Assembly (NCBI GenBank): GCA_003251535.1
Contig: QKFD01000038.1
Coordinates: forward strand, 1 to 64,000
From: Chromatiales bacterium
Lineage (GTDB): Bacteria; Pseudomonadota; Gammaproteobacteria; Thiohalomonadales; Thiohalomonadaceae
DNA length: 64,000 bases
Reading direction: 5' to 3'
This document shows positions 1 through 64,000 of the stretch, one piece after another (position 1 is the stretch's first letter; each line of letters opens with the position of its first letter). The notes under the pieces are model-generated. The model was given only the letters and a program-made list of their open reading frames with translations. It did no database searches and was not told where the DNA came from. The translations under genes and the position numbers were made by a program.

Positions 1-211
1 GCGCCCGCTCCTGGGAGGCCCCAGGGAGCGGCTCGGCCGGGGCCCGTACCACCGGGATCACATCCCACTCGTCCCGGTGCTCGCTCAGCGGCGAGGAGAG
101 CAGGTCTTCGGAGAGTTCGCTGGCGGAACGGGCCCGCTGGCGCGTCCAGAGGTAGATGCCGGCTACGATGAGAACACCCAAGATGATGAGTATGAGTCGC
201 AACGAATCCAT
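1..211 (-). CDS. zipA: Cell division protein ZipA, N-terminal part (runs off the window)
   Basis: Only the first 70 codons lie in the window. The reading frame starts at the ATG ending at 211, six bases after the smc stop codon. It opens with a short N-out hydrophobic segment (MDSLRLILIILGVLIVAGIY) followed by a basic and then an acidic/Pro-rich stretch. That is the layout of ZipA, the single-span inner-membrane protein that tethers FtsZ at the division site. The smc-zipA order is common in gammaproteobacteria and supports the call. The FtsZ-binding C-terminal domain is outside the window and cannot be checked. Confidence 0.82.
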   Translation of the reverse strand, partial: MDSLRLILIILGVLIVAGIYLWTRQRARSASELSEDLLSSPLSEHRDEWDVIPVVRAPAEPLPGASQERA

Positions 212-217
212 AGTTCT

Positions 218-3200
218 CTATCCACCCACCGCGGCCAATTCGACCGCCTCTTCCACGTCCACCGCCACGATGCGGGAGACTCCAGGCTCGTGCATGGTGA
301 CACCAATCAGGTTGTTGGCAAGCTCCATGGTGGCCTTATTGTGCGTGATGAAAATAAATTGCACCCGCTCTGACATCTGCCGCACCAGGTCGCAGAAGCG
401 GCCGACATTGGCCTCGTCGAGCGGGGCGTCCACCTCGTCGAGCATACAGAAGGGTGACGGATTGAGCTCGAAAATGGCAAATACCATCGCCACCGCGGTG
501 AGCGCCTTCTCCCCGCCGGAGAGCAGGTGGATGGTGCTATTACGCTTGCCTGGTGGCCGCGCCATGACGGTGACGCCGGTATCCAGCAGGTCCTCGCCGG
601 TCAGCTCCAGATAGGCGTGACCGCCGCCAAATAGCCGGGGGAACTTCTCCTGGAGGCCGCTGTTGACCCGATCGAAGGTCTCTTTGAAGCGGGTGCGGGT
701 CTCGCGGTCGATCTTGCGGATCGCCTCCTCCAGGGTCTCCAGCGCCTCGGTGAGGTCGCCGTGCTGGGCATCGAGATAGTGTTTGCGCTCCGCCTGCTGC
801 TCGTACTCATCGATGGCGGCCAGGTTGATGGGGCCGAGCCGCGCAATGCGGGTCGCCAGCTCCTCCAGCCGTGTCTCCCACGCCTTCTCGTTGGCCCCCT
901 CCGGCAGCTCGGCCAGCAGCTCTGGGAGCGACTGCTCCGCCTCGGTCAGCTGCTCCAACACCGTCTGCCGTCGCACTGACAGCTCCTGCCAGCGCAGTTT
1001 CGCCTCCTCCACCTTGGCGCGCACCTCCTGCGCCTGGCGCTCGGCGGTGGCGCGCTGCTGCTCCTGTTGGCGGATGGTGTGGTCCACCTCGCCCACCTTG
1101 CGCCGCGCCTCGGTCAGGCGCAGCTCCACCGCCGAACGCCGCTCCAGCTGCTCCGCCAGCTCCTCCTCCATCTCCGCCAGCGGCGCCGCCCCCTCCTCCA
1201 GCGCCACGGCCAACAGCTCGCGCCGCTCTGCCAGCTCCTCCAGCTGAAGCGCCACCCGCTCCCGTCCCTGCTCAGTGGCGGTCAGTTCGGTACGGGCCCC
1301 CTGGATCCGTAGCGCCAGGGCGTGCAGCGCCTCGCGCTCACTGCGGCTCTGGCGCCGCGCCTGCTCCAGCTCCTCACGTCGATCCTCGCGCTCACCGCTC
1401 AGCTGTTCACGCAGCTCCGCCAGCTCCTCCATCAGCAGCAGCGCCTCGGCGAGCCGCTCGCGGCTGATCTCGATCTCCTCGCTCAGCTGGTCGTGCTGGC
1501 GCTCCGCCTCTTCGATGTCGTGTAGCAGGCGATCGCGCCGCTGGCGCAGCTGGTCGAGCCGCGCCTGCTTGCCGGTGAGCTGCGCCTTGCGCTCCCCCAC
1601 CGCCCGCTGCGCCTCATTGACCCGCCGCTGGCCCCCCTCGCGCCCCTCCTCCAGCTGCTTGAGTTGGCTCCGCCCCTCCTCCACCGCGCTGGCGGTGTTG
1701 CTCACCTCCGCCTCCAGGGTGGCGATGGCATCGCCCAGTTCGCGCAGCTCCTGCTCGCGGTGGAGCACCCCGGCGTGCTCATCGGCGTCACGCGCCAGGC
1801 GCAGCCAGTTGGGGCCCAGCCAGAGGCCATCACGGGTGATGACCGATTCGTGGCCGGCCAGACGCGGCCGTAGTGCCAGCGCCTCCGCCAGCCCCTCCAC
1901 GCCGTAGACCCCCGCCAGCAGTGACGCCAGCGGCCAGTTGGCGGTGACCCGGGAGGCGAGCGGGTTGGCCAACTCCGCGGCCGCCAGCGGGGGAGTGGTG
2001 GGGTCGGTATCAAACAGGGTCAGGGTGCCGTGCTCCAGCCCCGCCAGCAGCTCCACCACCGGATCGAGTCCGGCGACACAGACCGCCTCCAGGTGATCCC
2101 CTAGCACCGTCTCCACCGCCCGCTCCCAACCCGCCTCCACCGTCAGCCCCTGGGCGAGGCGCTGGGCATCGGCCAGGCCGTGCTGCTCCAGGAAGGCGGA
2201 GACGGCACCGGGCCGCTTGCCCAGGGCCGCCTGCTGTAACGCCTCCAGGGAGGCGTGACGGCCGCGGTGGTGCTGGAGCTGGGTACGCAGTCGATCCAGC
2301 TCGGTGGCCAACTGGCCGTTGGTCTCGCGCTGGGCCATCAGCCGCTGAATGAGTTGATCGAGCGCCTCCTGCTGTTCGGCCGAGGTCAGCTCCGCCTCGG
2401 CCAGCTGCTCCACCAGCAGGGCGATCTCCTCCTCCAGCGGGCCGGTCTCCAGCTGGCGCTGCTCCTCCTTGAAGCGCAACAACCGCTGGCTCAACTGGAG
2501 CTGCTGCTGCTCCAGCTGCTGCAAGCGCGCCTGCTCGCTGTGGGCCACCCGGCTCGGCTCGGCGGCGCGCTGGCTGAGGTCGTCCCAACGCCCCTGCCAG
2601 TCGTGCATCGCCTCCTCCGCCTCGGCCAGGGTGGCGGCCGAGAGGGCCACCGCCTCCTCGGCGGCGGCGTGGGCCGGCTCCCCCTCTGCCAACAGTTGGC
2701 GCAGCTGGTCGATGCGCGCCTGGTCGCTCTCGCTGAGGTGCTGCGCCTCATTGAAGGTGCGCTCCAGCTGGGCGAGGTCACCACGCTGCTGCGAGCGTCG
2801 CTCACGGGCGTGCTGGATCCCCTGCTCCAGACGGGCGATGTCGGCCCCTACCCCGTAGAAGTCCCCCTGTACCCGGTTGAAGCTTTCGGTGGCCTCGCCG
2901 TGCGCCTCTCGCAGCCGCTCGATCTCCGCCTCCGCGGCCCGCTGGCGCGAGATCTCCGCCTCCAGTTGGACGGCAAACTCACGGATGGCCGCCTCCCGCG
3001 TATTGGTGTCGCGGTCGAGCCCCTGCCAGCGCAGCGCCAGCATCTGCCCACGGAACTGGCGCTCCTCCGCCTTCAGCTCTTTGAAGCGCTCGGCGGTGCG
3101 CGCCTGGCGCTGGAGGTGGGCGAGCTGCTTCTCCAGCTCCTCCCGCAGGTCGTTGAGGCGATCTAAGTTCTCCCGCGTGTGGCGCATCCGATTTTCGGTC

Positions 3201-3736
3201 TCACGCCGCCGCTCTTTGTACTTGGAGATCCCCGCCGCCTCCTCCAGGAAGACCCGCAGCTCCTCCGGCCGCGCCTCGATGAGGCGGGAGATGGTCCCCT
3301 GCTCGATGATGGCGTAGCTGCGCGGCCCGAGGCCGGTGCCGAGGAAGATGTCGGTGATATCGCGGCGGCGGCAGCGGGCGTTGTTGAGGTAGTAACTGGA
3401 GCCGCCATCGCGGGTCACCACTCGCTTGAGGGCGATCTCCGCATAGGTGGCCCACTGCCCCCCCAGGGTGGCATCGGAGTTGTCAAAGATAAGCTCGATA
3501 GAGGCCTGCCCCACCGGCTTGCGTGAGCTGGAACCGTTGAAGATGACATCGGTCATCGAGTCGCCACGCAGGTTCTTGGCGGAGCTTTCGCCCATGACCC
3601 AACGCACGGCATCAATAGTGTTGGACTTGCCACAGCCGTTCGGCCCCACGATCCCTGTCAGATTGCCCGGCAGCGGGATGGTGGTGGGGTCAACGAACGA
3701 CTTGAAGCCAGCCAATTTGATCTTGGAGAGACGCAT
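218..3736 (-). CDS. smc: Chromosome segregation ATPase SMC
   Basis: A 1172-residue SMC protein, full family length. It has an N-terminal ABC-type head with Walker A GPNGCGKS at residues 31-38, then a long charged coiled coil, a globular hinge at about 505-650, a returning coiled coil, and a C-terminal head with the signature LSGGEKALTA (about 1070) and Walker B CMLDEVDAPLDEANV (about 1100). Such proteins act as condensin-like dimers with ScpA/ScpB to compact and segregate the nucleoid. MukB is the alternative in enterics; the sequence is canonical SMC. It is followed at once by zipA and is divergent from queF across about 100 bases. Confidence 0.97.
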   Translation of the reverse strand: MRLSKIKLAGFKSFVDPTTIPLPGNLTGIVGPNGCGKSNTIDAVRWVMGESSAKNLRGDSMTDVIFNGSSSRKPVGQASIELIFDNSDATLGGQWATYAEIALKRVVTRDGGSSYYLNNARCRRRDITDIFLGTGLGPRSYAIIEQGTISRLIEARPEELRVFLEEAAGISKYKERRRETENRMRHTRENLDRLNDLREELEKQLAHLQRQARTAERFKELKAEERQFRGQMLALRWQGLDRDTNTREAAIREFAVQLEAEISRQRAAEAEIERLREAHGEATESFNRVQGDFYGVGADIARLEQGIQHARERRSQQRGDLAQLERTFNEAQHLSESDQARIDQLRQLLAEGEPAHAAAEEAVALSAATLAEAEEAMHDWQGRWDDLSQRAAEPSRVAHSEQARLQQLEQQQLQLSQRLLRFKEEQRQLETGPLEEEIALLVEQLAEAELTSAEQQEALDQLIQRLMAQRETNGQLATELDRLRTQLQHHRGRHASLEALQQAALGKRPGAVSAFLEQHGLADAQRLAQGLTVEAGWERAVETVLGDHLEAVCVAGLDPVVELLAGLEHGTLTLFDTDPTTPPLAAAELANPLASRVTANWPLASLLAGVYGVEGLAEALALRPRLAGHESVITRDGLWLGPNWLRLARDADEHAGVLHREQELRELGDAIATLEAEVSNTASAVEEGRSQLKQLEEGREGGQRRVNEAQRAVGERKAQLTGKQARLDQLRQRRDRLLHDIEEAERQHDQLSEEIEISRERLAEALLLMEELAELREQLSGEREDRREELEQARRQSRSEREALHALALRIQGARTELTATEQGRERVALQLEELAERRELLAVALEEGAAPLAEMEEELAEQLERRSAVELRLTEARRKVGEVDHTIRQQEQQRATAERQAQEVRAKVEEAKLRWQELSVRRQTVLEQLTEAEQSLPELLAELPEGANEKAWETRLEELATRIARLGPINLAAIDEYEQQAERKHYLDAQHGDLTEALETLEEAIRKIDRETRTRFKETFDRVNSGLQEKFPRLFGGGHAYLELTGEDLLDTGVTVMARPPGKRNSTIHLLSGGEKALTAVAMVFAIFELNPSPFCMLDEVDAPLDEANVGRFCDLVRQMSERVQFIFITHNKATMELANNLIGVTMHEPGVSRIVAVDVEEAVELAAVGG

Positions 3737-3838
3737 CTTGGGCTCGCTGGGGGCTCAGGCGTGGCAAACTATGGGATTGTCCCACGCCCGCCCGGCTCCT
3801 AGAATTCCGGGCCGCAAAGCTAACACAGAGCGCATCCC

Positions 3839-4228
3839 ATGCCTAGCCAGCCTAGTAAGTCACTGGAAACCTTTGAAAATCCTCATCCGGAACGGGATTA
3901 TGTCATCCACATGGAGGTGCCGGAGTTCACCTGTCTGTGCCCCAAAACCGGGCAACCCGACTTTGCCACCATCCTGCTGGACTATATCCCCGATGGCCTC
4001 TGCGTTGAGCTGAAGTCGCTCAAACTTTACATGTGGTCCTACCGTGATGAGGGGGCGTTCCACGAGGCGGTCACCAACCGCCTCCTGGATGACCTGGTGG
4101 CGGCCTGCCAACCCCGCTTCATGCGCATCACCGGCCGCTTCAACGTGCGCGGCGGCATCTACACCAACGTGGTGGTGGAGCACCGCGCTGCCGGTTGGCA
4201 GCCGGCACCGCCGGTAGTGCTACCGTGA
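3839..4228 (+). CDS. queF: NADPH-dependent 7-cyano-7-deazaguanine (preQ0) reductase, short unimodular type
   Basis: A 129-residue cytoplasmic enzyme that reduces preQ0 to preQ1 in queuosine biosynthesis for tRNA modification. It shows the nucleophilic cysteine motif [14 protein letters not shown], the specificity motif [20 protein letters not shown], and a C-terminal [15 protein letters not shown], all typical of QueF. Its length fits the short B. subtilis-type enzyme rather than the two-domain E. coli form. It is divergent from smc. I looked for a preQ1 riboswitch in the 102 bases upstream and did not see one. The other queuosine genes are not nearby. Confidence 0.95.
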
Positions 4229-4250
4229 TGGCCGCTGGCGCACAGGATTA

Positions 4251-5594
4251 GTGCGGGTGAAACCACTCTATATTGGCGTCGATCTCGGTACCTCCGGCTG
4301 CCGCGCCGTCGCCCTTGACGGCAACGGCCAGCTGGTGGGGGAGTCGCGGGTATCCCTCCCGCCCCCCCTGCGCAGCGGCGCGACGGTGGAGCAGGATCCC
4401 GAGTTGTGGTGGGAGGCGGTGGTGGCCGCCATGGATGCCCTAGCCCACGGCTGCCCGCTCGGCGCGAGCGCCGCCCTGGCGCTGGATGCCACCTCCGGCA
4501 CGGTGCTGCTGCTGGATGGGGCCGGGGTGCCAGTCAGCCCCGGCCTGATGTACAACGACCACCGTGCCAGCGTGGCGGCCCAGCTCATCGCCCGCTTCGC
4601 CCCCCGTGAGTCGGCCGCCCATGGCGCCGCCTCCAGCCTCGCCAAGGCGTTCTGGCTGCTTGCCCAGCGCTACGACACGGCCCAGCGGGTGGCCACCCAG
4701 GCCGATTTCATCTACGGCCGGCTGGGCGCGACGGCGGTGGTGGATGAGAACAACGCCCTCAAGCTCGGTTACGACCCCCTCGCCCGCCGCTGGCCCAACT
4801 GGCTCCAGCAGCTCGGCCTCGACCCACGGCTACTACCACGGGTGGTGGCCGCCGGCGCCCCCGTCGGCCGACTCGACCCCAATCTGGCGGCCCGCTGGGG
4901 GATGGCCTCACCCCCCCAGCTGGTGGCCGGTAGCTCCGACAGCACTGCCGCCATCCTCGCCACCGGGGTGACAGCGCCCGGTGAGGCGGTCACCTCGCTC
5001 GGCTCTACCTTGGTGACCAAGGTGGTGAGCGACAGCCCGGTCTTTGCCCCGGAGTTTGGCGTCTATAGCCAGCCCTACCGGGGCCGCTGGCTGGTGGGGG
5101 GCGGCTCAAGTAGCGGCGGAGCGGTGCTGCGGCAGTTCTTCTCCGATGCCGAGATCGCCCAGTTGAGTGCCGAGATCGACCCCCAGCACCCGACCGATCT
5201 CGACTACTACCCGCTCCCAGGCCCCGGTGAGCGCTTCCCCATCGCCGATCCCGCCATGGCCCCCCGCCTCACCCCCCGCCCGGCGGAGCCGAGCCGCTTC
5301 CTTCAGGGGTTGCTGGAGGGGATCAGCCAGATCGAGCGCCTGGCCTACCAACGGCTGACCGAGCTGGGGGCACCGCCGCCCAGTACTATCTATAGCGTCG
5401 GCGGGGGCGCCGCCAACCCCACCTGGAGCGCCATCCGCGCCCGCCTATTGGCGGTGCCGCTGGCGACGCCAGCCCATCAAGAGGCGGCCTACGGTAGCGC
5501 GCTCCTGGCGCTGGCAGGGGCCCACACCTCGCCCCCGTTGACACTGCTGGCGGGCGGTCCCCCCGCTGCCACAAAAGGCGATCTACCCCACTAA
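4251..5594 (+). CDS. FGGY-family carbohydrate kinase (D-ribulokinase/xylulokinase-like)
   Basis: A 447-residue sugar kinase starting with GTG 22 bases after queF. The N-terminal half has the actin-fold phosphate-1 motif YIGVDLGTSGCRAVALD and a substrate-region motif DATSGTVLLLD. The C-terminal half has GSTLVTK and the nucleotide-binding GGGAANPTWSAIRA. The family phosphorylates ketoses or polyols. The compact form with DLGTSGCRA resembles the cyanobacterial/plant D-ribulose kinases sometimes annotated as xylulokinase, so ribulose is my best guess for substrate. No pentose-pathway neighbours help decide. Confidence 0.8.
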   Translation: MRVKPLYIGVDLGTSGCRAVALDGNGQLVGESRVSLPPPLRSGATVEQDPELWWEAVVAAMDALAHGCPLGASAALALDATSGTVLLLDGAGVPVSPGLMYNDHRASVAAQLIARFAPRESAAHGAASSLAKAFWLLAQRYDTAQRVATQADFIYGRLGATAVVDENNALKLGYDPLARRWPNWLQQLGLDPRLLPRVVAAGAPVGRLDPNLAARWGMASPPQLVAGSSDSTAAILATGVTAPGEAVTSLGSTLVTKVVSDSPVFAPEFGVYSQPYRGRWLVGGGSSSGGAVLRQFFSDAEIAQLSAEIDPQHPTDLDYYPLPGPGERFPIADPAMAPRLTPRPAEPSRFLQGLLEGISQIERLAYQRLTELGAPPPSTIYSVGGGAANPTWSAIRARLLAVPLATPAHQEAAYGSALLALAGAHTSPPLTLLAGGPPAATKGDLPH

Positions 5595-5730
5595 TATGGG
5601 CGCGCCACCCTGCCGTTGTCGGCCGCGCCCTCCCCTCACCGCGGAACGGGCGGTGTCGCGCGCAGATGGCATGACCCGACCCAAGGCGTGGTCGCCCGCC
5701 GTTGGCCCCCAGTCATAGCAAGGAGATCCT

Positions 5731-6480
5731 ATGCGCAATAACCCCCTCACCGGAGCCGGTTACTTCCTGCGAGGCTTCATGTCCCTTGGTCGGCCCGGTC
5801 TGCGCCGCTTCGTGGCGCTACCGCTGCTGGTCAATGTCCTGGTCTTCTCCCTGCTGATCTGGCTGGCAGTGGGTGAGTTTGACCAACTGGTCCATAGCCT
5901 GATGCCCGATCTGCCCGGTTGGCTGGAGTGGTTGGCCTGGCTGCTCTGGCTGGTGTTCGCCCTGGTGGTGGTGGGGATCGTCTTCTTCACCTTCACCATC
6001 ATCGCCAACCTCATCGGGGCGCCCTTCAATGGTCTGCTGGCGGAGGCGGTGGAGCGGCAGCAGGGGGGGCTACCGGCCCCCGATGCGGCCCGCTTTAATG
6101 AGATGGTGAAGGCGATCCCCGCCATCCTCTGGGATGAACTGGGCAAGCTCACCTACTTTGCCGCCTGGGCCGTCCCGCTGCTGCTGCTGTTCTGGGTCCC
6201 ACTTATCAATCTGGCCGCCCCGCTCTTCTGGACCCTCTTCAGCGTCTGGATGCTGGCGGTGGAGTACTCCGACTACCCGATGAGTAACCACGGTCTGAAG
6301 GGGAAAGAAGTGCGTGCCAAGCTGCGGGAGAAGCGGCTGCTGGTGCTCGGCTTTGGCGCTGCCACCCTGCTCGCCACCATGGTGCCGCTGCTCAACTTCT
6401 TCGTCATGCCGGCGGCGGTGATCGGCGCCACCCTGATGTGGTTGGAGCGGATACGGCCGAGCGCACCGGACGCCCCCTGA
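5731..6480 (+). CDS. cysZ: CysZ-type sulfate permease
   Basis: A 249-residue integral membrane protein of the EI24/CysZ family. It begins NPLTGAGYFLRGFMSLGRPGLRRF, has hydrophobic segments near residues 30-48, 68-95, 143-170 and 205-230, and the conserved NLIGAPFNGLLAEAVE loop. CysZ brings sulfate across the inner membrane for assimilation into cysteine. A good ribosome binding site (AAGGAG) lies seven bases before the ATG. It is convergent with hupV, with only 12 bases between the stops. In a sulfur oxidiser the same family could also balance sulfate produced by oxidation; the sequence does not show this. Confidence 0.92.
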   Translation: MRNNPLTGAGYFLRGFMSLGRPGLRRFVALPLLVNVLVFSLLIWLAVGEFDQLVHSLMPDLPGWLEWLAWLLWLVFALVVVGIVFFTFTIIANLIGAPFNGLLAEAVERQQGGLPAPDAARFNEMVKAIPAILWDELGKLTYFAAWAVPLLLLFWVPLINLAAPLFWTLFSVWMLAVEYSDYPMSNHGLKGKEVRAKLREKRLLVLGFGAATLLATMVPLLNFFVMPAAVIGATLMWLERIRPSAPDAP

Positions 6481-6492
6481 GACCGGGCCGGC

Positions 6493-7941
6493 TTAGTGGA
6501 CGGTGCAGACCATGCAGGGGTCGAACGAGCGCACCACATGCTGCACCGCCAGCGGTACCACCACCCCAGGCTCGATGGGGGTCCCCACCAGCGCCTGCTC
6601 CAGCGGGCCGGGGGTGCCGCTGGCGTCCCGCGGGGAGAAGTTCCAGGTGGTGGGGGCGATGATCTGATAGCGGGCGATACGCCCCCCCTTCACCGTGAGC
6701 CAGTGGCCTAGGCTGCCCCGGGCCGCCTCCACCAACCCCACCCCGCTCGCCTCTGCCGGCACGCGACCCTGCTGGCAGTAGGGGGCCCCCGCCTCCAGCT
6801 GATCGACCCAGCGCTCCATCTGCGGCACCAGTAGCGCCAGCTCCAACAGACGGGCCACCACCCGGGCATAGACATCGCCCCCCGCCGCCGCCAATCCCAG
6901 TGCCAAGGGGTGGCCCGCCACCACCTGGCGGGCCAACGCCCCGGTCTCCGCCGGTTGTCCGGCGAGGCGCGGCGCCTTGCACCAGCTGTAGGCCCCCGCC
7001 TTCTCTTCCAGTGGCACCGTCACCCCGAGAGTGGGCGCCAATGGCTCCGCCGGCCCGGCGAGCCAGGCGTGGGAGAGGTCCTCACTGATGAGGCTGAGGT
7101 CGAGGGGGGAGCGCTCCCCCGCCCGCCACACTCCGGCGGGAAACAGCCGCTCCGCCCCTTGGGGGTAGGCCCCAAAGCTGAGAAAGAGACCGCCACCGCG
7201 CCCTAGTTCGGCCAGCCCTCGCTCGGCGGCCACCGCCAGGAAGAGCGGAAAATCGGCCACCGGGCCCCTACTGCCGGCGGTCCAATGAGAGAGGGCCGCC
7301 TCGTCCGTCAGCTCGGCCACCCGCTCCAGGCGATCGCCAAATAGCCGCTGCTCCAGAAAGCGGCGGAAGCGGCGGAGGATCCCCGCTAACCGCAGTGGTC
7401 CGGTGGCATCCAGGGCGCGGGTGGTGCCACCCGGTTGCAGCGCCAAGGTGTGGGGCCACTTGCCCGCCAGCTGTCCCACCAGGTGGAGCAGCTCGGCGCG
7501 GGCCGCCAGCATCTCCCGCTGCCCGCTGCCAGTCAGGGCACGGAAGCGCTCCGCCACCTGGGGATACCACGGCCGGTCGGCGTAGTGCTCCCGGGCAAAG
7601 TCGGGCATGAAAAAGAGGTAGAAGTGGGTGAGGTGATCGGCCAGATTCTCCGCCGCCAGCACCAGATTGGCCGCCACCCGGCCATTGGCGGCGGGGAGCA
7701 GCCCCATGGCATCGGCGAGGGCGGCACTGGCGGCGGCGGAGTGGGCCACCGAGCAGATGCCGCAGATCCGCGCCACCAGGGTGAGGGCGTCGAGGGGATC
7801 GCGCCCCTGGAGTAGGTGCTCGAAGCCGCGAAATAGCGGCGAGTTGACATAGGCCGCCTGCACCCGGCCGGCCTCCGTCTCCAGGGTCACCTCCAGATCC
7901 CCCTCCACCCGATTGAACGGGCCCACCACCAACCGACTCAC
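6493..7941 (-). CDS. hupV: H2-sensing [NiFe] hydrogenase large subunit (HupV/HoxC type)
   Basis: A 482-residue large subunit from the GTG ending at 7941. The frame stays open upstream to 8145, but that stretch overlaps hupU. The chosen GTG has a strong GGGGAGGGG site and gives MSRLVVGPFNRVEGD, with E13 and D15 where the Ralstonia sensor HoxC has them. The active-site cysteine pairs are C60/C63 (RICGICS) and C476/C479 in the terminal DPCMVCTVH. The protein ends at that histidine, with no cleavable extension, a hallmark of regulatory hydrogenases. I62 and F110, the gas-channel residues of sensors, are present, but position 67 is His rather than the usual sensor Gln. It is the last gene of the hupR-hupU-hupV operon. 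Confidence 0.93.
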   Translation of the reverse strand: MSRLVVGPFNRVEGDLEVTLETEAGRVQAAYVNSPLFRGFEHLLQGRDPLDALTLVARICGICSVAHSAAASAALADAMGLLPAANGRVAANLVLAAENLADHLTHFYLFFMPDFAREHYADRPWYPQVAERFRALTGSGQREMLAARAELLHLVGQLAGKWPHTLALQPGGTTRALDATGPLRLAGILRRFRRFLEQRLFGDRLERVAELTDEAALSHWTAGSRGPVADFPLFLAVAAERGLAELGRGGGLFLSFGAYPQGAERLFPAGVWRAGERSPLDLSLISEDLSHAWLAGPAEPLAPTLGVTVPLEEKAGAYSWCKAPRLAGQPAETGALARQVVAGHPLALGLAAAGGDVYARVVARLLELALLVPQMERWVDQLEAGAPYCQQGRVPAEASGVGLVEAARGSLGHWLTVKGGRIARYQIIAPTTWNFSPRDASGTPGPLEQALVGTPIEPGVVVPLAVQHVVRSFDPCMVCTVH

Positions 7942-8002
7942 CGCACCCCTCCCCGCTCTCCGGCGGTCCTCACCGCCCCTTGTTGCCGCTGCCCACTGCC
8001 GT

Positions 8003-9007
8003 TCACCGCTTCTGCCGACCCAAGGTGGGCGGCAGCACGATGTGATCGGCATGGGCGTTTTGCCGAACCCGCTTAGGGGTGGCCGACTTGGAGAGCGAGG
8101 CCAGGGCGACAAACCACGCCTTGGGCATATCGGTGGGCAGGCCAATGGGGATCCCAGCCACCTTGGGGGTCTGCTGGAATGGGTGTCCGGGTAGCGAGAA
8201 CTCCGGTGCGGTGCAGTTGATGCAGGGGTAACCGCCGCGCAGGCAGGAGCCGCTGCCGTTCCAGTAGCGCAGATTGCAGTCGGCGTGGGCCTGGGTCCCT
8301 TTGCAGCCGAGGTTCTCCATCAGACAGCCCAACTCCGAAAGCGCCTGGGCGCTCGCCTTAAACTCGTAGTACTCGTTGCGGGGACAGCCATGGTGGACCA
8401 GGTGATCGGCATAGAAACGGGGCCGCCCGAGGTCATCCAGCGCTAAGGGGGTACCGTGGGCAATGGCCGCCAGCCCCTCCACCACCCAGTCGGGGTGGGT
8501 AGGACAGCCAGCGATGTTGACCACCACCCCTCCGGCGGCGCTACGGTAGCGCTCCCCCAGTAGTCCACCGGCCACCCCCCCCTCATACTGGAGGCCGCAG
8601 GCATCTAGTAGATTGTCCTCACCACGGGAGATACCGCCGTAGGCGGCGCAGGTCCCCACCGCCACGGTGTGGCGTGCCACCGCCGCCAGCCGCGCCACCC
8701 AGCGGGTCATCGGCTGGCCGGTGCCCGCCAGTAGGTGGAAGCGACCGCTACCGTTGGGGCCGCGCAACATCGCCCCCTCGATACAGAGGATGTCGAGCCG
8801 CTGCTCACCGGCGATACACGCCTCCAGCAGCGGGATAAGCTCCTGCCCGGTCGCCTCCGCCAGGGAGGGGTGCCAGAGCAGCGCAATATTGCTCTCCTCC
8901 AGGGCCTGTAGCAGATCCGGGCACTCCGCCCCCAGCAACGAGAGGGTGCAGCCACCACACCCCCCCGACTGGAGCCAGAGCAGGTTGAGTGGCGCCTCGC
9001 CGCTCAC
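8003..9007 (-). CDS. hupU: H2-sensing [NiFe] hydrogenase small subunit (HupU/HoxB type)
   Basis: A 334-residue small subunit that carries the electron-transfer Fe-S clusters of the cytoplasmic H2 sensor. It starts directly at [20 protein letters not shown], with no Tat signal peptide, which separates it from membrane-bound uptake hydrogenases. Cluster ligands are visible: SGGCGGC near the N terminus, GTCAAYGG, GCPTHPDWV, HHGCPRNEYYEF, LGCKGTQAHADC and SCLRGGYPCINC. The start ATG overlaps the hupR stop by four bases (9004-9007), so translation is probably coupled. The pair HupU-HupV normally signals to the kinase HupT, which is absent from this window. Confidence 0.95.
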   Translation of the reverse strand: MSGEAPLNLLWLQSGGCGGCTLSLLGAECPDLLQALEESNIALLWHPSLAEATGQELIPLLEACIAGEQRLDILCIEGAMLRGPNGSGRFHLLAGTGQPMTRWVARLAAVARHTVAVGTCAAYGGISRGEDNLLDACGLQYEGGVAGGLLGERYRSAAGGVVVNIAGCPTHPDWVVEGLAAIAHGTPLALDDLGRPRFYADHLVHHGCPRNEYYEFKASAQALSELGCLMENLGCKGTQAHADCNLRYWNGSGSCLRGGYPCINCTAPEFSLPGHPFQQTPKVAGIPIGLPTDMPKAWFVALASLSKSATPKRVRQNAHADHIVLPPTLGRQKR

Positions 9008-10416
9008 GCCTCAGGCTCCAAGTTATAGCGAGAGAGTTTGGCCCGCAGGCCCACCCGAGAGAGCCCCAACTCTTTGGCCGCCCGACTCTTGTTCCAGCGG
9101 TGACGGGCGAGGCAGGCCTTGATGATGCGCGCCTCCAGGCCATCGAGCCGATCTTTGAGGGTCCCGTCGAGCCGGTTCATCAGATCGATCTCCTGTTGCT
9201 CCTGCTCGTCACTGGCGGCATGGAGGACATGGGGTGAGAGCAGCTCGGCACCCAAGGTGGGGTCACGGGCGAGCGCAAGGGCGCGGTAGATCTCATTGTT
9301 TAGCTCCCGCACATTGCCCGGCCAGCGGTAGGCGCTGAGCGCAGCGAGCGCCGCACGGCTGAAATCGGCCCGCTTGCCCAGCTCCAGCTGCGCCTTGGCC
9401 AGGATGCGCTGGGCGATGGCGGGGATATCACTGGCCCGCTCCCGCAGCGGCGGCATAGTGAGGGTGAAGGCGGCAAGGCGGTAGTAGAGATCCTCACGGA
9501 AGCGGCCGCGCCGCACCTCCTCACGTAGGTCACGATTGGTGGCGCTGATGACGCGGACCTCTTGCAACACCCGCAGCAGCTTCACCTGGAAGGTGGGTGA
9601 GGTCTCACCGATCTCGTCGAGAAAAATAGTGCCGCCGTTGGCCTGCTCGAACAGACCCACCCGATCCTCATAGGCGCCGGTGAAGGCCCCCCGCTTGTGG
9701 CCAAATAGCTCGCTCTCTAGGATCTGGTCCGCCAGCGCCGCACAGTTCTCCACCACCAAGGCGCGCCCGGCCCGGGGACTGGCGTAGTGGATGGCACGGG
9801 TCAGCAGCTCCTTGCCGGTACCCGATTCGCCGGTGATGAGTAGCGGGATGTGGTACTGCGCCACCTGACGGGCGGTCTCACACAGCTCCGCCAGGGGGCT
9901 CTCTGGGGCCATGGCAAGGGTGTCAAAGGCGGCGTGGCGACGCGCCTCCTGCCGCTTCTCCGCCACCTGCGAGCGCACCACAGGGGCGGAGGCGCGCAGC
10001 TCCAGGGTGAGCTGGCGGTTCTCATGTTGTAACCGCCACAGCTCTGCCGCCGAACGCACGGCGATGAGCAGCGCCTCTGGCTGCCACGGCTTCGTGATGT
10101 ATTGATAGATGCCGGCCTGATTGATGCCGGCGATGATGTCACCGGTATCGGTGTAGCCGGAGATAATCATGCGCACCATCTCCGGCCAGCGCTCCCGCAC
10201 CCGACAGAGGAATTCAACGCCGGTGGTCCCCGGCATCCGCTGGTCGCACAACACGATCTGTACCCACTCCCGCTCCAGCAGCGCCTCCGCCTGGGTGGCG
10301 CTACTGACGGTCAACACCTCGAACTCCTCGCTCAAGGTGCGGCGGATCACCTCCTGGGAGCGGATCTCATCGTCAACGACGAGCACAACCGGGAGATCAG
10401 AGACCACATCGGACAT
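9004..10416 (-). CDS. hupR: NtrC-family response regulator of hydrogenase expression (HupR/HoxA)
   Basis: A 470-residue regulator with three parts. The receiver domain (about 10-125) has the acidic pair DD, the phospho-acceptor in LCDQRMPG and the lysine in TKPW. The AAA+ domain (about 170-400) has Walker [25 protein letters not shown], Walker [10 protein letters not shown] and the arginine-finger region REDLYYRL. A Fis-type HTH (about 430-470) has [20 protein letters not shown]. Its position at the head of hupU-hupV identifies it as the hydrogenase regulator. About 15 residues normally found between the Walker B helix and sensor I are missing at residue 281 (LLRVLQE joins [11 protein letters not shown]). 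HupR of Rhodobacter works with sigma-70 and is active unphosphorylated; whether that holds here is open. Confidence 0.93.
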
Positions 10417-10800
10417 CGGGGATTAGGCCCTCGTTAACGGCACCACAGTGACCAGAGACAAGGCCCCAGCGGGCCGGCCATTAAGCGAGTCATTGTGACA
10501 CATGCGCCCCCGAGGCGGCGGTTGGACGCCGTTGGGGCACCAGCGAGGACCTCCACCAGCTTGACGCTTTGTCAACTCGCTGCCCACGCACCTGACACCT
10601 CCGGCACTGCATCCCACACCCTCCCTGGCCCACACTCACCCCTATCCCACCACGACTCTCCGACGCAAGCGGAGCGGCGACTCTATGTAGGGGCCATCTG
10701 GGCATGGGTCATCTGGCAACTCAGGAGGCCCTGCCCCACGGAGCGCGCCAAGGTGTCGGGGAGCAACGTCAACGTACGAATTTGAGAGGGGAGGAATCGA
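10417..10800. other. Intergenic region between hupR and the 10801 gene
   Basis: A divergent 384-base region. It must hold the hupR promoter (minus strand) and the promoter for the two unknown plus-strand genes. I found no convincing sigma-54 site, operator or RNA structure in it. Short open frames here lack coding character. Confidence 0.4.
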
Positions 10801-11493
10801 ATGTCCACTGAGGTTTGGGTCATTATCAAGGCCACTTTTTCCACCACAGAGGCGGCCGAGACCGCTGCGAGCCAGCTCAAGAGATCACTTGCAGAGCAGG
10901 GCGGTGAACTCACCCAGGCACTGAACACCCTCCAAGCAACCGCCCAGCCCCCCTCCGGCCCAGAGGAGTCCCTCACCATTGAACATGTCGAGCGGAAGAA
11001 AAATGTCCTCTCCATCGCCGGCTACACATACACCTCAGAACCCCCGGTCTGGTTTACCGCTGCCCTCCACCCACTCGGCGCGCAGAAGATACATATTCGT
11101 GACCAGTGGGACGAAGGGGGCAGCCACTACTACTTTCTGGAAGGACAACGGGTCAGCAAGAGGAAATTTGAGGGGGATAAGCCCAAACGCCCGTTAAGTG
11201 CCCGGGACATCGAGATCAATAAAAATCTATTTCTACCGGAGGGACGTGTACACATCAAGGCCACTCTCACCCAGCACTGGCCCGTAGGGGATATCTACGA
11301 AAGCATCCTCCTGGAGTTTATGAGCGATGACAACCAGCGCTTCTACCATAAGGCCACCGGCCGATTGAAACAGATAACCTACGAAGGGAGCCCAACAACC
11401 TGTGAATTTAGTGCCATCTTTGAGCGGGGCAAGCACGATGGTCAATATGTCTCTTTTGCCAAACGACCCACCAAAATCAAGATCGGCCCCTAA
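10801..11493 (+). CDS. Protein of unknown function, 230 residues
   Basis: I do not recognise this gene. It has a very good ribosome binding site (GGGGAGG, six bases before ATG) and reads as a soluble protein with no signal peptide or membrane segment. Residues 1-60 are Ala/Glu/Gln-rich and probably helical (TTEAAETAASQLKRSLAEQG). From about residue 65 it becomes rich in aromatic and beta-type sequence, with WFTAALHPLGAQKIHIRDQW, SHYYFLEGQRVSKRKFEGDK and a basic end, KRPTKIKIGP. The second gene follows after 132 bases on the same strand. The pair sits between the hup operon and the tRNA-Leu gene and may be accessory DNA. Confidence 0.75.
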   Translation: MSTEVWVIIKATFSTTEAAETAASQLKRSLAEQGGELTQALNTLQATAQPPSGPEESLTIEHVERKKNVLSIAGYTYTSEPPVWFTAALHPLGAQKIHIRDQWDEGGSHYYFLEGQRVSKRKFEGDKPKRPLSARDIEINKNLFLPEGRVHIKATLTQHWPVGDIYESILLEFMSDDNQRFYHKATGRLKQITYEGSPTTCEFSAIFERGKHDGQYVSFAKRPTKIKIGP

Positions 11494-11625
11494 CGTGACC
11501 AAAGGCCCTTTCCATTGAAGGCCACTAGCACAATTCACTCGACAAAAAGCGAGAGACTAGCCATGTCGAGTGGCTGAGTGCTCGACTCGCTACCCCCCTG
11601 CCCATTTCTCAAAAGAGGATCTCCC

Positions 11626-12087
11626 ATGCCCACCTGCAATCTCATTCTGACCTTCCATAAAGCAGGTCTTGCCTTCGACGACTCTCAGCTCAGCGGGCAC
11701 TCGGAGAGGCAACAAAGTAGCCAGCTGTTTACCGCACTCTGGACACAGCTACGCGGGCAAACCACCCCCTGCTGGTCCACCCTGTGGGAGCTGACGCTGG
11801 GCTTAACGGATCTCATAGAAGAGCACGCCACCGTTGAAGGAGACCAGATTCGCATGGTCATACTGGCGGGCAGTCAAGGCTTTAATATCGCAGAGCAACT
11901 GGTGTGTGTGCTCCACGGTGCAGGCTATCGTGACATCTGCCTACAGCTATTTACCGATGAGTGCGACTATATTGAAGATGATGAAACCGGCGAACTCTAT
12001 CCCGTCAGCTCCCTGTTTACGGTGGGTGCAGAGGGAGAGGTCATCGAAACTGACTATCCCACAGTTGAGTACAGCGAATACGACTGA
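11626..12087 (+). CDS. Small acidic protein of unknown function, 153 residues
   Basis: Not recognised. The ATG at 11626 follows an AGAGGA site by six bases; an upstream in-frame GTG at 11578 has none. The protein starts MPTCNLILTFHKAGLAFDD and is strongly acidic, ending with ECDYIEDDETGELYP and DYPTVEYSEYD. The middle, VILAGSQGFNIAEQLVCVLHGAGYRDICLQLF, could be one alpha/beta unit. There is no signal peptide or membrane helix. Same strand as, and probably co-expressed with, the 10801 gene, which has a basic tail; an acidic/basic partnership is possible but only a guess. Confidence 0.7.
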   Translation: MPTCNLILTFHKAGLAFDDSQLSGHSERQQSSQLFTALWTQLRGQTTPCWSTLWELTLGLTDLIEEHATVEGDQIRMVILAGSQGFNIAEQLVCVLHGAGYRDICLQLFTDECDYIEDDETGELYPVSSLFTVGAEGEVIETDYPTVEYSEYD

Positions 12088-12278
12088 GCGGCTCCCTCCC
12101 CTACCGGAGAAGCGCACGCTACCGGTAGTTGAAATGACCTGCCCATTCACGAGACGCCAAACGCGGAGCGATACTGGCCGCCAGTAGCCATGCCCAGGTC
12201 ATGGCCTTGGTCAACACATCACACAACACCATACAGCAAGGAAACGCAGCGAGGAGAAGCTAAGGAGAGGAGGTGAGA

Positions 12279-12363
12279 TGGTGCCCCGGGCCGGACTCGA
12301 ACCGGCACGCCCGAAGGCTGCGGATTTTAAGTCCGCTATGTCTACCAATTCCATCACCAGGGC
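12279..12363 (-). tRNA. leuZ: tRNA-Leu (anticodon UAA), leuZ position
   Basis: A complete class II tRNA of 85 bases including the encoded CCA. The 5' arm GCCCUGG pairs with CCGGGGC, the D-loop reads AAUUGGUAGACA, the anticodon loop reads ACUUAAAAU with UAA, there is a long variable arm, and the T-loop is GGUUCGAGUCC. In E. coli the string pgsA-glyW-cysT-leuZ is contiguous. Here leuZ is separated from tRNA-Cys by a 5.5 kb insert. Confidence 0.96.
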
Positions 12364-13502
12364 AAGATAAAACAGTGACAGCGGCCGTGATTCTAGCCGT
12401 TTAGAGAAGAAAGCGACAGCCCCTCCCGACAGGAACCCAGGACACGAGTTGGAGCCTACAAAAACTAGTGGCGAAGACCTCTATTGGCCCAAAACCGCCA
12501 GCCCAAAATCATGCCACCCTAATGCTGGCATGACCCACTCCCACACCGGCTAGGCCTCGGAATCGGACCGAAGCACCCGGCTTCGCAGGGCAACGAACAT
12601 GATATATATCAGTAAGTTACGCTTCATTCCACTACCGACCGACTGAAAGCGCGGCCAGTACTATACCACAGAAGGGTCCCCAAACAATCCCATCTCTATG
12701 CCCCCTCCCTCAGACATTGAAAAAAATGGGACGGCATGCGGAATACATCACCGAAAAGTTCGAACTACTTGACCACCGACGTTTTGTAGTCGAGTAGCGT
12801 GTACCCGACGAACGAAGACAACCAGCATGGGGGAGTGCAAACACGGAACCCAATGACCCCCGAGCGCGCTGACCCACGATAAAGTTCATTCTCGCGCCCA
12901 CACCCACAGCTGTACCCAACGGATCCCCTAATTTTGTGATCGCCTCCCATGTCATATTTTTTTATACCGGTGCCCAACTCTTCTGCATCCCCGAAGTGAC
13001 TGGAATTGGGAATTCACGTGAAGGCGTTCCATGGAGAGGCGATTCATGCATGAAACTAGTGCAAAGAAGAAAAGATGCAAGATATTTAGGCAGACACCCC
13101 AAAAACCACCACCCTACCCGATGTCTAAAAACGCATCGACTGGATAGTTCGCGGTAGATGCTCACATCGCGTATAGAGGGCGGATATCGCCTATCTGTGG
13201 ACAAATGCAGGCTCGTATTTCGCCCCGCGTTAGTTCCTTGCGCCCATCATACGGTGGAGTAGAAACAGGGAAAGCGTCCGAAAACCGGGCTCTCGTTCCA
13301 TATCCTGGCGGGATCACTCTAGCGGCATCTGCCTGCATGGCACCCGCAGTGCCTTTAAGGCCGACGAGACCGAACCATATAAAGATATCATTCAGTTTTC
13401 GCCACCGATCTTCCACTATAAATAGCATCATCCTGAGCGAATCCGAGAGCCCTTAACTTTCGGTGAGGAATGTGTCCGCACCCACTAGCACAGAAGCAAA
13501 CC
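12364..13502. other. Gene-poor, AT-richer stretch beside tRNA-Leu
   Basis: Apart from the tRNA-Cys remnant at 12548-12589, I see nothing I can support. Open frames of 60-90 codons exist on both strands, but they overlap each other, lack ribosome binding sites and have no recognisable sequence. The base composition is noticeably lower in GC than the rest of the window. It is probably decayed element DNA. Confidence 0.5.
12548..12589 (-). repeat. Degenerate tRNA-Cys 3' half: displaced end or att remnant
   Basis: These 42 bases match the 3' half of tRNA-Cys at 18083-18123 in the same orientation, with about 36 of 41 aligned positions identical and one extra base. The match spans the 3' acceptor strand, the T-arm and the anticodon loop. 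It stops before the 5' half, and the CCA end is lost. It lies where tRNA-Cys should be in the ancestral cysT-leuZ order, so I read it as the original gene end pushed aside when an element integrated at the tRNA-Cys 3' end. Confidence 0.8.
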
Positions 13503-13841
13503 CTATACCATTACACCGAGGATTGTGGTAATCCCTGGCGCCAACATCTCAAATTCATGGGCACTGCGCTCGCATATCAGCGTCACGCTCCCGGTGATGT
13601 CTGTACGCCCGCTGATAGCGCCATCCAGCGTGACTTGGGCACCTGCCAGTGGTCGCGCAGTATCATCGGTGAGAGCAAAGGTGACCGTTCCTTCCGCCCA
13701 CGTTGACGAGATACCAATGATCACACCGGCCTCCAGAACTGCTGAGCGGCGCACCAACTCGATTCGTGGCACCGGATTGGCCGCAAATTCCAAGATTGCC
13801 GTTAAACGTGCTGTCGCTGGCTCTTGCTGTATATCGCACAC
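13503..13841 (-). pseudogene. Remnant of a protein with a carboxypeptidase-regulatory-like beta fold
   Basis: A 112-codon frame from a GTG. The frame is open for another 25 codons upstream without an ATG or a ribosome binding site, which suggests a 5'-truncated gene. The sequence looks like a genuine protein: ILEFAANPVPRIELVRRSAV, then FALTDDTARPLAGAQVTLDG and GRTDITGSVTL. The last two resemble the PLxGAxVTL...TDxxG pattern of carboxypeptidase-regulatory/Ig-like domains, which are common in phage and surface proteins. Function unknown. A plus-strand frame over the same bases is judged a shadow. Confidence 0.4.
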
Positions 13842-13927
13842 GAATGGCCGGCCCCCCCTCCCCTCTACCGCCTCCCCGTCACTTTCGTCAATAAGAGAGG
13901 TCCATTAACATAGATAGCCTGGTAGCA

Positions 13928-14164
13928 TTAGTTGAATTTGCTTTTTTTAGGTTGAGCCCTCATCTCTCTGGATGAAATCCACGGTAGAAAATCGTCTATT
14001 CCAGGCGCTTGCTCCCCTTTGTCATGCGCCGACTGAAGCCTTTCGAACAGCTTTAGGATGGCCTTCCCAGCCCGGTGTTGGAGGTCGCTGCTCCCCCCGC
14101 GGCATCGCCTATTGAGGGTCAGCTGAGTCAACCCAGCTTCTGCCAACATGGCATTCCCTAACAT
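13928..14164 (-). CDS. Small hypothetical protein of the island, divergent from the repressor
   Basis: A possible 78-residue protein, RGGSSDLQHRAGKAILKLFE in the middle and a basic end, AQPKKSKF. It is not recognised and has no clear HTH. It starts 132 bases from the repressor start in the opposite direction, with an operator-like repeat (14219-14237) between them. That is where a divergent, repressor-controlled gene would be expected. It could also be a remnant. Confidence 0.35.
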   Translation of the reverse strand: MLGNAMLAEAGLTQLTLNRRCRGGSSDLQHRAGKAILKLFERLQSAHDKGEQAPGIDDFLPWISSREMRAQPKKSKFN

Positions 14165-14218
14165 TTAAGCCACAATCAACCACGCCATTACCATCTTCCA
14201 ATTCATAGCCAACACACC

Positions 14219-14237
14219 AATTAATTCATTGACGCAT
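14219..14237. promoter_or_regulatory. Operator-like repeat upstream of the repressor gene
   Basis: The 19-base block AATTAATTCATTGACGCAT occurs here and again, with one mismatch, at 15325-15343. The GACGCAT core also appears at 15318-15324, and as its reverse complement ATGCGT at 15285-15290. The shared sites flank the repressor gene on both sides, as operators of a temperate-element repressor would. Confidence 0.5.
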
Positions 14238-14260
14238 TAAAAAATAATTCTCTGGCGCAT

Positions 14261-14290
14261 TTCACATGCACAACCCCATGGTGTAATAAT
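14261..14290 (+). promoter_or_regulatory. Promoter of the repressor, probably giving a leaderless mRNA
   Basis: There is a -35 box TTCACA at 14261-14266, a 17-base spacer, and a -10 box TAATAA(T) at 14284-14290. The repressor ATG lies at 14297, only about seven bases after the -10, and there is no ribosome binding site. The transcript would begin at or just before the ATG, as for lambda cI from PRM. Confidence 0.6.
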
Positions 14291-14296
14291 GCGCAC

Positions 14297-14983
14297 ATGC
14301 ATACCTATCCCCGCACCAGAATTGCCGCTGTCCTCGCTGAATTGATGCGGGCACGGGGCATCAAATCGGCCACCGCCCTGTCAAAATTGACGGCGATCCC
14401 CCAACCCACGATCAGCCGCATACTCAACGGCACTACCTCTGATCCTGAGGACAGCACCGTCTCAGCACTTGCCACCCACTTCGGTGTATCTAAGGCCCAG
14501 TTGCGAGGAGAGGAGGCGGGTACGTTGTTCCAGGGCACAGAAGGTGCAGTGCTAGAACCTGGACCTGACATCACCGCCCCCCCTAAGCAGGCCCCTGTAG
14601 TGGGCACTGCCCAAGCTGGAGATGATGGATACTGGGTGGAGCTCGAACATCCCGTAGGGCACGGGGACGGGTGGATAGATGTACCGAGCAGGGACCCCAA
14701 CGCTTACTCTATCCGCGTGCGAGGCGATTCTATGACGCCCACTATCCGGGATGGATGGTTTATCGTCGTAGAGCCAGGCCACGCTGTCGTGCCTGGTGAG
14801 TTTGTTCTCGTGATCACCAAAGATGGGCGCAGCATGGTGAAAGAGCTGCTATTTGAACGTGCCGATGCCGTATCGTTGGCCTCCATTAACGAGGCTCACC
14901 CACGCCTTACCCTGCAACGCGATGAGATCCGCATCATGCACTATGTCGGCTTCATCGTTCCCCCAAGTAAGCACCGCATGTAG
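14297..14983 (+). CDS. LexA/CI-like repressor (XRE HTH plus S24 self-cleaving domain)
   Basis: A 228-residue temperate-element repressor. Residues about 8-70 form an XRE-type HTH (GIKSATALSKLTAIPQPTIS, RILNGTTSDPED). A linker with a self-cleavage Ala-Gly (GTAQAGDDGY, about residue 112) leads into an S24 peptidase domain. This has the catalytic serine in IRVRGDSMTPTIRDG and the catalytic lysine in DGRSMVKELLF. RecA-stimulated self-cleavage would release lysogeny under DNA damage. All key residues are present, so this gene looks intact although the integrase is broken. It is flanked by matching operator-like repeats. Confidence 0.93.
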   Translation: MHTYPRTRIAAVLAELMRARGIKSATALSKLTAIPQPTISRILNGTTSDPEDSTVSALATHFGVSKAQLRGEEAGTLFQGTEGAVLEPGPDITAPPKQAPVVGTAQAGDDGYWVELEHPVGHGDGWIDVPSRDPNAYSIRVRGDSMTPTIRDGWFIVVEPGHAVVPGEFVLVITKDGRSMVKELLFERADAVSLASINEAHPRLTLQRDEIRIMHYVGFIVPPSKHRM

Positions 14984-15632
14984 CGGAAAAGCCCCGAATT
15001 AACAACGCCCACGCCTTTGCTTGGGACGTACTCCAGAGGATAACTGAGCCACACTCTTTCGTCAGGACCTTGACCTCCTTTCCTAACCCGCCTGCCGCTC
15101 CCTAACAAAGCTTGGGAGACATCCGCAAATAATTACCACTATTATTTACGTCTACGCCAACTCTCGACCTGCTTTAGAGCGTCGCGCTCATCAGCTAAAG
15201 CAACCTCATTCCACCAAAAACCCTTCAACTATGAGGGGCGTTATCTAACCGTTCGTCACCCTGCTCGCCAACCCCCCAAAAAAAATGCGTTGACGTATTG
15301 ACCATGCATGATGTGATGACGCATAATTAATTCATCGACGCATACATGGGCATCGTTCAACCACAGGTACACCTACCGCCTCCAGGACGAGGCACATGAA
15401 AGACGGAACAGCAGCATTAGTCGCCTGATGGCCCCCCCGTTTGATGCAACGTCTTCATTGACCACCCACGATGCCATGGATAGGGGAAGTAGACTCAAAT
15501 GGAGTCCCCAATACACCGTTACACCAAAATCAAGCGTGACAGCACCACAGCCAAGATGTCGCCCCGTTAACTCATCCGATAACCACGGTTCTTACGGATG
15601 ACACTTCAGCCCAAATATTTTTAGGAGGCACC
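14984..15632. other. Long leader between the repressor and nuclease genes
   Basis: This 649-base stretch holds the second operator/promoter block (15285-15343). I see no other gene of useful length. A ten-codon frame (ATG at 15396, MKDGTAALVA) follows a GGACGAGG site and could be a leader peptide, but the evidence is thin. The rest shows nothing recognisable. Confidence 0.4.
15285..15343 (+). promoter_or_regulatory. Operator cluster and promoter upstream of the nuclease gene
   Basis: It contains ATGCGT (15285-15290), GACGCAT (15318-15324) and the 19-base repeat AATTAATTCATCGACGCAT (15325-15343), which matches the one at 14219 with one mismatch. A sigma-70-like promoter overlaps them: TTGACC at 15298-15303 and CATAAT at 15322-15327, 18 bases apart. 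Repressor bound here would block transcription of the nuclease and excisionase-like genes. Confidence 0.5.
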
Positions 15633-16496
15633 ATGAAAATCACCAATAGATTTGGCCTTCCGGGCGCTATCGTTCAGGCGCTCAAAGCTGAGCATAATAA
15701 TTACAACCTATCCCATATTTCAGTTGCAGAACTCATCGGGCCGCCGCAGATCCGCACTCTGGCCCATCAGAACCCAGATATTACGCAAGATGCCAGCTCA
15801 ATGATCTGGGCGCTGATGGGCAAGGCTATGCATCAGATCTTAGAGCAAGCCGAACCCTCTGCCATTGTTGAGCAAAGACTGTACTTAGACATCCAAGGTT
15901 GGAAATTAGGTGGTCAGTTTGACCGAATGACGCTATCTCGACGGACGTTACAAGACTATAAATTTGCCTCTGTCTGGGAACTGATCCATGGACTGAAAAG
16001 CGAGCGGGAACAGCAGATGAATGTGCTTGCCGAGTTGGCCTTACACAATGGCTACCCCATCAAGCGCTTGGAGATTGTTCACCTATGCCGAGACTGGAGT
16101 GCGGTGAAAGCTAAGGGTGATATCCGTTACCCTCAGCGCCAAATATCCAGAGTTGAGGTTCCTCTGTGGTCGGCCGATATTCGGCAACAATTTATCGAGC
16201 AGCGTGTTGCCCTGCACCAGGCGGCAGATCACGGTGATGTGGCGCCATGTACGGATGATGATCGGTGGTATTCTGGTGCATCATGGGCCGTCATGAAACC
16301 CGGTAGAAAGTCAGCTATCAAGCTGCACGACAGCGAAGCCCAAGCCCACTCCCATGCCACAGAACTGGGAGGGCAACACTATGTGGAGCACCGCCCGGGA
16401 GAGCATAAACGGTGCGCGTCATACTGTTTAGTTGCCAGCGTATGCCCACAATGGGCAATGGTTCGCCCTACGGGGCTCACACCCAGAGGTGAATGA
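15633..16496 (+). CDS. PD-(D/E)XK nuclease, RecB/Cas4-like, of the island
   Basis: A 287-residue protein after a strong TAGGAGG site. The nuclease core is visible: an acidic/His region IWALMGKAMHQILEQAE, then GGQFDRMTLSRRTLQDYKFAS (the G-x-x-D ... D-Y-K pattern of RecB-family nucleases), then a conserved Gln/Tyr-type helix REQQMNVLAELALHNGY. The C terminus has clustered cysteines, KRCASYCLVASVCPQW, reminiscent of the Fe-S cluster of Cas4/AddB-type nucleases. Phage and ICE versions process DNA ends in recombination. It is followed after three bases by the HTH gene. Exact role unknown. Confidence 0.72.
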   Translation: MKITNRFGLPGAIVQALKAEHNNYNLSHISVAELIGPPQIRTLAHQNPDITQDASSMIWALMGKAMHQILEQAEPSAIVEQRLYLDIQGWKLGGQFDRMTLSRRTLQDYKFASVWELIHGLKSEREQQMNVLAELALHNGYPIKRLEIVHLCRDWSAVKAKGDIRYPQRQISRVEVPLWSADIRQQFIEQRVALHQAADHGDVAPCTDDDRWYSGASWAVMKPGRKSAIKLHDSEAQAHSHATELGGQHYVEHRPGEHKRCASYCLVASVCPQWAMVRPTGLTPRGE

Positions 16497-16499
16497 TAG

Positions 16500-16793
16500 A
16501 TGGCCTTTATCACCTACTCCGTAGAAGAGGCCGCCGAGGTGCTAAAAACACACCGCACCACTGTGTTGGATCTTATTGACTCCGGCGAGCTGGGCGCAGC
16601 GAAGGTGGGAAAATCGTGGTGCATCCCTGAGGATGAGGTACGGGCCTTGGTACAGCGCCGCATCGAGGAGCAACTCGCTGATCGGCGGGCGGCCAGAGAA
16701 AGGACCATCACCGCTGCATCAACCATATCCCCCAAGACACTCCCACCCCTAAAGCGAGCTAGGCGCGAACCACCCGCCCTGCCGGATCTATGA
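16500..16793 (+). CDS. Excisionase-like helix-turn-helix protein
   Basis: A 97-residue protein with an N-terminal winged-helix HTH_17/MerR-like domain: YSVEEAAEVLKTHRTTVLDLIDSGELGAAKVGKSWCIPEDEV (residues about 5-50). The tail is basic and Pro-rich (PPLKRARREPPALPDL). Small proteins of this kind act as Xis directionality factors or DNA-binding regulators in integrated elements. It starts three bases after the nuclease stop and ends 23 bases from the convergent integrase, a layout typical of xis-int modules. Confidence 0.72.
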   Translation: MAFITYSVEEAAEVLKTHRTTVLDLIDSGELGAAKVGKSWCIPEDEVRALVQRRIEEQLADRRAARERTITAASTISPKTLPPLKRARREPPALPDL

Positions 16794-16816
16794 CAGCGCA
16801 AGAATGGGGCGGCTCT

Positions 16817-17942
16817 TCACCATAATTTATCAGCCAGACTCGAACCCCGTAGGTTCGCATAGCGCATGAGCATCCGCGGATCTTTGTGGCTGGTGATCTT
16901 TGCTATCTGCGCGTCCGTGAGTGACGTGCGTTCATAGAACCGCGACGTGGCCTCGTGCCTGAGATCATGAAAACGCAACGCCTCGCAGCCGGCGTGTTCA
17001 AACACCCGACCCCACTGCCGTGATAGCAGCGATGTGACGCGCTCCAGTGCTCGCCGCTCTGACGAGCCATCCCACCATGGAAACAGTCGTCCGCCATAAG
17101 CGTCGCCGTAGGTAGCGCGGTACTCCGCCAACAACCGCAACGCTACAGAAGAGAGCGGGATCTGTCGCTTATCGCCGTTCTTCGTTTTATCGAGAAATAC
17201 GGTGCGTTTGCCCATATCAACCTGATCCCAGGTGAGGGTAAACATTTCACGCAGCCGCATCGCGCTCTCCAGTGCCAAATCAAAGAGCAGGCACAACGCC
17301 GGCGCAGATACTAACCGGAGAGGACGCTGACGCCCATCAGGCCGCCCCCTCCCCCGCCAGGATCTCGCGTATGGCCCCCTCCTCCTCTGGCGAGAGACGC
17401 CTGTCCCGGGAGATATCCCCTTTTTTGGCGCCGCCGGCAGCGATAGCGGCCGCTTGGTCATCAGGGGTATAGGTTGCATAGCTGCGCGGAAGAAGACGCA
17501 ATGGATTGGTGGGTACCAAGTCAGGATGCCGGCGCACCAGCCAGTCATAGCAGCGAGCCAGGGCACCAACCCGTTTGCGAATGGTGGAAGGAGAGAGATT
17601 GGCCTCCCGTTTGAGGCTGGCCACCCACCCCTCTACCCAGGCATAGTCAATGCCCACCGGCATCTGGCCAAGCTGCTGCCAGAGGCGATCGACTATCGCA
17701 CTGTCAGTGGCGGAGAGATGGGTCTGGCGACGGTATTCAAGCAGCGCCAGGCCGATAGTAGCGAGCGCCTTCGGCCTCTCATCAAGTAGCCCATCCGGGA
17801 CTACGCCAGCATCGAGGAGTTTCTCAAGGCGAGCACAGTAGTAGCCAGGGCCTTTGGCCTAAAAGTAGAAGAGATCTTTGCGACTCGCCCGCGGTTTGAC
17901 AATGAACTCCCAGCGCCCATTACGCTGTCTTTTCGTCGCCAT
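16817..17942 (-). pseudogene. Tyrosine-recombinase integrase, inactivated by a stop and a frameshift
   Basis: Read from an ATG at 17942, the frame gives MATKRQRNGRWEFIVKPRA and then meets an in-frame TAG at 17859-17861. It goes on through a SAM-like core-binding domain (SLKREANLSPSTIRKRVGAL) and shifts frame in the G-rich run near 17337-17350. The catalytic domain is then complete in the other frame: AMRLREMFTLTWDQV (first Arg), KTKNGDKRQIPL, FHDLRHEATSRFYERT (HxLR), a later His in TSHKDPRML, and the nucleophile tyrosine in RYANLRG. The protein would be about 375 residues, of the phage/ICE type. It sits directly against the tRNA-Cys 3' end, its likely attachment site. Confidence 0.88.
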
Positions 17943-18034
17943 TCCTGACCCACGTCCACACGCAGTAAACCGATTGACGGGTGCCTTTACCCCACCGATT
18001 TGCGGTGGCGTGAACCGATATTAGGCGACGCTAG

Positions 18035-18071
18035 AAACAGAAACGGCGCCCTGTAGGCGCCGTTTCTGTTT
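18035..18071 (-). terminator. Terminator downstream of the tRNA-Gly/tRNA-Cys genes
   Basis: A perfect 16-base-pair stem (AAACAGAAACGGCGCC and its complement) with a five-base loop, CTGTA, and T-rich sequence on both sides, so it could work in either direction. On the minus strand it begins eight bases after the tRNA-Cys CCA end. It lies between the tRNA and the integrase remnant. Confidence 0.88.
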
Positions 18072-18078
18072 GTTTATT

Positions 18079-18152
18079 TGGAGGCTAGGCCCGGAATCGA
18101 ACCGAGGTACACGGCTTTGCAGGCCGCTGCATAACCACTCTGCCACCCAGCC
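18079..18152 (-). tRNA. cysT: tRNA-Cys (anticodon GCA)
   Basis: A complete 74-base tRNA with encoded CCA. The acceptor GGCUGGG pairs with CCUAGCC, the anticodon loop reads CCUGCAAAG with GCA, and the T-loop is GGUUCGAUUCC. Its 3' half is duplicated in degenerate form at 12548-12589, marking it as the integration site of the island. Confidence 0.96.
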
Positions 18153-18202
18153 AAAAACCTACTAACAAAAAACCTCGGGCAGTTTTGTCCGAGGTTGATA
18201 TA

Positions 18203-18278
<76 letters not shown>

Positions 18279-18338
18279 TTTCGGAAGCCCGCTATTCTAG
18301 CGTTTAATGCTTTACTGTCAACACCTACAGCGTATTTT

Positions 18339-18920
18339 TTACGGATTATCGCGCTGGGCTACTAATACTGGCCAGGCCGCCAGTAGATAGACGGTCATCG
18401 ACCAGAAGGTCAAGATCGCGGCCACGTAGAACAGAATGAAGCCATACCATGCGGTGTCGAGGCCGGCGATGGGCTCCCGGTAGAGTAGGAGCACGATGGC
18501 CAGCATCTGGGCGCTGGTTTTCACCTTACCAATGAATTTGACCGCGACGGCGGTTCGCTCCCCTACTTCGGCCATCCACTCCCGTAATGCAGAGATAGTG
18601 ATCTCCCGGGCGACAATCACCGCAGCAGGGAGGGCTAACCACATCCCAGAGAAGGCGGTGGGATTACCCTCCACCAAGAGGATGAGCGCCGTGGTCACCA
18701 TCACTTTGTCCGCCACCGGATCGAGGAAGGCGCCGAAGGCAGTGGTCTCCCCCAGCTTACGGGCCAGATAACCATCCAACCAGTCGGTGGCGGCCGCCAC
18801 GGCAAAGATCACCGCAGCAGCGATATGGCCCCAGGTGAGGGGCAGGTAGAAGAAAAGGACGAAGATCGGGATGAGGAAAAGCCGAAGCAGCGTCAGGGAG
18901 TTGGGGATATTGAGCTGCAT
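18339..18920 (-). CDS. pgsA: CDP-diacylglycerol-glycerol-3-phosphate 3-phosphatidyltransferase
   Basis: A 193-residue inner-membrane enzyme that makes phosphatidylglycerol phosphate, the committed step to phosphatidylglycerol and cardiolipin. The CDP-alcohol phosphotransferase motif is intact: [27 protein letters not shown] (D-G-x2-A-R-x8-G-x3-D-x3-D). Five or six hydrophobic segments surround it. It follows uvrC by 14 bases and precedes tRNA-Gly, reproducing the conserved uvrC-pgsA-glyW order. Confidence 0.96.
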
Positions 18921-18934
18921 CGGTTGTCGGCTAG

Positions 18935-20782
18935 CTAGTCGGGGTGAAAGATGTCGTAGATGCGCTGCGCCAGCTCTCTGCTGATCCCACGCACGGCGGC
19001 AAGGTCCTCGACCCCGGCCCGGGCCACCTCTTGTAGCCCACCAAACTGGCGCAACAGTGCCTGGCGACGCTTGGGGCCGAGACCCGGGATCTCTTCCAGG
19101 CGCGAGGCTCGCCGGCTCTTGGCCCGCCGCTGACGATGACCAGTGATGGCAAAGCGATGGGCCTCGTCCCGTACCTGCTGGATGAGGTGCAGGGCGGCTG
19201 AATCCTCGGGGAGTATAATGGTGCCCCCTCCCCCCGACAAGATGAGCTGTTCGAGGCCGGCCTTACGGGTGGGTCCTTTGGCAACGCCCAAAAGCATCAT
19301 GCCGCGGAGCTGCATCTCCTCCAACACCAGCTCCGCCGCCGCCACCTGCCCCTTGCCACCATCGATGAGTAGCAGGTCTGGGGAGCTGCCCTCCCCCTCC
19401 ACCACCTTGCGAAATCGGCGGGTGAGGGCCTGTGCCATCGCGGCGTAGTCATCCCCGCCGGTGATCCCCTCAATGTTGTAGCGACGATAGTCCGACTTGA
19501 CTGGTCCACCGGGATCGAACACTACGCAGGAGGCGACTGGCGCCTCCCCCATGGTGTGACTGATGTCGAAACATTCGATACGCTGGGGCAGTGACTCCAG
19601 CCCCAGCGCCTCCTGTAGTGCCTCGAAGCGGGCGGTAAGGTGGGCTCGACTGGCCAGATGGGCGGTGAGGGCGTGGCGGGCGTTGGTCTCCGCCAGCCCG
19701 ACCCAACGGGCGCGATCACCCCGCACCTTGGCCGTGAGGGTCACGCGCCGCCCCGCCTGTTGAGAGAGTACCTGCTCTAGCACCTCCGGCTCTTCCGGCG
19801 CCACGTTTACCAGGATCTCCCCCGGGATCACCTTTTCATCTCCCGCGGATTGCGCCCCTTCTAGGTAGAACTGGGCGAGGAAGGCGCCCAACACCTCTCG
19901 CAGCTCAGAGTCGCCGATATTGCGGGGAAAGAAGGCCTTGTTACCCAGATTGCGGCCACCCCGGATAAAAAAGACCTGGATACAGGCCGCACCGCCCTCC
20001 AATGCCCCTGCTACCACATCGAGGTGGCCACCATCGCCGGTGATGTATTGCCGCTCTTGGATGCGGCGGAGGTTGGCTATCTGGTCGCGGTAGTGGGCGG
20101 CCCGCTCAAACGCCAGCGCCTGCGCTGCCCCCTCCATCTTGCGCGCCAGCTCCTCAATTACCTGGTCATTTTTGCCCTCTAAAAAGAGGGCGGCGTGACG
20201 CACCTCCTCGGCATATTGCTCCGGGGTGACAAGGTCAACACAAGGGCCACTACAGCGTTTGATCTGGTATTGCAGGCAGGGACGGGTGCGATTGCGGAAA
20301 AAGGCGTCTTCACACTGGCGTACAGGAAAGAGCTTTTGTAACAGGCTCAGACTCTCTCGCACGGCGGAGGCGCTGGGATAGGGACCAAAGTAGCTGCCGC
20401 GGGCCGTCTGTTTGCCGCGGTGAAACGCCAACCGAGGGAAGCGCTCTTTGGAGAGGAAGATATAGGGGTAGCTCTTGTCGTCCCGCAGCAGGATGTTATA
20501 GCGCGGTTTCAGCGCCTTGATGAGGTTGTTCTCTAATAGCAACGCCTCGACATCGTTATAGGTGATGGTCACCTCAATGCGGGCCACCTGCGCCACCAAG
20601 GCACGGGTCTTAGGCGTGAGATCCGCCCCCTTCCGAAAGTAGCTCGATACCCGATTTTTTAGATTGCGCGCCTTGCCGACATAGATCACCTCGCCTGCCC
20701 CATCCAACATGCGGTAGACCCCCGGCAACGTGGTGAGATGCTTGAGGAACTCGGCGATGTCAAACGGTGCGGGCGATTCCAT
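18935..20782 (-). CDS. uvrC: Excinuclease ABC subunit C
   Basis: A 615-residue nucleotide-excision-repair endonuclease that cuts on both sides of a lesion held by UvrB. The N-terminal GIY-YIG nuclease (about 15-95) shows [20 protein letters not shown]. Next come a cysteine-bearing region ([14 protein letters not shown]) and a UVR motif near 205-240. The RNase H-like 3' half has [20 protein letters not shown] and [12 protein letters not shown]-terminal double helix-hairpin-helix follows (about 555-610, [20 protein letters not shown]). Length and domains are normal. Confidence 0.97.
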
Positions 20783-20838
20783 GGTGACGGCTCGAAGGTG
20801 CGGAGGGCCCTACCCCTCCCCCAGGGACGGGGCTCGGC

Positions 20839-21465
20839 CTAGGCGAGCCGCTGGCGGATGGCCTGGAAGACCGCCTCGAACATCGGCTCAGTGAGACGCC
20901 GGGTCTGGGTGTTGTAACGGCTACAGTGGTAGGAGTCCACCAGCTGCACCCCGCCGCCCAAGGTGTGCCAGGCGCCATGGGCAAAGCGGTGGGCACTCAG
21001 CTTCTCTCCCAATGCCCGCACTACGGCACCGTGGGCGACATTCCCTAGTGCCAGGATAGTGGCCCCCGGACGTAGCGCCGCGATCTCTGCCTGTAAAAAT
21101 GGGTTGCACTGCACCACCTCCTGACCCGTCGGCTTGTTCTCCGGCGGCAGGCACTTTACCGCGTTGGTGATCCGGCACCCCATTAGGGTGAGGCCATCAT
21201 CACGGTGCAACGACTCGGGGGCACTGGCAAAACCAAAGCGGTGCAGGGTCTGGTAGAGCAGGATACCGGCATGGTCACCGGTAAACGGCCGGCCGGTGCG
21301 ATTGGCGCCATGCATCCCCGGCGCCAGCCCAACAATGAGTAGCTGGGGATCGGCCTCCCCAAAGGGGGCCACCGGCCGACAGTGGTAATCTGGATGTTGG
21401 CTGTGGACGGTGGTGAGAAACTGGGCAAGCCGCGGACAGCGGCGGCAGTTGGGATCAAAATTCAT
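20839..21465 (-). CDS. Uracil-DNA glycosylase, family 5 (UDGb) type, Fe-S
   Basis: A 208-residue DNA repair glycosylase. It has the motif GLAPGMHGANRTGRPFTGDHAG and the C-terminal DSYHCSRYNTQT, diagnostic of family 5 (UDGb), together with N-terminal CRRCPRL and NAVKCLPPENKP, which supply Fe-S cysteines. The usual family-4 GEAPG sequence is replaced by GLAPG, as in UDGb, which acts on uracil, hypoxanthine and other deaminated bases. It lies between gacA and uvrC on the same strand, a repair-themed insertion into the usual uvrY-uvrC pair. Confidence 0.88.
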   Translation of the reverse strand: MNFDPNCRRCPRLAQFLTTVHSQHPDYHCRPVAPFGEADPQLLIVGLAPGMHGANRTGRPFTGDHAGILLYQTLHRFGFASAPESLHRDDGLTLMGCRITNAVKCLPPENKPTGQEVVQCNPFLQAEIAALRPGATILALGNVAHGAVVRALGEKLSAHRFAHGAWHTLGGGVQLVDSYHCSRYNTQTRRLTEPMFEAVFQAIRQRLA

Positions 21466-21496
21466 CGGGGACGCGCCGGACGGACCGGTAGTGGAC

Positions 21497-22138
21497 TCAG
21501 GAGCCTTCAGTAAAGAGGCCGTGGCGCATGGCGAGCCGACTCAACTCGGCGTCGTTGCGTACCTGTAGCTTCTCGTGCAACCGGGCCCGGTAGGTGCTGA
21601 TGGTCTTAGGGCTCAGGCGCAGCTTCTGGGAGATGTCGGCGGTCTTATCCCCCTGCATCACCATCATCAGCACCTGTAGCTCCCGCTGCGAGAGCTTCTC
21701 AAACGGTGAGCTGCTCTCCGGTGCCAGCGATAGCAGCGCCAGCGACTGGGCAATACCGGAGCTGATGTGGCGCTCCCCCCTCTCCACGGCCCGAATGGCC
21801 AGCACCATCTCATCGACACTACAGTCCTTGGAGAGATACCCCACCGCCCCAGCCCGCATCAGCTGGGTGGGATAGGGGGCGTCGGTGTGGGCGGTGAGCA
21901 CAATGACCCGGATCGATGGAAAGATCTGGGTCAGGCGACGAGTGGCCTCAATGCCCCCCATACCGGGCATACTGACGTCCATTAGCACGACGTCAGGCAT
22001 CCGGCGACGGACCGCCTCTATGGCCGCCTCACCGCTCCCCACCTGCTCGTACACATGGATGCCTGGCACATCATTCAAGAGCCGGACGAGAGCGGTTCGC
22101 ACCAACTCATGATCATCGACTAGAAGGATATCCACCAC
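21497..22138 (-). CDS. gacA: GacA/UvrY response regulator (NarL/LuxR family)
   Basis: A 213-residue two-domain regulator. The receiver has DDHELVRTALVRLL, the phospho-acceptor in VLMDVSMPGMGGIEATRR, and SKDCSVDEMV with the conserved Lys. The LuxR-type HTH reads KLSQRELQVLMMVMQGDKTA, DISQKLRLSPKTISTYRARL. The GTG ending at 22138 gives MVDILLVDDHE, as in UvrY; longer forms of the frame run into the GTPase gene. GacA partners the BarA/GacS kinase and drives csrB/rsm-type small RNAs that titrate CsrA. Position next to uvrC is the family's conserved place. Confidence 0.92.
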   Translation of the reverse strand: MVDILLVDDHELVRTALVRLLNDVPGIHVYEQVGSGEAAIEAVRRRMPDVVLMDVSMPGMGGIEATRRLTQIFPSIRVIVLTAHTDAPYPTQLMRAGAVGYLSKDCSVDEMVLAIRAVERGERHISSGIAQSLALLSLAPESSSPFEKLSQRELQVLMMVMQGDKTADISQKLRLSPKTISTYRARLHEKLQVRNDAELSRLAMRHGLFTEGS

Positions 22139-22190
22139 GGCTGGCTTTGGCCTCCCAGCAAAAACCACCTTGGACGATACTCCATTTTCC

Positions 22191-23729
22191 CTAGCGCGCA
22201 AAGGTGTCCGACCCCTGTTGCTCTGCGGTCTCAACCGACCCGCTCTCCGGTTTGGAGGGGGTGGCACCTTTGGCGCTCGCCTCACCCGAACGGCCGGATG
22301 GATTAGCAAACCGATCATTCAGCATCTGCACGAAGTGGTCAGTCTCCGCCACCATCGCGGTCACCCGCTTCTTGGCGCGCCGTCCCCAACCGGCCGGACG
22401 CTTACTGAAAATGGAGTGTAGTGCACCGGTGTTGCGCTGGAAGGCGCGCACCAAACCGGCCCGTTCGATCCCATCCCGCGCCTTCTGGGCAATCCAGTGG
22501 GTCACTCGCCCCGCCGCCAGCTTGCGCAGCAGCAGATGGAGGTAACCACTCACCCCTAGCAGCGCCATCAACCCCACCAGGAGCCAGATGGGATCCTGCA
22601 TCATCCCTTGATACCAGGGGGCCACAAAGGAGATCCCCTGCCACCAACCGGCCTGGATGCTCCAGGCCGCAAAGGCAACAAACAGCGTACCAAACAGCGC
22701 CCCATCCAGGATCAGCACCAGCTTGCGCCAGCGCTGGATCGCCTCGGTAAGGAGCGGCACCCAGCGCTCTTCAAAGTCGCGCGCCGTCTTCTCCAGGGCC
22801 CCGACGATACGGTAGGCGCGCTCCACCTCAACCTGGTGTATGCGCCGACGGATCTCCGCCAGATCGGTATCTCGCTTGGCCTCAAAGCGGGCACGGCGGG
22901 CCGGATCCTCGATGGGGATGGCCACCTTGGGGTTATAGATGGTGTAGAAACGCCCCGCCGTCAGCCCCTTCTGCGCCAATGCCCGCTGCCAGGCACCGAA
23001 CACCTCTTCTGGGTTATCTTCCCGGGCAGCGGTGTCGATCTGGTTGAGGATGTAGAGGAACTTATTGGAATCGGCGCGCAGCATCACCCGCTCCACCAGG
23101 TGGGAGAGGGTATCCTGCATCGCCCCTGGCTCTGGGTGGCGGGCATCGAAGAAGACCAGCACCAGATCGGAGAGGTCGATGATGTGTTGGGTCAACCGCA
23201 GGGTGGAGGTGCGCTGTTGATCCGCATCAAATCCCGGTGAGTCGATAAGGATTTTGCCCAACAGCTGCTCTGAGGGGCAGGTCTTGAGCTGGAGATAGGC
23301 GTCGATACGCCGCCCTTCGCCGGCGGAGACCTTATCGATCTCCTCACTGATTTGGTAGAACGGGAAGCGTGGATCCGCATCCAACGCCAGGCCCGGCAAC
23401 ACATTCACCTGCGGTTCGCGGCTATGGCAGATGACGGTGAATTTGTCATCCACCGCCTGATTACCAGAGGATTGGAGCGGGAAGTCGAGGTAGTAGTTGA
23501 TGAAACTAGACTTGCCTGCCGAAAAGGTCCCGAGAATGGAGATGAGCGGCCACCAGGGGATCATCACCGCAAAGGACTCGGTATGTTCGAGCAGCCCCAT
23601 GCGATAGGCCACCTTATCGAGCTGCCGGAACCCCTGCACCACCGACAACAAAACGGGATTTTCCTGTTGCAGATGCGCCTCTAGGCTCTGCAAACGCTTT
23701 TCGATGACCGGCAGGTCTTTACGCAACAT
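22191..23729 (-). CDS. Dynamin-like GTPase with a C-terminal membrane hairpin
   Basis: A 512-residue protein. The GTPase domain has G1 GTFSAGKSSFIN (about 66-77), a G2-region threonine in DDKFTVICH, G3 DSPGFD (about 161) and G4 NQID (about 229). A helical stretch follows, then two hydrophobic segments (about 336-357 and 378-400) and a basic, Ser/Pro-rich tail. The large G domain with GxxSAGKSS and a paired membrane insertion is the layout of bacterial dynamin-like/EHD-type proteins that bind and bend membranes. The specific role is unknown. It is last in the ten-gene run containing the sulfur-globule-type gene. Confidence 0.82.
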   Translation of the reverse strand: MLRKDLPVIEKRLQSLEAHLQQENPVLLSVVQGFRQLDKVAYRMGLLEHTESFAVMIPWWPLISILGTFSAGKSSFINYYLDFPLQSSGNQAVDDKFTVICHSREPQVNVLPGLALDADPRFPFYQISEEIDKVSAGEGRRIDAYLQLKTCPSEQLLGKILIDSPGFDADQQRTSTLRLTQHIIDLSDLVLVFFDARHPEPGAMQDTLSHLVERVMLRADSNKFLYILNQIDTAAREDNPEEVFGAWQRALAQKGLTAGRFYTIYNPKVAIPIEDPARRARFEAKRDTDLAEIRRRIHQVEVERAYRIVGALEKTARDFEERWVPLLTEAIQRWRKLVLILDGALFGTLFVAFAAWSIQAGWWQGISFVAPWYQGMMQDPIWLLVGLMALLGVSGYLHLLLRKLAAGRVTHWIAQKARDGIERAGLVRAFQRNTGALHSIFSKRPAGWGRRAKKRVTAMVAETDHFVQMLNDRFANPSGRSGEASAKGATPSKPESGSVETAEQQGSDTFAR

Positions 23730-23762
23730 GGGTTTTATCGGCTCCGGGCAATAAGGGCACAG

Positions 23763-24317
23763 CTACCAAGGCATGAAGGAGTTCATCATGCCCATGGGCC
23801 GTCCAACGTTATGGTTCAAAGCACCAATGTGGTAATCCATCCGCTCGGCGCTGTGGGCCATGTAGCGGGTTGAGTCGTTCATGCTGGAGATATCGCGGCT
23901 CATGCTGTCCATGCTGACCCGCATCGGCTCCAAGGTATCCATCTTGCCGGAGACTTGGCGCATGTCATCGGCCACTCGCCCCATATCCCGCGAGACCGCC
24001 TGCATGGTCCCAGTGATGTTATCCATATCATTGACCATGCGGTCGATGCTGACGGTCAGTGCCGAGACATTTCGGGAGAGATCAGAAACATCCGTAGTCA
24101 GGCTATAAATGAGATAGAAGAAGTAACTGGCCAATACGATAAAGGCAAACAGAGAGGGGTAGACCACCAGCTCCCAGCGCCGTGCGCTCGCCTCAAAGGT
24201 ACGCGCAAAGCGCTCCAGGTGTTGATCCGTACCCCCTACCGGGGGGGCCCCGGCAATGTTAGTGACGTTCGTAGCGCGCGTCCTTGCCTCCTGCTCTTTG
24301 CCATTGTCCGCGCTCAT
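23763..24317 (-). CDS. Membrane-anchored coiled-coil protein, unknown function
   Basis: A 184-residue protein with a short polar N terminus, one membrane helix (about 50-72, LVVYPSLFAFIVLASYFFYL) and a long heptad-like region (about 75-165, DLSRNVSALTVSIDRMVNDM and similar). The coiled coil is rich in Asp, Ser and Met, with spaced repeats of the type MxxDMxxMxxxM. The end is Met/Pro-rich. It has a GAGGAG ribosome binding site. The region resembles the repetitive helices of phasin-like or methyl-accepting-type scaffolds but has no signalling tip. It lies between the GTPase and TPR genes in the same run, so it may be a scaffold for them. Confidence 0.75.
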   Translation of the reverse strand: MSADNGKEQEARTRATNVTNIAGAPPVGGTDQHLERFARTFEASARRWELVVYPSLFAFIVLASYFFYLIYSLTTDVSDLSRNVSALTVSIDRMVNDMDNITGTMQAVSRDMGRVADDMRQVSGKMDTLEPMRVSMDSMSRDISSMNDSTRYMAHSAERMDYHIGALNHNVGRPMGMMNSFMPW

Positions 24318-24356
24318 AAATCACAACTCCTCACACAACATGCGTGCATTCGCTAC

Positions 24357-25022
24357 TCAGTTTTGACCCATCAGGACCCGCCGCAGCCGCTCGCCACGTT
24401 CCAGATCCAACCCCTGTATGACACGTTGGAGGTGCCACGCCATCATGCCATTGCCCGCCTCATGCAATAGTACCGCGGCACGCTGGTAGGCATCGCAGGC
24501 CGCCTCAACCCGATGGAGCTGGAGATAGACATTACCCAGCTCGCCATGGACATCGAAGTTGTCCGGGCGTAGCTCAATGAGCTGTTGGTAGACCTCTACC
24601 GCCTGCTCTGACTTACCCTCCCACGCCAGCTGACGCGCTTTGTACCACAGAGCGAGGGCTGATTGCTTGGGTTCGGTGGTGGTCTCGGCATCTGTCGAGG
24701 CCGCAGCGACCTCGCCAGCCGCGCCTTCAGAGGAGGCCTCGCTGCTGCTCGGAGCCAGCACCGGCGCAGCGATTGGGTACGGCAGGGCCGCTGGCACAGG
24801 CTCCGCAGCGGCCGCCGCTGGCACGGCCTGGACAGTTGAACTATCGTCATGGGTGGCAGCGACAGCCGGGGTGTGGCTAACGGGTGCGGCCTCTGCTACC
24901 ACGGGAGCTGCCGCCTCCCCCGCTTCGTCCTCAAACAGCACATCCCGATTGACGAAGATAGCGATGGCGATAATAGCGAGCAGCAGGTGTAAAGGGTGGA
25001 ACAACCACTTGAGCAGTTTCAA
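24357..25022 (-). CDS. Membrane-anchored TPR protein with Ala/Pro linker
   Basis: A 221-residue protein that starts with TTG (MKLLKWLFHPLHLLLAIIAI) after an AGGAGGAG site. A membrane helix (about 9-27) is followed by a long Ala/Pro/Ser/Glu linker (about 30-115). Tetratricopeptide repeats follow at about 120-200 (ALWYKARQLAWEGKSEQAVE, ELGNVYLQLHRVEAACDAYQ). TPR domains hold protein partners; the linker would place this one away from the membrane. It sits 14 bases after the ParA-type gene, so the two are probably co-translated. Partner unknown. Confidence 0.8.
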   Translation of the reverse strand: MKLLKWLFHPLHLLLAIIAIAIFVNRDVLFEDEAGEAAAPVVAEAAPVSHTPAVAATHDDSSTVQAVPAAAAAEPVPAALPYPIAAPVLAPSSSEASSEGAAGEVAAASTDAETTTEPKQSALALWYKARQLAWEGKSEQAVEVYQQLIELRPDNFDVHGELGNVYLQLHRVEAACDAYQRAAVLLHEAGNGMMAWHLQRVIQGLDLERGERLRRVLMGQN

Positions 25023-25036
25023 AATCTCCTCCTAGC

Positions 25037-25660
25037 TCAGGGGTAGAGCATGGATGCAAATGCTTCAAACTCAGCTGCGGCCTTGCTATTGGGTTCTAAT
25101 TCAAAGACCCCCAGCCCTTCACTGAAGGAGCGGCGGTAGGCGGTGCGTTGGTAGAGGCGTAGGTCGATCACCTCCACGCCAGAGAGCGCACGCAGCGCCT
25201 CCTCCGCCTCGTCCGATTCACGAATAGCGATGTGGGTATCCGCGCGATTGACAAAGGCGACCACCTGCGGCCGCGCGCTCACCACTGCCTCGTCAATAAT
25301 GCCGAGAAAACGCTGGGTCGACCAGATATCGGCCTGACTCGGCGGCACCGGGATCACCACTCGCTGAGCCAATCCCAAGGCGGTGCGCATAGAGGCCATA
25401 TCGGCCGATCCCACGTCCACCAACACCTCGCCTTCGGCCGCTTGCAGCCGCTCAGCGAGGTCTGTGCCACCATGGACCACTGGGAAACCAGGGGAGAATG
25501 CCTCCTCATGACGGACCTCGGCCACGTCACTCAAGGTGCGCTGCGGATCGAGATCGAAAACTACTACCGGCCGCCCCCGCGTAGCGAGCCAAACGGCGAG
25601 ATTGAAAGTAACCGTGCTCTTGCCAGAGCCCCCCTTCAGATTCCCGACGATTGTAATCAT
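25037..25660 (-). CDS. ParA/MinD-type ATPase (cargo-positioning family)
   Basis: A 207-residue ATPase with the deviant Walker A KGGSGKST (residues 9-16, signature lysine K9), Walker A' FDLDPQRTLSD and a Walker B-like VLVDVGS at about 80. It lacks the N-terminal DNA-binding domain of plasmid ParA, and no ParB or parS-like gene is beside it. Short orphan ParA proteins of this type position carboxysomes, chemotaxis arrays, flagella or other cargo on the nucleoid. The adjacent genes code for a TPR membrane protein, a coiled-coil protein, a GTPase and a sulfur-globule-type protein, so sulfur inclusions are the obvious candidate cargo. That is inference. Confidence 0.88.
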   Translation of the reverse strand: MITIVGNLKGGSGKSTVTFNLAVWLATRGRPVVVFDLDPQRTLSDVAEVRHEEAFSPGFPVVHGGTDLAERLQAAEGEVLVDVGSADMASMRTALGLAQRVVIPVPPSQADIWSTQRFLGIIDEAVVSARPQVVAFVNRADTHIAIRESDEAEEALRALSGVEVIDLRLYQRTAYRRSFSEGLGVFELEPNSKAAAEFEAFASMLYP

Positions 25661-25682
25661 CTTGCCGCCAAGCCTCCTCTAC

Positions 25683-26453
25683 CTACGGCAGAGCGCCCCC
25701 CTGCGGGCGGAACTGCCCGGCGGGCGGGTCGATCTTGCGGTACCCCTCGGGCACCGTGAACAGTGCGTCGGGCTGCGGCCCTTCCTGGATATTACGCAGC
25801 TCTCGGACATAGCCGCCAGCCATCTCTTCCCGCACTGCATTGTTGAGGCGGGGATCATACCAGCGGGTCATCGTGATCTGCGCGCCACCGCTGCCGCTGC
25901 GGCTGAACTCCCACTTCTCGGTCTGACGCCCATTGACGCTCTCGTCACCCAGATAGCGCAGTTCAAACATCACCTTCCCATTCTGCTCGCCCCGCACGGG
26001 AAAGCCGTGGTCCGCATCGTTCCACTGTAGGGCACGCACCGGCTGGCCTGACGCCTCGCCGACCATCTCCCACTTCACCGCCATCCGGCCATTGAGCGTC
26101 TCCTGGCCGAGATTGTGGCACTGCACACCGGTCATCCCGGCACAGGGATCGGACTCGTGCCCCCCGGTCGCGCCCATCGCCCCAGAGAAGGTCTGCTCCA
26201 TATAGGCCTGCTGCTCAGGGAAGATCAGGTAACCGCGCTGCTGCTCGGGGTCGAGGATCTGGATAGCAGTCTGATTCTGGTGGGTCATTTCAGAGCGCAT
26301 CCGCGCCTTGCCCACATAGAGTTTGCCGCTCTGGGGCGGCTGGTTAGGTTGGGTCTGATAGGTCTCTGCGGAGAACTGCGTGTTGAACCAACTCGCAGAT
26401 GCCGCCAGCGGAGCGGCAACCACTACGCCGATAAGCCAACGTGCCAATCTCAT
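25683..26453 (-). CDS. Secreted DUF4412-like protein
   Basis: A 256-residue protein from the ATG ending at 26453. That start gives a clean signal peptide (MRLARWLIGVVVAAPLAASA, then SWFNTQFSAE) and has a GAGGAG site; the frame extends upstream without one. The mature part is beta-rich and periodic: GKLYVGKARMRSEM, GYLIFPEQQAYMEQTFSG, a Cys pair in DPCAGMTGVQCHNLGQETLNGR, VKWEMVGEASGQPVRALQWN, VNGRQTEKWEFSRS. This resembles periplasmic LolA/DUF4412-type proteins. It lies between the sulfur-globule-type gene and the ParA-type gene. Function unknown. Confidence 0.7.
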   Translation of the reverse strand: MRLARWLIGVVVAAPLAASASWFNTQFSAETYQTQPNQPPQSGKLYVGKARMRSEMTHQNQTAIQILDPEQQRGYLIFPEQQAYMEQTFSGAMGATGGHESDPCAGMTGVQCHNLGQETLNGRMAVKWEMVGEASGQPVRALQWNDADHGFPVRGEQNGKVMFELRYLGDESVNGRQTEKWEFSRSGSGGAQITMTRWYDPRLNNAVREEMAGGYVRELRNIQEGPQPDALFTVPEGYRKIDPPAGQFRPQGGALP

Positions 26454-26514
26454 ACCGCTCTCCTCAACGTGCCAAACCGGCGTCAACGCAGGGACGACGA
26501 ACAAATAGCCCAAT

Positions 26515-26546
26515 GAGGTTGGAGGCGCCTAGACGCCCCCAACCTC
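26515..26546 (-). terminator. Hairpin downstream of the sulfur-globule-type gene
   Basis: A 13-base stem with one mismatch (GAGGTTGGAGGCG against CGCCCCCAACCTC), loop CCTAGA, ten bases after the stop at 26557. There is no long T-run, so it may be a partial terminator or an mRNA 3'-end stabiliser. Either would let the structural protein be made in excess over the downstream genes. Confidence 0.6.
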
Positions 26547-26556
26547 GGTACCAAAA

Positions 26557-26925
26557 CTACTTGGTGGTGCTGGGCTGAGCCGGGGCACCCTGCTGCGGAG
26601 CCACCGGGGCGCCGTAGCCGTAGGGGCCATAGCCGTAGGGGCCGTAGCCACCGGGATAGCCGTAGGGGCCATAGCCGTAAGGACCACCGTAGCCACCATA
26701 GTACGGGTTGCCGTAGCCAGAGCCGTAACCATAGCCTGACCCACGGCCGCGGCCGCTGAAGCTCATATCGAAGTCACCAGAGCCATCGTTGCTGAACGGG
26801 CCCCAGTTGCTGCCACCCCAGCCGGGACCGCCCCAGCCAGGACCCCACCAAGCGTTAGCCGACTGCATAGGAAGCATTGCGGCGCCGGCAATGGCGGCGG
26901 CAGCCAGGAAAGACTTCATCTTCAT
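26557..26925 (-). CDS. Sulfur-globule-type Gly/Tyr/Pro-rich secreted protein
   Basis: A 122-residue precursor with a clear signal peptide (residues 1-25, cut after SANA) and a mature protein beginning [18 protein letters not shown]. The rest is built from Gly-Tyr and Tyr-Gly-Pro-Tyr-Gly units ([20 protein letters not shown]) and a short Ala/Pro/Gln end. Length, composition and export match the sulfur globule envelope proteins (SgpA/B) of purple sulfur bacteria, which coat extracytoplasmic sulfur deposits. The ribosome binding site is ideal (GAGGAGGT). Other Gly/Tyr-rich structural proteins cannot be excluded from sequence alone. Confidence 0.82.
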
Positions 26926-26947
26926 ATTGTTACCTCCTCGTTGATTG

Positions 26948-26990
26948 GGACCCCTGTGGGTCCATGCCCCCTCCCCACGCTAGGTGGGGA
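26948..26990 (-). promoter_or_regulatory. Two stem-loops in the leader of the sulfur-globule-type gene
   Basis: A six-pair stem GGACCC/GGGTCC (26948-26963, loop CTGT) and a seven-pair stem TCCCCAC/GTGGGGA (26972-26990, loop GCTAG) lie in the 119 bases between the upstream stop and the globule gene. They may be processing or stability elements, or attenuate read-through. No promoter is obvious. Confidence 0.5.
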
Positions 26991-27044
26991 AGTTCCTTGC
27001 CAGCGGCCCACCAAGGGTCCGCCATGCAATCCTTGAAACGGCGC

Positions 27045-27683
27045 CTACCACTGGGGCCAAGACGAACCCCAGCCCGGCATCACGCCAAAGTTGTCATATC
27101 CCGGATAGACCCCGTATCCCGGATAGTATCCTCCACCACCCCACGGCATCGCCCCCGGTGGCGCCATAGCGGCCTCGGGTAACGGGGATGTGGGAGCGGT
27201 GTAGGTGCTGCCATAACCCGAATTGGCCGCCCTGTCAGGGGTATTCTGATTCCCCCAGGGCCTGGATGGCCCATAGGGGCGTGGCCAACTCTGCTCCGGT
27301 GGGAGGGCGCCACCACTCAAATCCCCCCAAGTCCGCTGCCTGCCGCGCCCCTCTGACCATGGCCGCTGCTGCTCACGCCGTGGTGGCTCGCGCCAGTCAC
27401 TGGCCCCTTGCGGTTGTCCCCAACCCCTGCCGCTGGCCCCTTGCGGTTGCCCCCATCCTCCACCGATTTGGGGAGGAAATGAGGTACTCCCCCTGCCCTC
27501 CTGCGGACTCCCCCCCCACGGATCGGGAGGCAGGGCCATGGGCGCGGGAACATCACTGCGTCCCCCGCTCCAGTCCCAACCACTTCCGCCAGCCGGGGCA
27601 CCCCACTGCTGCGCCCCAACGCTACTTGCCATCAGCAAGAGGGAGGCGGAGAGCAACCCGGTTTTGAGGTAGCGAATGGTCAC
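27045..27683 (-). CDS. Secreted Gly/Pro/Trp-rich low-complexity protein
   Basis: A 212-residue precursor starting with GTG that overlaps the stop of the upstream gene by one base. The signal peptide is clear (residues 1-24, cut after SVGA). The mature protein is dominated by Gly, Pro, Gln, Trp and Arg, with an 11-residue tandem repeat (GWGQPQGASGR, DNA period 33 bases, 27400-27449) and a Gly/Tyr/Pro end (GGGGYYPGYGVYPGYDNFGV) like that of the next gene's product. It is probably an extracytoplasmic structural or coat protein; an additional sulfur-globule component is a fair guess. Confidence 0.72.
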   Translation of the reverse strand: MTIRYLKTGLLSASLLLMASSVGAQQWGAPAGGSGWDWSGGRSDVPAPMALPPDPWGGSPQEGRGSTSFPPQIGGGWGQPQGASGRGWGQPQGASDWREPPRREQQRPWSEGRGRQRTWGDLSGGALPPEQSWPRPYGPSRPWGNQNTPDRAANSGYGSTYTAPTSPLPEAAMAPPGAMPWGGGGYYPGYGVYPGYDNFGVMPGWGSSWPQW

Positions 27684-28033
27684 TAGTTGGGTCGCTCACT
27701 GGTTACAGGGGCCACCGCTGAGGCAGGGTCCTCACTAGAAGATCGCCCCCACCACGGCTGGTTGTGGGGCATCTGCTCAGAGGGGGAGGGGGCCCAGTAG
27801 CGACCAGGGCCGCTATAGGGTCGGCCAGAGCTATGGGGGAACCAGGCGCTCCACGCTGGCTCATTAAGTGCCTGATCAGACTGATCAAGCGGTGGCAGTA
27901 GCTGCCGCGAACTCATATAGGGTCCAAACGGCGGCGGTGGTGAAAACGGAAGACGGTGTTCTGACTCGGCAGCATAGAGTGGAACAGTCAGCAACACAAA
28001 TACGTATCCGAGCAGACGGCGGTCGATTCCCAT
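27683..28033 (-). CDS. Secreted Pro/Ser/Trp-rich small protein
   Basis: A 116-residue precursor with a hydrophobic signal (LLGYVFVLLTVPLYA, cut near residue 21). The mature part is short and Pro-rich (LPFSPPPPFGPYMSSRQLLP, WSAWFPHSSGRPYSGPGRYW). It has no cysteines and no known domain. It begins 18 bases after the RND pump stop and its own stop overlaps the next GTG, so the three genes are translationally close. Function unknown; it is paired with the Gly/Pro/Trp-rich protein. Confidence 0.65.
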   Translation of the reverse strand: MGIDRRLLGYVFVLLTVPLYAAESEHRLPFSPPPPFGPYMSSRQLLPPLDQSDQALNEPAWSAWFPHSSGRPYSGPGRYWAPSPSEQMPHNQPWWGRSSSEDPASAVAPVTSERPN

Positions 28034-28051
28034 GGGACACCCCCGATTTAG

Positions 28052-31000
28052 TTATTGGTCGCTACCGCTCTCATCGCTATCCGCTGCCAGCCCAGGCTTG
28101 AGCCGAATCCCTCGGCGCCCTGCCTTGGGCTTGGGCTTGCTGCGCCCACCTTCAGGTGCAGCCTTGCGCCCCAACTCTGGCGACTTTGATGCGGTCTTAG
28201 CGCGTCCAGTAGAACCCTTGCTCGCCACGACCTTTTTCTTCTTGGTGGCACGGGCGGCTGCTCGACTCGCGTTCGGCTTGGCGACCTCCTGTTGACTAAC
28301 CGCAGCGGGACTGCGCGTTGCGGCGGTTGGTGCTCGAACCTCTTCCTTAGTATCGGCCTGATCTAGCACCGATTCAGCAGCGGGTACTGGCCCAGCTGCG
28401 TTCCCTAATTCAGGTGCCACAGAAGACACCTCATCGGCCGCTACCTCTGGCGCAACGGAGGCGGTCTCTGCCACCGCTGCCGGTGGTAGCGCGGGCGGCT
28501 CTTCTGCCACTACGGCTGGGGAGGCGATGGCCACCGGTGCAGCCGCTGGCATGGTATCCGGCGCAGGCTCAGCCTTGGGCGGTGGCGCACTCTCTACAGG
28601 CTCAGGCTCGGCTACGGGCTGCGGCGCACTCTCCAGCGCTGCGGTGGTGACCGGCTTAGCAGGTACGGCAGTAGGCGGTGCCTCGGTGCTGGCAGCCACC
28701 GCAGGCGCGGTGGGTTTGACCTCCGCCACAGCCACCTGAGGCGCCGACACCGCTGCCGTTGCTGGCTTAGCACTCCCCTCCTCCGTTGCCTGCTGGGGCG
28801 CCGGTGCCGGGGAGGCCTTGGGACTCACGGCCGCCGGCTCTTTGGCGGTAGGTGCGGCAGGCGTTGGTGCTCCCCCGGTGGGTGGCTGACTTGGCGGCGG
28901 AGGGGTGCGGTTGCCACCCCCCTCGACCCCTAACCAGCGCCGGAGACGCGCCTTCAGCGCGTTGCTCCCCTCGGCCAACAGCCCCCCACCAATCATGACC
29001 AACAGCTGAAATACCCCGGAAAGCTTCTGCCAAAGGGAGACCGAGGCGGCGCGGGCCTGCTCCTCCGCCTCATCTTCCGGATCCACGACACAGAGCGAGG
29101 TGCCGTTGGCGTCCACCGGGCAGAAAGATTTGCGGGTGGAGATGCAACCCAAGGGGATCACCACCAGGGTCAATAGGGTGGCCACCATCACCCCAAACAG
29201 CAGCGAGATAGCCATGCCCTGGAAGATGGGATCCACCAGAATGACCATGGAGCCAAGCACCAGCGCCAGGGCAGTGATGAGGATCGGCCGAGTCCTCGCC
29301 TTACAGGAGAGGATAACCGCCTCCCGCACCGGCACCCCCTCCAGCACCTGCTGCATGGAGAAATCCACTAGCAGGATGGAGTTGCGCACGATGATGCCAG
29401 CCAGGGCGATGAAGCCGATCATCGAGGTGGCGGTGAACTCCGCCCCCATCAGCCAGTGGCCGGGGATGATACCGATGAGGGTCAACGGGATAGGTGCCAT
29501 GATGACCAGTGGCACCACAAAGTTGCCAAACTCCCACACCACCAGGATGTAGATGAGGATCAGCGCCACCCCAAATGCCGCGCCCATGTCGCGGAAGGTC
29601 TCATAGGTGACGGTCCACTCCCCAGTCCACTCAAAGGCGCTCTGAGTGATGTCATCGTCCGGGGGACCGAGGTAGCTGCCGGAGAGAGACTGATCGCTAC
29701 CAGGGGGGTGATAGTCACCCAGCAGCGCCTCTACCTCCCACATGCCGTAGATGGGAGCGGCATAACGGCCCACCGCGTCGCCCACCACATACTCTACTGG
29801 CCGTAGGTCCTTGTGGTAGACCATCGGATCCTGGCTGACGCGGATGAACTGCCCCAACTCCGTCAGGGGTACCCGGCTACCATCCCGGGCAATGACCGGC
29901 AGGTCTTTCAAACGGGCGATCTGAGAGCGGGTTGCCAACGGAACCTGAACCACGATGTAGGTGGGTTCAAGTACGGTCCCCTGCTTGATATCACCCACCC
30001 GCTCGCCCCCCATGGCCATCTTGAGGTTGCGGTTGATGGTATCGACAGAGATCCCACGGCGCACCGCCTTCTCGGTGTCCACCTCGAAGCGCCACACGTC
30101 GTAGGGCTCCTGCATATAGGAGTCCACATCCGCCACCCCCTGGGCCTGCTCGAAGGAGTCGGTGAGTTTCTGCGCCACCGCCCGCCGGGTGGCGGCATCG
30201 GGTCCGTAGATCTCGGCTACGATGGATTGCAGCACCGGCGGCCCCGGCGGCATCTCAACAATAGTGATGCGCGCCCCAGCGGCATGGGCGGTGGGAGTCA
30301 GTAGCGCTCGGCTCGCCACGGCAATGGCGTGGCTGCTGCGATCACGTTCCCCTTTATCCAGCAGCTGGATATGCAGCTCCCCCTGCCACGGCTCTTTTCG
30401 TAGGTAGTAGTGCCGCACCATGCCGTTGAAGTCGAATGGCTGGGCAGTACCGGCGTAGGTCTGGATGGCCGTCACCTCGGGAATATCCCGCACCTGCTCC
30501 GCCAAGCGGGTGATCAGGTTCTGGGTGACCGGTAGTGCCGTCCCCTCCGGCAGGTCCACCACCACCGAGTATTCCGGCTTGTTGTCATAGGGCAGCATCT
30601 TCACCGTCACCGCCCGGGTGTAGAACATGGCGCAGGAGGCGAAGAAGAGCAGAATGATGATGCCGAGGGTCGAGTAGCCGATGACCTTATTACGGATCAT
30701 CGGCAGCAGCAGCTGGCGGAAGAACCGCTCCAGCCGCTCGTTGTGCGAGTGCTCCTTGCGCTCCGCCTGTTGGAGATAGGCCATGCTGGGGCGCCAACGC
30801 ATGGTGAGCCAGGGCGCAAAGATGAAGGCGGCCAACAGCGAGAAGAGCATTGCCACCGATCCGAGCGCCGGAATAGGTGCCATGTAGGGCCCCATCATGC
30901 CGCTCACAAAGCCCATCGGTAGCAGGGCGGCGATAACAGTAAAGGTCGCCAGAATGGTGGGGTTACCCACCTCACGCACCGCATCCACCGCCGTCGCGCT

Positions 31001-32350
31001 ATCGGTCTCGCCATTCAACAGCCAGCGCCGATAGATGTTCTCCACCACCACAATGGCATCATCCACCAAGATGCCGATGGAGAAGATGAGGGCGAATAGG
31101 GAGACACGGTCGATAGTAAAACCGAGGATCCAAGCGGAGAAGACGGTGATGAGGATCACCACCGGGATGACGCACACCACCACGAGGGCGGGCCGCACGC
31201 CAAGGGCCGCCCACACCAGGAAAGCAACGGCGGCCGTGGCCACAAAGAGCTTGAGGATAAGCTCATTGACCTTGGCGTTGGCGGTATCTCCGTAGTTACG
31301 AGTCACCTCGACATGCACGTTGTCGGGGATGATCTGCCCTTTCAGCTCCCCCACCTTGTCGATGACCGCATTGGCCACGGTGACGCCGTTGGCGCCCTCC
31401 TTCTTGGCCACTGCCACGGTCACCGCCGGCACGCCGTTGGCTTGTACCTCACTGCCATAGGCGGGACCGGTGTAGAAGTTCACCACCTGATTGGGCTCTT
31501 CTGGCGCCTGGAAGACATTGGCGACATCGCGCACGTAGACCGGCACGCCGTTATTGACCGATACCACCAGCCGGGCAATATCCTCCGCGGTGTGCAGGAA
31601 GGAGCCGGTATAGACGGTGTAGTGGGAGTCGCCGCTCTCCGCAGAACCGGCCTTCTGCTCGCTATTGGCGGTCTGGATGGTGTTGGCCACCATATCCATG
31701 CTCACCCCATAGCCTGACAGCCGCTCCGGCATCACCTCCACCCGCACCTGCTCGGCGCGCCCACCGACAACAAAGCCCTGACCGGTGTTAGGGATCTGCT
31801 TCAAACTCTGTAGCAGATCGAGCCCCAGGGTGCGCAACGCACCATCATCCACATCCTCCGACCAGAGGGTCAGGGTCACCACCGGCACATCGTCGATCCC
31901 CTTGGGCTTGACCAGGGGCATGGAGACCCCGGGGGGGATCTTGTCGAGATGGGACTGGATCTTGTCGTGCACCTTGACGATGGAGGGGCCCAGCTGCTCG
32001 CCCACATCAAACTCCACCGTCACCATGCCTTCGCCGTGGGCGGAGGCCGAGTAGACGTGTTTGACGCCCGGGATCTCGCTCATGATGCGCTGGAGCGGAT
32101 CGATGGCCGCGCTCGCTACCTGCTCCGATGAGGCACCCGGGTAGCTGACAAAGACATCGACCATCGGTACCGAGATCTGCGGGTCCTCCTGACGCGGCGT
32201 CAGCAGTAACCCGAGCACCCCCATCGCCAACATGGCGAAGAAAAGTAGCGGTGAAAGAGGCGAGTGGATAAAAGCGCGGGCAGTACGCCCTGCAAGTCCG
32301 AGCGAGTCACCATTCTTTGTGGTGTTCCCGTTGGCGTGGTCGTGACTCAT
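28052..32350 (-). CDS. RND-family efflux pump with a long Ala/Pro and Lys-rich C-terminal tail
   Basis: A 1432-residue protein. Residues 1 to about 1075 are a normal RND permease of the AcrB/MexB-like class, with twelve membrane helices, two large periplasmic loops and the proton-relay Asp pair in GILVDDAIVVVENI (about 428). After the last helix come a Cys-bearing segment (STRKSFCPVDANGTSLC), a short hydrophobic helix (about 1115-1130) and about 290 extra residues. These are an Ala/Pro/Glu-rich linker and then a Lys/Arg-rich, histone-H1-like end (ATKKKKVVASKGSTGRAKTA). The tail should be cytoplasmic. The adaptor gene precedes it; no outer-membrane channel gene is adjacent. Confidence 0.9.
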   Translation of the reverse strand: MSHDHANGNTTKNGDSLGLAGRTARAFIHSPLSPLLFFAMLAMGVLGLLLTPRQEDPQISVPMVDVFVSYPGASSEQVASAAIDPLQRIMSEIPGVKHVYSASAHGEGMVTVEFDVGEQLGPSIVKVHDKIQSHLDKIPPGVSMPLVKPKGIDDVPVVTLTLWSEDVDDGALRTLGLDLLQSLKQIPNTGQGFVVGGRAEQVRVEVMPERLSGYGVSMDMVANTIQTANSEQKAGSAESGDSHYTVYTGSFLHTAEDIARLVVSVNNGVPVYVRDVANVFQAPEEPNQVVNFYTGPAYGSEVQANGVPAVTVAVAKKEGANGVTVANAVIDKVGELKGQIIPDNVHVEVTRNYGDTANAKVNELILKLFVATAAVAFLVWAALGVRPALVVVCVIPVVILITVFSAWILGFTIDRVSLFALIFSIGILVDDAIVVVENIYRRWLLNGETDSATAVDAVREVGNPTILATFTVIAALLPMGFVSGMMGPYMAPIPALGSVAMLFSLLAAFIFAPWLTMRWRPSMAYLQQAERKEHSHNERLERFFRQLLLPMIRNKVIGYSTLGIIILLFFASCAMFYTRAVTVKMLPYDNKPEYSVVVDLPEGTALPVTQNLITRLAEQVRDIPEVTAIQTYAGTAQPFDFNGMVRHYYLRKEPWQGELHIQLLDKGERDRSSHAIAVASRALLTPTAHAAGARITIVEMPPGPPVLQSIVAEIYGPDAATRRAVAQKLTDSFEQAQGVADVDSYMQEPYDVWRFEVDTEKAVRRGISVDTINRNLKMAMGGERVGDIKQGTVLEPTYIVVQVPLATRSQIARLKDLPVIARDGSRVPLTELGQFIRVSQDPMVYHKDLRPVEYVVGDAVGRYAAPIYGMWEVEALLGDYHPPGSDQSLSGSYLGPPDDDITQSAFEWTGEWTVTYETFRDMGAAFGVALILIYILVVWEFGNFVVPLVIMAPIPLTLIGIIPGHWLMGAEFTATSMIGFIALAGIIVRNSILLVDFSMQQVLEGVPVREAVILSCKARTRPILITALALVLGSMVILVDPIFQGMAISLLFGVMVATLLTLVVIPLGCISTRKSFCPVDANGTSLCVVDPEDEAEEQARAASVSLWQKLSGVFQLLVMIGGGLLAEGSNALKARLRRWLGVEGGGNRTPPPPSQPPTGGAPTPAAPTAKEPAAVSPKASPAPAPQQATEEGSAKPATAAVSAPQVAVAEVKPTAPAVAASTEAPPTAVPAKPVTTAALESAPQPVAEPEPVESAPPPKAEPAPDTMPAAAPVAIASPAVVAEEPPALPPAAVAETASVAPEVAADEVSSVAPELGNAAGPVPAAESVLDQADTKEEVRAPTAATRSPAAVSQQEVAKPNASRAAARATKKKKVVASKGSTGRAKTASKSPELGRKAAPEGGRSKPKPKAGRRGIRLKPGLAADSDESGSDQ

Positions 32351-32415
32351 GAATGGCCCGTCGAGTACAAGTCCTAGGGTGGTGTCGCCAAGTGATGGGT
32401 GGGCTTAGCCCCCCG

Positions 32416-33552
32416 TCACTTCGCCCGCGATGCCGATGAGGTCATGCCTGGAGTTGGATTAGCGATGACCCGCTCCCCTGTGCGGATCCCGGACAGGATG
32501 CTGATGTACCCCATCCCAACCTGCTCGCCTAACCGCACCAACCGCATCTCAGTTTCACCATCATCGCGCTCGATATAGACCGCCGGCAGGCTGCCGCGCC
32601 GCACCAGCGAAGAGAGCGGTACCACCGGCAGCGACTGAGTAGAGACGTTGGGGTCAAGCACGCTCACCTCCGCGTACATACCGGCAGCGGCCGGCGACTC
32701 GGTGGGGAGATCGAACTTCACGGTGACCGTGTGGCGTTTGGCATCGGCCATCGGGAAGATGCGCGCCACCCGCGCCTGCACCATGGTGTTGCGCAGATCC
32801 AGACGGGCCGGCACCGTCATCCCCTCGCGCAGGGCGAGCATGAGCCGGGAGGGGACCTCAACCTGGATTTGGAGGAAGTTGATATCGGCATACTTGAGCA
32901 GCGGTTGGCCCGGCTGCACGGTGTCGCCGACCTCCACCAACTTATCGGTGACCACGCCGTCGAAGGGGGCGTAGCCTTTGGTGTCCTTCAGCTTGGCGTC
33001 GATGGCATCCAGCTGTGACTGGGCCTGGAAGAAGGCGCTACGGGCCTGCTCTACCCCGGCGCCCCGCGCCACGAGATCGGCGTGGCGGTCCATATTGGAA
33101 TTGTTGGTCCCCATGAAGTCCTGCATTCCCCGGGTGAAGAAGCTGTCAAACATGGAGGGGACCCCCATGCCGGGCATCTGATTATTTGACCATGGGTTGA
33201 CCAGCTCACGGGTGTACTGCACCCCGGCGTTGCGCATGGCGGCATCGGCATTGCCCATCTGCGCCAGGGCAGCCCGGCGCTGCGCCATCAACTCATCATC
33301 GTTCAGGGAGACCAATACGGTGTCTTGCTTGAAGGTATCGCCTTCAGCACCGGCAATGAATTCAACCCGCCCCGGCAGTTGGGCGGCAATGGTGACTTGA
33401 CGGGTAGGTACCACGGTGCCCCCCAGCACCACGCGAGAATCGACCCGACTCTCCTGCACCGGCACCGTTTGCCACTGTCCCGCAGCGGCCGCGGTGGTGA
33501 GACATGCACCGATTGCGCCAGACAGTGCAATCAGAAATCGTCTGAGGATCAT
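32416..33552 (-). CDS. RND efflux periplasmic adaptor (MFP/HlyD family)
   Basis: A 378-residue periplasmic adaptor starting at the ATG ending at 33552 (GGGAG seven bases before it); a TTG one codon earlier is possible. It has a signal peptide (LIALSGAIGACLTTAAAAG), a lipoyl half-motif VTIAAQLPGRVEFIAGAEGD, a helical hairpin with an unusual Met/Asn-rich insertion (NPWSNNQMPGMGVPSMFDSF), the second lipoyl half GYAPFDGVVTDKLVEVGDTV and a beta-barrel region. It would link the 28052 pump to an outer-membrane channel. First gene of the run. Confidence 0.9.
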   Translation of the reverse strand: MILRRFLIALSGAIGACLTTAAAAGQWQTVPVQESRVDSRVVLGGTVVPTRQVTIAAQLPGRVEFIAGAEGDTFKQDTVLVSLNDDELMAQRRAALAQMGNADAAMRNAGVQYTRELVNPWSNNQMPGMGVPSMFDSFFTRGMQDFMGTNNSNMDRHADLVARGAGVEQARSAFFQAQSQLDAIDAKLKDTKGYAPFDGVVTDKLVEVGDTVQPGQPLLKYADINFLQIQVEVPSRLMLALREGMTVPARLDLRNTMVQARVARIFPMADAKRHTVTVKFDLPTESPAAAGMYAEVSVLDPNVSTQSLPVVPLSSLVRRGSLPAVYIERDDGETEMRLVRLGEQVGMGYISILSGIRTGERVIANPTPGMTSSASRAK

Positions 33553-33915
33553 CAAACAGCTCCCATCGGAAGGTGAAGGCGCGAAATAGATTTTTTATGG
33601 TTCTGCACGCGGCCAGAGGGGAAATTAACACAAATAAAATCCCCTGATAACAACGCGGCTCTCTTCCCCTTTCGAATCGCCCCTTGGATGCCTATCTCAC
33701 ACCCACCGAGAGACTGGCATTTACCTTCGCACCGCCGGGAATCCCCTTGATTACGCAAGGTTAAAGGGCCCAGTAGGCAGGGTAACTTAATGGCTCGATA
33801 AGGAAAGGTAGGCTCCCAGCCGGTATGGGACACGGCGAATTCCGCTCGCGCAGGATAACCGATGAATGGAGACATGCAAGTGATCCCGTGGGTTCCCTCT
33901 CTCGGGTGCTGTCGG
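33553..33915. other. Intergenic region upstream of the RND operon
   Basis: A 363-base stretch between the SprA-like gene and the RND adaptor, both on the minus strand. The composition is a little lower in GC, and I see no convincing coding frame, so it probably holds the promoter of the ten-gene run. No specific operator was identified. Confidence 0.4.
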
Positions 33916-34527
33916 TCAAGCGTAGGCTTGGAAGGTGGGTTCGCGGATAACCCCAGCTTCGGCATAGCGAGCGATGGCCTGTAGACCACCACGACTCTCC
34001 TCGCCTCCAGAGGCCAACTCCAAGCGCGCCTGCGCCGCCATCCGTGCTGCCTTGGCCGCCACTTTGCGATCTTGTCCAGAGGGTTCTAGCGGCGCCAGCG
34101 CCGCCTGCTGAATGGTGTTGGCCTTCTGTAGCGTTGCCTGCGGATCGCCTGGGATGGGTGAGGTATCGATACCCACCTCTCCCCCCACCGCATAGCTGCG
34201 CCCATCTGGACCACGCTGGTAGGTAAAGCTGGCACCGCGGGTCACATATTGTCCCCCGGCGGCCAGATGGGCCAGCTCATGGGCCCGCACCTCGCGGTCG
34301 CGCTGCTTCAGCTGCTCCAGTTCACGCAACTGCTCCGCGGAGGGGGTGGTACTACTGCCCTCCTCACTACGGGTTCCACTCTGGTCAGTAGCCGCAACGC
34401 TCCCGCTCTGCTCGGTGGTGGCAGGGGTGGCCTCGGCCGACCCAGCAGTGGCCGCACTGGGAGAGCCTACCGCCAGGCTGGCGATCCAGGCGGAGAGCGG
34501 GGTCGATGAGACGGCAGAGAGCGACAC
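33916..34527 (-). CDS. SprA-related putative metalloprotease
   Basis: A 203-residue protein starting with GTG. It has a low-complexity Ala/Ser/Thr-rich N terminus (about 1-65) and then the conserved family block: LKQRDREVRAHELAHLAAGG with the zinc motif HELAH, YVTRGASFTYQRGPDGRSYA, VGGEVGIDTSPIPGDPQATL and QDRKVAAKAARMAAQARLEL. This is the CJM1_0395/SprA-related family, common in proteobacteria. The role is not well established. No signal peptide is seen. Confidence 0.85.
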   Translation of the reverse strand: MSLSAVSSTPLSAWIASLAVGSPSAATAGSAEATPATTEQSGSVAATDQSGTRSEEGSSTTPSAEQLRELEQLKQRDREVRAHELAHLAAGGQYVTRGASFTYQRGPDGRSYAVGGEVGIDTSPIPGDPQATLQKANTIQQAALAPLEPSGQDRKVAAKAARMAAQARLELASGGEESRGGLQAIARYAEAGVIREPTFQAYA

Positions 34528-34602
34528 GATTCGTCTCGTTAATGTGACCTTGGCACCTCTTCAATGTACGCCACAGACCCCCTTAGGGCAAAACAGGCCT
34601 AT

Positions 34603-37131
34603 TTATCTCCCCTCCTGCCGTAGGCGCCGCATGGTGGCGGCGGTGGGGCGCGCCGACCAAGGGTCATCGGGCCAAGGATGCTTGGGATAGCGCCCTTTTA
34701 GCTCTTTGCACACCTCCTTGTAGGTGGTCGCCCAAAAATTGGCGAGATCTTGGGTCACCTGGACCGGCCGGCGGGCAGGAGAGAGCAGATGGAGCAGCAC
34801 CGCCACCCGACCGGCGGCTACCCGAGGCGTCTCGGCTAACCCAAACAGCTCTTGCAGTTTGACCGCCAGCACCGGTACCCCCTCCAGCCGATACTCCAAG
34901 CGATGACGCGCCCCGCTCGGCACCGCGAGGTGGGTAGGGGCCAACTCCTCCAGACGACGCTGCTGCGGATAGTCGAGCTGGGCCAACAGGATCGAGGTCA
35001 GATCAAGCCGCGCCAACTGCTCGCGCCGACTGATGCCGGGAAGAAACGGGGCGAGCCACTCCGCCAGCGACGCCTGGAGGGCCGCGTCGGACCAATCTGG
35101 CCACCCCTGCTCAGGCAACCAGGCGCGCAGCGATGCCACCCGCGCCCGCAGCTGCTGCGCCTCTCCCGCCTCCCAAGGCAGGGCCGCCACACCGAGGGCC
35201 GCAATCCCAGTCAGCATCGCCTGCTGTACCTGCGCCGCATCCACCTGGGGTAACGGCTTACTCGCCAGCACCAGCGCCCCGAAACACTCCTCTCGCCGCG
35301 CCACCACCGCCTGCTCCCGCCCATCCCAGGCAACCCGCTCACGCACCACCAACTGCCCCCCTAGGCGTTCGCGGATAAGCGCCGGTGATAGTGGCGCCGC
35401 CAGCCGAATCGTGGCCTCCTCCCCCTGCCCATCCAGATCCACGGCCACCAGTAGCGGCCGCCCCCGCAGCGGCGAATGGGGTAGTAGCCGAGCACCCCGT
35501 CCTGAACTAAGCAGATAGCGCTCATCCCCCCCCTCCCGCAGGCGGGCGATGCGATCGGGGTAGGCCAGGGCCAGCAGTAGCCCCATCTCCTCCTCATCCA
35601 CCTCACTAGAGCGGTGGCGCTCCAGCCGTAACAGCGAGCGCCACTGCCGGGCGGCGCGCTCCACTTGGCCGCAGGCGTGGGGATCGGCCCCCAACCGACG
35701 GGCCCCCTCGCGTCCCTGCTGACGGAAGGCGGTGAGCGCCTCTAGCCGATCCCCAAAGGGTCGAGCCCGCTCACTACCACGGAACAGGTCCCGCTCCGCC
35801 ACCAGGGCCGCGATATCGCAGGCGGTCGCAGCGAGACCGAGCCGGCGCCCCTCCAACAACATATGGGCCAGGCGGGGATGCAGGGGTAACTCCGCCATCT
35901 CGCGGCCAACGGCGGTGATGCGCCCCCCCTCATCCAGCGCCCCCAACCCCAGCAGCAGCTCTCGCGCCTGGGCCAAGGGGGCGGCCGGGGGGGGATCGAG
36001 CCAGCGGAGTTGGCCGGGATCGGAGACCCCCCAGGCCGTCAGCTCCAGCGCCAAGGGGGCGAGGTCTGCCACCCCAATCTCCGGTTCATTGAAAGGCCGC
36101 AGACCGCGCTGGGTGTTCTCTCCCCAGAGCCGATAGGCCACCCCAGCTTGCAGGCGACCGGCCCGGCCGGCCCGCTGCTCCGCAGAGGCGCGGCTCACCC
36201 GCAGCGTCTCCAGATGGCTCAAACCGGTACGCGGATCGAAACGGGGGGCGCGCTGCCAGCCCCCATCCACCACCGTGGTGATCCCCTCAATGGTGAGGCT
36301 GGTCTCGGCGATCGGGGTGGCCAGGACCACCTTACGCCGCCCCTCGGCATCGGGCTCGATGGCGCGTTGCTGGACCTCAAACGGCAGATCACCGTAGAGC
36401 ATGTGGAGCGCCACCCCGGCACAGGCGGGGTGCTGGAGCAGGTGATCATGGGCCCGGCGGATCTCCGCACCACCGGGCAGAAAGGCGAGGATATCGCCCC
36501 GCTGTTCGCCCAGTGCCCGCACCACCCCCGCGGCCACCACCGCCTCTGGTCGCCCCTCCGGGTCACGCGGGGTGTGGTGAAGGGTCACGGGGTATTGGCG
36601 CCCCTCGCTACGCACCACCTCGGCGTCGATGAGTTGGGCCACCAGCGCCCCATAAAGGGTGGCCGACATCACCAACAGACGGAGGTCGTCACGCAGACCG
36701 CTCTGGGCATCCAGACAGAGCGCCAAGGCCAGATCACTATGGAGGTGGCGCTCATGAAACTCATCGAAGATGACTAGGCCCACCCCCTCTAGGGTGGGGT
36801 CCTGCTGTAGCCGGCGGGTGAGGATCCCCTCAGTGACCACCTCAATGCGGGTCTGCCGCCCGATCCGGCTCTCAAACCGGATCCGAAAGCCCACCGTCTG
36901 CCCCAGCGGCTCCCCGAGCAGCGCCGCCAACCGGGCCGCCGCCCCGCGGGCCGCCAAGCGGCGCGGTTCTAACATCAGAATCGAGCGGCCCCGCAGCCAC
37001 GTTTCCGCCAGCAGCGCCAACGGCACGCGGGTGGTCTTGCCCGCCCCCGGAGGGGCCTCCAGCACCACGTTGCGCCCCTCTCCCAGCCGCTGAACCAGCT
37101 CCGGTAACACCGCCTCCACGGGTAGCGTCAC
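34603..37131 (-). CDS. hrpB: ATP-dependent helicase HrpB (DEAH-box type)
   Basis: An 842-residue DExH helicase starting at GTG with a GGGGAGG site. It has Walker A EAPPGAGKTTRVPLAL, motif Ia LEPRRLAARGAAAR, motif II FDEFHERHLHSDLAL (DEFH variant), motif III MSATL, motif V-VI region ATPIAETSLTIEGITTVVDG and QRAGRAGR, and the C-terminal HrpB domain including the end WPDDPWSARPTAATMRRLRQ. Cellular role is unclear; it probably acts on RNA. Confidence 0.96.
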   Translation of the reverse strand: MTLPVEAVLPELVQRLGEGRNVVLEAPPGAGKTTRVPLALLAETWLRGRSILMLEPRRLAARGAAARLAALLGEPLGQTVGFRIRFESRIGRQTRIEVVTEGILTRRLQQDPTLEGVGLVIFDEFHERHLHSDLALALCLDAQSGLRDDLRLLVMSATLYGALVAQLIDAEVVRSEGRQYPVTLHHTPRDPEGRPEAVVAAGVVRALGEQRGDILAFLPGGAEIRRAHDHLLQHPACAGVALHMLYGDLPFEVQQRAIEPDAEGRRKVVLATPIAETSLTIEGITTVVDGGWQRAPRFDPRTGLSHLETLRVSRASAEQRAGRAGRLQAGVAYRLWGENTQRGLRPFNEPEIGVADLAPLALELTAWGVSDPGQLRWLDPPPAAPLAQARELLLGLGALDEGGRITAVGREMAELPLHPRLAHMLLEGRRLGLAATACDIAALVAERDLFRGSERARPFGDRLEALTAFRQQGREGARRLGADPHACGQVERAARQWRSLLRLERHRSSEVDEEEMGLLLALAYPDRIARLREGGDERYLLSSGRGARLLPHSPLRGRPLLVAVDLDGQGEEATIRLAAPLSPALIRERLGGQLVVRERVAWDGREQAVVARREECFGALVLASKPLPQVDAAQVQQAMLTGIAALGVAALPWEAGEAQQLRARVASLRAWLPEQGWPDWSDAALQASLAEWLAPFLPGISRREQLARLDLTSILLAQLDYPQQRRLEELAPTHLAVPSGARHRLEYRLEGVPVLAVKLQELFGLAETPRVAAGRVAVLLHLLSPARRPVQVTQDLANFWATTYKEVCKELKGRYPKHPWPDDPWSARPTAATMRRLRQEGR

Positions 37132-37540
37132 CCTGCCACCTCCCCACAGCGGGAGGACAACGGGGCGCGGGAGACGAGCAAGGGAGGGGGACGCAGTAAC
37201 TGGGGGGGCATGGTGACGACCTAGTGGGCGATGGGGGGCGATCAGCGTGGGGCGGCATTATACAAAAGCCCTCGCCTCCCCTACGTCGCCGCCTACCAGC
37301 GCGCTGAATCGAGACGATTGACGGTCCCTGAGCCGGGGATATTGAGGCTATCATCCCATGGCGGAATGCCGTATCTTCCGCGCCCGCAATGGGCGCCTCG
37401 GCCACTTGTGGCCATGGGGTCGGGGTGCCATTTCTGGTATATAGGTATGACAGCGCAGACCCAGAGCCCACCGTGCATCCCACTGCCCTGAAGTTTAAGC
37501 CACCCCTCCGCCCCCCCTATTCCGAGGTTCCACGCCAGTA
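37132..37540. other. Divergent intergenic region, hrpB to phosphatase
   Basis: A 409-base stretch between two divergent genes. Open frames here look like shadows. I found no well-spaced promoter pair, terminator or RNA family signature. Confidence 0.4.
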
Positions 37541-38218
37541 GTGTCCGCTTCCCCCGTACAGCGCTTTGCCAGAAATCCCCTCGGCACCGACTTTGTCTGC
37601 GGCGATCTCCACGGCAAATTCACCCTGCTGGCCGCGCAGTTGGCAGAGTTGGAGTTTGATCCGAGCCGTGATCGCCTCTTTGCCACCGGCGATCTCGTGG
37701 ACCGCGGGCCGGAGTCGGAGCAGGCGGTGGAGCTGCTGGCCGAGCCATGGTTCCACTCGGTACGTGGCAACCACGACGCCTTTGTCCTGGAGGGGGATGA
37801 CCCGGAGGTGCGGCAGATGTGGGAGTTGAATGGCGGTGAGTGGTGGCGCTATCAGCCCCAGCTCGTGCGCGAGGCCTTCCGCAGCGCCTTTGCCCAGCTC
37901 CCCTATGCCATTGAGGTGGAGACAGAGGCGGGACTGGTGGGGATCGTCCATGCCGATGTCCCCCCCTACCTCTCCTGGCAGGAGTTTGTCACCGGCTTGA
38001 CGAATGGCGAGGGGGATCTACGGGAGGTGGCGCTCTGGAGTCGGCGGCGCATCTACCGCAACGACCCAACCCCAGTGGTCGGGATCGAGCGGGTCTACTG
38101 CGGCCACACCATCGTTTTAGAGCGCCGGCCGGTGCAGCTGGGCAATGTCTTCTTCATCGACACCGGCGCCTATCTGGGGAGCGATGGCGCCCTCACCATC
38201 ATCCCGCTGATCCCTTAA
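37541..38218 (+). CDS. PPP-family serine/threonine phosphatase (PrpA/PrpB-like)
   Basis: A 225-residue metallophosphatase starting at GTG. The metal-binding signatures are intact: GDLHG (about 22), GDLVDRG (about 50), GNHDAF (about 77), a later His in IVHADVP and CGHT. The family includes lambda phosphatase and E. coli PrpA/PrpB, which remove phosphate from Ser/Thr/Tyr residues. No kinase gene is adjacent, so the target is unknown. It converges on nifV with 57 bases between stops. Confidence 0.9.
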   Translation: MSASPVQRFARNPLGTDFVCGDLHGKFTLLAAQLAELEFDPSRDRLFATGDLVDRGPESEQAVELLAEPWFHSVRGNHDAFVLEGDDPEVRQMWELNGGEWWRYQPQLVREAFRSAFAQLPYAIEVETEAGLVGIVHADVPPYLSWQEFVTGLTNGEGDLREVALWSRRRIYRNDPTPVVGIERVYCGHTIVLERRPVQLGNVFFIDTGAYLGSDGALTIIPLIP

Positions 38219-38275
38219 GCGCACCCCCTGCGGGCGGCGGGGCGAGGCCCCACCGCCGCCCTTTAGAGGGGAGAG

Positions 38276-39403
38276 TTACTGCTCCTGATGGAGTGAACGC
38301 CAGAACCCCTCCAGCTCCAATGGACTGGGAGAGCGCTTGTTGCGGGTGGCAAAGGCGCGGATCCCGGGCAGCAGCACCAGCGCATCTTCCCGGCTGACGT
38401 TGATACCGAGATCGGCATACCCCTGAATAACGGCGTTGGTACCGGAGTGTTTGCCCAGTACCAGGGTGTGGCTGCGGCCCAAGAGGGCGGGGTCGATCCC
38501 CTGATAGTTGAGGGGATCCTTGAGCAGCCCATCGACGTGGATCCCCGACTCGTGGGTAAAGACCCCCGGGCCGACCACGCTCTTCTGCCAGTGCAGCGGC
38601 CGCCCCGAGGCCACCTCCACCAGACGGGAGACGGCGGGGATGGCGGCGATATCGATCCCCTCCGCGGCGCCATAGTGGGTGCGCAGCCCCAGCACCACCT
38701 CCTCCAGGGCGGCATTACCGGCCCGCTCGCCCAGGCCGTTGACGGTGGTATTGACGTGGCTGGCACCGGCCCGGACCGCCGCCAGGGTGTTGGCCGTGGC
38801 GAGCCCCAGGTCATCATGGGCGTGCATCTCGATCTCGATGTCGCAAGCGCGTACCAACTGCCCGACCCGCTCAAACACCGTAAAAGGCTCCAGGATGCCC
38901 ACGGTATCGGCAAAGCGGAAACGACGGGCGCCGGCCCGTTGTGCCACCGCCAACACCTCCTGTAGGAACCCCATATCGGCCCGCGAGGCGTCCTCGCCCC
39001 CCACACCGACATCGATCCCCAGCGCCCGCGCCTCCTGCACATGGCGTTCGATAGCGGCTAAGACAAAGGCGCGGTCTTTGCCCAGTTTGTGCGCAATCTG
39101 CTGATCAGAGACCGGGATGGAGAGATCCACCATATCGACCCCGAGATCGGCCACTAGCCGTAGGTCATCCTCCCGCATCCGGCTCCAGACCAGTAGCCGG
39201 GCCTTCAGACCCAGGTCGGCGATGGCGCGGATCTCGTCGCGCTCAATCTCCCCCATGGCCGGGATCCCCACCTCCAGCTCCTGCACCCCAAGGGTATCTA
39301 GGGCGCGGGCGATGGCCAGCTTCTCCTCGCGGTTAAAGGCAACGCCGGCGGTCTGCTCGCCGTCGCGCAGGGTGGTGTCGTCGATAATGACCTGCTGGTT
39401 CAC
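38276..39403 (-). CDS. nifV: Homocitrate synthase NifV
   Basis: A 375-residue enzyme starting at GTG (GAGGAGGG site). It condenses acetyl-CoA with 2-oxoglutarate to give homocitrate, the organic ligand of the nitrogenase FeMo cofactor. The LeuA/HCS TIM-barrel motifs are present: [64 protein letters not shown] and [11 protein letters not shown]. The NifV rather than LeuA assignment is supported by length (no allosteric domain) and by a NifA/sigma-54 control region directly upstream. No other nif gene is adjacent; the nifWZM set is 13 kb away. Confidence 0.95.
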
Positions 39404-39436
39404 GGGCTTACCCTCCTCGGCTGACCCTCGCTAAAT

Positions 39437-39452
39437 TGCAACTGGCGCGCCA
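39437..39452 (-). promoter_or_regulatory. Sigma-54 (-24/-12) promoter of nifV
   Basis: The minus strand reads TGGCGCGCCAGTTGCA, matching TGGCRCG-N4-TTGCA with GG and GC at the required ten-base spacing. Transcription would start near 39427, about 24 bases before the nifV GTG. Confidence 0.85.
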
Positions 39453-39515
39453 ATGGGTCAAAACGTTGTATAAACATAACGTTAAGGTTTGGCCCAAGGC
39501 GCCATTGCAGCCCTT

Positions 39516-39531
39516 TGTCACGAACCCGACA
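39516..39531 (-). promoter_or_regulatory. NifA upstream activator sequence of nifV
   Basis: TGT-N10-ACA (minus strand TGTCGGGTTCGTGACA), the NifA consensus, is centred about 95 bases upstream of the predicted start. The same element, in near-reverse-complement form and at the same distance, precedes cysE at 55264-55279. Confidence 0.8.
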
Positions 39532-39630
39532 AATAACTGTTCCGCCAAGAACGGTCACTGGACCGATTGACACCACCCAAGGGGTGTTTTAGTTAGAGGG
39601 CGCGGCGCCCCCATTTGACCACCACTCACC

Positions 39631-42600
39631 ATGGCCACCATCCCTCCATCTCCTATGTTGCCGCTGGATCCCCTCACCATCCCCCTGACGGGGATGCGCC
39701 TGATCGAGGCGAGCGCCGGCACCGGCAAAACCCACACCATCGCCACCCTCTACCTCCGGCTGCTGCTGGAGCGGGATCTATCGGTGCGGCAGATCCTGGT
39801 GGTCACCTTCACCAAGGCCGCCACCGAGGAGTTGCGTGATCGGATCCGCCAGCGGCTCCGGGAGACCCTCGCCGCCCTGCGCAGCGGCCAGAGCGATGAC
39901 CCCCAGCTCAGCGCCCTCCTCGCCCGCGTGGAGGATAGAACGGCAGCGGCCCGTCGTCTGCAAGATGAGATCACCTGCCTCGATGAGGCGGCCATCTTCA
40001 CCATCCACGGCTTCTGCCAACGGATGCTCCAGGAGAACGCCTTCGAGAGCGCCCTGCCGTTCGAACTGGAGTTCATCAGCGATGAAGCGGAGCTACTGGC
40101 GGAGGTAGTACGGGATTTTTGGCGCCGCAGCTTCCACCAGGCGGGAGCGGGACTGGCCGCCCTGGTGACGGCCACCTGGGGCAACCCCGATGGGCTGGGG
40201 GCGGAGATCCGCCCCTGGCTTGGCAAGGCAGATCTGACCCTACAACCGGAGGTGGCCGCAGAGCAGTGCGATGCAGCGGCCTGGTTGGCGCAGCGCAGCC
40301 ACATCGCCACCCTGTGGGAGAGGGATGGGGCAGCCATCACCCAGCTAGTGGCCGAACACCCTGCCCTCAGCCGAGCCCAAGATAAGGGGTACCCGGCGGC
40401 ACGCTGGGATGAGGCGTGCGCCGCCCTGGAGGGGTGGTTGGGCGAGCCGCCGGATCCCTACCAACTCCCCCCACTATTTGAGCTATTCACCAGCGACTCC
40501 CTGGCCCAGGCCATCAGCGCCGCCAAGGCCAAGAAGGGGGCACAGCCCCCTCAGCACGAGCTGTTCGAGCGCTGCCAACAGCTCTGGGAGATGCGCAGCG
40601 CCAAGCAGGTACTACTCACCTGCGAGGCGATCACCTGGTGTCGAGCGGAGCTGAGCCACCGCAAACGGGACCGCGGCCTGCTCGCCTTCGACGACCTGCT
40701 GCTCGATCTCCACACCGCGCTACTCGCCCCTGGTGGTGAGGTGCTGGCGGCGCGCATCGCCGGCCTCTTCCCGGCGGCCTTGATCGATGAGTTCCAGGAC
40801 ACGGATCTCGCCCAGTTCCGCATCTTCGACACCCTCTACCGCCCCCGCCCCGACTGCGCCCTCTACCTCATCGGCGACCCCAAACAGGCCATCTACAGCT
40901 TCCGTGGCGCCGACATCTTCACCTACATGGAGGCCAAGCGGACCACCGCCCCCACCGCCCGCTACACCCTCGCCACCAACTGGCGCTCCACCGCCGATCT
41001 GGTCACCGCGGTCAACGCCCTCTTTGAGCGCTGCCAGATCCCCTTTCTCTACGCCGGGGCCATCGATTTCCAGGCGGTGGCGGCGGCCGGTCAGGCCGAT
41101 GAGAGCCCCCTCACCATTGACGGCCGCCGCGAGCCGCCCCTAGTGGCCTGGTTCCTGGAGCGGGGGGAGGAGCGCGTGATTAGTAAGAAGAGCGCACGGG
41201 CGCAGCTGGCCCAGGCCACCGCCGTCGAGGTGGCCCGCCTACTGGCGTTGGGGCGCGCCGGTCGGGCCTGTATCGGGGCGCAGCCGCTCCAGCCGCGGGA
41301 CATCGCCGTCCTGGTGCGTAACCACCGTGAGGCGGCGCAGATCCAAGAGGCCCTGCGCCGACAGGGTGTGGCCAGCGTCTACTACAGCCGGGAGAGCGTC
41401 TTCTCCGGTGCCGAGGCCGAGGCGCTGTTGCGGCTGCTGACCGCCATCGCCACCCCCAGCAACGAGGGGCTGCTGCGGGCGACCCTCTGCGATGGGCTCA
41501 TCGGCCTCAGCGGTGCCGAGCTGGAGGCGCTGATCCGTGACGAACCGGCCTGGGAGCAGCGGGTGCTCCAGTTCCATGACTACCTCGCCCAGTGGCAACA
41601 ACGCGGCTTCATGGCGATGTTCCGGCGGCTACTGCACGAGCAGCAGATCCCGGCCCGGCTACTGAGCCAAACCGATGGCGAGCGACGCCTCACCGATCTC
41701 CTCCAGCTGGCGGAGCTACTCCAGGCCGCCTCCCGCGACCACCCCGATGGCCGGCTGATCCGCTGGTTAACCGAGCAGCGCCAGCACGCCGACGGCAACA
41801 GCGAGGAGCAGCAGCTACGGCTGGAGAGCGACGAGGCGCGGGTCAAGATCGTCACCATCCACCGCAGTAAAGGGCTGGAGTATCCCATCGTCCTGCTCCC
41901 CTTCCTCTGGGCCACCCAAGTCAAAAATAGCGGTCCGCTGCTCTACCACGCCGACGACTCCCCCAGCGGGAGCGTGCTCCATCTACTGCCGGCGGCGGAG
42001 CAGCGCCAGCTGGCGCAGCGGGAGCGGCTGGCCGAGGAGGTGCGGCTGGTCTATGTCGCCCTCACCCGCGCCCGCCACCGCTGCTACTTTGCCTGGGGGG
42101 CGATCCGCGAGGCCGAACACTCCGGCCTCGCCTGGCTGCTCCACGCCGCGGCCACCGAGGAGGTGGAGGGGCTGGCGACCCGTCTCAGCGGACTGACAGA
42201 TGAGGCGCTACGCGCCCCCCTGGCCGCCGTGGCAGCCGCCCACCCGACCAGTTGCGCTGTCACCGCCCCACCGGCCGACGCCCCGCCCCTCCCGCCCCTC
42301 AGCGTCACCGCGCACCCGTTGGCGGCCCGCACACCACTGCGGCCCGTGCGTTGGCAGTGGCGCCTCAGCTCCTACAGCGGCCTCACCCAGGGCCGCTTCG
42401 AGGGGGCGGAGCGACCCGACCATGGCAGCGGCAGCGAGGATCGCAGCGGCGCCGCTGGCCAGGTGGCGCAGCGCTTCCTCTTTCCCAAAGGGGCGCGGGC
42501 CGGGGTGCTGCTCCACCAGCTGCTGGAGCGGATCGACTTCACCGGCCAGCAGGGACCCGATCTCGCCAGCGAGACCCAGCGCCAGCTCGCCCGCCACGGC

Positions 42601-43191
42601 CTGGCGGCAGAGTGGAGCGATCCCCTCTGCCACTGGCTGGGGGAGGTGCTGGCTACACCACTCACTGCCGATGGCCTGAAACTGGCAGCGATCCCCCGCC
42701 AGCGCCGCCTCGATGAGCTGGAGTTCCACTACCCGATGGCCGCCATCACCCCGGCGGAGCTGGAGGCGGTCCTGGCCGATCTCGGCACCTTCCAACCGGA
42801 GGATCAGCGCCTCGCCTTTCAACCCGCGGCCGGGTTGATGCGCGGTTTCATCGATCTGGTCTTTGAACACGCGGGCCGCTTCTATGTGGTGGACTACAAA
42901 TCGAGCTGGCTGGGGGCCCAGTTTGACGCCTACACCCCGGATCACCTGGCGCAGACCGTGGCCCACCACCGCTATGACCTCCAATACCTGCTCTACAGCC
43001 TGGCGCTGCACCGCTACCTCAGCGTGCGCCTGCCGGGTTACCACTATGAGCGCCACTTCGGTGGGGTGTTCTATCTATTCCTGCGCGGTATGGAGCCATC
43101 CCGGGGGGCGAGCAGCGGTGTCTACTACGATCGGCCAGCGGCCCACCTCATCGCCCAACTGGACGCCTTGATGTGGGGGGAAGCGGCATGA
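39631..43191 (+). CDS. recB: RecBCD nuclease/helicase, RecB subunit
   Basis: A 1186-residue UvrD-type 3'-5' helicase with nuclease. Motifs in order: [19 protein letters not shown] (Walker A), [30 protein letters not shown] (Walker B), [51 protein letters not shown], and a C-terminal RecB nuclease with [20 protein letters not shown]. RecB is part of the double-strand-break processing machine. The recD ATG overlaps its stop (ATGA). recC, usually the gene before recB, is not here; nifV lies upstream in the other direction. The start at 39631 lacks a clear ribosome binding site; the ATG at 39655 is possible. Confidence 0.96.
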
Positions 43192-45053
43192 ATCTGACCA
43201 CCGCCCTGGCCCGGGCCCGCGGCGAGGGCCAGCTACGGGACCTTGATCTCCACTTTGCCCGTGAGCTGGCGGCACTGGTGGGCGACCCCTCCCCCGCCCT
43301 CCAACTGGCCGCCACCTTGACCAGCGCCGCCACCGGCGCCGGCCACATCTGCCTCGACCTGACCGCCATCGCCGGCCGCCCCCTGGTGGTGGGGGAGTAC
43401 GCCCTCGAACTGAGCGCCCCGCCCCTCGCCGAGTGGCGCGCCGCCCTGCGCGCCTCACCCGCAGTGGGGGCACCGGGGAGCTTCGCCCCGCTCATCCTAG
43501 ATGCCGCCGATCGGCTCTATCTGGGCCGCTTCTTTGCCTGGGAGCGCCAGGTGGCGGAGCAGCTACTGGCCCTCGCCACCCCGGTGGCAGAGGTGGATCT
43601 GACGGCCCTCGGCGCCGGTCTGCAACGCCACTTCCCCGGGGTGGCGGCGGGCGATCGACAGCGGCTCGCCGCGGCCCTCTCCCAACTACGCCGCTTGACG
43701 GTGATCGCCGGCGGCCCCGGCACCGGCAAGACCACCACGGTCGCCCGACTGCTGGCGCTCAGTGTCGAACTCGCCCCGCGCCGCCCGCGCATCCTCCTTG
43801 CTGCCCCCACCGGCAAGGCGGCGGCCCGTCTGGCGGAGTCGCTCCGCGGCCACCTGGAACAACTCCCACCGGCCATCCGCGAGCAGCTGCCACAGGAGGC
43901 GATGACCCTCCACCGGCTGCTCGGCTTCATCCCCGGCGGCGGTCGGCCCCGCCACCACGCCGACAACCCACTCCATCTCGATCTGCTGGTGGTGGATGAG
44001 GTCTCGATGGTGGATCTCCCCCTGATGGCCCGTCTGCTGGCGGCGCTGCCACCCCAGGCACGGCTAGTGCTGCTCGGGGATCCGGATCAACTCGCCTCGG
44101 TGGAGCCGGGGAGCGTGTTGGGGGACATCTGCCAAGGGGCGCTGCGGGCGGGCTACTCGGCCCCCCTCCGGCGGCAACTGCACCAGCTGGGCAGCGAGCC
44201 CCCGGCGGACCGGGGAGAGGGCCGCGCCCTGGCCGACAGCCTGGTATTCCTCACCGAGAGCCGCCGTTTCGGCGCCGCCAGCGGCATCGGCCGCTTGGCG
44301 CGGGCGATCAATCGCGGCGCTGCCGACGAGGCGCTGGCCGTCTTGGCAGATGGGCAGTTCACCGATGTGGTGTGGCGCGAGCTACCCACCGCCAGCACCC
44401 TGGCGGAGTGGATCGGCCAGGCCGTGATCACCGGCTACCGCGCCTATCTACAGGAGCGTGAACCGGCGGCGGCGTTGGCCGCCTTCAACCGCTTCCGCCT
44501 ACTCTGCGCCCTGCGCGAGGGGCCATCCGGGGTGGTGGAGGTGAATCGGCTGGCGGAGCAGGCGTTACGGCGGGCGGAATTGATCCACGGTAGCGAACGC
44601 TTCTACCTCGGCCGCCCCCTGCTCATCACCCGTAACGACCACGCCGCCCGCCTCTACAACGGCGATATCGGCCTCGTGCTGGCCGATGCCGAGGCAGCGG
44701 GCCGGCCACGGGTTTTCTTTCCCACTGTCGATGGTGGGGTACGGCGGGTGCTGATCAACCGCCTGCCGGAGCATGAGACCGTCTTTGCCATGACCATCCA
44801 TAAGAGCCAGGGCTCGGAGTTTGAGCGCTGCCTCCTCCTGCTGCCGGAGGAGGAGAACCGGATCCTCACCCGAGAACTGCTCTATACCGGGGTCACCCGG
44901 GCCCGCACGGCGGTGGAGCTGTGGGGGAGCGAGGCGGTGTGGCGGCAGGCGGTCAGCCGAGTGGTGGCCCGTACCTCCGGTTTTCCTGAGCGGCTCTGGG
45001 GGGACCGCGCCACAACGGATGCCGCCGCACGCCAGCTCTCGCTCGATCTCTGA
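43188..45053 (+). CDS. recD: RecBCD helicase, RecD subunit
   Basis: A 621-residue 5'-3' helicase of superfamily 1B. The start ATG at 43188 overlaps the recB stop by four bases; an in-frame ATG at 43173 lies inside recB and is less likely. It has an N-terminal domain (about 1-150), Walker A VIAGGPGTGKTTTVARLLAL, PTGKAAARLAESL, LLVVDEVSMVDLPLMARLLA, LLGDPDQLASVEPGSVLGDI, and the C-terminal MTIHKSQGSEFERCLLLLPE and LLYTGVTRARTAVEL. With RecB it forms the two-motor enzyme. It converges on the glycerate kinase gene. Confidence 0.96.
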   Translation: MNLTTALARARGEGQLRDLDLHFARELAALVGDPSPALQLAATLTSAATGAGHICLDLTAIAGRPLVVGEYALELSAPPLAEWRAALRASPAVGAPGSFAPLILDAADRLYLGRFFAWERQVAEQLLALATPVAEVDLTALGAGLQRHFPGVAAGDRQRLAAALSQLRRLTVIAGGPGTGKTTTVARLLALSVELAPRRPRILLAAPTGKAAARLAESLRGHLEQLPPAIREQLPQEAMTLHRLLGFIPGGGRPRHHADNPLHLDLLVVDEVSMVDLPLMARLLAALPPQARLVLLGDPDQLASVEPGSVLGDICQGALRAGYSAPLRRQLHQLGSEPPADRGEGRALADSLVFLTESRRFGAASGIGRLARAINRGAADEALAVLADGQFTDVVWRELPTASTLAEWIGQAVITGYRAYLQEREPAAALAAFNRFRLLCALREGPSGVVEVNRLAEQALRRAELIHGSERFYLGRPLLITRNDHAARLYNGDIGLVLADAEAAGRPRVFFPTVDGGVRRVLINRLPEHETVFAMTIHKSQGSEFERCLLLLPEEENRILTRELLYTGVTRARTAVELWGSEAVWRQAVSRVVARTSGFPERLWGDRATTDAAARQLSLDL

Positions 45054-45059
45054 GCCGCC

Positions 45060-46259
45060 TCAGCGGCGCAGCACCAGTAGCAGGTCCATCACGTTGGTAC
45101 CGGTGGCGCCGGTGGCGAGCAGATCGCCACTCGCCGCCAGAAAAGTGCCGGCATCGGCCTGCGCCAACGCCTGCGCCGGATCGCCGCCCTCCAGACGACC
45201 GCGGGCGATGGTGCCGCCATCCACCAGCGCCCCGGCATCCTCGGTGGGACCGTCGCTACCATCGGTGCCGGCCACCAGGATCGTCACATCAGCGCGTCCG
45301 GCAATGTGCTGGGCCAGACCCAGCGCCAGCGTCTGGGCCCGTCCACCGCGCCCCGGCTCAGGGGGCAGACGCACCGTTGGCTCGCCCCCCCAGAGGTGGA
45401 GTCCAGGGGCCAAACCGTCCAGTTCCGCAGCGATGCGCGCCACTACCGTCGGCAGCTCGGCGTGCAGACCGGCGCCATGATCCACCACCGCCCAGCCCGC
45501 GGCACGGGCGGCCGCGGCGGCCGCGCTACGGGCAGCGGCATTGGTGGCGATGATCTCGTGGGGGAAGTGCGGCGGTGCAGCGGGGGCGGCCGTTGGTAAC
45601 AACGCTTGGATCCACTCAGGCAGCGCTGGCAGTGGTGTAGTCGGGGGGGTCCACAGCGGCCCGGAGCCGATCACCGCCGGGTCATCGCCCGGGACGTCAG
45701 AGATCAGCAGTACCCGCACCGTCCGCCCCACCAGCCGTGCGCCCAATCCTCCCCCTTTGATCCGGGAGAGGGCGCTGCGCACCCGATTGATGGCGGTGAT
45801 GGGCAGGCCGCTGGCCAGCAGCCAGCTATTCACCTGCTGCCAGAGCGCCAAGGTGACCCCGGCGATCGGGGCCTCCACCAGGGCAGAGGTCCCACCGGAG
45901 AGGAGGAACAGGAGACGCGCCTGCGGGGCGGCCTCCGCCACCCACTGCAATAGCAGCTCACCGGCCGCCAGGCTGGCGGCATCGGGGATGGGGTGGCCCG
46001 CCTCGATGATGGTGGTGCGGGGACCCCGCAGATCGATAGGGGCCAGGTGACCGGGCTTGGTGATCAGCAGCCGCCTCCCGGTCCCCTCCCCCAAGGCATC
46101 GCCGGCACCCGCCAACATAGCGGCCGCCGCCTTACCGATGGCGATGGTCTGGTCAAACGGTGGGGAGTGGGCAAGGGCTAACCGCGTCCGCTCACGCCCA
46201 GCCACCGCAGCCAGGGCCGCGGCATAATAGGCGAGCAGCTGCTCACGGGAGCAGGGCAT
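45060..46259 (-). CDS. Glycerate 2-kinase (MOFRL/DUF4147 family)
   Basis: A 399-residue kinase of the GckA/TtuD type that phosphorylates D-glycerate to 2-phosphoglycerate, as in photorespiratory glycolate salvage or tartrate breakdown. Diagnostic blocks: IAIGKAAAAMLAGAGDAL, EAGHPIPDAASLAAGE, LLFLLSGGTSALVEAP, INRVRSALSRIKGGGLGARL, SDVPGDDPAVIGSGPL, and the C-terminal MOFRL domain with LWGGEPTV, GRGGRAQTLAL, VAGTDGSDGPTEDAGALVDG and ATGATGTNVMDLLLVL. In an autotroph that fixes CO2 with RuBisCO, glycolate salvage is a plausible use. Confidence 0.92.
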   Translation of the reverse strand: MPCSREQLLAYYAAALAAVAGRERTRLALAHSPPFDQTIAIGKAAAAMLAGAGDALGEGTGRRLLITKPGHLAPIDLRGPRTTIIEAGHPIPDAASLAAGELLLQWVAEAAPQARLLFLLSGGTSALVEAPIAGVTLALWQQVNSWLLASGLPITAINRVRSALSRIKGGGLGARLVGRTVRVLLISDVPGDDPAVIGSGPLWTPPTTPLPALPEWIQALLPTAAPAAPPHFPHEIIATNAAARSAAAAAARAAGWAVVDHGAGLHAELPTVVARIAAELDGLAPGLHLWGGEPTVRLPPEPGRGGRAQTLALGLAQHIAGRADVTILVAGTDGSDGPTEDAGALVDGGTIARGRLEGGDPAQALAQADAGTFLAASGDLLATGATGTNVMDLLLVLRR

Positions 46260-46324
46260 AGAGGGGCTGACGGGGAGAGAGGGGGCGGCCCACCCGGCGC
46301 CTCCCCCTCCAACTTCAGCGGGAC

Positions 46325-46609
46325 TCAGCGCCTAGCGGCGGGGCGACCACCGCCGCCGCTGCGGGGTCGCTCCTTCGCTTCATTGATACGCAGCGGTCGC
46401 CCGCCGAAATCTTTGCCATCCAACTCACGAATGGCAGTAGCGGCGCTGGAGTCGTCCATATCGACAAATCCAAAACCGCGCGGCCGACCCGTTTCCCGGT
46501 CGGTAATGAGCTTCACAGACAGCACCTCTCCATGGACCTGAAAGAGATCGCGGACATCCTCTTCAGAGGCGCTGAACGGCAGGTTACCCACATAGATCGT
46601 TTTGGCCAT
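46325..46609 (-). CDS. RRM-domain RNA-binding protein
   Basis: A 94-residue protein made almost entirely of one RNA recognition motif. RNP2 is IYVGNLPFSASEEDVRDLF and RNP1 is RPRGFGFVDMDD, with a short Gly/Arg-rich tail (RSGGGGRPAARR). The start MAKTIYVGN at 46609 is the family start. The frame is open upstream for another 73 codons to 46828, but that part does not resemble an RRM extension. Such proteins in cyanobacteria and proteobacteria bind mRNA and are often cold-regulated. Confidence 0.9.
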   Translation of the reverse strand: MAKTIYVGNLPFSASEEDVRDLFQVHGEVLSVKLITDRETGRPRGFGFVDMDDSSAATAIRELDGKDFGGRPLRINEAKERPRSGGGGRPAARR

Positions 46610-46908
46610 TTTCTCGACGACTCGCACGCTGGCGGTGTGGCCGGCCGTACCCCCCTCCGGACCAGTCCCGCGCTCTTGATCCCAGCCCCGCCTCCGATGT
46701 GTCGGGTTCTCCCCGCGCCCAGCTTCGATGGAGCCCTGCTCGGCGACAATCCAAACCCGGATAAGTTCCATAATCCCGGGGATGGCCGTGCCCAGGCCAG
46801 CATACGCCAGGAGCAACGGCCGGTTCAATAAAAGTCTTTTGACATTTTTCGTACAAGTTGATATTGGGTCAGGCCCCGTTTTCCTCTGCTGCCAGTGGGT
46901 GGCCCGAT

Positions 46909-48126
46909 TTATCCGGATTTATCCCCTCGCTCCTCCAGATAGGGGCGACAGGCGAGCAGCCCGCGCTCCAGATCAGCGATGAGATCGGTGGCCGACTCCA
47001 GCCCCACCGAGATCCGCACCAACCCGTCGCCGATCCCCGCAGCGGCCCGATCCTGCGGCGAGAGGCGGCCGTGGGTAGTCGTGGCCGGATGGGTGATGGT
47101 GCTCTTGGTGTCCCCCAGGTTGGCCGTGATGGAGAGGAGCTGGGTGGCGTCGATGAAGGCCCACGCCGCCTCCCGACCACCGGCCAGCTCAAAGCTGACC
47201 AATCCGCCAAAGCCTGACTGTTGCCGCACGGCCAAGCGATGCTGCGGGTGGTCGGCCAAGCCGGGGTAGTAGCTCCGCGCCACCTCCGGCTGCTCGCTCA
47301 ACCAGCGGGCGATGAGGAGCGCGCTCTCGCAGTGGGCCCGCATCCGCAGCGAGAGGGTCTCCAACCCCTTGGTGAAGACCCAGGCATTAAACGGGCTCAT
47401 GGTCGGCCCGGCGGTACGCATGAAGCTATAGATCTCCTCCATCAGCTCCTCGCGCCCCACCACAGCCCCCCCCAGGCAGCGCCCCTGGCCATCGATATAT
47501 TTGGTGGCGGAGTGGACCACCAGATCCGCCCCCAGGGCGAGGGGACGTTGGAGGGCCGGGGTCATGACGCAGTTGTCCACCACCAGCAGGGCGCCGTGGC
47601 GGTGGGCCAGCTCTGCGAGCGCCGGGATGTCGGCCACCTCAAGGAGCGGATTGGAGGGGCTCTCCAGAAAGAGCAGGCGGGTAGTGGGCCCTATCGCCTC
47701 GCGCCAGCTGTCGAGATCGGCCAGCGCGGCGTAGCGGGTCGTGATGCCGAAACGGGCGAGATAGCGATCAAACAGCAGATGGGTGGAGCCGAACAGCGAA
47801 CGGGAGGCGACAATCCCATCGCCAGCGCGCAGCAGCGCCAGGCAGAGGGAGAGGATCGCCGCCATGCCGGAGGCGGTGGCGACACAGCGCTCGCCCCCCT
47901 CCAGGGCCGCCAGGCGCCGCTCGAAGGTACGCACCGTGGGGTTGGTGAAGCGGCTATAGATATTGCCCGGCAGCTCACCGGAGAAGCGGGCCGCTGCCTC
48001 GGCAGCGGTCTCATAGACAAAGCTGGAGGTGGTGAAGATGGGCTCCCCCTGCTCCTGCTCATTGCTGCGCTGCTGCCCCGCCCGCACCGCGCGGGTCTCA
48101 AAATCGAATGCATCCCAGTCGAACAT
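46909..48126 (-). CDS. metZ: O-succinylhomoserine sulfhydrylase
   Basis: A 405-residue PLP enzyme that joins O-succinylhomoserine with sulfide to give homocysteine. The start MFDWDAFDFETRAVRAGQQ has a GGGGGGAGGG site six bases upstream. Motifs: PIFTTSSFVYETAAEAAARF, NIYSRFTNPTVRTFERRLA, ATASGMAAILSL, LLVVDNCVMTPALQRPL, the PLP lysine in VVHSATKYIDGQG, and LGDTKSTITHPATTTH. It belongs to the conserved cvpA-purF-metZ neighbourhood of pseudomonads and relatives, with an oxidoreductase inserted. A SAM-II riboswitch and terminator lie in its leader, so expression should fall when S-adenosylmethionine is plentiful. Confidence 0.94.
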   Translation of the reverse strand: MFDWDAFDFETRAVRAGQQRSNEQEQGEPIFTTSSFVYETAAEAAARFSGELPGNIYSRFTNPTVRTFERRLAALEGGERCVATASGMAAILSLCLALLRAGDGIVASRSLFGSTHLLFDRYLARFGITTRYAALADLDSWREAIGPTTRLLFLESPSNPLLEVADIPALAELAHRHGALLVVDNCVMTPALQRPLALGADLVVHSATKYIDGQGRCLGGAVVGREELMEEIYSFMRTAGPTMSPFNAWVFTKGLETLSLRMRAHCESALLIARWLSEQPEVARSYYPGLADHPQHRLAVRQQSGFGGLVSFELAGGREAAWAFIDATQLLSITANLGDTKSTITHPATTTHGRLSPQDRAAAGIGDGLVRISVGLESATDLIADLERGLLACRPYLEERGDKSG

Positions 48127-48150
48127 CGCCCTCCCCCCTTTGGCAGAGGC

Positions 48151-48185
48151 AAAAAAAAACCTGCCGAGCTTGCGCACAGCAGGTT
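48151..48185 (-). terminator. Intrinsic terminator of the metZ leader (riboswitch expression platform)
   Basis: On the minus strand a stem AACCTGC/GCAGGTT with a 14-base loop runs into nine consecutive T residues, 24 bases before the metZ ATG and 15 bases after the SAM-II aptamer. A terminator in that place is the usual output of a transcriptional riboswitch. Confidence 0.88.
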
Positions 48186-48200
48186 CTGCGTTCTGCTGTC

Positions 48201-48250
48201 GCTTTAGCCGGATTTATTCGGCGCCCGCAAGCTGACTCAAATCGGCGCCA
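48201..48250 (-). promoter_or_regulatory. SAM-II riboswitch aptamer upstream of metZ
   Basis: Read on the minus strand from 48250, the leader gives stem P1 (GGCGCC, 48249-48244), then GATTTGAG, then a loop ending CTTGC, then the P1 partner GGCGCC (48225-48220), then GAATAAAT and finally GGCTAAAG. The invariant parts of the SAM-II (metA-type) pseudoknot are GAUUU after P1, UUGC before its partner, AUAAAU, and GCUAAA at the end. They are all present, in order and at the right spacing (one extra loop base against the crystallised metX aptamer). SAM-II typically controls metA, metX or metZ. Confidence 0.87.
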
Positions 48251-48261
48251 TAGAAGTCTGG

Positions 48262-48290
48262 ATTGTTACAAAGAGCGGCCCAAAGCTCAA
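48262..48290 (-). promoter_or_regulatory. Sigma-70-like promoter of metZ
   Basis: On the minus strand, TTGAGC (48290-48285) and TAACAAT (48268-48262) are separated by 16 bases. A start near 48255 would place the SAM-II aptamer at the very 5' end of the transcript. Confidence 0.6.
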
Positions 48291-48322
48291 TCGCTATTGC
48301 CAGGGCCGCTGGGGTGTGGTGG

Positions 48323-49402
48323 CTAGGCCATGGTGGGGTAGTCGGTGTAGCCCTGCGCGCCGCCGCCGTAGAAGGTGCTCTCGTCGGGCAGATTCCAAGG
48401 GGCCTCTGCCGCCAGGCGGGCCACTAGATCGGGGTTGGCGATGTAGGGGCGACCGAAGGCCACCGCATCGGCCAAACCACTCGCCAAGATCGCCTCGGCG
48501 CGGGGGGCGTCATAACTACCGGCCACGATGATGGCACCACCAAACCGCTGCCGCACGCCGTGGCGCAGCTCATCGGACAGCGCCACCTGCTCGTTGATGT
48601 GCAGGTAGGCGATCTGGCGGGCGGCCAACGCCTCGGCCAGATAGAAGGCCATCGGCTGCGCCTCGCTATCGCTGATGTCATTGAAGGGGCCGAAGGGGGA
48701 GAGACGCACCCCAACCCGGCCCGCGCCCCACACCGCACTCACCGCATCCACCACCTCCAGTAGCAACCGGGCGCGCCGCTCCAGCGAACCGCCGTATGCG
48801 TCGTCGCGCTGGTTACTGCCGGTGGCCAGGAACTGGTGTAGCAGATAGCCGTTGGCGGCGTGGATCTCCACCCCATCGAAACCGGCCGCCTGGGCCCGCT
48901 CCGCCGCGGCGCGGTAGTCGGCCACCAGCTGCGGTAGCTCGTCGCTACCCAGCGCCCGCGGTGTATCGCAGGGCACCAAGGTGGCGCCCTCGGCGCTGAT
49001 CACAAACGACTGGCTCTCGGCGCGGATGGCGGAGGGGGCCACCGGCGCGCCGGCCTCGGGTTGCAGTAGGTGGTGGGAGATGCGCCCGACATGCCACAGC
49101 TGCATGAAGATCCGTCCGCCAGCGGCGTGGACCGCCTCGGTGACGGCACGCCAGCCGGCCACTTGGGCCTCGCTATAGATCCCTGGGGTGAGGGAGTAAC
49201 CCTGCCCCTGCGGCGTGATCTGACTCCCCTCGGAGATGATGAGTCCGGCACTCGCCCGCTGGCGGTAGTACTCGACATTCAAAGGGGTGGGCACATCCCC
49301 CGGCTGACCCGCCCGTGAGCGGGTCAGGGGGGCCATCACCACCCGGTTAGGTAGTTCCAGCTGACCGAGGGTGAGGGGCGAGAGCAGGCGTTCACTGGCC
49401 AT
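48323..49402 (-). CDS. Old yellow enzyme family flavin oxidoreductase (NemA-like)
   Basis: A 359-residue FMN-dependent ene-reductase. It has LTLGQLELPNRVVMAPLTRS, ISEGSQITPQGQGY, IFMQLWHVGRISH, the proton-donor region FDGVEIHAANGYLLHQFLAT, RDDAYGGSLERRARLLLEVV, VRLSPFGPF, VAFGRPYIANPDLVARL and an end YTDYPTM. These match NemA/XenA-type enzymes that reduce activated double bonds and nitro compounds. It has an AAGGAG site. It is inserted between purF and metZ, a pair usually adjacent, and is probably cotranscribed with purF. Confidence 0.93.
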   Translation of the reverse strand: MASERLLSPLTLGQLELPNRVVMAPLTRSRAGQPGDVPTPLNVEYYRQRASAGLIISEGSQITPQGQGYSLTPGIYSEAQVAGWRAVTEAVHAAGGRIFMQLWHVGRISHHLLQPEAGAPVAPSAIRAESQSFVISAEGATLVPCDTPRALGSDELPQLVADYRAAAERAQAAGFDGVEIHAANGYLLHQFLATGSNQRDDAYGGSLERRARLLLEVVDAVSAVWGAGRVGVRLSPFGPFNDISDSEAQPMAFYLAEALAARQIAYLHINEQVALSDELRHGVRQRFGGAIIVAGSYDAPRAEAILASGLADAVAFGRPYIANPDLVARLAAEAPWNLPDESTFYGGGAQGYTDYPTMA

Positions 49403-49441
49403 GGCGAGGCTCCTTGCACAATGGGCGACAGGTAAAGGCGT

Positions 49442-50956
49442 TTAGGTGTCGTTGTGGAGATCGATATTGGCGTTCTCTTCCCGCTCTCGCGCCATCTTGG
49501 CGCCATCGGAGCGCCCCGCCTCTAGGCGGGCCAGATACTCAGGGGTGATATCGCCGGTGACGTATTCGCCATTGAATACCGAGCAGTCAAAGCGGCGAAT
49601 GGAGGGGCTCCGCTTGTGCAGCACGGCATCCACCAGGTCATCCAGATCTTGGTAGATGAGGCCGTCGGCGCCGATCTCGCGGGCAATGTCCGTCTCGTCC
49701 CGCCCGGAACCTATCAGCTCCAACGAGGTGGGCATGTCGATACCGTAGACATTGGGATAGCGCACCGGCGGCGCCGCCGAGGCGAAGTAGACCTTGTTGG
49801 CACCGGCATCGCGCGCCATCTGCACAATCTGCTTGGAGGTGGTGCCGCGCACAATGGAGTCATCCACCAGCAGAACATTCTTGCCGCGGAACTCCAGATC
49901 GATGGCGTTGAGCTTCTGCCGCACCGACTTCTTGCGCTCTTTCTGCCCCGGCATGATGAAGGTGCGACCGATGTAGCGGTTCTTGATGAACCCCTCGCGG
50001 TAGACGATGCCCAGCTCATAAGAGAGCTGGAGGGCCGCGGTGCGGCTGGTATCGGGGATGGGGATCACCACGTCGATATCGTGGTCCGGCATCACCCGCT
50101 GGATCTTCTTCGCCAGCTTCTCCCCCATACGCAGGCGCGCCTTGTGGACCGAGATACCGTCGATGATAGAGTCAGGCCGGGCGAAGTAGACATACTCAAA
50201 GATGCAGGGGCTGGCCACCGGCTGTTCAGCGCACTGCCGGGCGTGCATATGGCCATCTTTGGCGAAGAAGATCGCCTCCCCTGGCGCCACATCCCGCAGC
50301 AGTTCAAAGCCGAGGGCATCGATGGTGACGCTCTCCGAGGCGACCACGTAGTCGGCCCCCTGCTCGGTGATGCGCCGCCCCACCACCAGCGGCCGAATCC
50401 CGGCCGGATCGCGGAAGGCGACAATGCCGTAGTTGGGGATCAGGGCCACCACCGCGTAGGCACCGCGGCAGCGGCGGTGGACCCCGGCCACGGCCTCGAA
50501 TAGGTCACTCTCATCGATACGCAACTTGCCGTGGCGCTGAAGCTCGTGGGCCAGCACGTTGAGCAGGATCTCGGAGTCGGAGCTGGTATTGATGTGGCGC
50601 AGGTCGTCCCGGAACACCTCCTCCTTGAGCGTCTCGGCGTTGGTGAGGTTGCCGTTGTGGGCGAGGGCGATGCCATAGGGGGAGTTGACATAGAACGGCT
50701 GCGCTTCAGCGGCGGAGGAGCAGCCGGCGGTGGGGTAGCGCACATGGCCAATCCCCATGTTGCCGCGCAGCCGCACCATATGCTCCGACTGGAACACGTC
50801 CCGTACCAGGCCATTCTCCTTCCGTAGATGGAGTCGGCCATGGTCGCAGGTCATGATGCCGGCGGCATCCTGGCCGCGGTGCTGGAGCACCGTCAGGCCG
50901 TCATAGAGGGCCTGATTGACAGGGGAGTTGGCAACAATGCCGATGATGCCGCACAT
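49442..50956 (-). CDS. purF: Amidophosphoribosyltransferase
   Basis: A 504-residue enzyme catalysing the first step of purine synthesis (PRPP plus glutamine to phosphoribosylamine). The start at 50956 gives [20 protein letters not shown], with the N-terminal nucleophile cysteine exposed after Met removal; the frame's 76-codon upstream extension overlaps cvpA. Motifs: [25 protein letters not shown], the PRPP-binding [18 protein letters not shown], and [20 protein letters not shown]. It lies 23 bases after cvpA. Confidence 0.97.
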
Positions 50957-50979
50957 GGGCGTAGGTCCTCGGGTGGTTT

Positions 50980-51621
50980 TCAGCCGGCGCTCGGCACGGA
51001 CGGGATCGGGGTTGGGCTGGTCGGGAGCTGGGATGGTGATGGCGCCGCTGGGGCCGTGGGCGGCGCTGGGAGTGACAGTGGGAGGTCCAGTTGTGGTTGC
51101 AGTGCCGGATCCAGTGGGAGGGTCGGCGGATAGGAGAACTTGACGTTCTGCGCCAGCTCCGGCGGCAGATACTGGGTGCCCCACAGCACCAGCTGCTCAA
51201 AGTGGACCAGCAGCACCGACTGCTGCCACCAGCCATCCCGCGGCATCGGCGTCAAACCACCCAGCAGCACCAGCACCGCCACAATGGCCACCCCGCGGGC
51301 CACCCCAAACAGCATCCCCACCGCACGATCCGTCCCCCCCAGCCCGGTCTGCTGGATGAGTTTCACAATCAGGTAGTTCACCAGCGCCGCCACCACTAGG
51401 GTGCCGAAAAAGACGATAGCAAAAGCCACTACCAGACGTGGCGTGAGCGCATCGATATGGGGTTGCAGCAACGGCTCTACGATGTGGCTGAAGTTGAGCC
51501 CGGCCCAGATGGCCACCACCCAGCTGGCAAGGGAGAGCACCTCCCGAGTAAAGCCACGAAACAGGCTGATGAGAGCGGAGATGGCGATGATGACCAGAAT
51601 GCTAACGTCGACCCAGTGCAT
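50980..51621 (-). CDS. cvpA: CvpA family membrane protein
   Basis: A 213-residue inner-membrane protein with four predicted helices and the family start [32 protein letters not shown], then [15 protein letters not shown]. The C-terminal 60 residues are unusually Pro/Leu/Ser-rich ([20 protein letters not shown]). CvpA is needed for colicin V production in E. coli, and its position before purF is conserved. Exact function is not settled. Confidence 0.93.
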
Positions 51622-52166
51622 AGGTGGCCTTGATTGCGGCGGCGCCGGTTCGGAAGGGGGCGTAATTCTACCAGATAGAAACGCTCCCGCGAGCCGCCCG
51701 GCCCCGCTGCGCAGCGCCCATCGACACTGATCGCCCCGCCCCGCGCCCCTTGCGATCGCATCTATACACAGCGGTCATCCAACGGTCATGCAACGGGGGG
51801 CGGAGCGAAGGCCGCCTTTCAGGCCCACGTATAGACGATATAACTGATTGATTTTACGTAGCAGAGGTGGGGGTGGTGAAATTTTGAACGATTTAATACA
51901 ACCCCAATGACCATGCGGTTCGGCGCCCCCTCCCCCCAAACGCTCCACAGAGTTATCCACAGCTCGTGTGGAAAAAGGGGCAGAACAGAATCCAGCACTA
52001 TCCCAGTGACCTGTCACTGGGTGGGCAACAGGGTGACAGCCCAACTGTCAACCACCACGAGTGAGGTGCGGTACTGCGCTACAGAGGGGGAGAGGGGCGC
52101 TACCTGGTGGGATCGGGCCCCTCCCCTGCCCCCCATTGCGGGGACAGGAGTGAAGGGAGGGGTCTT
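51622..52166. other. Intergenic region with DnaA-box-like sites and an AT-rich patch
   Basis: A 545-base non-coding gap between nifM and cvpA. It holds a consensus DnaA box TTATCCACA at 51953-51961, an inverted TTTTCCACA at 51967-51975, a one-mismatch box CTATACACA at 51762-51770, and an AT-rich stretch at about 51832-51900. No gene is seen. Confidence 0.5.
52002..52021. repeat. Perfect inverted repeat
   Basis: CCCAGTGAC, two bases CT, then GTCACTGGG: a perfect nine-base palindrome 145 bases beyond the nifM stop. It has no T-run. It may be an operator or a stem in the nif transcript's 3' end. Confidence 0.5.
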
Positions 52167-53021
52167 TTAGTTACGACTGGCGAGCCAGCGCCGCAGATGC
52201 CGCTCCCGCGCCCGGGCGGTGAGGCTATCGCGGATCTTCTCTGCCACCTCGGTCAGCGGTATCTGCCGCTCCGGCTCCACCTGCTCGCACCAGAGGAGAT
52301 GGAGCCCCAGCTCGCTCTCCACCGGCCCGCTCACCGCCCCCTCCTCCAGGGAGAAGAGCGCAGCCTCCAACTCAGGGAAGAGCTTGCCCGGGGTCACCGT
52401 GCCGAGGAGTCCCCCCTCTAGGGCGCTGGGACACTCGGAGTGGCGCTGGGCCAGTTCAACAAACGACTCGCCACGGGCAACGGCCGCCTGGATCTCCGCC
52501 ATCCGCTGCTGGGCCGCAGCCGGACTGTTCTCGGCGTAGTCAGGGTTGATGGTGATGAGGATATGGCGCACCGTGCGCTGCTCCGGGATGTGGAACCGCT
52601 CGCGGTGCTGGTAGTAGAAGATCTCCACATCCTGGAGGGAGGGCGGTTCAATACCGGCGGAGACCCGCTCCACCACCGCCTCCACCTTCAGCTCCCGAGC
52701 CAGCGCCTCCTCCAGCACCGACTCATCCAGGCCGTTGCGCTCCAGGTCCGCCAGAAACTCCGTGCGGTTGTCATACTTGGCGGCAATGCTGGCCACCGCG
52801 GCCTGCACCGTGGGCTCCGCCACCACCACCATAGCGGCCTCTGGCGCCTGGAGGATGCGCTGCTCCAGGGCATACTGACGCCGAACCTGACGCTCCACCT
52901 CCTGTAGCTCCGGTGGCGATAGCTCCGGCGGGGGCCGGCTATAGAGCGCCAGGGCGGTCTTCAGGCGGGGGTACGCCAGCTCAACAGAGCGCTCCACCAC
53001 CCCTTCAGCACTGCCGCTCAT
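52167..53021 (-). CDS. nifM: NifM, parvulin-type peptidyl-prolyl isomerase for nitrogenase iron protein
   Basis: A 284-residue protein. An N-terminal helical domain (about 1-140) is followed by a parvulin domain (about 145-250) with RTVRHILITI, AARGESFVELAQRHSECPSA-type and GGLLGTVTPGKLFPELEAAL motifs. NifM is required for maturation of the NifH iron protein. The ATG overlaps the nifZ stop (ATGA), giving tight coupling. The order nifW-nifZ-nifM is that of Azotobacter. Last gene of the cysE operon. Confidence 0.94.
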   Translation of the reverse strand: MSGSAEGVVERSVELAYPRLKTALALYSRPPPELSPPELQEVERQVRRQYALEQRILQAPEAAMVVVAEPTVQAAVASIAAKYDNRTEFLADLERNGLDESVLEEALARELKVEAVVERVSAGIEPPSLQDVEIFYYQHRERFHIPEQRTVRHILITINPDYAENSPAAAQQRMAEIQAAVARGESFVELAQRHSECPSALEGGLLGTVTPGKLFPELEAALFSLEEGAVSGPVESELGLHLLWCEQVEPERQIPLTEVAEKIRDSLTARARERHLRRWLASRN

Positions 53022-53470
53022 GCCTCACTCTCCGCCGTATCGACAGCACTGAGGGAGGACTCCGGCACACTGAAGATGCGGCTGCCGAACAGTACGTGGT
53101 ATTGCACCTGCTGCGGATCGCGGATCACCCGCATCACCTGCCCCTCAGAGCCCGCCGGCACCACCACCTCGCCACCCACTGCCAGGGCGTGGGAGGTGGT
53201 CACCTTGTCACGGGTATCGAAGCGGCTGTCGATCCACTCCTCATCGGCGTCGATCAACTCCTCTTCACGACAACCTACCACCCGTCCCTGGTCGAGAAAG
53301 TGGACCTCGTAGATCACCTGGTCCTGCAAAAAGGTGCCGACATTGCGTACAAACCCGACGCTCCCGCGGCGAACCAGCAGGGTGCCGGTGGCAATCCCAG
53401 GAAAGGTGCCGTCATTGCGGATATGACGCACCACCCGCACGGCGTGGCCGTAGTCGTAGCGGGGCAGCAT
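53018..53470 (-). CDS. nifZ: Nitrogen fixation protein NifZ
   Basis: A 150-residue protein from the ATG ending at 53470 (GAGGAGGG four bases before it); the frame extends 15 codons upstream without a site. It contains the two NifZ repeats of beta type: YDYGHAVRVVRHIRNDGTFP, RRGSVGFVRNVGTFLQDQVI and YEVHFLDQGRVVGCREEELI. NifZ helps form the second P-cluster of the MoFe protein. Ten bases separate it from nifW. Confidence 0.95.
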   Translation of the reverse strand: MLPRYDYGHAVRVVRHIRNDGTFPGIATGTLLVRRGSVGFVRNVGTFLQDQVIYEVHFLDQGRVVGCREEELIDADEEWIDSRFDTRDKVTTSHALAVGGEVVVPAGSEGQVMRVIRDPQQVQYHVLFGSRIFSVPESSLSAVDTAESEA

Positions 53471-53480
53471 AGGGCCCTCC

Positions 53481-53795
53481 TCAGGCGTCTCGACGGAGTG
53501 AAGAGACGGGGACAAAGACCGTCTGCGGACCGGCCTGCTGGAACACCTTAAACACCTTCTCCGTCGCCGCGTCGGAGTTTACGAAGTCGCCGTAGGCACG
53601 GGTCAAACACTCCACATAACGCGCCTGCTGGGCTGTCTCATCCTCTGGCAGAGGGATGGCGGAGAGGTAGTCGTGAAAACGCTGCAAGATGTGCAATCGG
53701 TTGACGTGGACCACCGATTGGTCAAACGGCACGCCGAAGTAGGTGAGGAAATCCTCGGCGGATACCAGATCTTCGAGATCCTCTTCCAGGCTCAT
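53481..53795 (-). CDS. nifW: Nitrogenase-stabilising/protective protein NifW
   Basis: A 104-residue protein with family sequence LEDLVSAEDFLTYFGVPFDQ, VVHVNRLHILQRFHDYL and ARYVECLTRAYGDFVNSDAA. NifW protects or assists assembly of the MoFe protein under oxygen. Strong GAGGAG site six bases before ATG. Confidence 0.96.
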   Translation of the reverse strand: MSLEEDLEDLVSAEDFLTYFGVPFDQSVVHVNRLHILQRFHDYLSAIPLPEDETAQQARYVECLTRAYGDFVNSDAATEKVFKVFQQAGPQTVFVPVSSLRRDA

Positions 53796-53861
53796 GGTGT
53801 ACTCCTCGTGCGGGGGTTTGAGTGGTCAGTGTCGCTTCAACAAAGTGTAACGCCCGGCCGG

Positions 53862-54383
53862 TTACGCCGCTGCATCACGCTGGGGATCGCCACCAAAACG
53901 GGCGTCGATCACCTCCAACAGGGCACCGGCACCCAGCCGATCCGGCGGGTCCAGCTCGCGCACCTTGGCCAGACGCGCACGCCCCTCTTCGATCCGATCC
54001 AGCCGCAGACAGATATAGCCGGCGGCCTTCAAGGCCAATAGGTAAAAACGGACCAGTCCCATGGAACGGATCACCGCGCCACTCAGGTGCTCAGCGGTGA
54101 GGCCCTGCCATTCAGCCGGGAAGCCGACCGTGCGCGCCGCCAGGGCACAGGCGCGGTCCGCCACCACAATGGCATCCTGATAGCGGTGTTGGTAGAAGTA
54201 GAAGCGGTAGAGCCCCACCAATACCGTCAAACTCTCCGGTGCGCGCAGCAGGGCGCGCAGCAGCGGCAGTTCGGCGGTCCCCTCGGAGTAGGCGACCGCT
54301 GCCTCGGTCAACAGCTTGTCCACCTCGTCGGCCAAAGGTTCGTCGAAATAGAGTGAGCTGTTGTCAAAATCGAGTAGATCCAT
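53862..54383 (-). CDS. Nif-cluster TPR-like protein, unknown function
   Basis: About 173 residues if started at the ATG ending at 54383 (MDLLDFDNSSLYFDEPLADE). A start 10 codons earlier at 54413 would overlap cysE by 26 bases. The protein is all-helical with TPR-like pairs: VLVGLYRFYFYQHRYQDAIV, LLALKAAGYICLRLDRIEEG. A similar small helical gene accompanies nifW in some diazotrophs, but I know no tested function. It lies between cysE and nifW in one operon under NifA/sigma-54 control, so a role in nitrogenase assembly is likely. Confidence 0.78.
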   Translation of the reverse strand: MDLLDFDNSSLYFDEPLADEVDKLLTEAAVAYSEGTAELPLLRALLRAPESLTVLVGLYRFYFYQHRYQDAIVVADRACALAARTVGFPAEWQGLTAEHLSGAVIRSMGLVRFYLLALKAAGYICLRLDRIEEGRARLAKVRELDPPDRLGAGALLEVIDARFGGDPQRDAAA

Positions 54384-54387
54384 GGTC

Positions 54388-55161
54388 TCAGCGTCCTTTG
54401 TGGCCGCGCTCATCGCACAGCCCCTCAGCGTCGCAACCGTTACAGTCGGAGGAGTCTCCCCCGAGTCGATTCACCTCTCGCTCCAGATGGGCAATGCGCT
54501 CCACCAGGCAGGTGATGGCGCGACCTACCGGGTCGGGGATGAGGTGGTGATCGAGATCGATACCGTAGGGGTGGGTACGCCGTTCGGCCGCCCGCCGCAC
54601 CACCTTGCCGGGGATCCCCACCACGGTGCGATTGGCCGGCACATCCTCCACCACCACGGAGTTTGCCCCCACTCGCACGTCGTCTCCCAACTGGATGGGA
54701 CCGAGCACCTTGGCCCCCGCCCCCACCAACACCCGATTACCAAGACTAGGGTGGCGCCGCCCCTTGTTCCAGGAGGTCCCACCTAAAGTGACACCGTGGT
54801 AGAGGGTGCAGTCATCCCCCACCACCGCCGTCTCGCCGATGACCACACCTGATCCATGGTCGATGAAGAAACGGCGCCCAATGGTGGCTCCAGGGTGGAT
54901 GTCCACATTGGTGAGCGTGCGGGAGGTATAGGAGAGGAGCCGGGCAAGGAAGCGGAACCCGCGCTGCCAGAGCCGATGGGAGAGGCGGTGCCAGAGGATG
55001 GCATGGACACCGGGATAGGTGATCAACACCTCCACTCCGTGACGCGCCGCCGGATCGCGCTGGAAGACACAACCCACATCTTCGCGCCACTGCGCCCACA
55101 ACCCCGGGATGGGTTCGGTGGGGGCCAGAATCTCTTGTTCAGTCGTCGCACCGCTGGTCAT
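54388..55161 (-). CDS. cysE: Serine O-acetyltransferase of the nif operon
   Basis: A 257-residue enzyme making O-acetylserine, the precursor of cysteine. The start MTSGATTEQ at 55161 has a perfect AAGGAGG site; the frame is open 14 codons further up, across the sigma-54 promoter. The N-terminal helical domain is short. The left-handed beta-helix has [56 protein letters not shown] and [15 protein letters not shown]-like hexads. The C terminus carries cysteines ([11 protein letters not shown]). A dedicated cysE inside nif clusters supplies cysteine sulfur for Fe-S and cofactor assembly, as with Azotobacter cysE1. Confidence 0.93.
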
Positions 55162-55186
55162 GGGGCACCTCCTTGCGGAATAGTTG

Positions 55187-55202
55187 AGCAAAGGACGTGC
55201 CA
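55187..55202 (-). promoter_or_regulatory. Sigma-54 promoter of the cysE-nifWZM operon
   Basis: Minus strand TGGCACGTCCTTTGCT is a perfect match to TGGCACG-N4-TTGCT. Transcription should start near 55176, about 15 bases before the cysE ATG. Confidence 0.92.
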
Positions 55203-55263
55203 TGGCCTATTTGTATATATTTCAATGAGTTGCAAAGATACCTGGGCGGCGATAGCGGGACAT

Positions 55264-55279
55264 TGTAGGGTTCACGACA
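55264..55279 (-). promoter_or_regulatory. NifA upstream activator sequence of the cysE operon
   Basis: Minus strand TGTCGTGAACCCTACA fits TGT-N10-ACA, centred about 95 bases upstream of the predicted start. The inner bases closely match the nifV element read in the other direction. Confidence 0.85.
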
Positions 55280-55298
55280 AACGGCTCGCCGCCAGCAA

Positions 55299-55330
55299 CC
55301 GCGGGCGCTCTATACACAGAGCACCCGCGG
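55299..55330 (-). terminator. Hairpin after the cytochrome c peroxidase gene
   Basis: A 13-base stem with one G-T pair (CCGCGGGCGCTCT and AGAGCACCCGCGG), loop ATACAC, starts 11 bases after the stop at 55342. There is no T-run, but the stem is very stable. It separates the peroxidase transcript from the NifA site of the next operon. Confidence 0.65.
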
Positions 55331-55341
55331 CGCGGGAGGGT

Positions 55342-56523
55342 TCAGCGATCGCTCAAGGTCTGCAAGAAGGCCACTAGCGCGGCCATCTCACCCGCCGTCA
55401 GGCGCATGTTGCCGATCCCACCACGGCGGGTGACGTTGTCGGCCACCTCTGGGGTGAAGTCGGGATTGACATCCCGGGTGTTGTAGAACTGCACCACCTC
55501 CGCCAGCGTGGCAAACCGGCCATTGTGCATATAGGGGGCGGTGAGGGCGACGTTCCGCAGTGACGGTACCCGGAATTTGCCATTCTCACTGGCGAGGTCG
55601 AGCGCCCCGCCCAACCCTAGATCGACAAACCCGCTGCCCTCCGGATTGAAACCACTCTCCTGGGTATAAAAGGGGTTATTCGGGTTGGCCGGCACGCCGA
55701 TGTTCTGAAAACTAAAGTCCGAGAAGACCTGCGGCGTATCGGTGGCGGGCGCCCCGGCCGGCGGTATCGAGTTGTGGCAGTCGGCACAGCGGGCGGTGCC
55801 GAAGAAGAGGTTGAACCCCCGTAGCTCTTGGGTAGTAAAGCTCTCCTCACCCGCCTGCACGGCATCATATTTAGAGGTAAAGGGGGCCGATTCGGTGGAG
55901 CGTTCATAAGCCGCCAAGGCCGCGGCGACCCGCTCCAGGGCGGTCTCCGGGTCATCCAAGGCGCCACTGCCAAACACCGTATCAAACTGCGCCGAATACC
56001 AGGTGTTGCGCAGCGCCGTCACCCACATGGTCAGATCGGTATTGTTCATCTCCAGCGGATTGAAGAATGGATCCTTGGCCTGGCTCTCAAGATTTAGGGC
56101 GCGCCCGTCAAGAAATAGGCCACCGATATAGGCCTGCCGGTTCTGGTTAAACTGAAACGCCGGGATGTAACCGGTGTAGGCAGAAGAGGGGGCGTTGCGG
56201 TTACCAAAGCGACCGGAATAGGCCCCTGGCGAGGTGGGATTGCCACTGCGCGGATCGGCAAAGCCAGTGAGCGGATCATGGCAGGAGGCGCAGGACTGCC
56301 CGGCAGGATTGGAGAGACTGCTATCGAAAAATATCTGTCGCCCTAGCTGTGCCAAAGAGACCACGTTGATGGGCGTGCCGCGGGTGGTGGTGCTCTGGGT
56401 GGTGGCAGCGGTCGCCGTGGCGTCGGAGGTCAAGGTCGCCGCCAGCGTGTTGTGGGCTACCAATAGGGCGGCCGTGGATAGCAGGGCGGAGATCGCCCGT
56501 GTTGTTGCGGTGCGCAAGGCCAT
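55342..56523 (-). CDS. Di-haem cytochrome c peroxidase family protein
   Basis: A 393-residue periplasmic protein with a signal peptide (ALLVAHNTLAA, cut near residue 29) and two CxxCH haem c sites, CASCH (about 79) and CADCH (about 247). Around them are family blocks GRQIFFDSSLSNPAGQSCAS, DGRALNLESQAKDPFFNPLEM, FNLFFGTARC and FRVPSLRNVALTAPYMHNGR. It belongs to the CcpA/MauG superfamily. It may reduce H2O2 or act as an oxidase with another substrate. It is upstream of the nif operon on the same strand but has its own hairpin end. Confidence 0.92.
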   Translation of the reverse strand: MALRTATTRAISALLSTAALLVAHNTLAATLTSDATATAATTQSTTTRGTPINVVSLAQLGRQIFFDSSLSNPAGQSCASCHDPLTGFADPRSGNPTSPGAYSGRFGNRNAPSSAYTGYIPAFQFNQNRQAYIGGLFLDGRALNLESQAKDPFFNPLEMNNTDLTMWVTALRNTWYSAQFDTVFGSGALDDPETALERVAAALAAYERSTESAPFTSKYDAVQAGEESFTTQELRGFNLFFGTARCADCHNSIPPAGAPATDTPQVFSDFSFQNIGVPANPNNPFYTQESGFNPEGSGFVDLGLGGALDLASENGKFRVPSLRNVALTAPYMHNGRFATLAEVVQFYNTRDVNPDFTPEVADNVTRRGGIGNMRLTAGEMAALVAFLQTLSDR

Positions 56524-56990
56524 ATTCGCTTCCCCTTACTGTTGTTATTCATTTGTCAACTTACGTTGCCAATTGAGAGAAACAGTGGAGAGAGTGAGGA
56601 GAGCGGACCCGCTGCGACGCAATCCACAGTTGCACGGCCAGGCGCCGGACTGACCGGGGGGTTGAACACGGCCGATCCGTGCCGACCCAACCGCCCATCA
56701 TGGCCCCCCAACCGCGCCGCATGGCGCCGTGCTAGAGAGATGACATCTCCATCTGCTAGAGTGGCCCGCTCGAAACTGAGCCACCCCTGCCTAGGGCACA
56801 CCGATGAGAGTGGTGCCCCCACGCTGTATCCCCAAACACCGTCGATAGAAAAGCTCGTGTAGGTAGTAGGCGAGACCTACAACACCAAACCGGCCAGCCC
56901 TCTACCCCACCCGCCTAGGCAACTCAGCTGAGGCGCATCTGGCCCGAGCGGGTCATAAGCCCGTCCCTCAACGTAGTGCAGGAGCCCTTT
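56524..56990. other. Divergent intergenic region, cytochrome c peroxidase to RidA-like
   Basis: A 467-base gap holding two divergent promoters. I see a short palindrome GAGATGACATCTC at 56737-56749 that could be an operator. No coding sequence or RNA family is recognised. Confidence 0.4.
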
Positions 56991-57380
56991 ATGGATTTAG
57001 AACGCAAGAATTACCCCGTCCTGGGCGAGCCCGTCGGCCCCTTTGTCCATGCAGTCCGGCACGGCCAGACGCTCTACCTCTCCGGCCTGACCGCCTTTGG
57101 TAGCGCCGCCCAAACGGCCCCCATAGAACAGCAGGCGCACGCCATCTTCCAGCAGATCCGCGCCATCGCCGAGGCCGAGGGTGCGGGCCTCGACGGCCTC
57201 ATTAAGGTCACGGCATTTGTCACTGATCTGGGGCGCATCGCAGAGCTACGCGAGGCGCTGTTCGAGATCTATGGCACCCATCTGCCCGCCAGCTCGCTTA
57301 TCCAGGTCGCGGCCCTCTTTGCCGACGACCTCAAGATTGAGATCGAGGCGATTATCGCGTTACCGGCCCCCTCGGCCTAA
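56991..57380 (+). CDS. RidA family (YjgF/YER057c) protein
   Basis: A 129-residue protein from ATG 56991 (AGGAG six bases upstream). The YjgF fold blocks are present: FVHAVRHGQTLYLSGLTAFG, QAHAIFQQIRAIAEAEGAGL, IKVTAFVTDL and PASSLIQVAALFADDLKIEI. The arginine normally found before the last strands in true RidA (xxRxx in the RVAV motif) is not obvious: the sequence reads SSLIQVAAL. So imine-deaminase activity is uncertain, and this may be a non-archetypal Rid protein. Confidence 0.88.
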   Translation: MDLERKNYPVLGEPVGPFVHAVRHGQTLYLSGLTAFGSAAQTAPIEQQAHAIFQQIRAIAEAEGAGLDGLIKVTAFVTDLGRIAELREALFEIYGTHLPASSLIQVAALFADDLKIEIEAIIALPAPSA

Positions 57381-57408
57381 GGGATCGCGGCGTGCCCAAA
57401 ATAGGGGG

Positions 57409-57771
57409 CTACCAGTAGAGGCAGATCTGATCGCCGTTAGCCAACTCATAGCTATCGGCCTCCCCTCCCCCGGGGCGACACGGTGCGCTGGTATTGCGCA
57501 CCGGGTATGTCGCTAACACCTCGCCCGCCCTATCCACCTGTTCAAGCACTTCGCTGGCGGCGTCGGAGTACCGATAACGCCGCCCCGCCACCTCAAACAC
57601 AACCCAAGAGATCCCTTGCGCCATGCCACTGCCAACCACCAAACAGCTATCGCTCCCCGCCTGCGCCCCGAGGCGGTAGTCACACCCCACCACCTGGGGA
57701 CCATTGTCATAGCCGTAGGCCAAACAGGGGGTAAGAGAGGCGCTCAGCCAGACCGCTGCCCACTTTTTCAT
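57409..57771 (-). CDS. Small secreted protein of unknown function
   Basis: A 120-residue precursor from ATG 57771 (GAGGAG site) with signal peptide MKKWAAVWLSASLTPCLA. The mature part is beta-rich with cysteines (VVGCDYRLGAQAGSDSCLVV, TSAPCRPGGG, GDQICLYW) that could form two disulfides. It is unrecognised, and lies tail-to-tail with the RidA-like gene. Confidence 0.75.
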   Translation of the reverse strand: MKKWAAVWLSASLTPCLAYGYDNGPQVVGCDYRLGAQAGSDSCLVVGSGMAQGISWVVFEVAGRRYRYSDAASEVLEQVDRAGEVLATYPVRNTSAPCRPGGGEADSYELANGDQICLYW

Positions 57772-57886
57772 TACGAGACTCCTCACGGAAAAACCCACAT
57801 ACGGCCGTGGTCGGCTGGCCACCGCGAGATCCGAATGGTCGTCGGTCCACGGTCACCATCGGTCCGCGCAGGGTGAGTGGAGGCCA

Positions 57887-58324
57887 TTACGGCCAGCGGA
57901 TCACATAGTCCTGTAGATCATCGGGATCGGACAACGCCTCTTCTGAAAAGGCAAAACCGCTCACCGCAATGCCCGCCTTTCGCGTGCTGTCGGCCCGCCC
58001 GGTCAACAGCGGATGCCATGCCGGCAGGGGCTCCCCAGCAGCGAGCAGCCGATAGGCACAAGTGGAGGGCATCCACTGCAACACCTCCGGTTGGTCCGCA
58101 GTGAGCACCAAACAGTCGGGCACCTGCTGCTGCCGCTGCTCGTAGGCTCGGCAACGACAGGTAGCCAGATCGAGAAAACGGCAGGCTACTTGGGTGTAAA
58201 ACACCTCGTCCGTCTCGTCGTCCTGCAACTTATGCAAACAACAGCGGCCACAGCCGTCACACAACGCCTCCCACTCCTCAGGTGTGAGATCGGCCAGGCG
58301 CTTTTCACTCCAAAACGGCTTCAT
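57887..58324 (-). CDS. YcgN-type (UPF0260) cysteine-cluster protein
   Basis: A 145-residue protein with the family start FWSEKRLADLTPEEWEALCD, GCGRCCLHKL, then ACRFLDLATCRCRAYEQRQQ, LPSTCAYRLL-type (MPSTCAYRLL) and WHPLLTGRAD. The eight or more conserved cysteines place it in the CxxCxxCC metal-binding family. Function unknown. The ATG at 58324 is preferred over a TTG two codons earlier. Confidence 0.93.
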   Translation of the reverse strand: MKPFWSEKRLADLTPEEWEALCDGCGRCCLHKLQDDETDEVFYTQVACRFLDLATCRCRAYEQRQQQVPDCLVLTADQPEVLQWMPSTCAYRLLAAGEPLPAWHPLLTGRADSTRKAGIAVSGFAFSEEALSDPDDLQDYVIRWP

Positions 58325-59234
58325 GCGCAAGACTCCCCAACGGAAAAAGGGGCCCTACCCACATTGGCCCCATGGACGACGACGACCCTTCCCTCAAGGA
58401 TGGGCAGGGGCCGGCTAGACAACCCTGGCGCCCCAATAACTATCTGCCCCCCCCACAACGACGCTCCCCCAAGCCCCTAATCAGCGGCCATTCAGCTTCA
58501 ATTCAGCAACCGCTGCCAAGATGGCGCATCCGTGGTGAGGCGGCGCGACCTTTTATCAGGAGCGCCAACCACAAACTGCGGTGATCCCCCCAGAGAGACG
58601 TAGGCGGAGGGGGCACATGCGGGGCATCTATGCCCCTAACAGACGGCGGAACGACCCACTCATCGATGAGGGTGGGTCTACACCGCCCCCTCCGCAGCGC
58701 TGTAGCGAAAGAGATCGGATTGTTGGCGCGCTTGCCTATCAACACCGTTGTCACGGCCAAGAGGCCGGTGGCTTGGGTGTGGTTTCCCCGCCTGGCTCCG
58801 CCCCGTGCGAAGCAGGCTTCAGCCCCGGGCCTTCCCCGGGGCTCTTTTTCCAGCGCCGAAAAGGGCTACCATCCCACTGATTCACCAATGGCCTAGCGCA
58901 TCAACAGCGCCTTCTCAGCCACCTTGCCCTGCACCCGCACCCACTGGCGGCGAGGAGGCCCATCGCCCCTGAGTGCCCAGCGAATCCGCAGACGAACACC
59001 ACACAGGGCCATCCAGCCCAACGGGATAATTACCCTATCCGGAATAGATCGCTGGACGCGCGGCAACTCAAGGTTCCGTTGCACATCCCACCAAGGCCAG
59101 CAATATCAAATACCAATGGGCCTTCGTTCTTAAATCTATCACCATCAGCGTTGCACGGCCTGTCACAAAACCTCAACGACTCAAACCCACATCTCATCCA
59201 ACACAAGGGCTAACCTCACCAAACCCCAAAGCCC
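58325..59234. other. Long intergenic region with a plus-strand terminator
   Basis: A 910-base gap without a gene I can support. It holds an intrinsic terminator at 58821-58850 and a hairpin CGGCC-AAGA-GGCCG at 58754-58767. These suggest that a short plus-strand transcript ends here, although no promoter or RNA family is recognised. Small frames on both strands run through these structures and look non-coding. Confidence 0.5.
58821..58850 (+). terminator. Intrinsic terminator, plus strand
   Basis: A perfect nine-pair stem AGCCCCGGG/CCCGGGGCT with loop CCTTC, followed by CTTTTTC. The nearest plus-strand gene upstream is over 1.4 kb away, so an unannotated transcript probably ends here. Confidence 0.8.
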
Positions 59235-59606
59235 CTAGAGAAAACTACTCCCCAGATACGCACTCAAGGCAATCCCTAGGACGCCAATGATACCGTTCAC
59301 CATCATGCCCGCAGACAGCGCATAACCGGGCGGGATCTCCGCGGAGTTCAGGGTGCGGAGCAGACGCCGATGCTGCCAGATGGAGAATAGGGCGATGAAA
59401 ACCGACAAGAGCACAAAGGACTCACCAATAATGAACGAGACATGCCGCTGAAACAGGCTCACCTCCTCCTTGCCGGAGATCTGCAAAAACAAACCAAATC
59501 GCTCGATGGCAAAACCAAACACCATCAATGAAACACTTGTCCTATTCCAGGCCAATAGGGTTCTCTCGGCCGCAAACAACACTCTGGGATCTTTTAAGTC
59601 TGACAT
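59235..59606 (-). CDS. DUF202 membrane protein (YidH-like)
   Basis: A 123-residue protein with the DUF202 signature DPRVLFAAERTLLAWNRTSVSLMVFGFAIERFG near the N terminus and three membrane helices (about 22-40, 60-85, 100-120). A GTG three codons earlier (59615) is an alternative start. Function of the family is unknown. Confidence 0.9.
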   Translation of the reverse strand: MSDLKDPRVLFAAERTLLAWNRTSVSLMVFGFAIERFGLFLQISGKEEVSLFQRHVSFIIGESFVLLSVFIALFSIWQHRRLLRTLNSAEIPPGYALSAGMMVNGIIGVLGIALSAYLGSSFL

Positions 59607-59811
59607 CGCTGACACACTCCATCCTCAAGCAATACGATGAACTCTCTATATCACTCCCCTACCCTAAACACTGACGCACTACCTCTACCGGGAACCCATT
59701 GCTTTTGGCCCGCACGGTCTCATTGAACCGCGACTGTTTGGCAACACCTTTAATCGCGCCTGCCCGAAGACCAAAAGAGCGGCAGCGAGGGCCTGCTGGC
59801 TGAATAGACCT

Positions 59812-60231
59812 TCACAGACGCCTCCCACCATCACAAAGCTGAATCAACGCCTTTGAGAGCTTCACCATCTGTTGGTTACCGGGCCGATCGCTCAGATTGG
59901 CGATAATGTCAGCCTTCTTGACCTTGATCGCAACGTCAGAGCGCTTCACCCGCTCAATATATTGGACATAAGACTCCTCCCTACGCTTCGTCAACAGGTC
60001 CAGGAGCTGAACCAGGCGCTCGGGGATGCCCAATTCGATCAACTCCTCCCTGCGATATGAGGTATCTTCCAAAACATCATGCAGCCATGCCAATGCCTGT
60101 GCCTCCAGATCGTCCCCCACTTGCGCGACCACCGCCTCCACGTGCGCCATGTAGGGACGGCCATCTTTACGATATTGTCCTAGATGCGCTGCCCGGCTTA
60201 TCTGTTCTGCGGTTCGCAAGATCTCATCCAC
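59812..60231 (-). CDS. Small HD-domain protein, alarmone-hydrolase-like
   Basis: A 139-residue single-domain protein resembling the hydrolase half of RelA/SpoT (MESH1/small alarmone hydrolase type). It has AAHLGQYRKDGRPYMAHVEA, the HD-ED metal site in ALAWLHDVLEDT, and VAIKVKKADIIANLSDRPGN in place of the usual KxADRxxNL segment. It probably cleaves (p)ppGpp or a related phosphorylated nucleotide. It has no synthetase or TGS domain. Confidence 0.82.
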   Translation of the reverse strand: MDEILRTAEQISRAAHLGQYRKDGRPYMAHVEAVVAQVGDDLEAQALAWLHDVLEDTSYRREELIELGIPERLVQLLDLLTKRREESYVQYIERVKRSDVAIKVKKADIIANLSDRPGNQQMVKLSKALIQLCDGGRRL

Positions 60232-60347
60232 TCTCTACCTCCCCGCTGCCCCCCCATACGCGACGCGCCCCACCACCGACCGTGTTATGCCGAATGGGGC
60301 GCCCTCCACACCTGGCGGGCCTGGCCCCACTCGGCCACCGCCTCGCC

Positions 60348-63300
60348 TTACAGGGCGATCACCCGCGCCGCAGGGCACTGCGCCAATATGGCCGCCTCGA
60401 TCTCTTTGACAAAGGCCGCCGAGGCGACGATGAACTGCCGCTCACCCGCCGCCACGGCCCGCTCCAGGGTGGTGACGGTGTAACCCGCGACGCGATACTC
60501 CCCCGCCGCTGCCTTGCGATCGACAACGGCGTTGATGCGGATCCCCGCGGCGACCAACTGCGGCAGGAGCCGCTCGAAAAACTCGCCGGCACCGTAGAGG
60601 GTGGCGGCGTCGAATTGGGCCTGACGGGCGCGCTCCACCAGTAGGCCGGCCACACCATCATGGCGCGGTGCAGAGTTGAGCATCCCATGCAGGAGCCGCA
60701 GCAGCGGTTGTAATGGCAGCGGGAGCTGGGCGTTGTAGGGCGCGAGTTGGGCCTGGGCGGCGCTATGGCCGGGTGGGCTCTGCGGCCGGCGCGGCCGACG
60801 GAGTAGAGGGAGGGGCAGTAGCTCCAGCCGCCGCTGGCCACTGAGCACCATCTCGGCCAGCCACTGCTCAGGCGGTTGCGTCAATGGTCTAGCCAGCAGG
60901 GTCTCGCGCCGCAGGCAGAGGGCGTGGGGATCGCCCCACAGAGGGGTCCGCAGCCCACTGGCAGGGGCAGCGCCGAGCAGCAGTTGCGGCTCGGCGCTAT
61001 CGGGATCGGTGGTGGTCAGTAGCAGGAGATCGGCCTGGCTCTGGACCATGGCGTTGGCCAACCGCGGGAGGGCATCTTCGGCCAGCTCCGTCTCCGAGCC
61101 GAGGAGCAGTAGCAGTGGGGCCGCGGGCAGCTGCTGGTGGAGCACCTGCGGGGCGCACCGCGCCACCGCCGCAGCAACCGGTGGCAGCGCTACATCAGGG
61201 GGGGCGACCAGTAGGAGCAGGGGCTGAGGCCCGGTCGGCGGGCGCAGATCGGCCAGCAGGCGGGGCAGCCCATCACCGGGCTCCCACAGGATGACCACCG
61301 CCAGCGCCTGCGACGGCGGCGCAGGCGGCAGGGGGGCGGCGGGCTGTTGATGCCACTCAACCCAGGCCGCCTCATTGGCAGCAAAGCGGATGGCGGGTTG
61401 GGCGGGGGCGAGCCCCTCCTGGGCCAGTTGCTCCAACCGCTCCGCCAGCGCCGCGGCGTCAAAGGGGAAGCAGGTGGTGGCCACCTGCTGGGGGGCGATA
61501 AGCTCCGGGATACCGCCACTGTGGCAGGCGATAAAAGGGATCCCGGCGGCGAGACACTCATAGACGGTGTTGGGGGAGTTGTCGGCGGGAGAGGCCATTA
61601 CCGCCACTCGACCGGGCTGGCGCAGATAGGCCATCGCCTGTGGCTGGTCGTAATCGGCGATCACCTGCCACGACCAGGGCCACGGCCCTCCTCGGCGCGC
61701 CAGATAGGGGCCGCTCGCCTGACCACGCACCTGGGCGTGGCGCCCGAGGAAGGTGATACGCAGCGCCGCCGCTGCCGGCCGTCGAGCGAGCCGATCAAGC
61801 GCATCGCAGAACAGCTCCAGCCCCTTGCGGGTCTCCAGGCGGCCGAAAAAGACCAGCTCGCTCACCGGCCGCGCCCCCTCCTCCTCGACCGACGCCGGAG
61901 CGGTGCGGGCGGCGGGGGGGACGATGTAGGGCTGGATGTAGAAGGCGGCCGGCAGCTGCCAACCTGCCGCCACCATCCAGCGGGCGAGATAGCGGCTCGG
62001 ACTCCAGCCGACATCGGCCAGACGGAGGCTCTCCCGCTCCATGAAGTCGAGATCGAGCAGGGCCGGCTGGTCCAGCAGCTCGTCGTTGCACTCCCTAATC
62101 CAGAGGCTGGAGCTGTGACAGCCGACCACCAGGCTGGTGTGGGCGAAGGCGACGCCGCAGCGCTTGGCGGCCAGGGCGTAGTAACCGATACCACCGTGCT
62201 CTTGGAAGTGGATGGTGTCGAAGCGATCATGCTCGGCCAGCCAGCGGTAGACCGCCTGGGCGCGCACCAGGTAGCCAGGTTGGCCCGGACCCCCCTCCCC
62301 TGGCGGCAGTGGCACCAGCTCCACCCCGAGCTGGCGGTAGTGCCCTATCCAGTGGTCGATGGTGGCACTCTCGCACTCACTACCGCGGGTGTAGAGGAAG
62401 GTGACCGGATGGCCAGCAGCGGCCAGCGCCAGCCCCAGGCTGGTGTGGGCGGTGCCGATGCCGCCGTTGCGGTAGACGCCGTTGAACTCGGTACTGACGA
62501 TGCAGATCCGCCGCCGTGGCCCAGCCAGCGGGGCGCTCAAGGGGAGCGCTGACCACGGCTCCAGCGCCGGAGCGCCTGGGGCAGTGAGTTGGCGCAGCCG
62601 CTCACCACTCTGCCAGGCCCAGGCATCAGTGATGATGGCATCGATGCTGGAGCGCTCGGCACGCCACTGGAGCAGCGCCTGGGCGCGGCTGGGATCGGCG
62701 TAGAGTTCAGGGGGATCACCCGGCCGACGCGGGGCGGTGGCCACCTTGGCCGGCCGACCGGAGATCCGCTCCACCGCCGCCACCACCTCCCGCACCGAGA
62801 CCCCCAGGCCTGTACCAAGATTGAGGGCAACACTGGTGCCGCCCTGCGCTAGGTAACGCAGGGCGGCGACATGGGCCGCCGCCAGATCAACGACGTGGAT
62901 GTAGTCGCGCACCGCGCTGCCATCGGGGGTGGGGTAGTCATCGCCAAACAGCTGGAGCTGGAAGTCGGGGTCGAGCACGCTGCGAATGGCGAGGGGGATG
63001 AGATGGGTCTCCGGCGCGTGCAGCTCGCCGATGCGCCCCGCCGGATCGGCACCGGCGGCGTTGAAGTAGCGCAGCGCCACCGAGCGGACGCCATAGGCGG
63101 CAGCATAGTCGGCCAGGATCTGCTCCACCATCAGCTTGGTGGTGCCGTAGGGGCTGATAGGGGCCTGGCGCTGCTGCTCACCGATGGGCAGCCGCTCCGG
63201 CAGACCGTAGGTGGCGCAGCTGCTGGAGAAGACCAGCTGAGTCACCGCATGGTGGCGCATCGCCGCCAATAAGGTGAGGGTGCCGACCACGTTGTTATCG

Positions 63301-63575
63301 TAGTAACCGGCGGGATCCTGGACCGACTCGCCGACGTAGGCGCGGGCGGCAAAGTGAAGCACGGCACTGAAGCGATAGCGGCGAAAGAGCTGATCGAGCC
63401 GTGCGCGATCACGGATATCGCCCTGCTCCAGCGGCCCCCACTGCACGGCCCAGTGGTGCCCCTCACTCAGATTGTCGTAGACCACCGGCAGATAGCCGGC
63501 GGCGGCCAGCGCCTGGCAGGCGTGGCTCCCCACATAGCCGGCACCGCCGGTCACTAGGATGGCCTCTGCTGTCAC
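60348..63575 (-). CDS. UDP-glucose 4-epimerase fused to a family-4 glycosyltransferase and C-terminal Rossmann domain
   Basis: A 1075-residue protein starting at GTG. Residues 1 to about 335 are a full GalE: NAD motif VTGGAGYVGSHACQAL, SSSCATYG, catalytic Tyr/Lys in SPYGTTKLMVE, and RYFNAAGADPAGRIGE. About 353-735 is a GT4 glycosyltransferase: STEFNGVYRNGGIGTAHTSL, LVFFGRLETRKGLELFCDAL and NSPNTVYECLAAGIPFIACH (the EX7E-type region). About 755-930 is a degenerate GT2-like part rich in Leu/Pro. About 990-1070 is a small Rossmann-like domain (TLYGAGEFFERLLPQLVAAG). It could make UDP-galactose and use it at once. The preceding gene is another glycosyltransferase. Confidence 0.88.
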   Translation of the reverse strand: MTAEAILVTGGAGYVGSHACQALAAAGYLPVVYDNLSEGHHWAVQWGPLEQGDIRDRARLDQLFRRYRFSAVLHFAARAYVGESVQDPAGYYDNNVVGTLTLLAAMRHHAVTQLVFSSSCATYGLPERLPIGEQQRQAPISPYGTTKLMVEQILADYAAAYGVRSVALRYFNAAGADPAGRIGELHAPETHLIPLAIRSVLDPDFQLQLFGDDYPTPDGSAVRDYIHVVDLAAAHVAALRYLAQGGTSVALNLGTGLGVSVREVVAAVERISGRPAKVATAPRRPGDPPELYADPSRAQALLQWRAERSSIDAIITDAWAWQSGERLRQLTAPGAPALEPWSALPLSAPLAGPRRRICIVSTEFNGVYRNGGIGTAHTSLGLALAAAGHPVTFLYTRGSECESATIDHWIGHYRQLGVELVPLPPGEGGPGQPGYLVRAQAVYRWLAEHDRFDTIHFQEHGGIGYYALAAKRCGVAFAHTSLVVGCHSSSLWIRECNDELLDQPALLDLDFMERESLRLADVGWSPSRYLARWMVAAGWQLPAAFYIQPYIVPPAARTAPASVEEEGARPVSELVFFGRLETRKGLELFCDALDRLARRPAAAALRITFLGRHAQVRGQASGPYLARRGGPWPWSWQVIADYDQPQAMAYLRQPGRVAVMASPADNSPNTVYECLAAGIPFIACHSGGIPELIAPQQVATTCFPFDAAALAERLEQLAQEGLAPAQPAIRFAANEAAWVEWHQQPAAPLPPAPPSQALAVVILWEPGDGLPRLLADLRPPTGPQPLLLLVAPPDVALPPVAAAVARCAPQVLHQQLPAAPLLLLLGSETELAEDALPRLANAMVQSQADLLLLTTTDPDSAEPQLLLGAAPASGLRTPLWGDPHALCLRRETLLARPLTQPPEQWLAEMVLSGQRRLELLPLPLLRRPRRPQSPPGHSAAQAQLAPYNAQLPLPLQPLLRLLHGMLNSAPRHDGVAGLLVERARQAQFDAATLYGAGEFFERLLPQLVAAGIRINAVVDRKAAAGEYRVAGYTVTTLERAVAAGERQFIVASAAFVKEIEAAILAQCPAARVIAL

Positions 63576-64000
63576 TCCTGCTCCTTATCGTTATCTGGCG
63601 CCGGCCGCAGCAACCCGCGGGCGAGGGCGGCGTAGGCGCGATCATAGGTGGGGTTGGTGGGTAGCATGGCGTGGCGCTGGCGCGCCGCGGCGGCCCACTG
63701 TTGACGCTGCTCCGGCACACCGGCCAGTTGGGCCAGAACATGGGCGAGGGCCGGGTGATCGCCGGGAGGATAGGCGATGGCGTCGGTGCCGAAACGCAGC
63801 TGCTCGGCAATGCCGAAGACCGGGGTGGAGATGATCGGCAGGCCAACGGCCAGAGCCTCGAAGATGACCAGGGGCCAGCTCTCATTGCGGGAGCAGCAGA
63901 CAAACATATCGGCGGCGGCGTAGGCATCCCCCACCTCGGCCTGAAGGGGCAGCAGCCGGATCCGCGCCCGCTGCTCGGCGGGCAGGTCGGCGAGCCAGGT
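63572..64000 (-). CDS. Glycosyltransferase family 4, C-terminal part (runs off the window)
   Basis: The last 142 codons of a GT4-type enzyme. The GT-B C-terminal motif is clear: AAADMFVCCSRNESWPLVIFEALAVGLPIISTPVFGIAEQL (E-x7-E type). The frame is open to the window edge. Its TGA overlaps the GTG of the GalE fusion gene (63572-63575), so the two are translated together, probably for exopolysaccharide, O-antigen or surface glycan. Confidence 0.9.
   Translation of the reverse strand, partial: TWLADLPAEQRARIRLLPLQAEVGDAYAAADMFVCCSRNESWPLVIFEALAVGLPIISTPVFGIAEQLRFGTDAIAYPPGDHPALAHVLAQLAGVPEQRQQWAAAARQRHAMLPTNPTYDRAYAALARGLLRPAPDNDKEQE

Follow-up and report, generated by a model that had tools for sequence, protein, structure and literature searches.

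The leader of metZ in a Chromatiales bacterium of the family Thiohalomonadaceae (contig QKFD01000038.1, of which the first 64,000 nucleotides, hereafter the window, were analysed) raises the question of whether a gammaproteobacterium controls this gene through a SAM-II riboswitch and, if so, how such an element would operate and where it came from. A reading made from the letters alone (the sequence-only reading) had proposed a SAM-II aptamer consisting of the P1 GGCGCC pair, GAUUU, UUGC, AUAAAU and GCUAAA in that order, followed by a terminator with nine T residues just before the ribosome-binding site. All of these parts are present in the stated order, on the minus strand, which that reading had not specified. 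The leader is located between an old-yellow-enzyme gene (49402-48323, same strand, upstream) and metZ (48126-46909), and its RNA comprises successively P1 5′ GGCGCC, GAUUUGA, GUC-AGC-UUGC, P1 3′ GGCGCC, GAAUAAAU, GCUAAAGCGAC, CCUGCUGUGCGCAAGCUCGGCAGG-U9, the Shine–Dalgarno-like GGGGGGAGG and AUG. When the parts are required in this order and with complementary P1 strands, the window yields one occurrence, and 300 simulated 64-kb sequences matched to it in dinucleotide composition yield none. The features are the following.

48258-48183, minus strand: SAM-II (SAM_alpha) aptamer, full extent of the Rfam match (RF00521, 29.3 bits, E 1.2e-4)
48249-48244, minus strand: P1 5′ strand GGCGCC, with compensatory changes in relatives at 5/6 pairs
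48243-48237, minus strand: GAUUUGA, third strand of the P2 triplex (putative SAM pocket); GAUUU (48243-48239) invariant in 77/77 aligned relatives
48236-48227, minus strand: 5′ side of pseudoknot P2, made of GUC (P2a), AGC and the invariant UUGC (P2 core, 48230-48227); P2a register as in alphaproteobacterial SAM-II
48225-48220, minus strand: P1 3′ strand GGCGCC, with the same compensatory changes
48219-48212, minus strand: A-rich L3 GAAUAAAU, containing AUAAAU (48217-48212), conserved among relatives
48208-48198, minus strand: 3′ side of pseudoknot P2, GCUAAAGCGAC, with the GC-U-AA core and GAC as P2a; GCUAAA at 48208-48203, GCUAA invariant
48202-48193, minus strand: antiterminator 5′ strand GCGACAGCAG, overlapping the P2 3′ side and pairing with 48182-48172 at about -16 to -17 kcal/mol
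48183-48160, minus strand: intrinsic terminator hairpin CCUGCUGUGCGCAAGCUCGGCAGG (-15.1 kcal/mol, z -3.9)
48159-48151, minus strand: T9 tract of the terminator, exactly nine T
about 48138-48129, minus strand: Shine–Dalgarno-like sequence, GGGGGGAGG (48138-48130) or GGGGGGAGGG (48138-48129)
48126-46909, minus strand: metZ, the controlled gene, encoding an O-succinylhomoserine sulfhydrylase of 405 aa (NF006003 and TIGR01325 matches); ATG at 48126-48124

The Rfam family that best matches the region, by far, is RF00521, whose model is matched over its whole length; a search of the 4.6-Mb genome with this model returned a single match (E 2.2e-4). The default Rfam scan of the window reported three tRNAs only and left the aptamer unlisted because its 29.3 bits do not attain the gathering score, which is 36 bits; this threshold is set by curators for listing and corresponds to no structural feature of the SAM-II class. 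The sequence-only reading had counted on a score above this threshold, and in that respect it formally failed; it would have been abandoned for lack of any significant match to the model, and the match found is significant. A covariance model derived from 42 sequences outside the window's family (model R2) gave 70.0 bits (E 1.7e-17) over 48252-48190, the next best match in the window reaching 6.8 bits. With the gamma-trained model R1, the window aptamer scored 72 bits as compared with 30-50 bits for alphaproteobacterial aptamers, and the alphaproteobacterial and gammaproteobacterial aptamers appear to form one class with two sequence types. SAM-V (RF01826) and the SAM-II long loops family (RF01726) share the same H-type pseudoknot SAM pocket; the covariance-model search gave no SAM-V match in the region, and SAM-II long loops was rejected (14.3 bits against a cut-off of 44, E 7.6). 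Judged by its sequence, the metZ leader carries a real SAM-II riboswitch, with S-adenosylmethionine (SAM) as its presumed ligand.

Relatives of the element were collected both by RF00521 searches of related genomes and from MetZ relatives in named genomes, whose leaders were searched with a pattern; the same element was repeatedly found directly before metZ, and the resulting alignment holds 77 distinct relative sequences. P1 shows double changes at five of its six pairs, with 94% of cells paired, a result favoured by the collecting pattern, which demanded some P1 complementarity. The pattern did not, however, demand the kind of variation seen, which ranges over G-C, A-U, C-G and U-A pairs and includes whole-helix swaps such as CGUGU/ACACG. 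For the structure as a whole, 96% of cells are paired and 7 of 12 pairs have changed doubly; covariation amounts to 0.128 versus 0.068 in shuffles, none of 500 shuffles being as high, and all slid controls were exceeded too. Relatives lacking compensatory changes in P1, which would have spoken against the sequence-only reading, are thus not what the alignment contains. GAUUU, UUGC and GCUAA are invariant in all 77 relatives. Pairing of the P2 core, UUGC with GC-U-AA, is possible in the window and in each of the 77, its invariance making covariation uninformative there, and among the aligned relatives covariation outside the two P2a pairs did not clearly exceed that of shuffles. In the SAM-V and SAM-II structures, UUGC pairs with GC-U-AA, while the bulged U together with flanking A and U residues forms the SAM pocket (PMC6061858). 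The corresponding nucleotides (GAUUU, UUGC and GCUAAA) are all present in the window, their roles in the pocket being assigned by homology to SAM-V (PMC6061858).

The window element shares with alphaproteobacterial SAM-II (RF00521, found in metA, metZ and metX leaders) P1, the H-type pseudoknot P2 with UUGC/GC-U-AA, the GAUUU third strand, the A-rich L3, the P2a register, the terminator platform and a downstream methionine gene. It differs in its score (29.3 bits, below 36), in a P1 of the form GCGCC/GGCGC accompanied by CAGCUUGCGGGCGC, which is typical of beta- and gammaproteobacterial sequences, and in the length of P2a. The latter, GUC/GAC in the window, has offsets 3,3 (the class places it three nt before UUGC and 2-3 nt after GCUAA), in the same register as in alphaproteobacteria, and has 3 bp, as against 5-6 pairs in 16 of 21 sampled alphaproteobacterial sequences; 61 of 73 beta- and gammaproteobacterial ones have 2-3 pairs. 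The pseudoknot of the window may accordingly be weak. A 2-bp P2a is also on record for SAM-V (PMC6061858).

Downstream of the aptamer, the terminator hairpin with its flanks and T tail reaches -18.6 kcal/mol (z -4.6), far better than shuffles, and an intrinsic terminator follows the aptamer in 61 of the 77 relatives, mostly directly. A scan for consensus promoters and terminators found no promoter at 9/12 and called no terminator, because the promoter attains at most 8/12 and the hairpin has an internal mismatch. By eye, the best promoter candidate is TTGAGC-17-AACAAT (8/12), and in relatives -10 blocks resembling TAATCT lie at a similar distance ahead of P1. The proposal that a promoter is placed so that the RNA begins at the aptamer thus finds weak backing, with no site at 9/12 and one at 8/12 picked out by eye, and the promoter is regarded here as putative.

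In most of the relatives with a terminator its 5′ arm is CCUGCUUUAGC or similar, which complements GCUAAAGC, the pseudoknot's 3′ strand. Over 59 elements, the two segments pair at -13.9 kcal/mol on average versus -7.7 kcal/mol with shuffled strands, and a species' own strand and terminator outperform between-species terminator swaps in 199 of 200 permutations. The window departs from this scheme in that its terminator arm has changed to CCUGCUGUGCGC, so that CUUUAGC is no longer usable for pairing. Its place is taken by GCGACAGCAG, which begins within the pseudoknot strand and reaches -17.3 kcal/mol in pairing with CUGCUGU(G)CGC; the strands of relatives placed on the window's terminator arm give a mean of -9.1 kcal/mol. 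The predicted competing helix has thus been rewired yet is intact, and a switch that is rewired but kept argues for function.

These results suggest the following course of events. RNA polymerase would make P1 and its loop first. When SAM is abundant, it would be bound in the P2 triplex, locking GCUAAAGCGAC (48208-48198) in the pseudoknot; the CCUGCUGUGCGC arm would then be free, the terminator would form and transcription would end at the T9 tract without reaching metZ. With little SAM, the pseudoknot would be loose and GCGACAGCAG would pair with the 5′ arm of the terminator as an antiterminator, allowing metZ to be transcribed and synthesis of homocysteine and methionine to rise. We consider it highly likely that the SAM-II riboswitch represses metZ by transcription attenuation, and a plentiful supply of S-adenosylmethionine very probably shuts the gene off. 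The metZ SAM-II riboswitch of Sinorhizobium meliloti, which produces the RZ sRNA, provides a precedent for switching: gene, aptamer class and a predicted SAM-induced terminator are shared, and high SAM has been shown to raise the level of the short RNA (PMC9373788). The S. meliloti element is, however, alphaproteobacterial, and the likeness holds at the level of gene, aptamer class and predicted terminator. The identity of the target gene is clear, MetZ matching NF006003 with 671 bits (cut-off 522) and TIGR01325 with 584 bits (cut-off 510). A homologue of the MetA family is also encoded in the genome, its 201 bits falling short of the curated MetA cut-off; neither MetX nor MetJ is detectable there. 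MetJ is the textbook methionine regulator of the Gammaproteobacteria; its absence from this genome means that metZ is without the classical regulator. Taken as a whole, the notion of a SAM-II riboswitch with a terminator before metZ in a gammaproteobacterium is borne out by RF00521, model R2, the covariation, the antiterminator and the identity of metZ.

Other explanations must nevertheless be weighed. The hairpin might be a mere terminator of the old-yellow-enzyme gene, the likeness to an aptamer being incidental or a fossil. This gene does share the strand of the aptamer and ends a short way ahead of it, and the Rfam score does not reach the gathering level. Every nucleotide of the ligand core is intact, however, and the element is found again immediately ahead of metZ in 42 of the 80 MetZ loci that were independently fetched from named genomes. 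A fossil, moreover, would not keep an antiterminator re-matched to a changed terminator arm, and we regard this explanation as very unlikely. An action mainly on translation or RNA stability, with the terminator constitutive, would have a parallel in S. meliloti metA, where SAM-II is followed by a terminator that is not predicted to be switched by SAM (PMC9373788). It seems very unlikely here: the ribosome-binding site (48138-48130) lies some 60 nt past the 3′ strand of P2, with the terminator in between, and a constitutive terminator is at odds with the existence of a conserved, mutually exclusive antiterminator. Finally, the divergence from the Rfam consensus, together with the indirect assignment of SAM, might point to a related ligand such as SAH. 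Yet the positions that form the SAM-II/SAM-V pocket (the U:A.U triple, the bulged U and the next A; PMC6061858) are invariant or nearly so, SAM-II discriminates more than 1000-fold against SAH (PMC1273637), and elsewhere SAM represses the biosynthesis gene that is the target here, which makes a different ligand extremely unlikely.

As to origin, the sequence-only reading had described SAM-II as known mainly from alphaproteobacteria and had left the choice between transfer and under-reporting. The description is right, but published examples from gamma- and betaproteobacteria go back to 2005: Coxiella burnetii and Bordetella bronchiseptica were listed by Corbino et al. (PMC1273637), Barrick and Breaker reported SAM-II in gamma- and betaproteobacteria in 2007 (PMC2258182) and Meyer et al. 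in ‘Alpha-, Beta- and Gammaproteobacteria’ in 2009 (PMC2704228). The element in the window is therefore ordinary in kind, and it is the wider pattern that is of interest. A recent transfer of metZ with its riboswitch from an alphaproteobacterium, an alternative that concerns origin rather than function, would agree with the classically alphaproteobacterial distribution and with the transfers proposed for sporadic gammaproteobacterial cases (PMC2258182). In the MetZ tree, however, the window protein groups with gammaproteobacteria, while the 16 MetZ of SAM-II-bearing alphaproteobacteria form a separate, 100%-supported clade, so that recent transfer is unsupported; the aptamer, too, is of the gammaproteobacterial sequence type by its R1 score, and many families of the class contain the element. 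All this makes such a transfer hardly credible.

Under-reporting, by contrast, is what the genomes indicate. In the GTDB class, which includes the former betaproteobacteria (e.g. G242, Comamonas-like by 16S), 89 of 274 sampled genomes match RF00521 at E ≤ 0.001, only 24 of them exceeding the cut-off and 65 remaining below it; model R1 finds matches in 183 of 369 sampled genomes of the class, about 161 at E < 1e-9. SAM-II is under-annotated in this class, the Rfam cut-off missing most of its elements. Within the window's family the element is present in 12 of 20 genomes and absent from 8; searches at the family and order levels gave the same 20, since the order here holds only this family. All Halomonadaceae sampled lack it. 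Across the class the element stands mostly before metZ; elsewhere it precedes metX, metK, metF, metE and metN, and the named cases are the metN leader of Neisseria gonorrhoeae and a plasmid of Legionella adelaidensis. A BLAST search of the metK leader against plasmids gave no useful match.

The under-annotation may also bear on an element described in betaproteobacteria. Leyn et al. (2014) reported SAM_alpha in Rhizobiales and Rhodobacterales only, and described a new ‘metXZ’ element, a pseudoknot plus terminator, before betaproteobacterial metX or metZ in 10 of 11 Comamonadaceae (PMC4239095). Its pseudoknot formed by regions 1-4 and 2-6, its region 5 that can pair with 1 and 2, and the terminator that follows correspond, as far as a comparison by description goes, to the SAM-II layout; it was published as novel, with no ligand assigned (PMC4239095). 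The metX leader of a Comamonas-like genome (L176; 16S 97.5% to Comamonas odontotermitis) carries the present aptamer, with UUUAGC contained in its terminator. Given this leader and the shared layout, we judge it quite likely that the metXZ element is SAM-II, the comparison being with the published description. A later paper linking the two was not found in the literature searched.

Several observations made in passing extend the range of contexts. SAM-II-type elements stand before the methionine transporter gene metN (L164, L177, L180, L181, L197) and before metE, encoding the cobalamin-independent methionine synthase (L156, L166, L167, L172). The element before metN in Neisseria gonorrhoeae (L196, 2495-2549; from a record of chromosome size that PLSDB lists among plasmids) is SAM-II-like and compact, its P1 being short and its L3 shortened (R1, 37.9 bits). 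SAM-II lies before metK in L100, L111 and L138, and the L100 and L138 loci each contain, further along, a SAH riboswitch (RF01057). Two genomes belonging to one family (L252 of G126, 733-800; L253 of G242, minus strand) show weak R1 matches immediately ahead of metK in which GAGUUA replaces the SAM-pocket GAUUUG; these could represent a variant of the SAM-II core. Tandem SAM-II pairs occur in several copies per genome (five loci, L243-L247, in G264; L248 in G376), the second aptamer lying about 95-105 nt beyond the first, and the first being followed by a terminator of its own; the pairs are not located before known methionine genes. The downstream ORFs (363 aa in L243, 232 aa in L248) share an RPPxAxDIxL-like motif and match no Pfam family, that of L243 matching no NCBIfam family either. 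L058 contains two copies about 800 bp apart (1942-2006 and 2737-2801), one of which is not immediately followed by an evident methionine gene. On a Paracoccus seriniphilus plasmid, an aptamer of the gammaproteobacterial type (L198, 1997-2062; R1, 67 bits) lies shortly before a hypothetical gene and has possibly moved between classes.

It is likely that a large SAM-II subgroup of distinct sequence is common to beta- and gammaproteobacteria, that it is characterized by a short P2a, the CAGCUUGCGGGCGC core and an antiterminator formed by the ligand strand, that it controls metZ, metX, metK, metF, metE and metN in about half of the class and scores mostly under the Rfam cut-off, and that the orphan metXZ element belongs to it. 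SAM as the ligand would provide a ready explanation for metXZ, and the cut-off hides most SAM-II elements of the class. The subgroup also offers a testable model of SAM-II antitermination, in which the ligand-binding strand itself would be the switch. Lastly, these elements would fill a gap in methionine control: MetJ is the textbook regulator of the class, none is detectable in the present genome, and SAM-II seems to occur in about half of those sampled.
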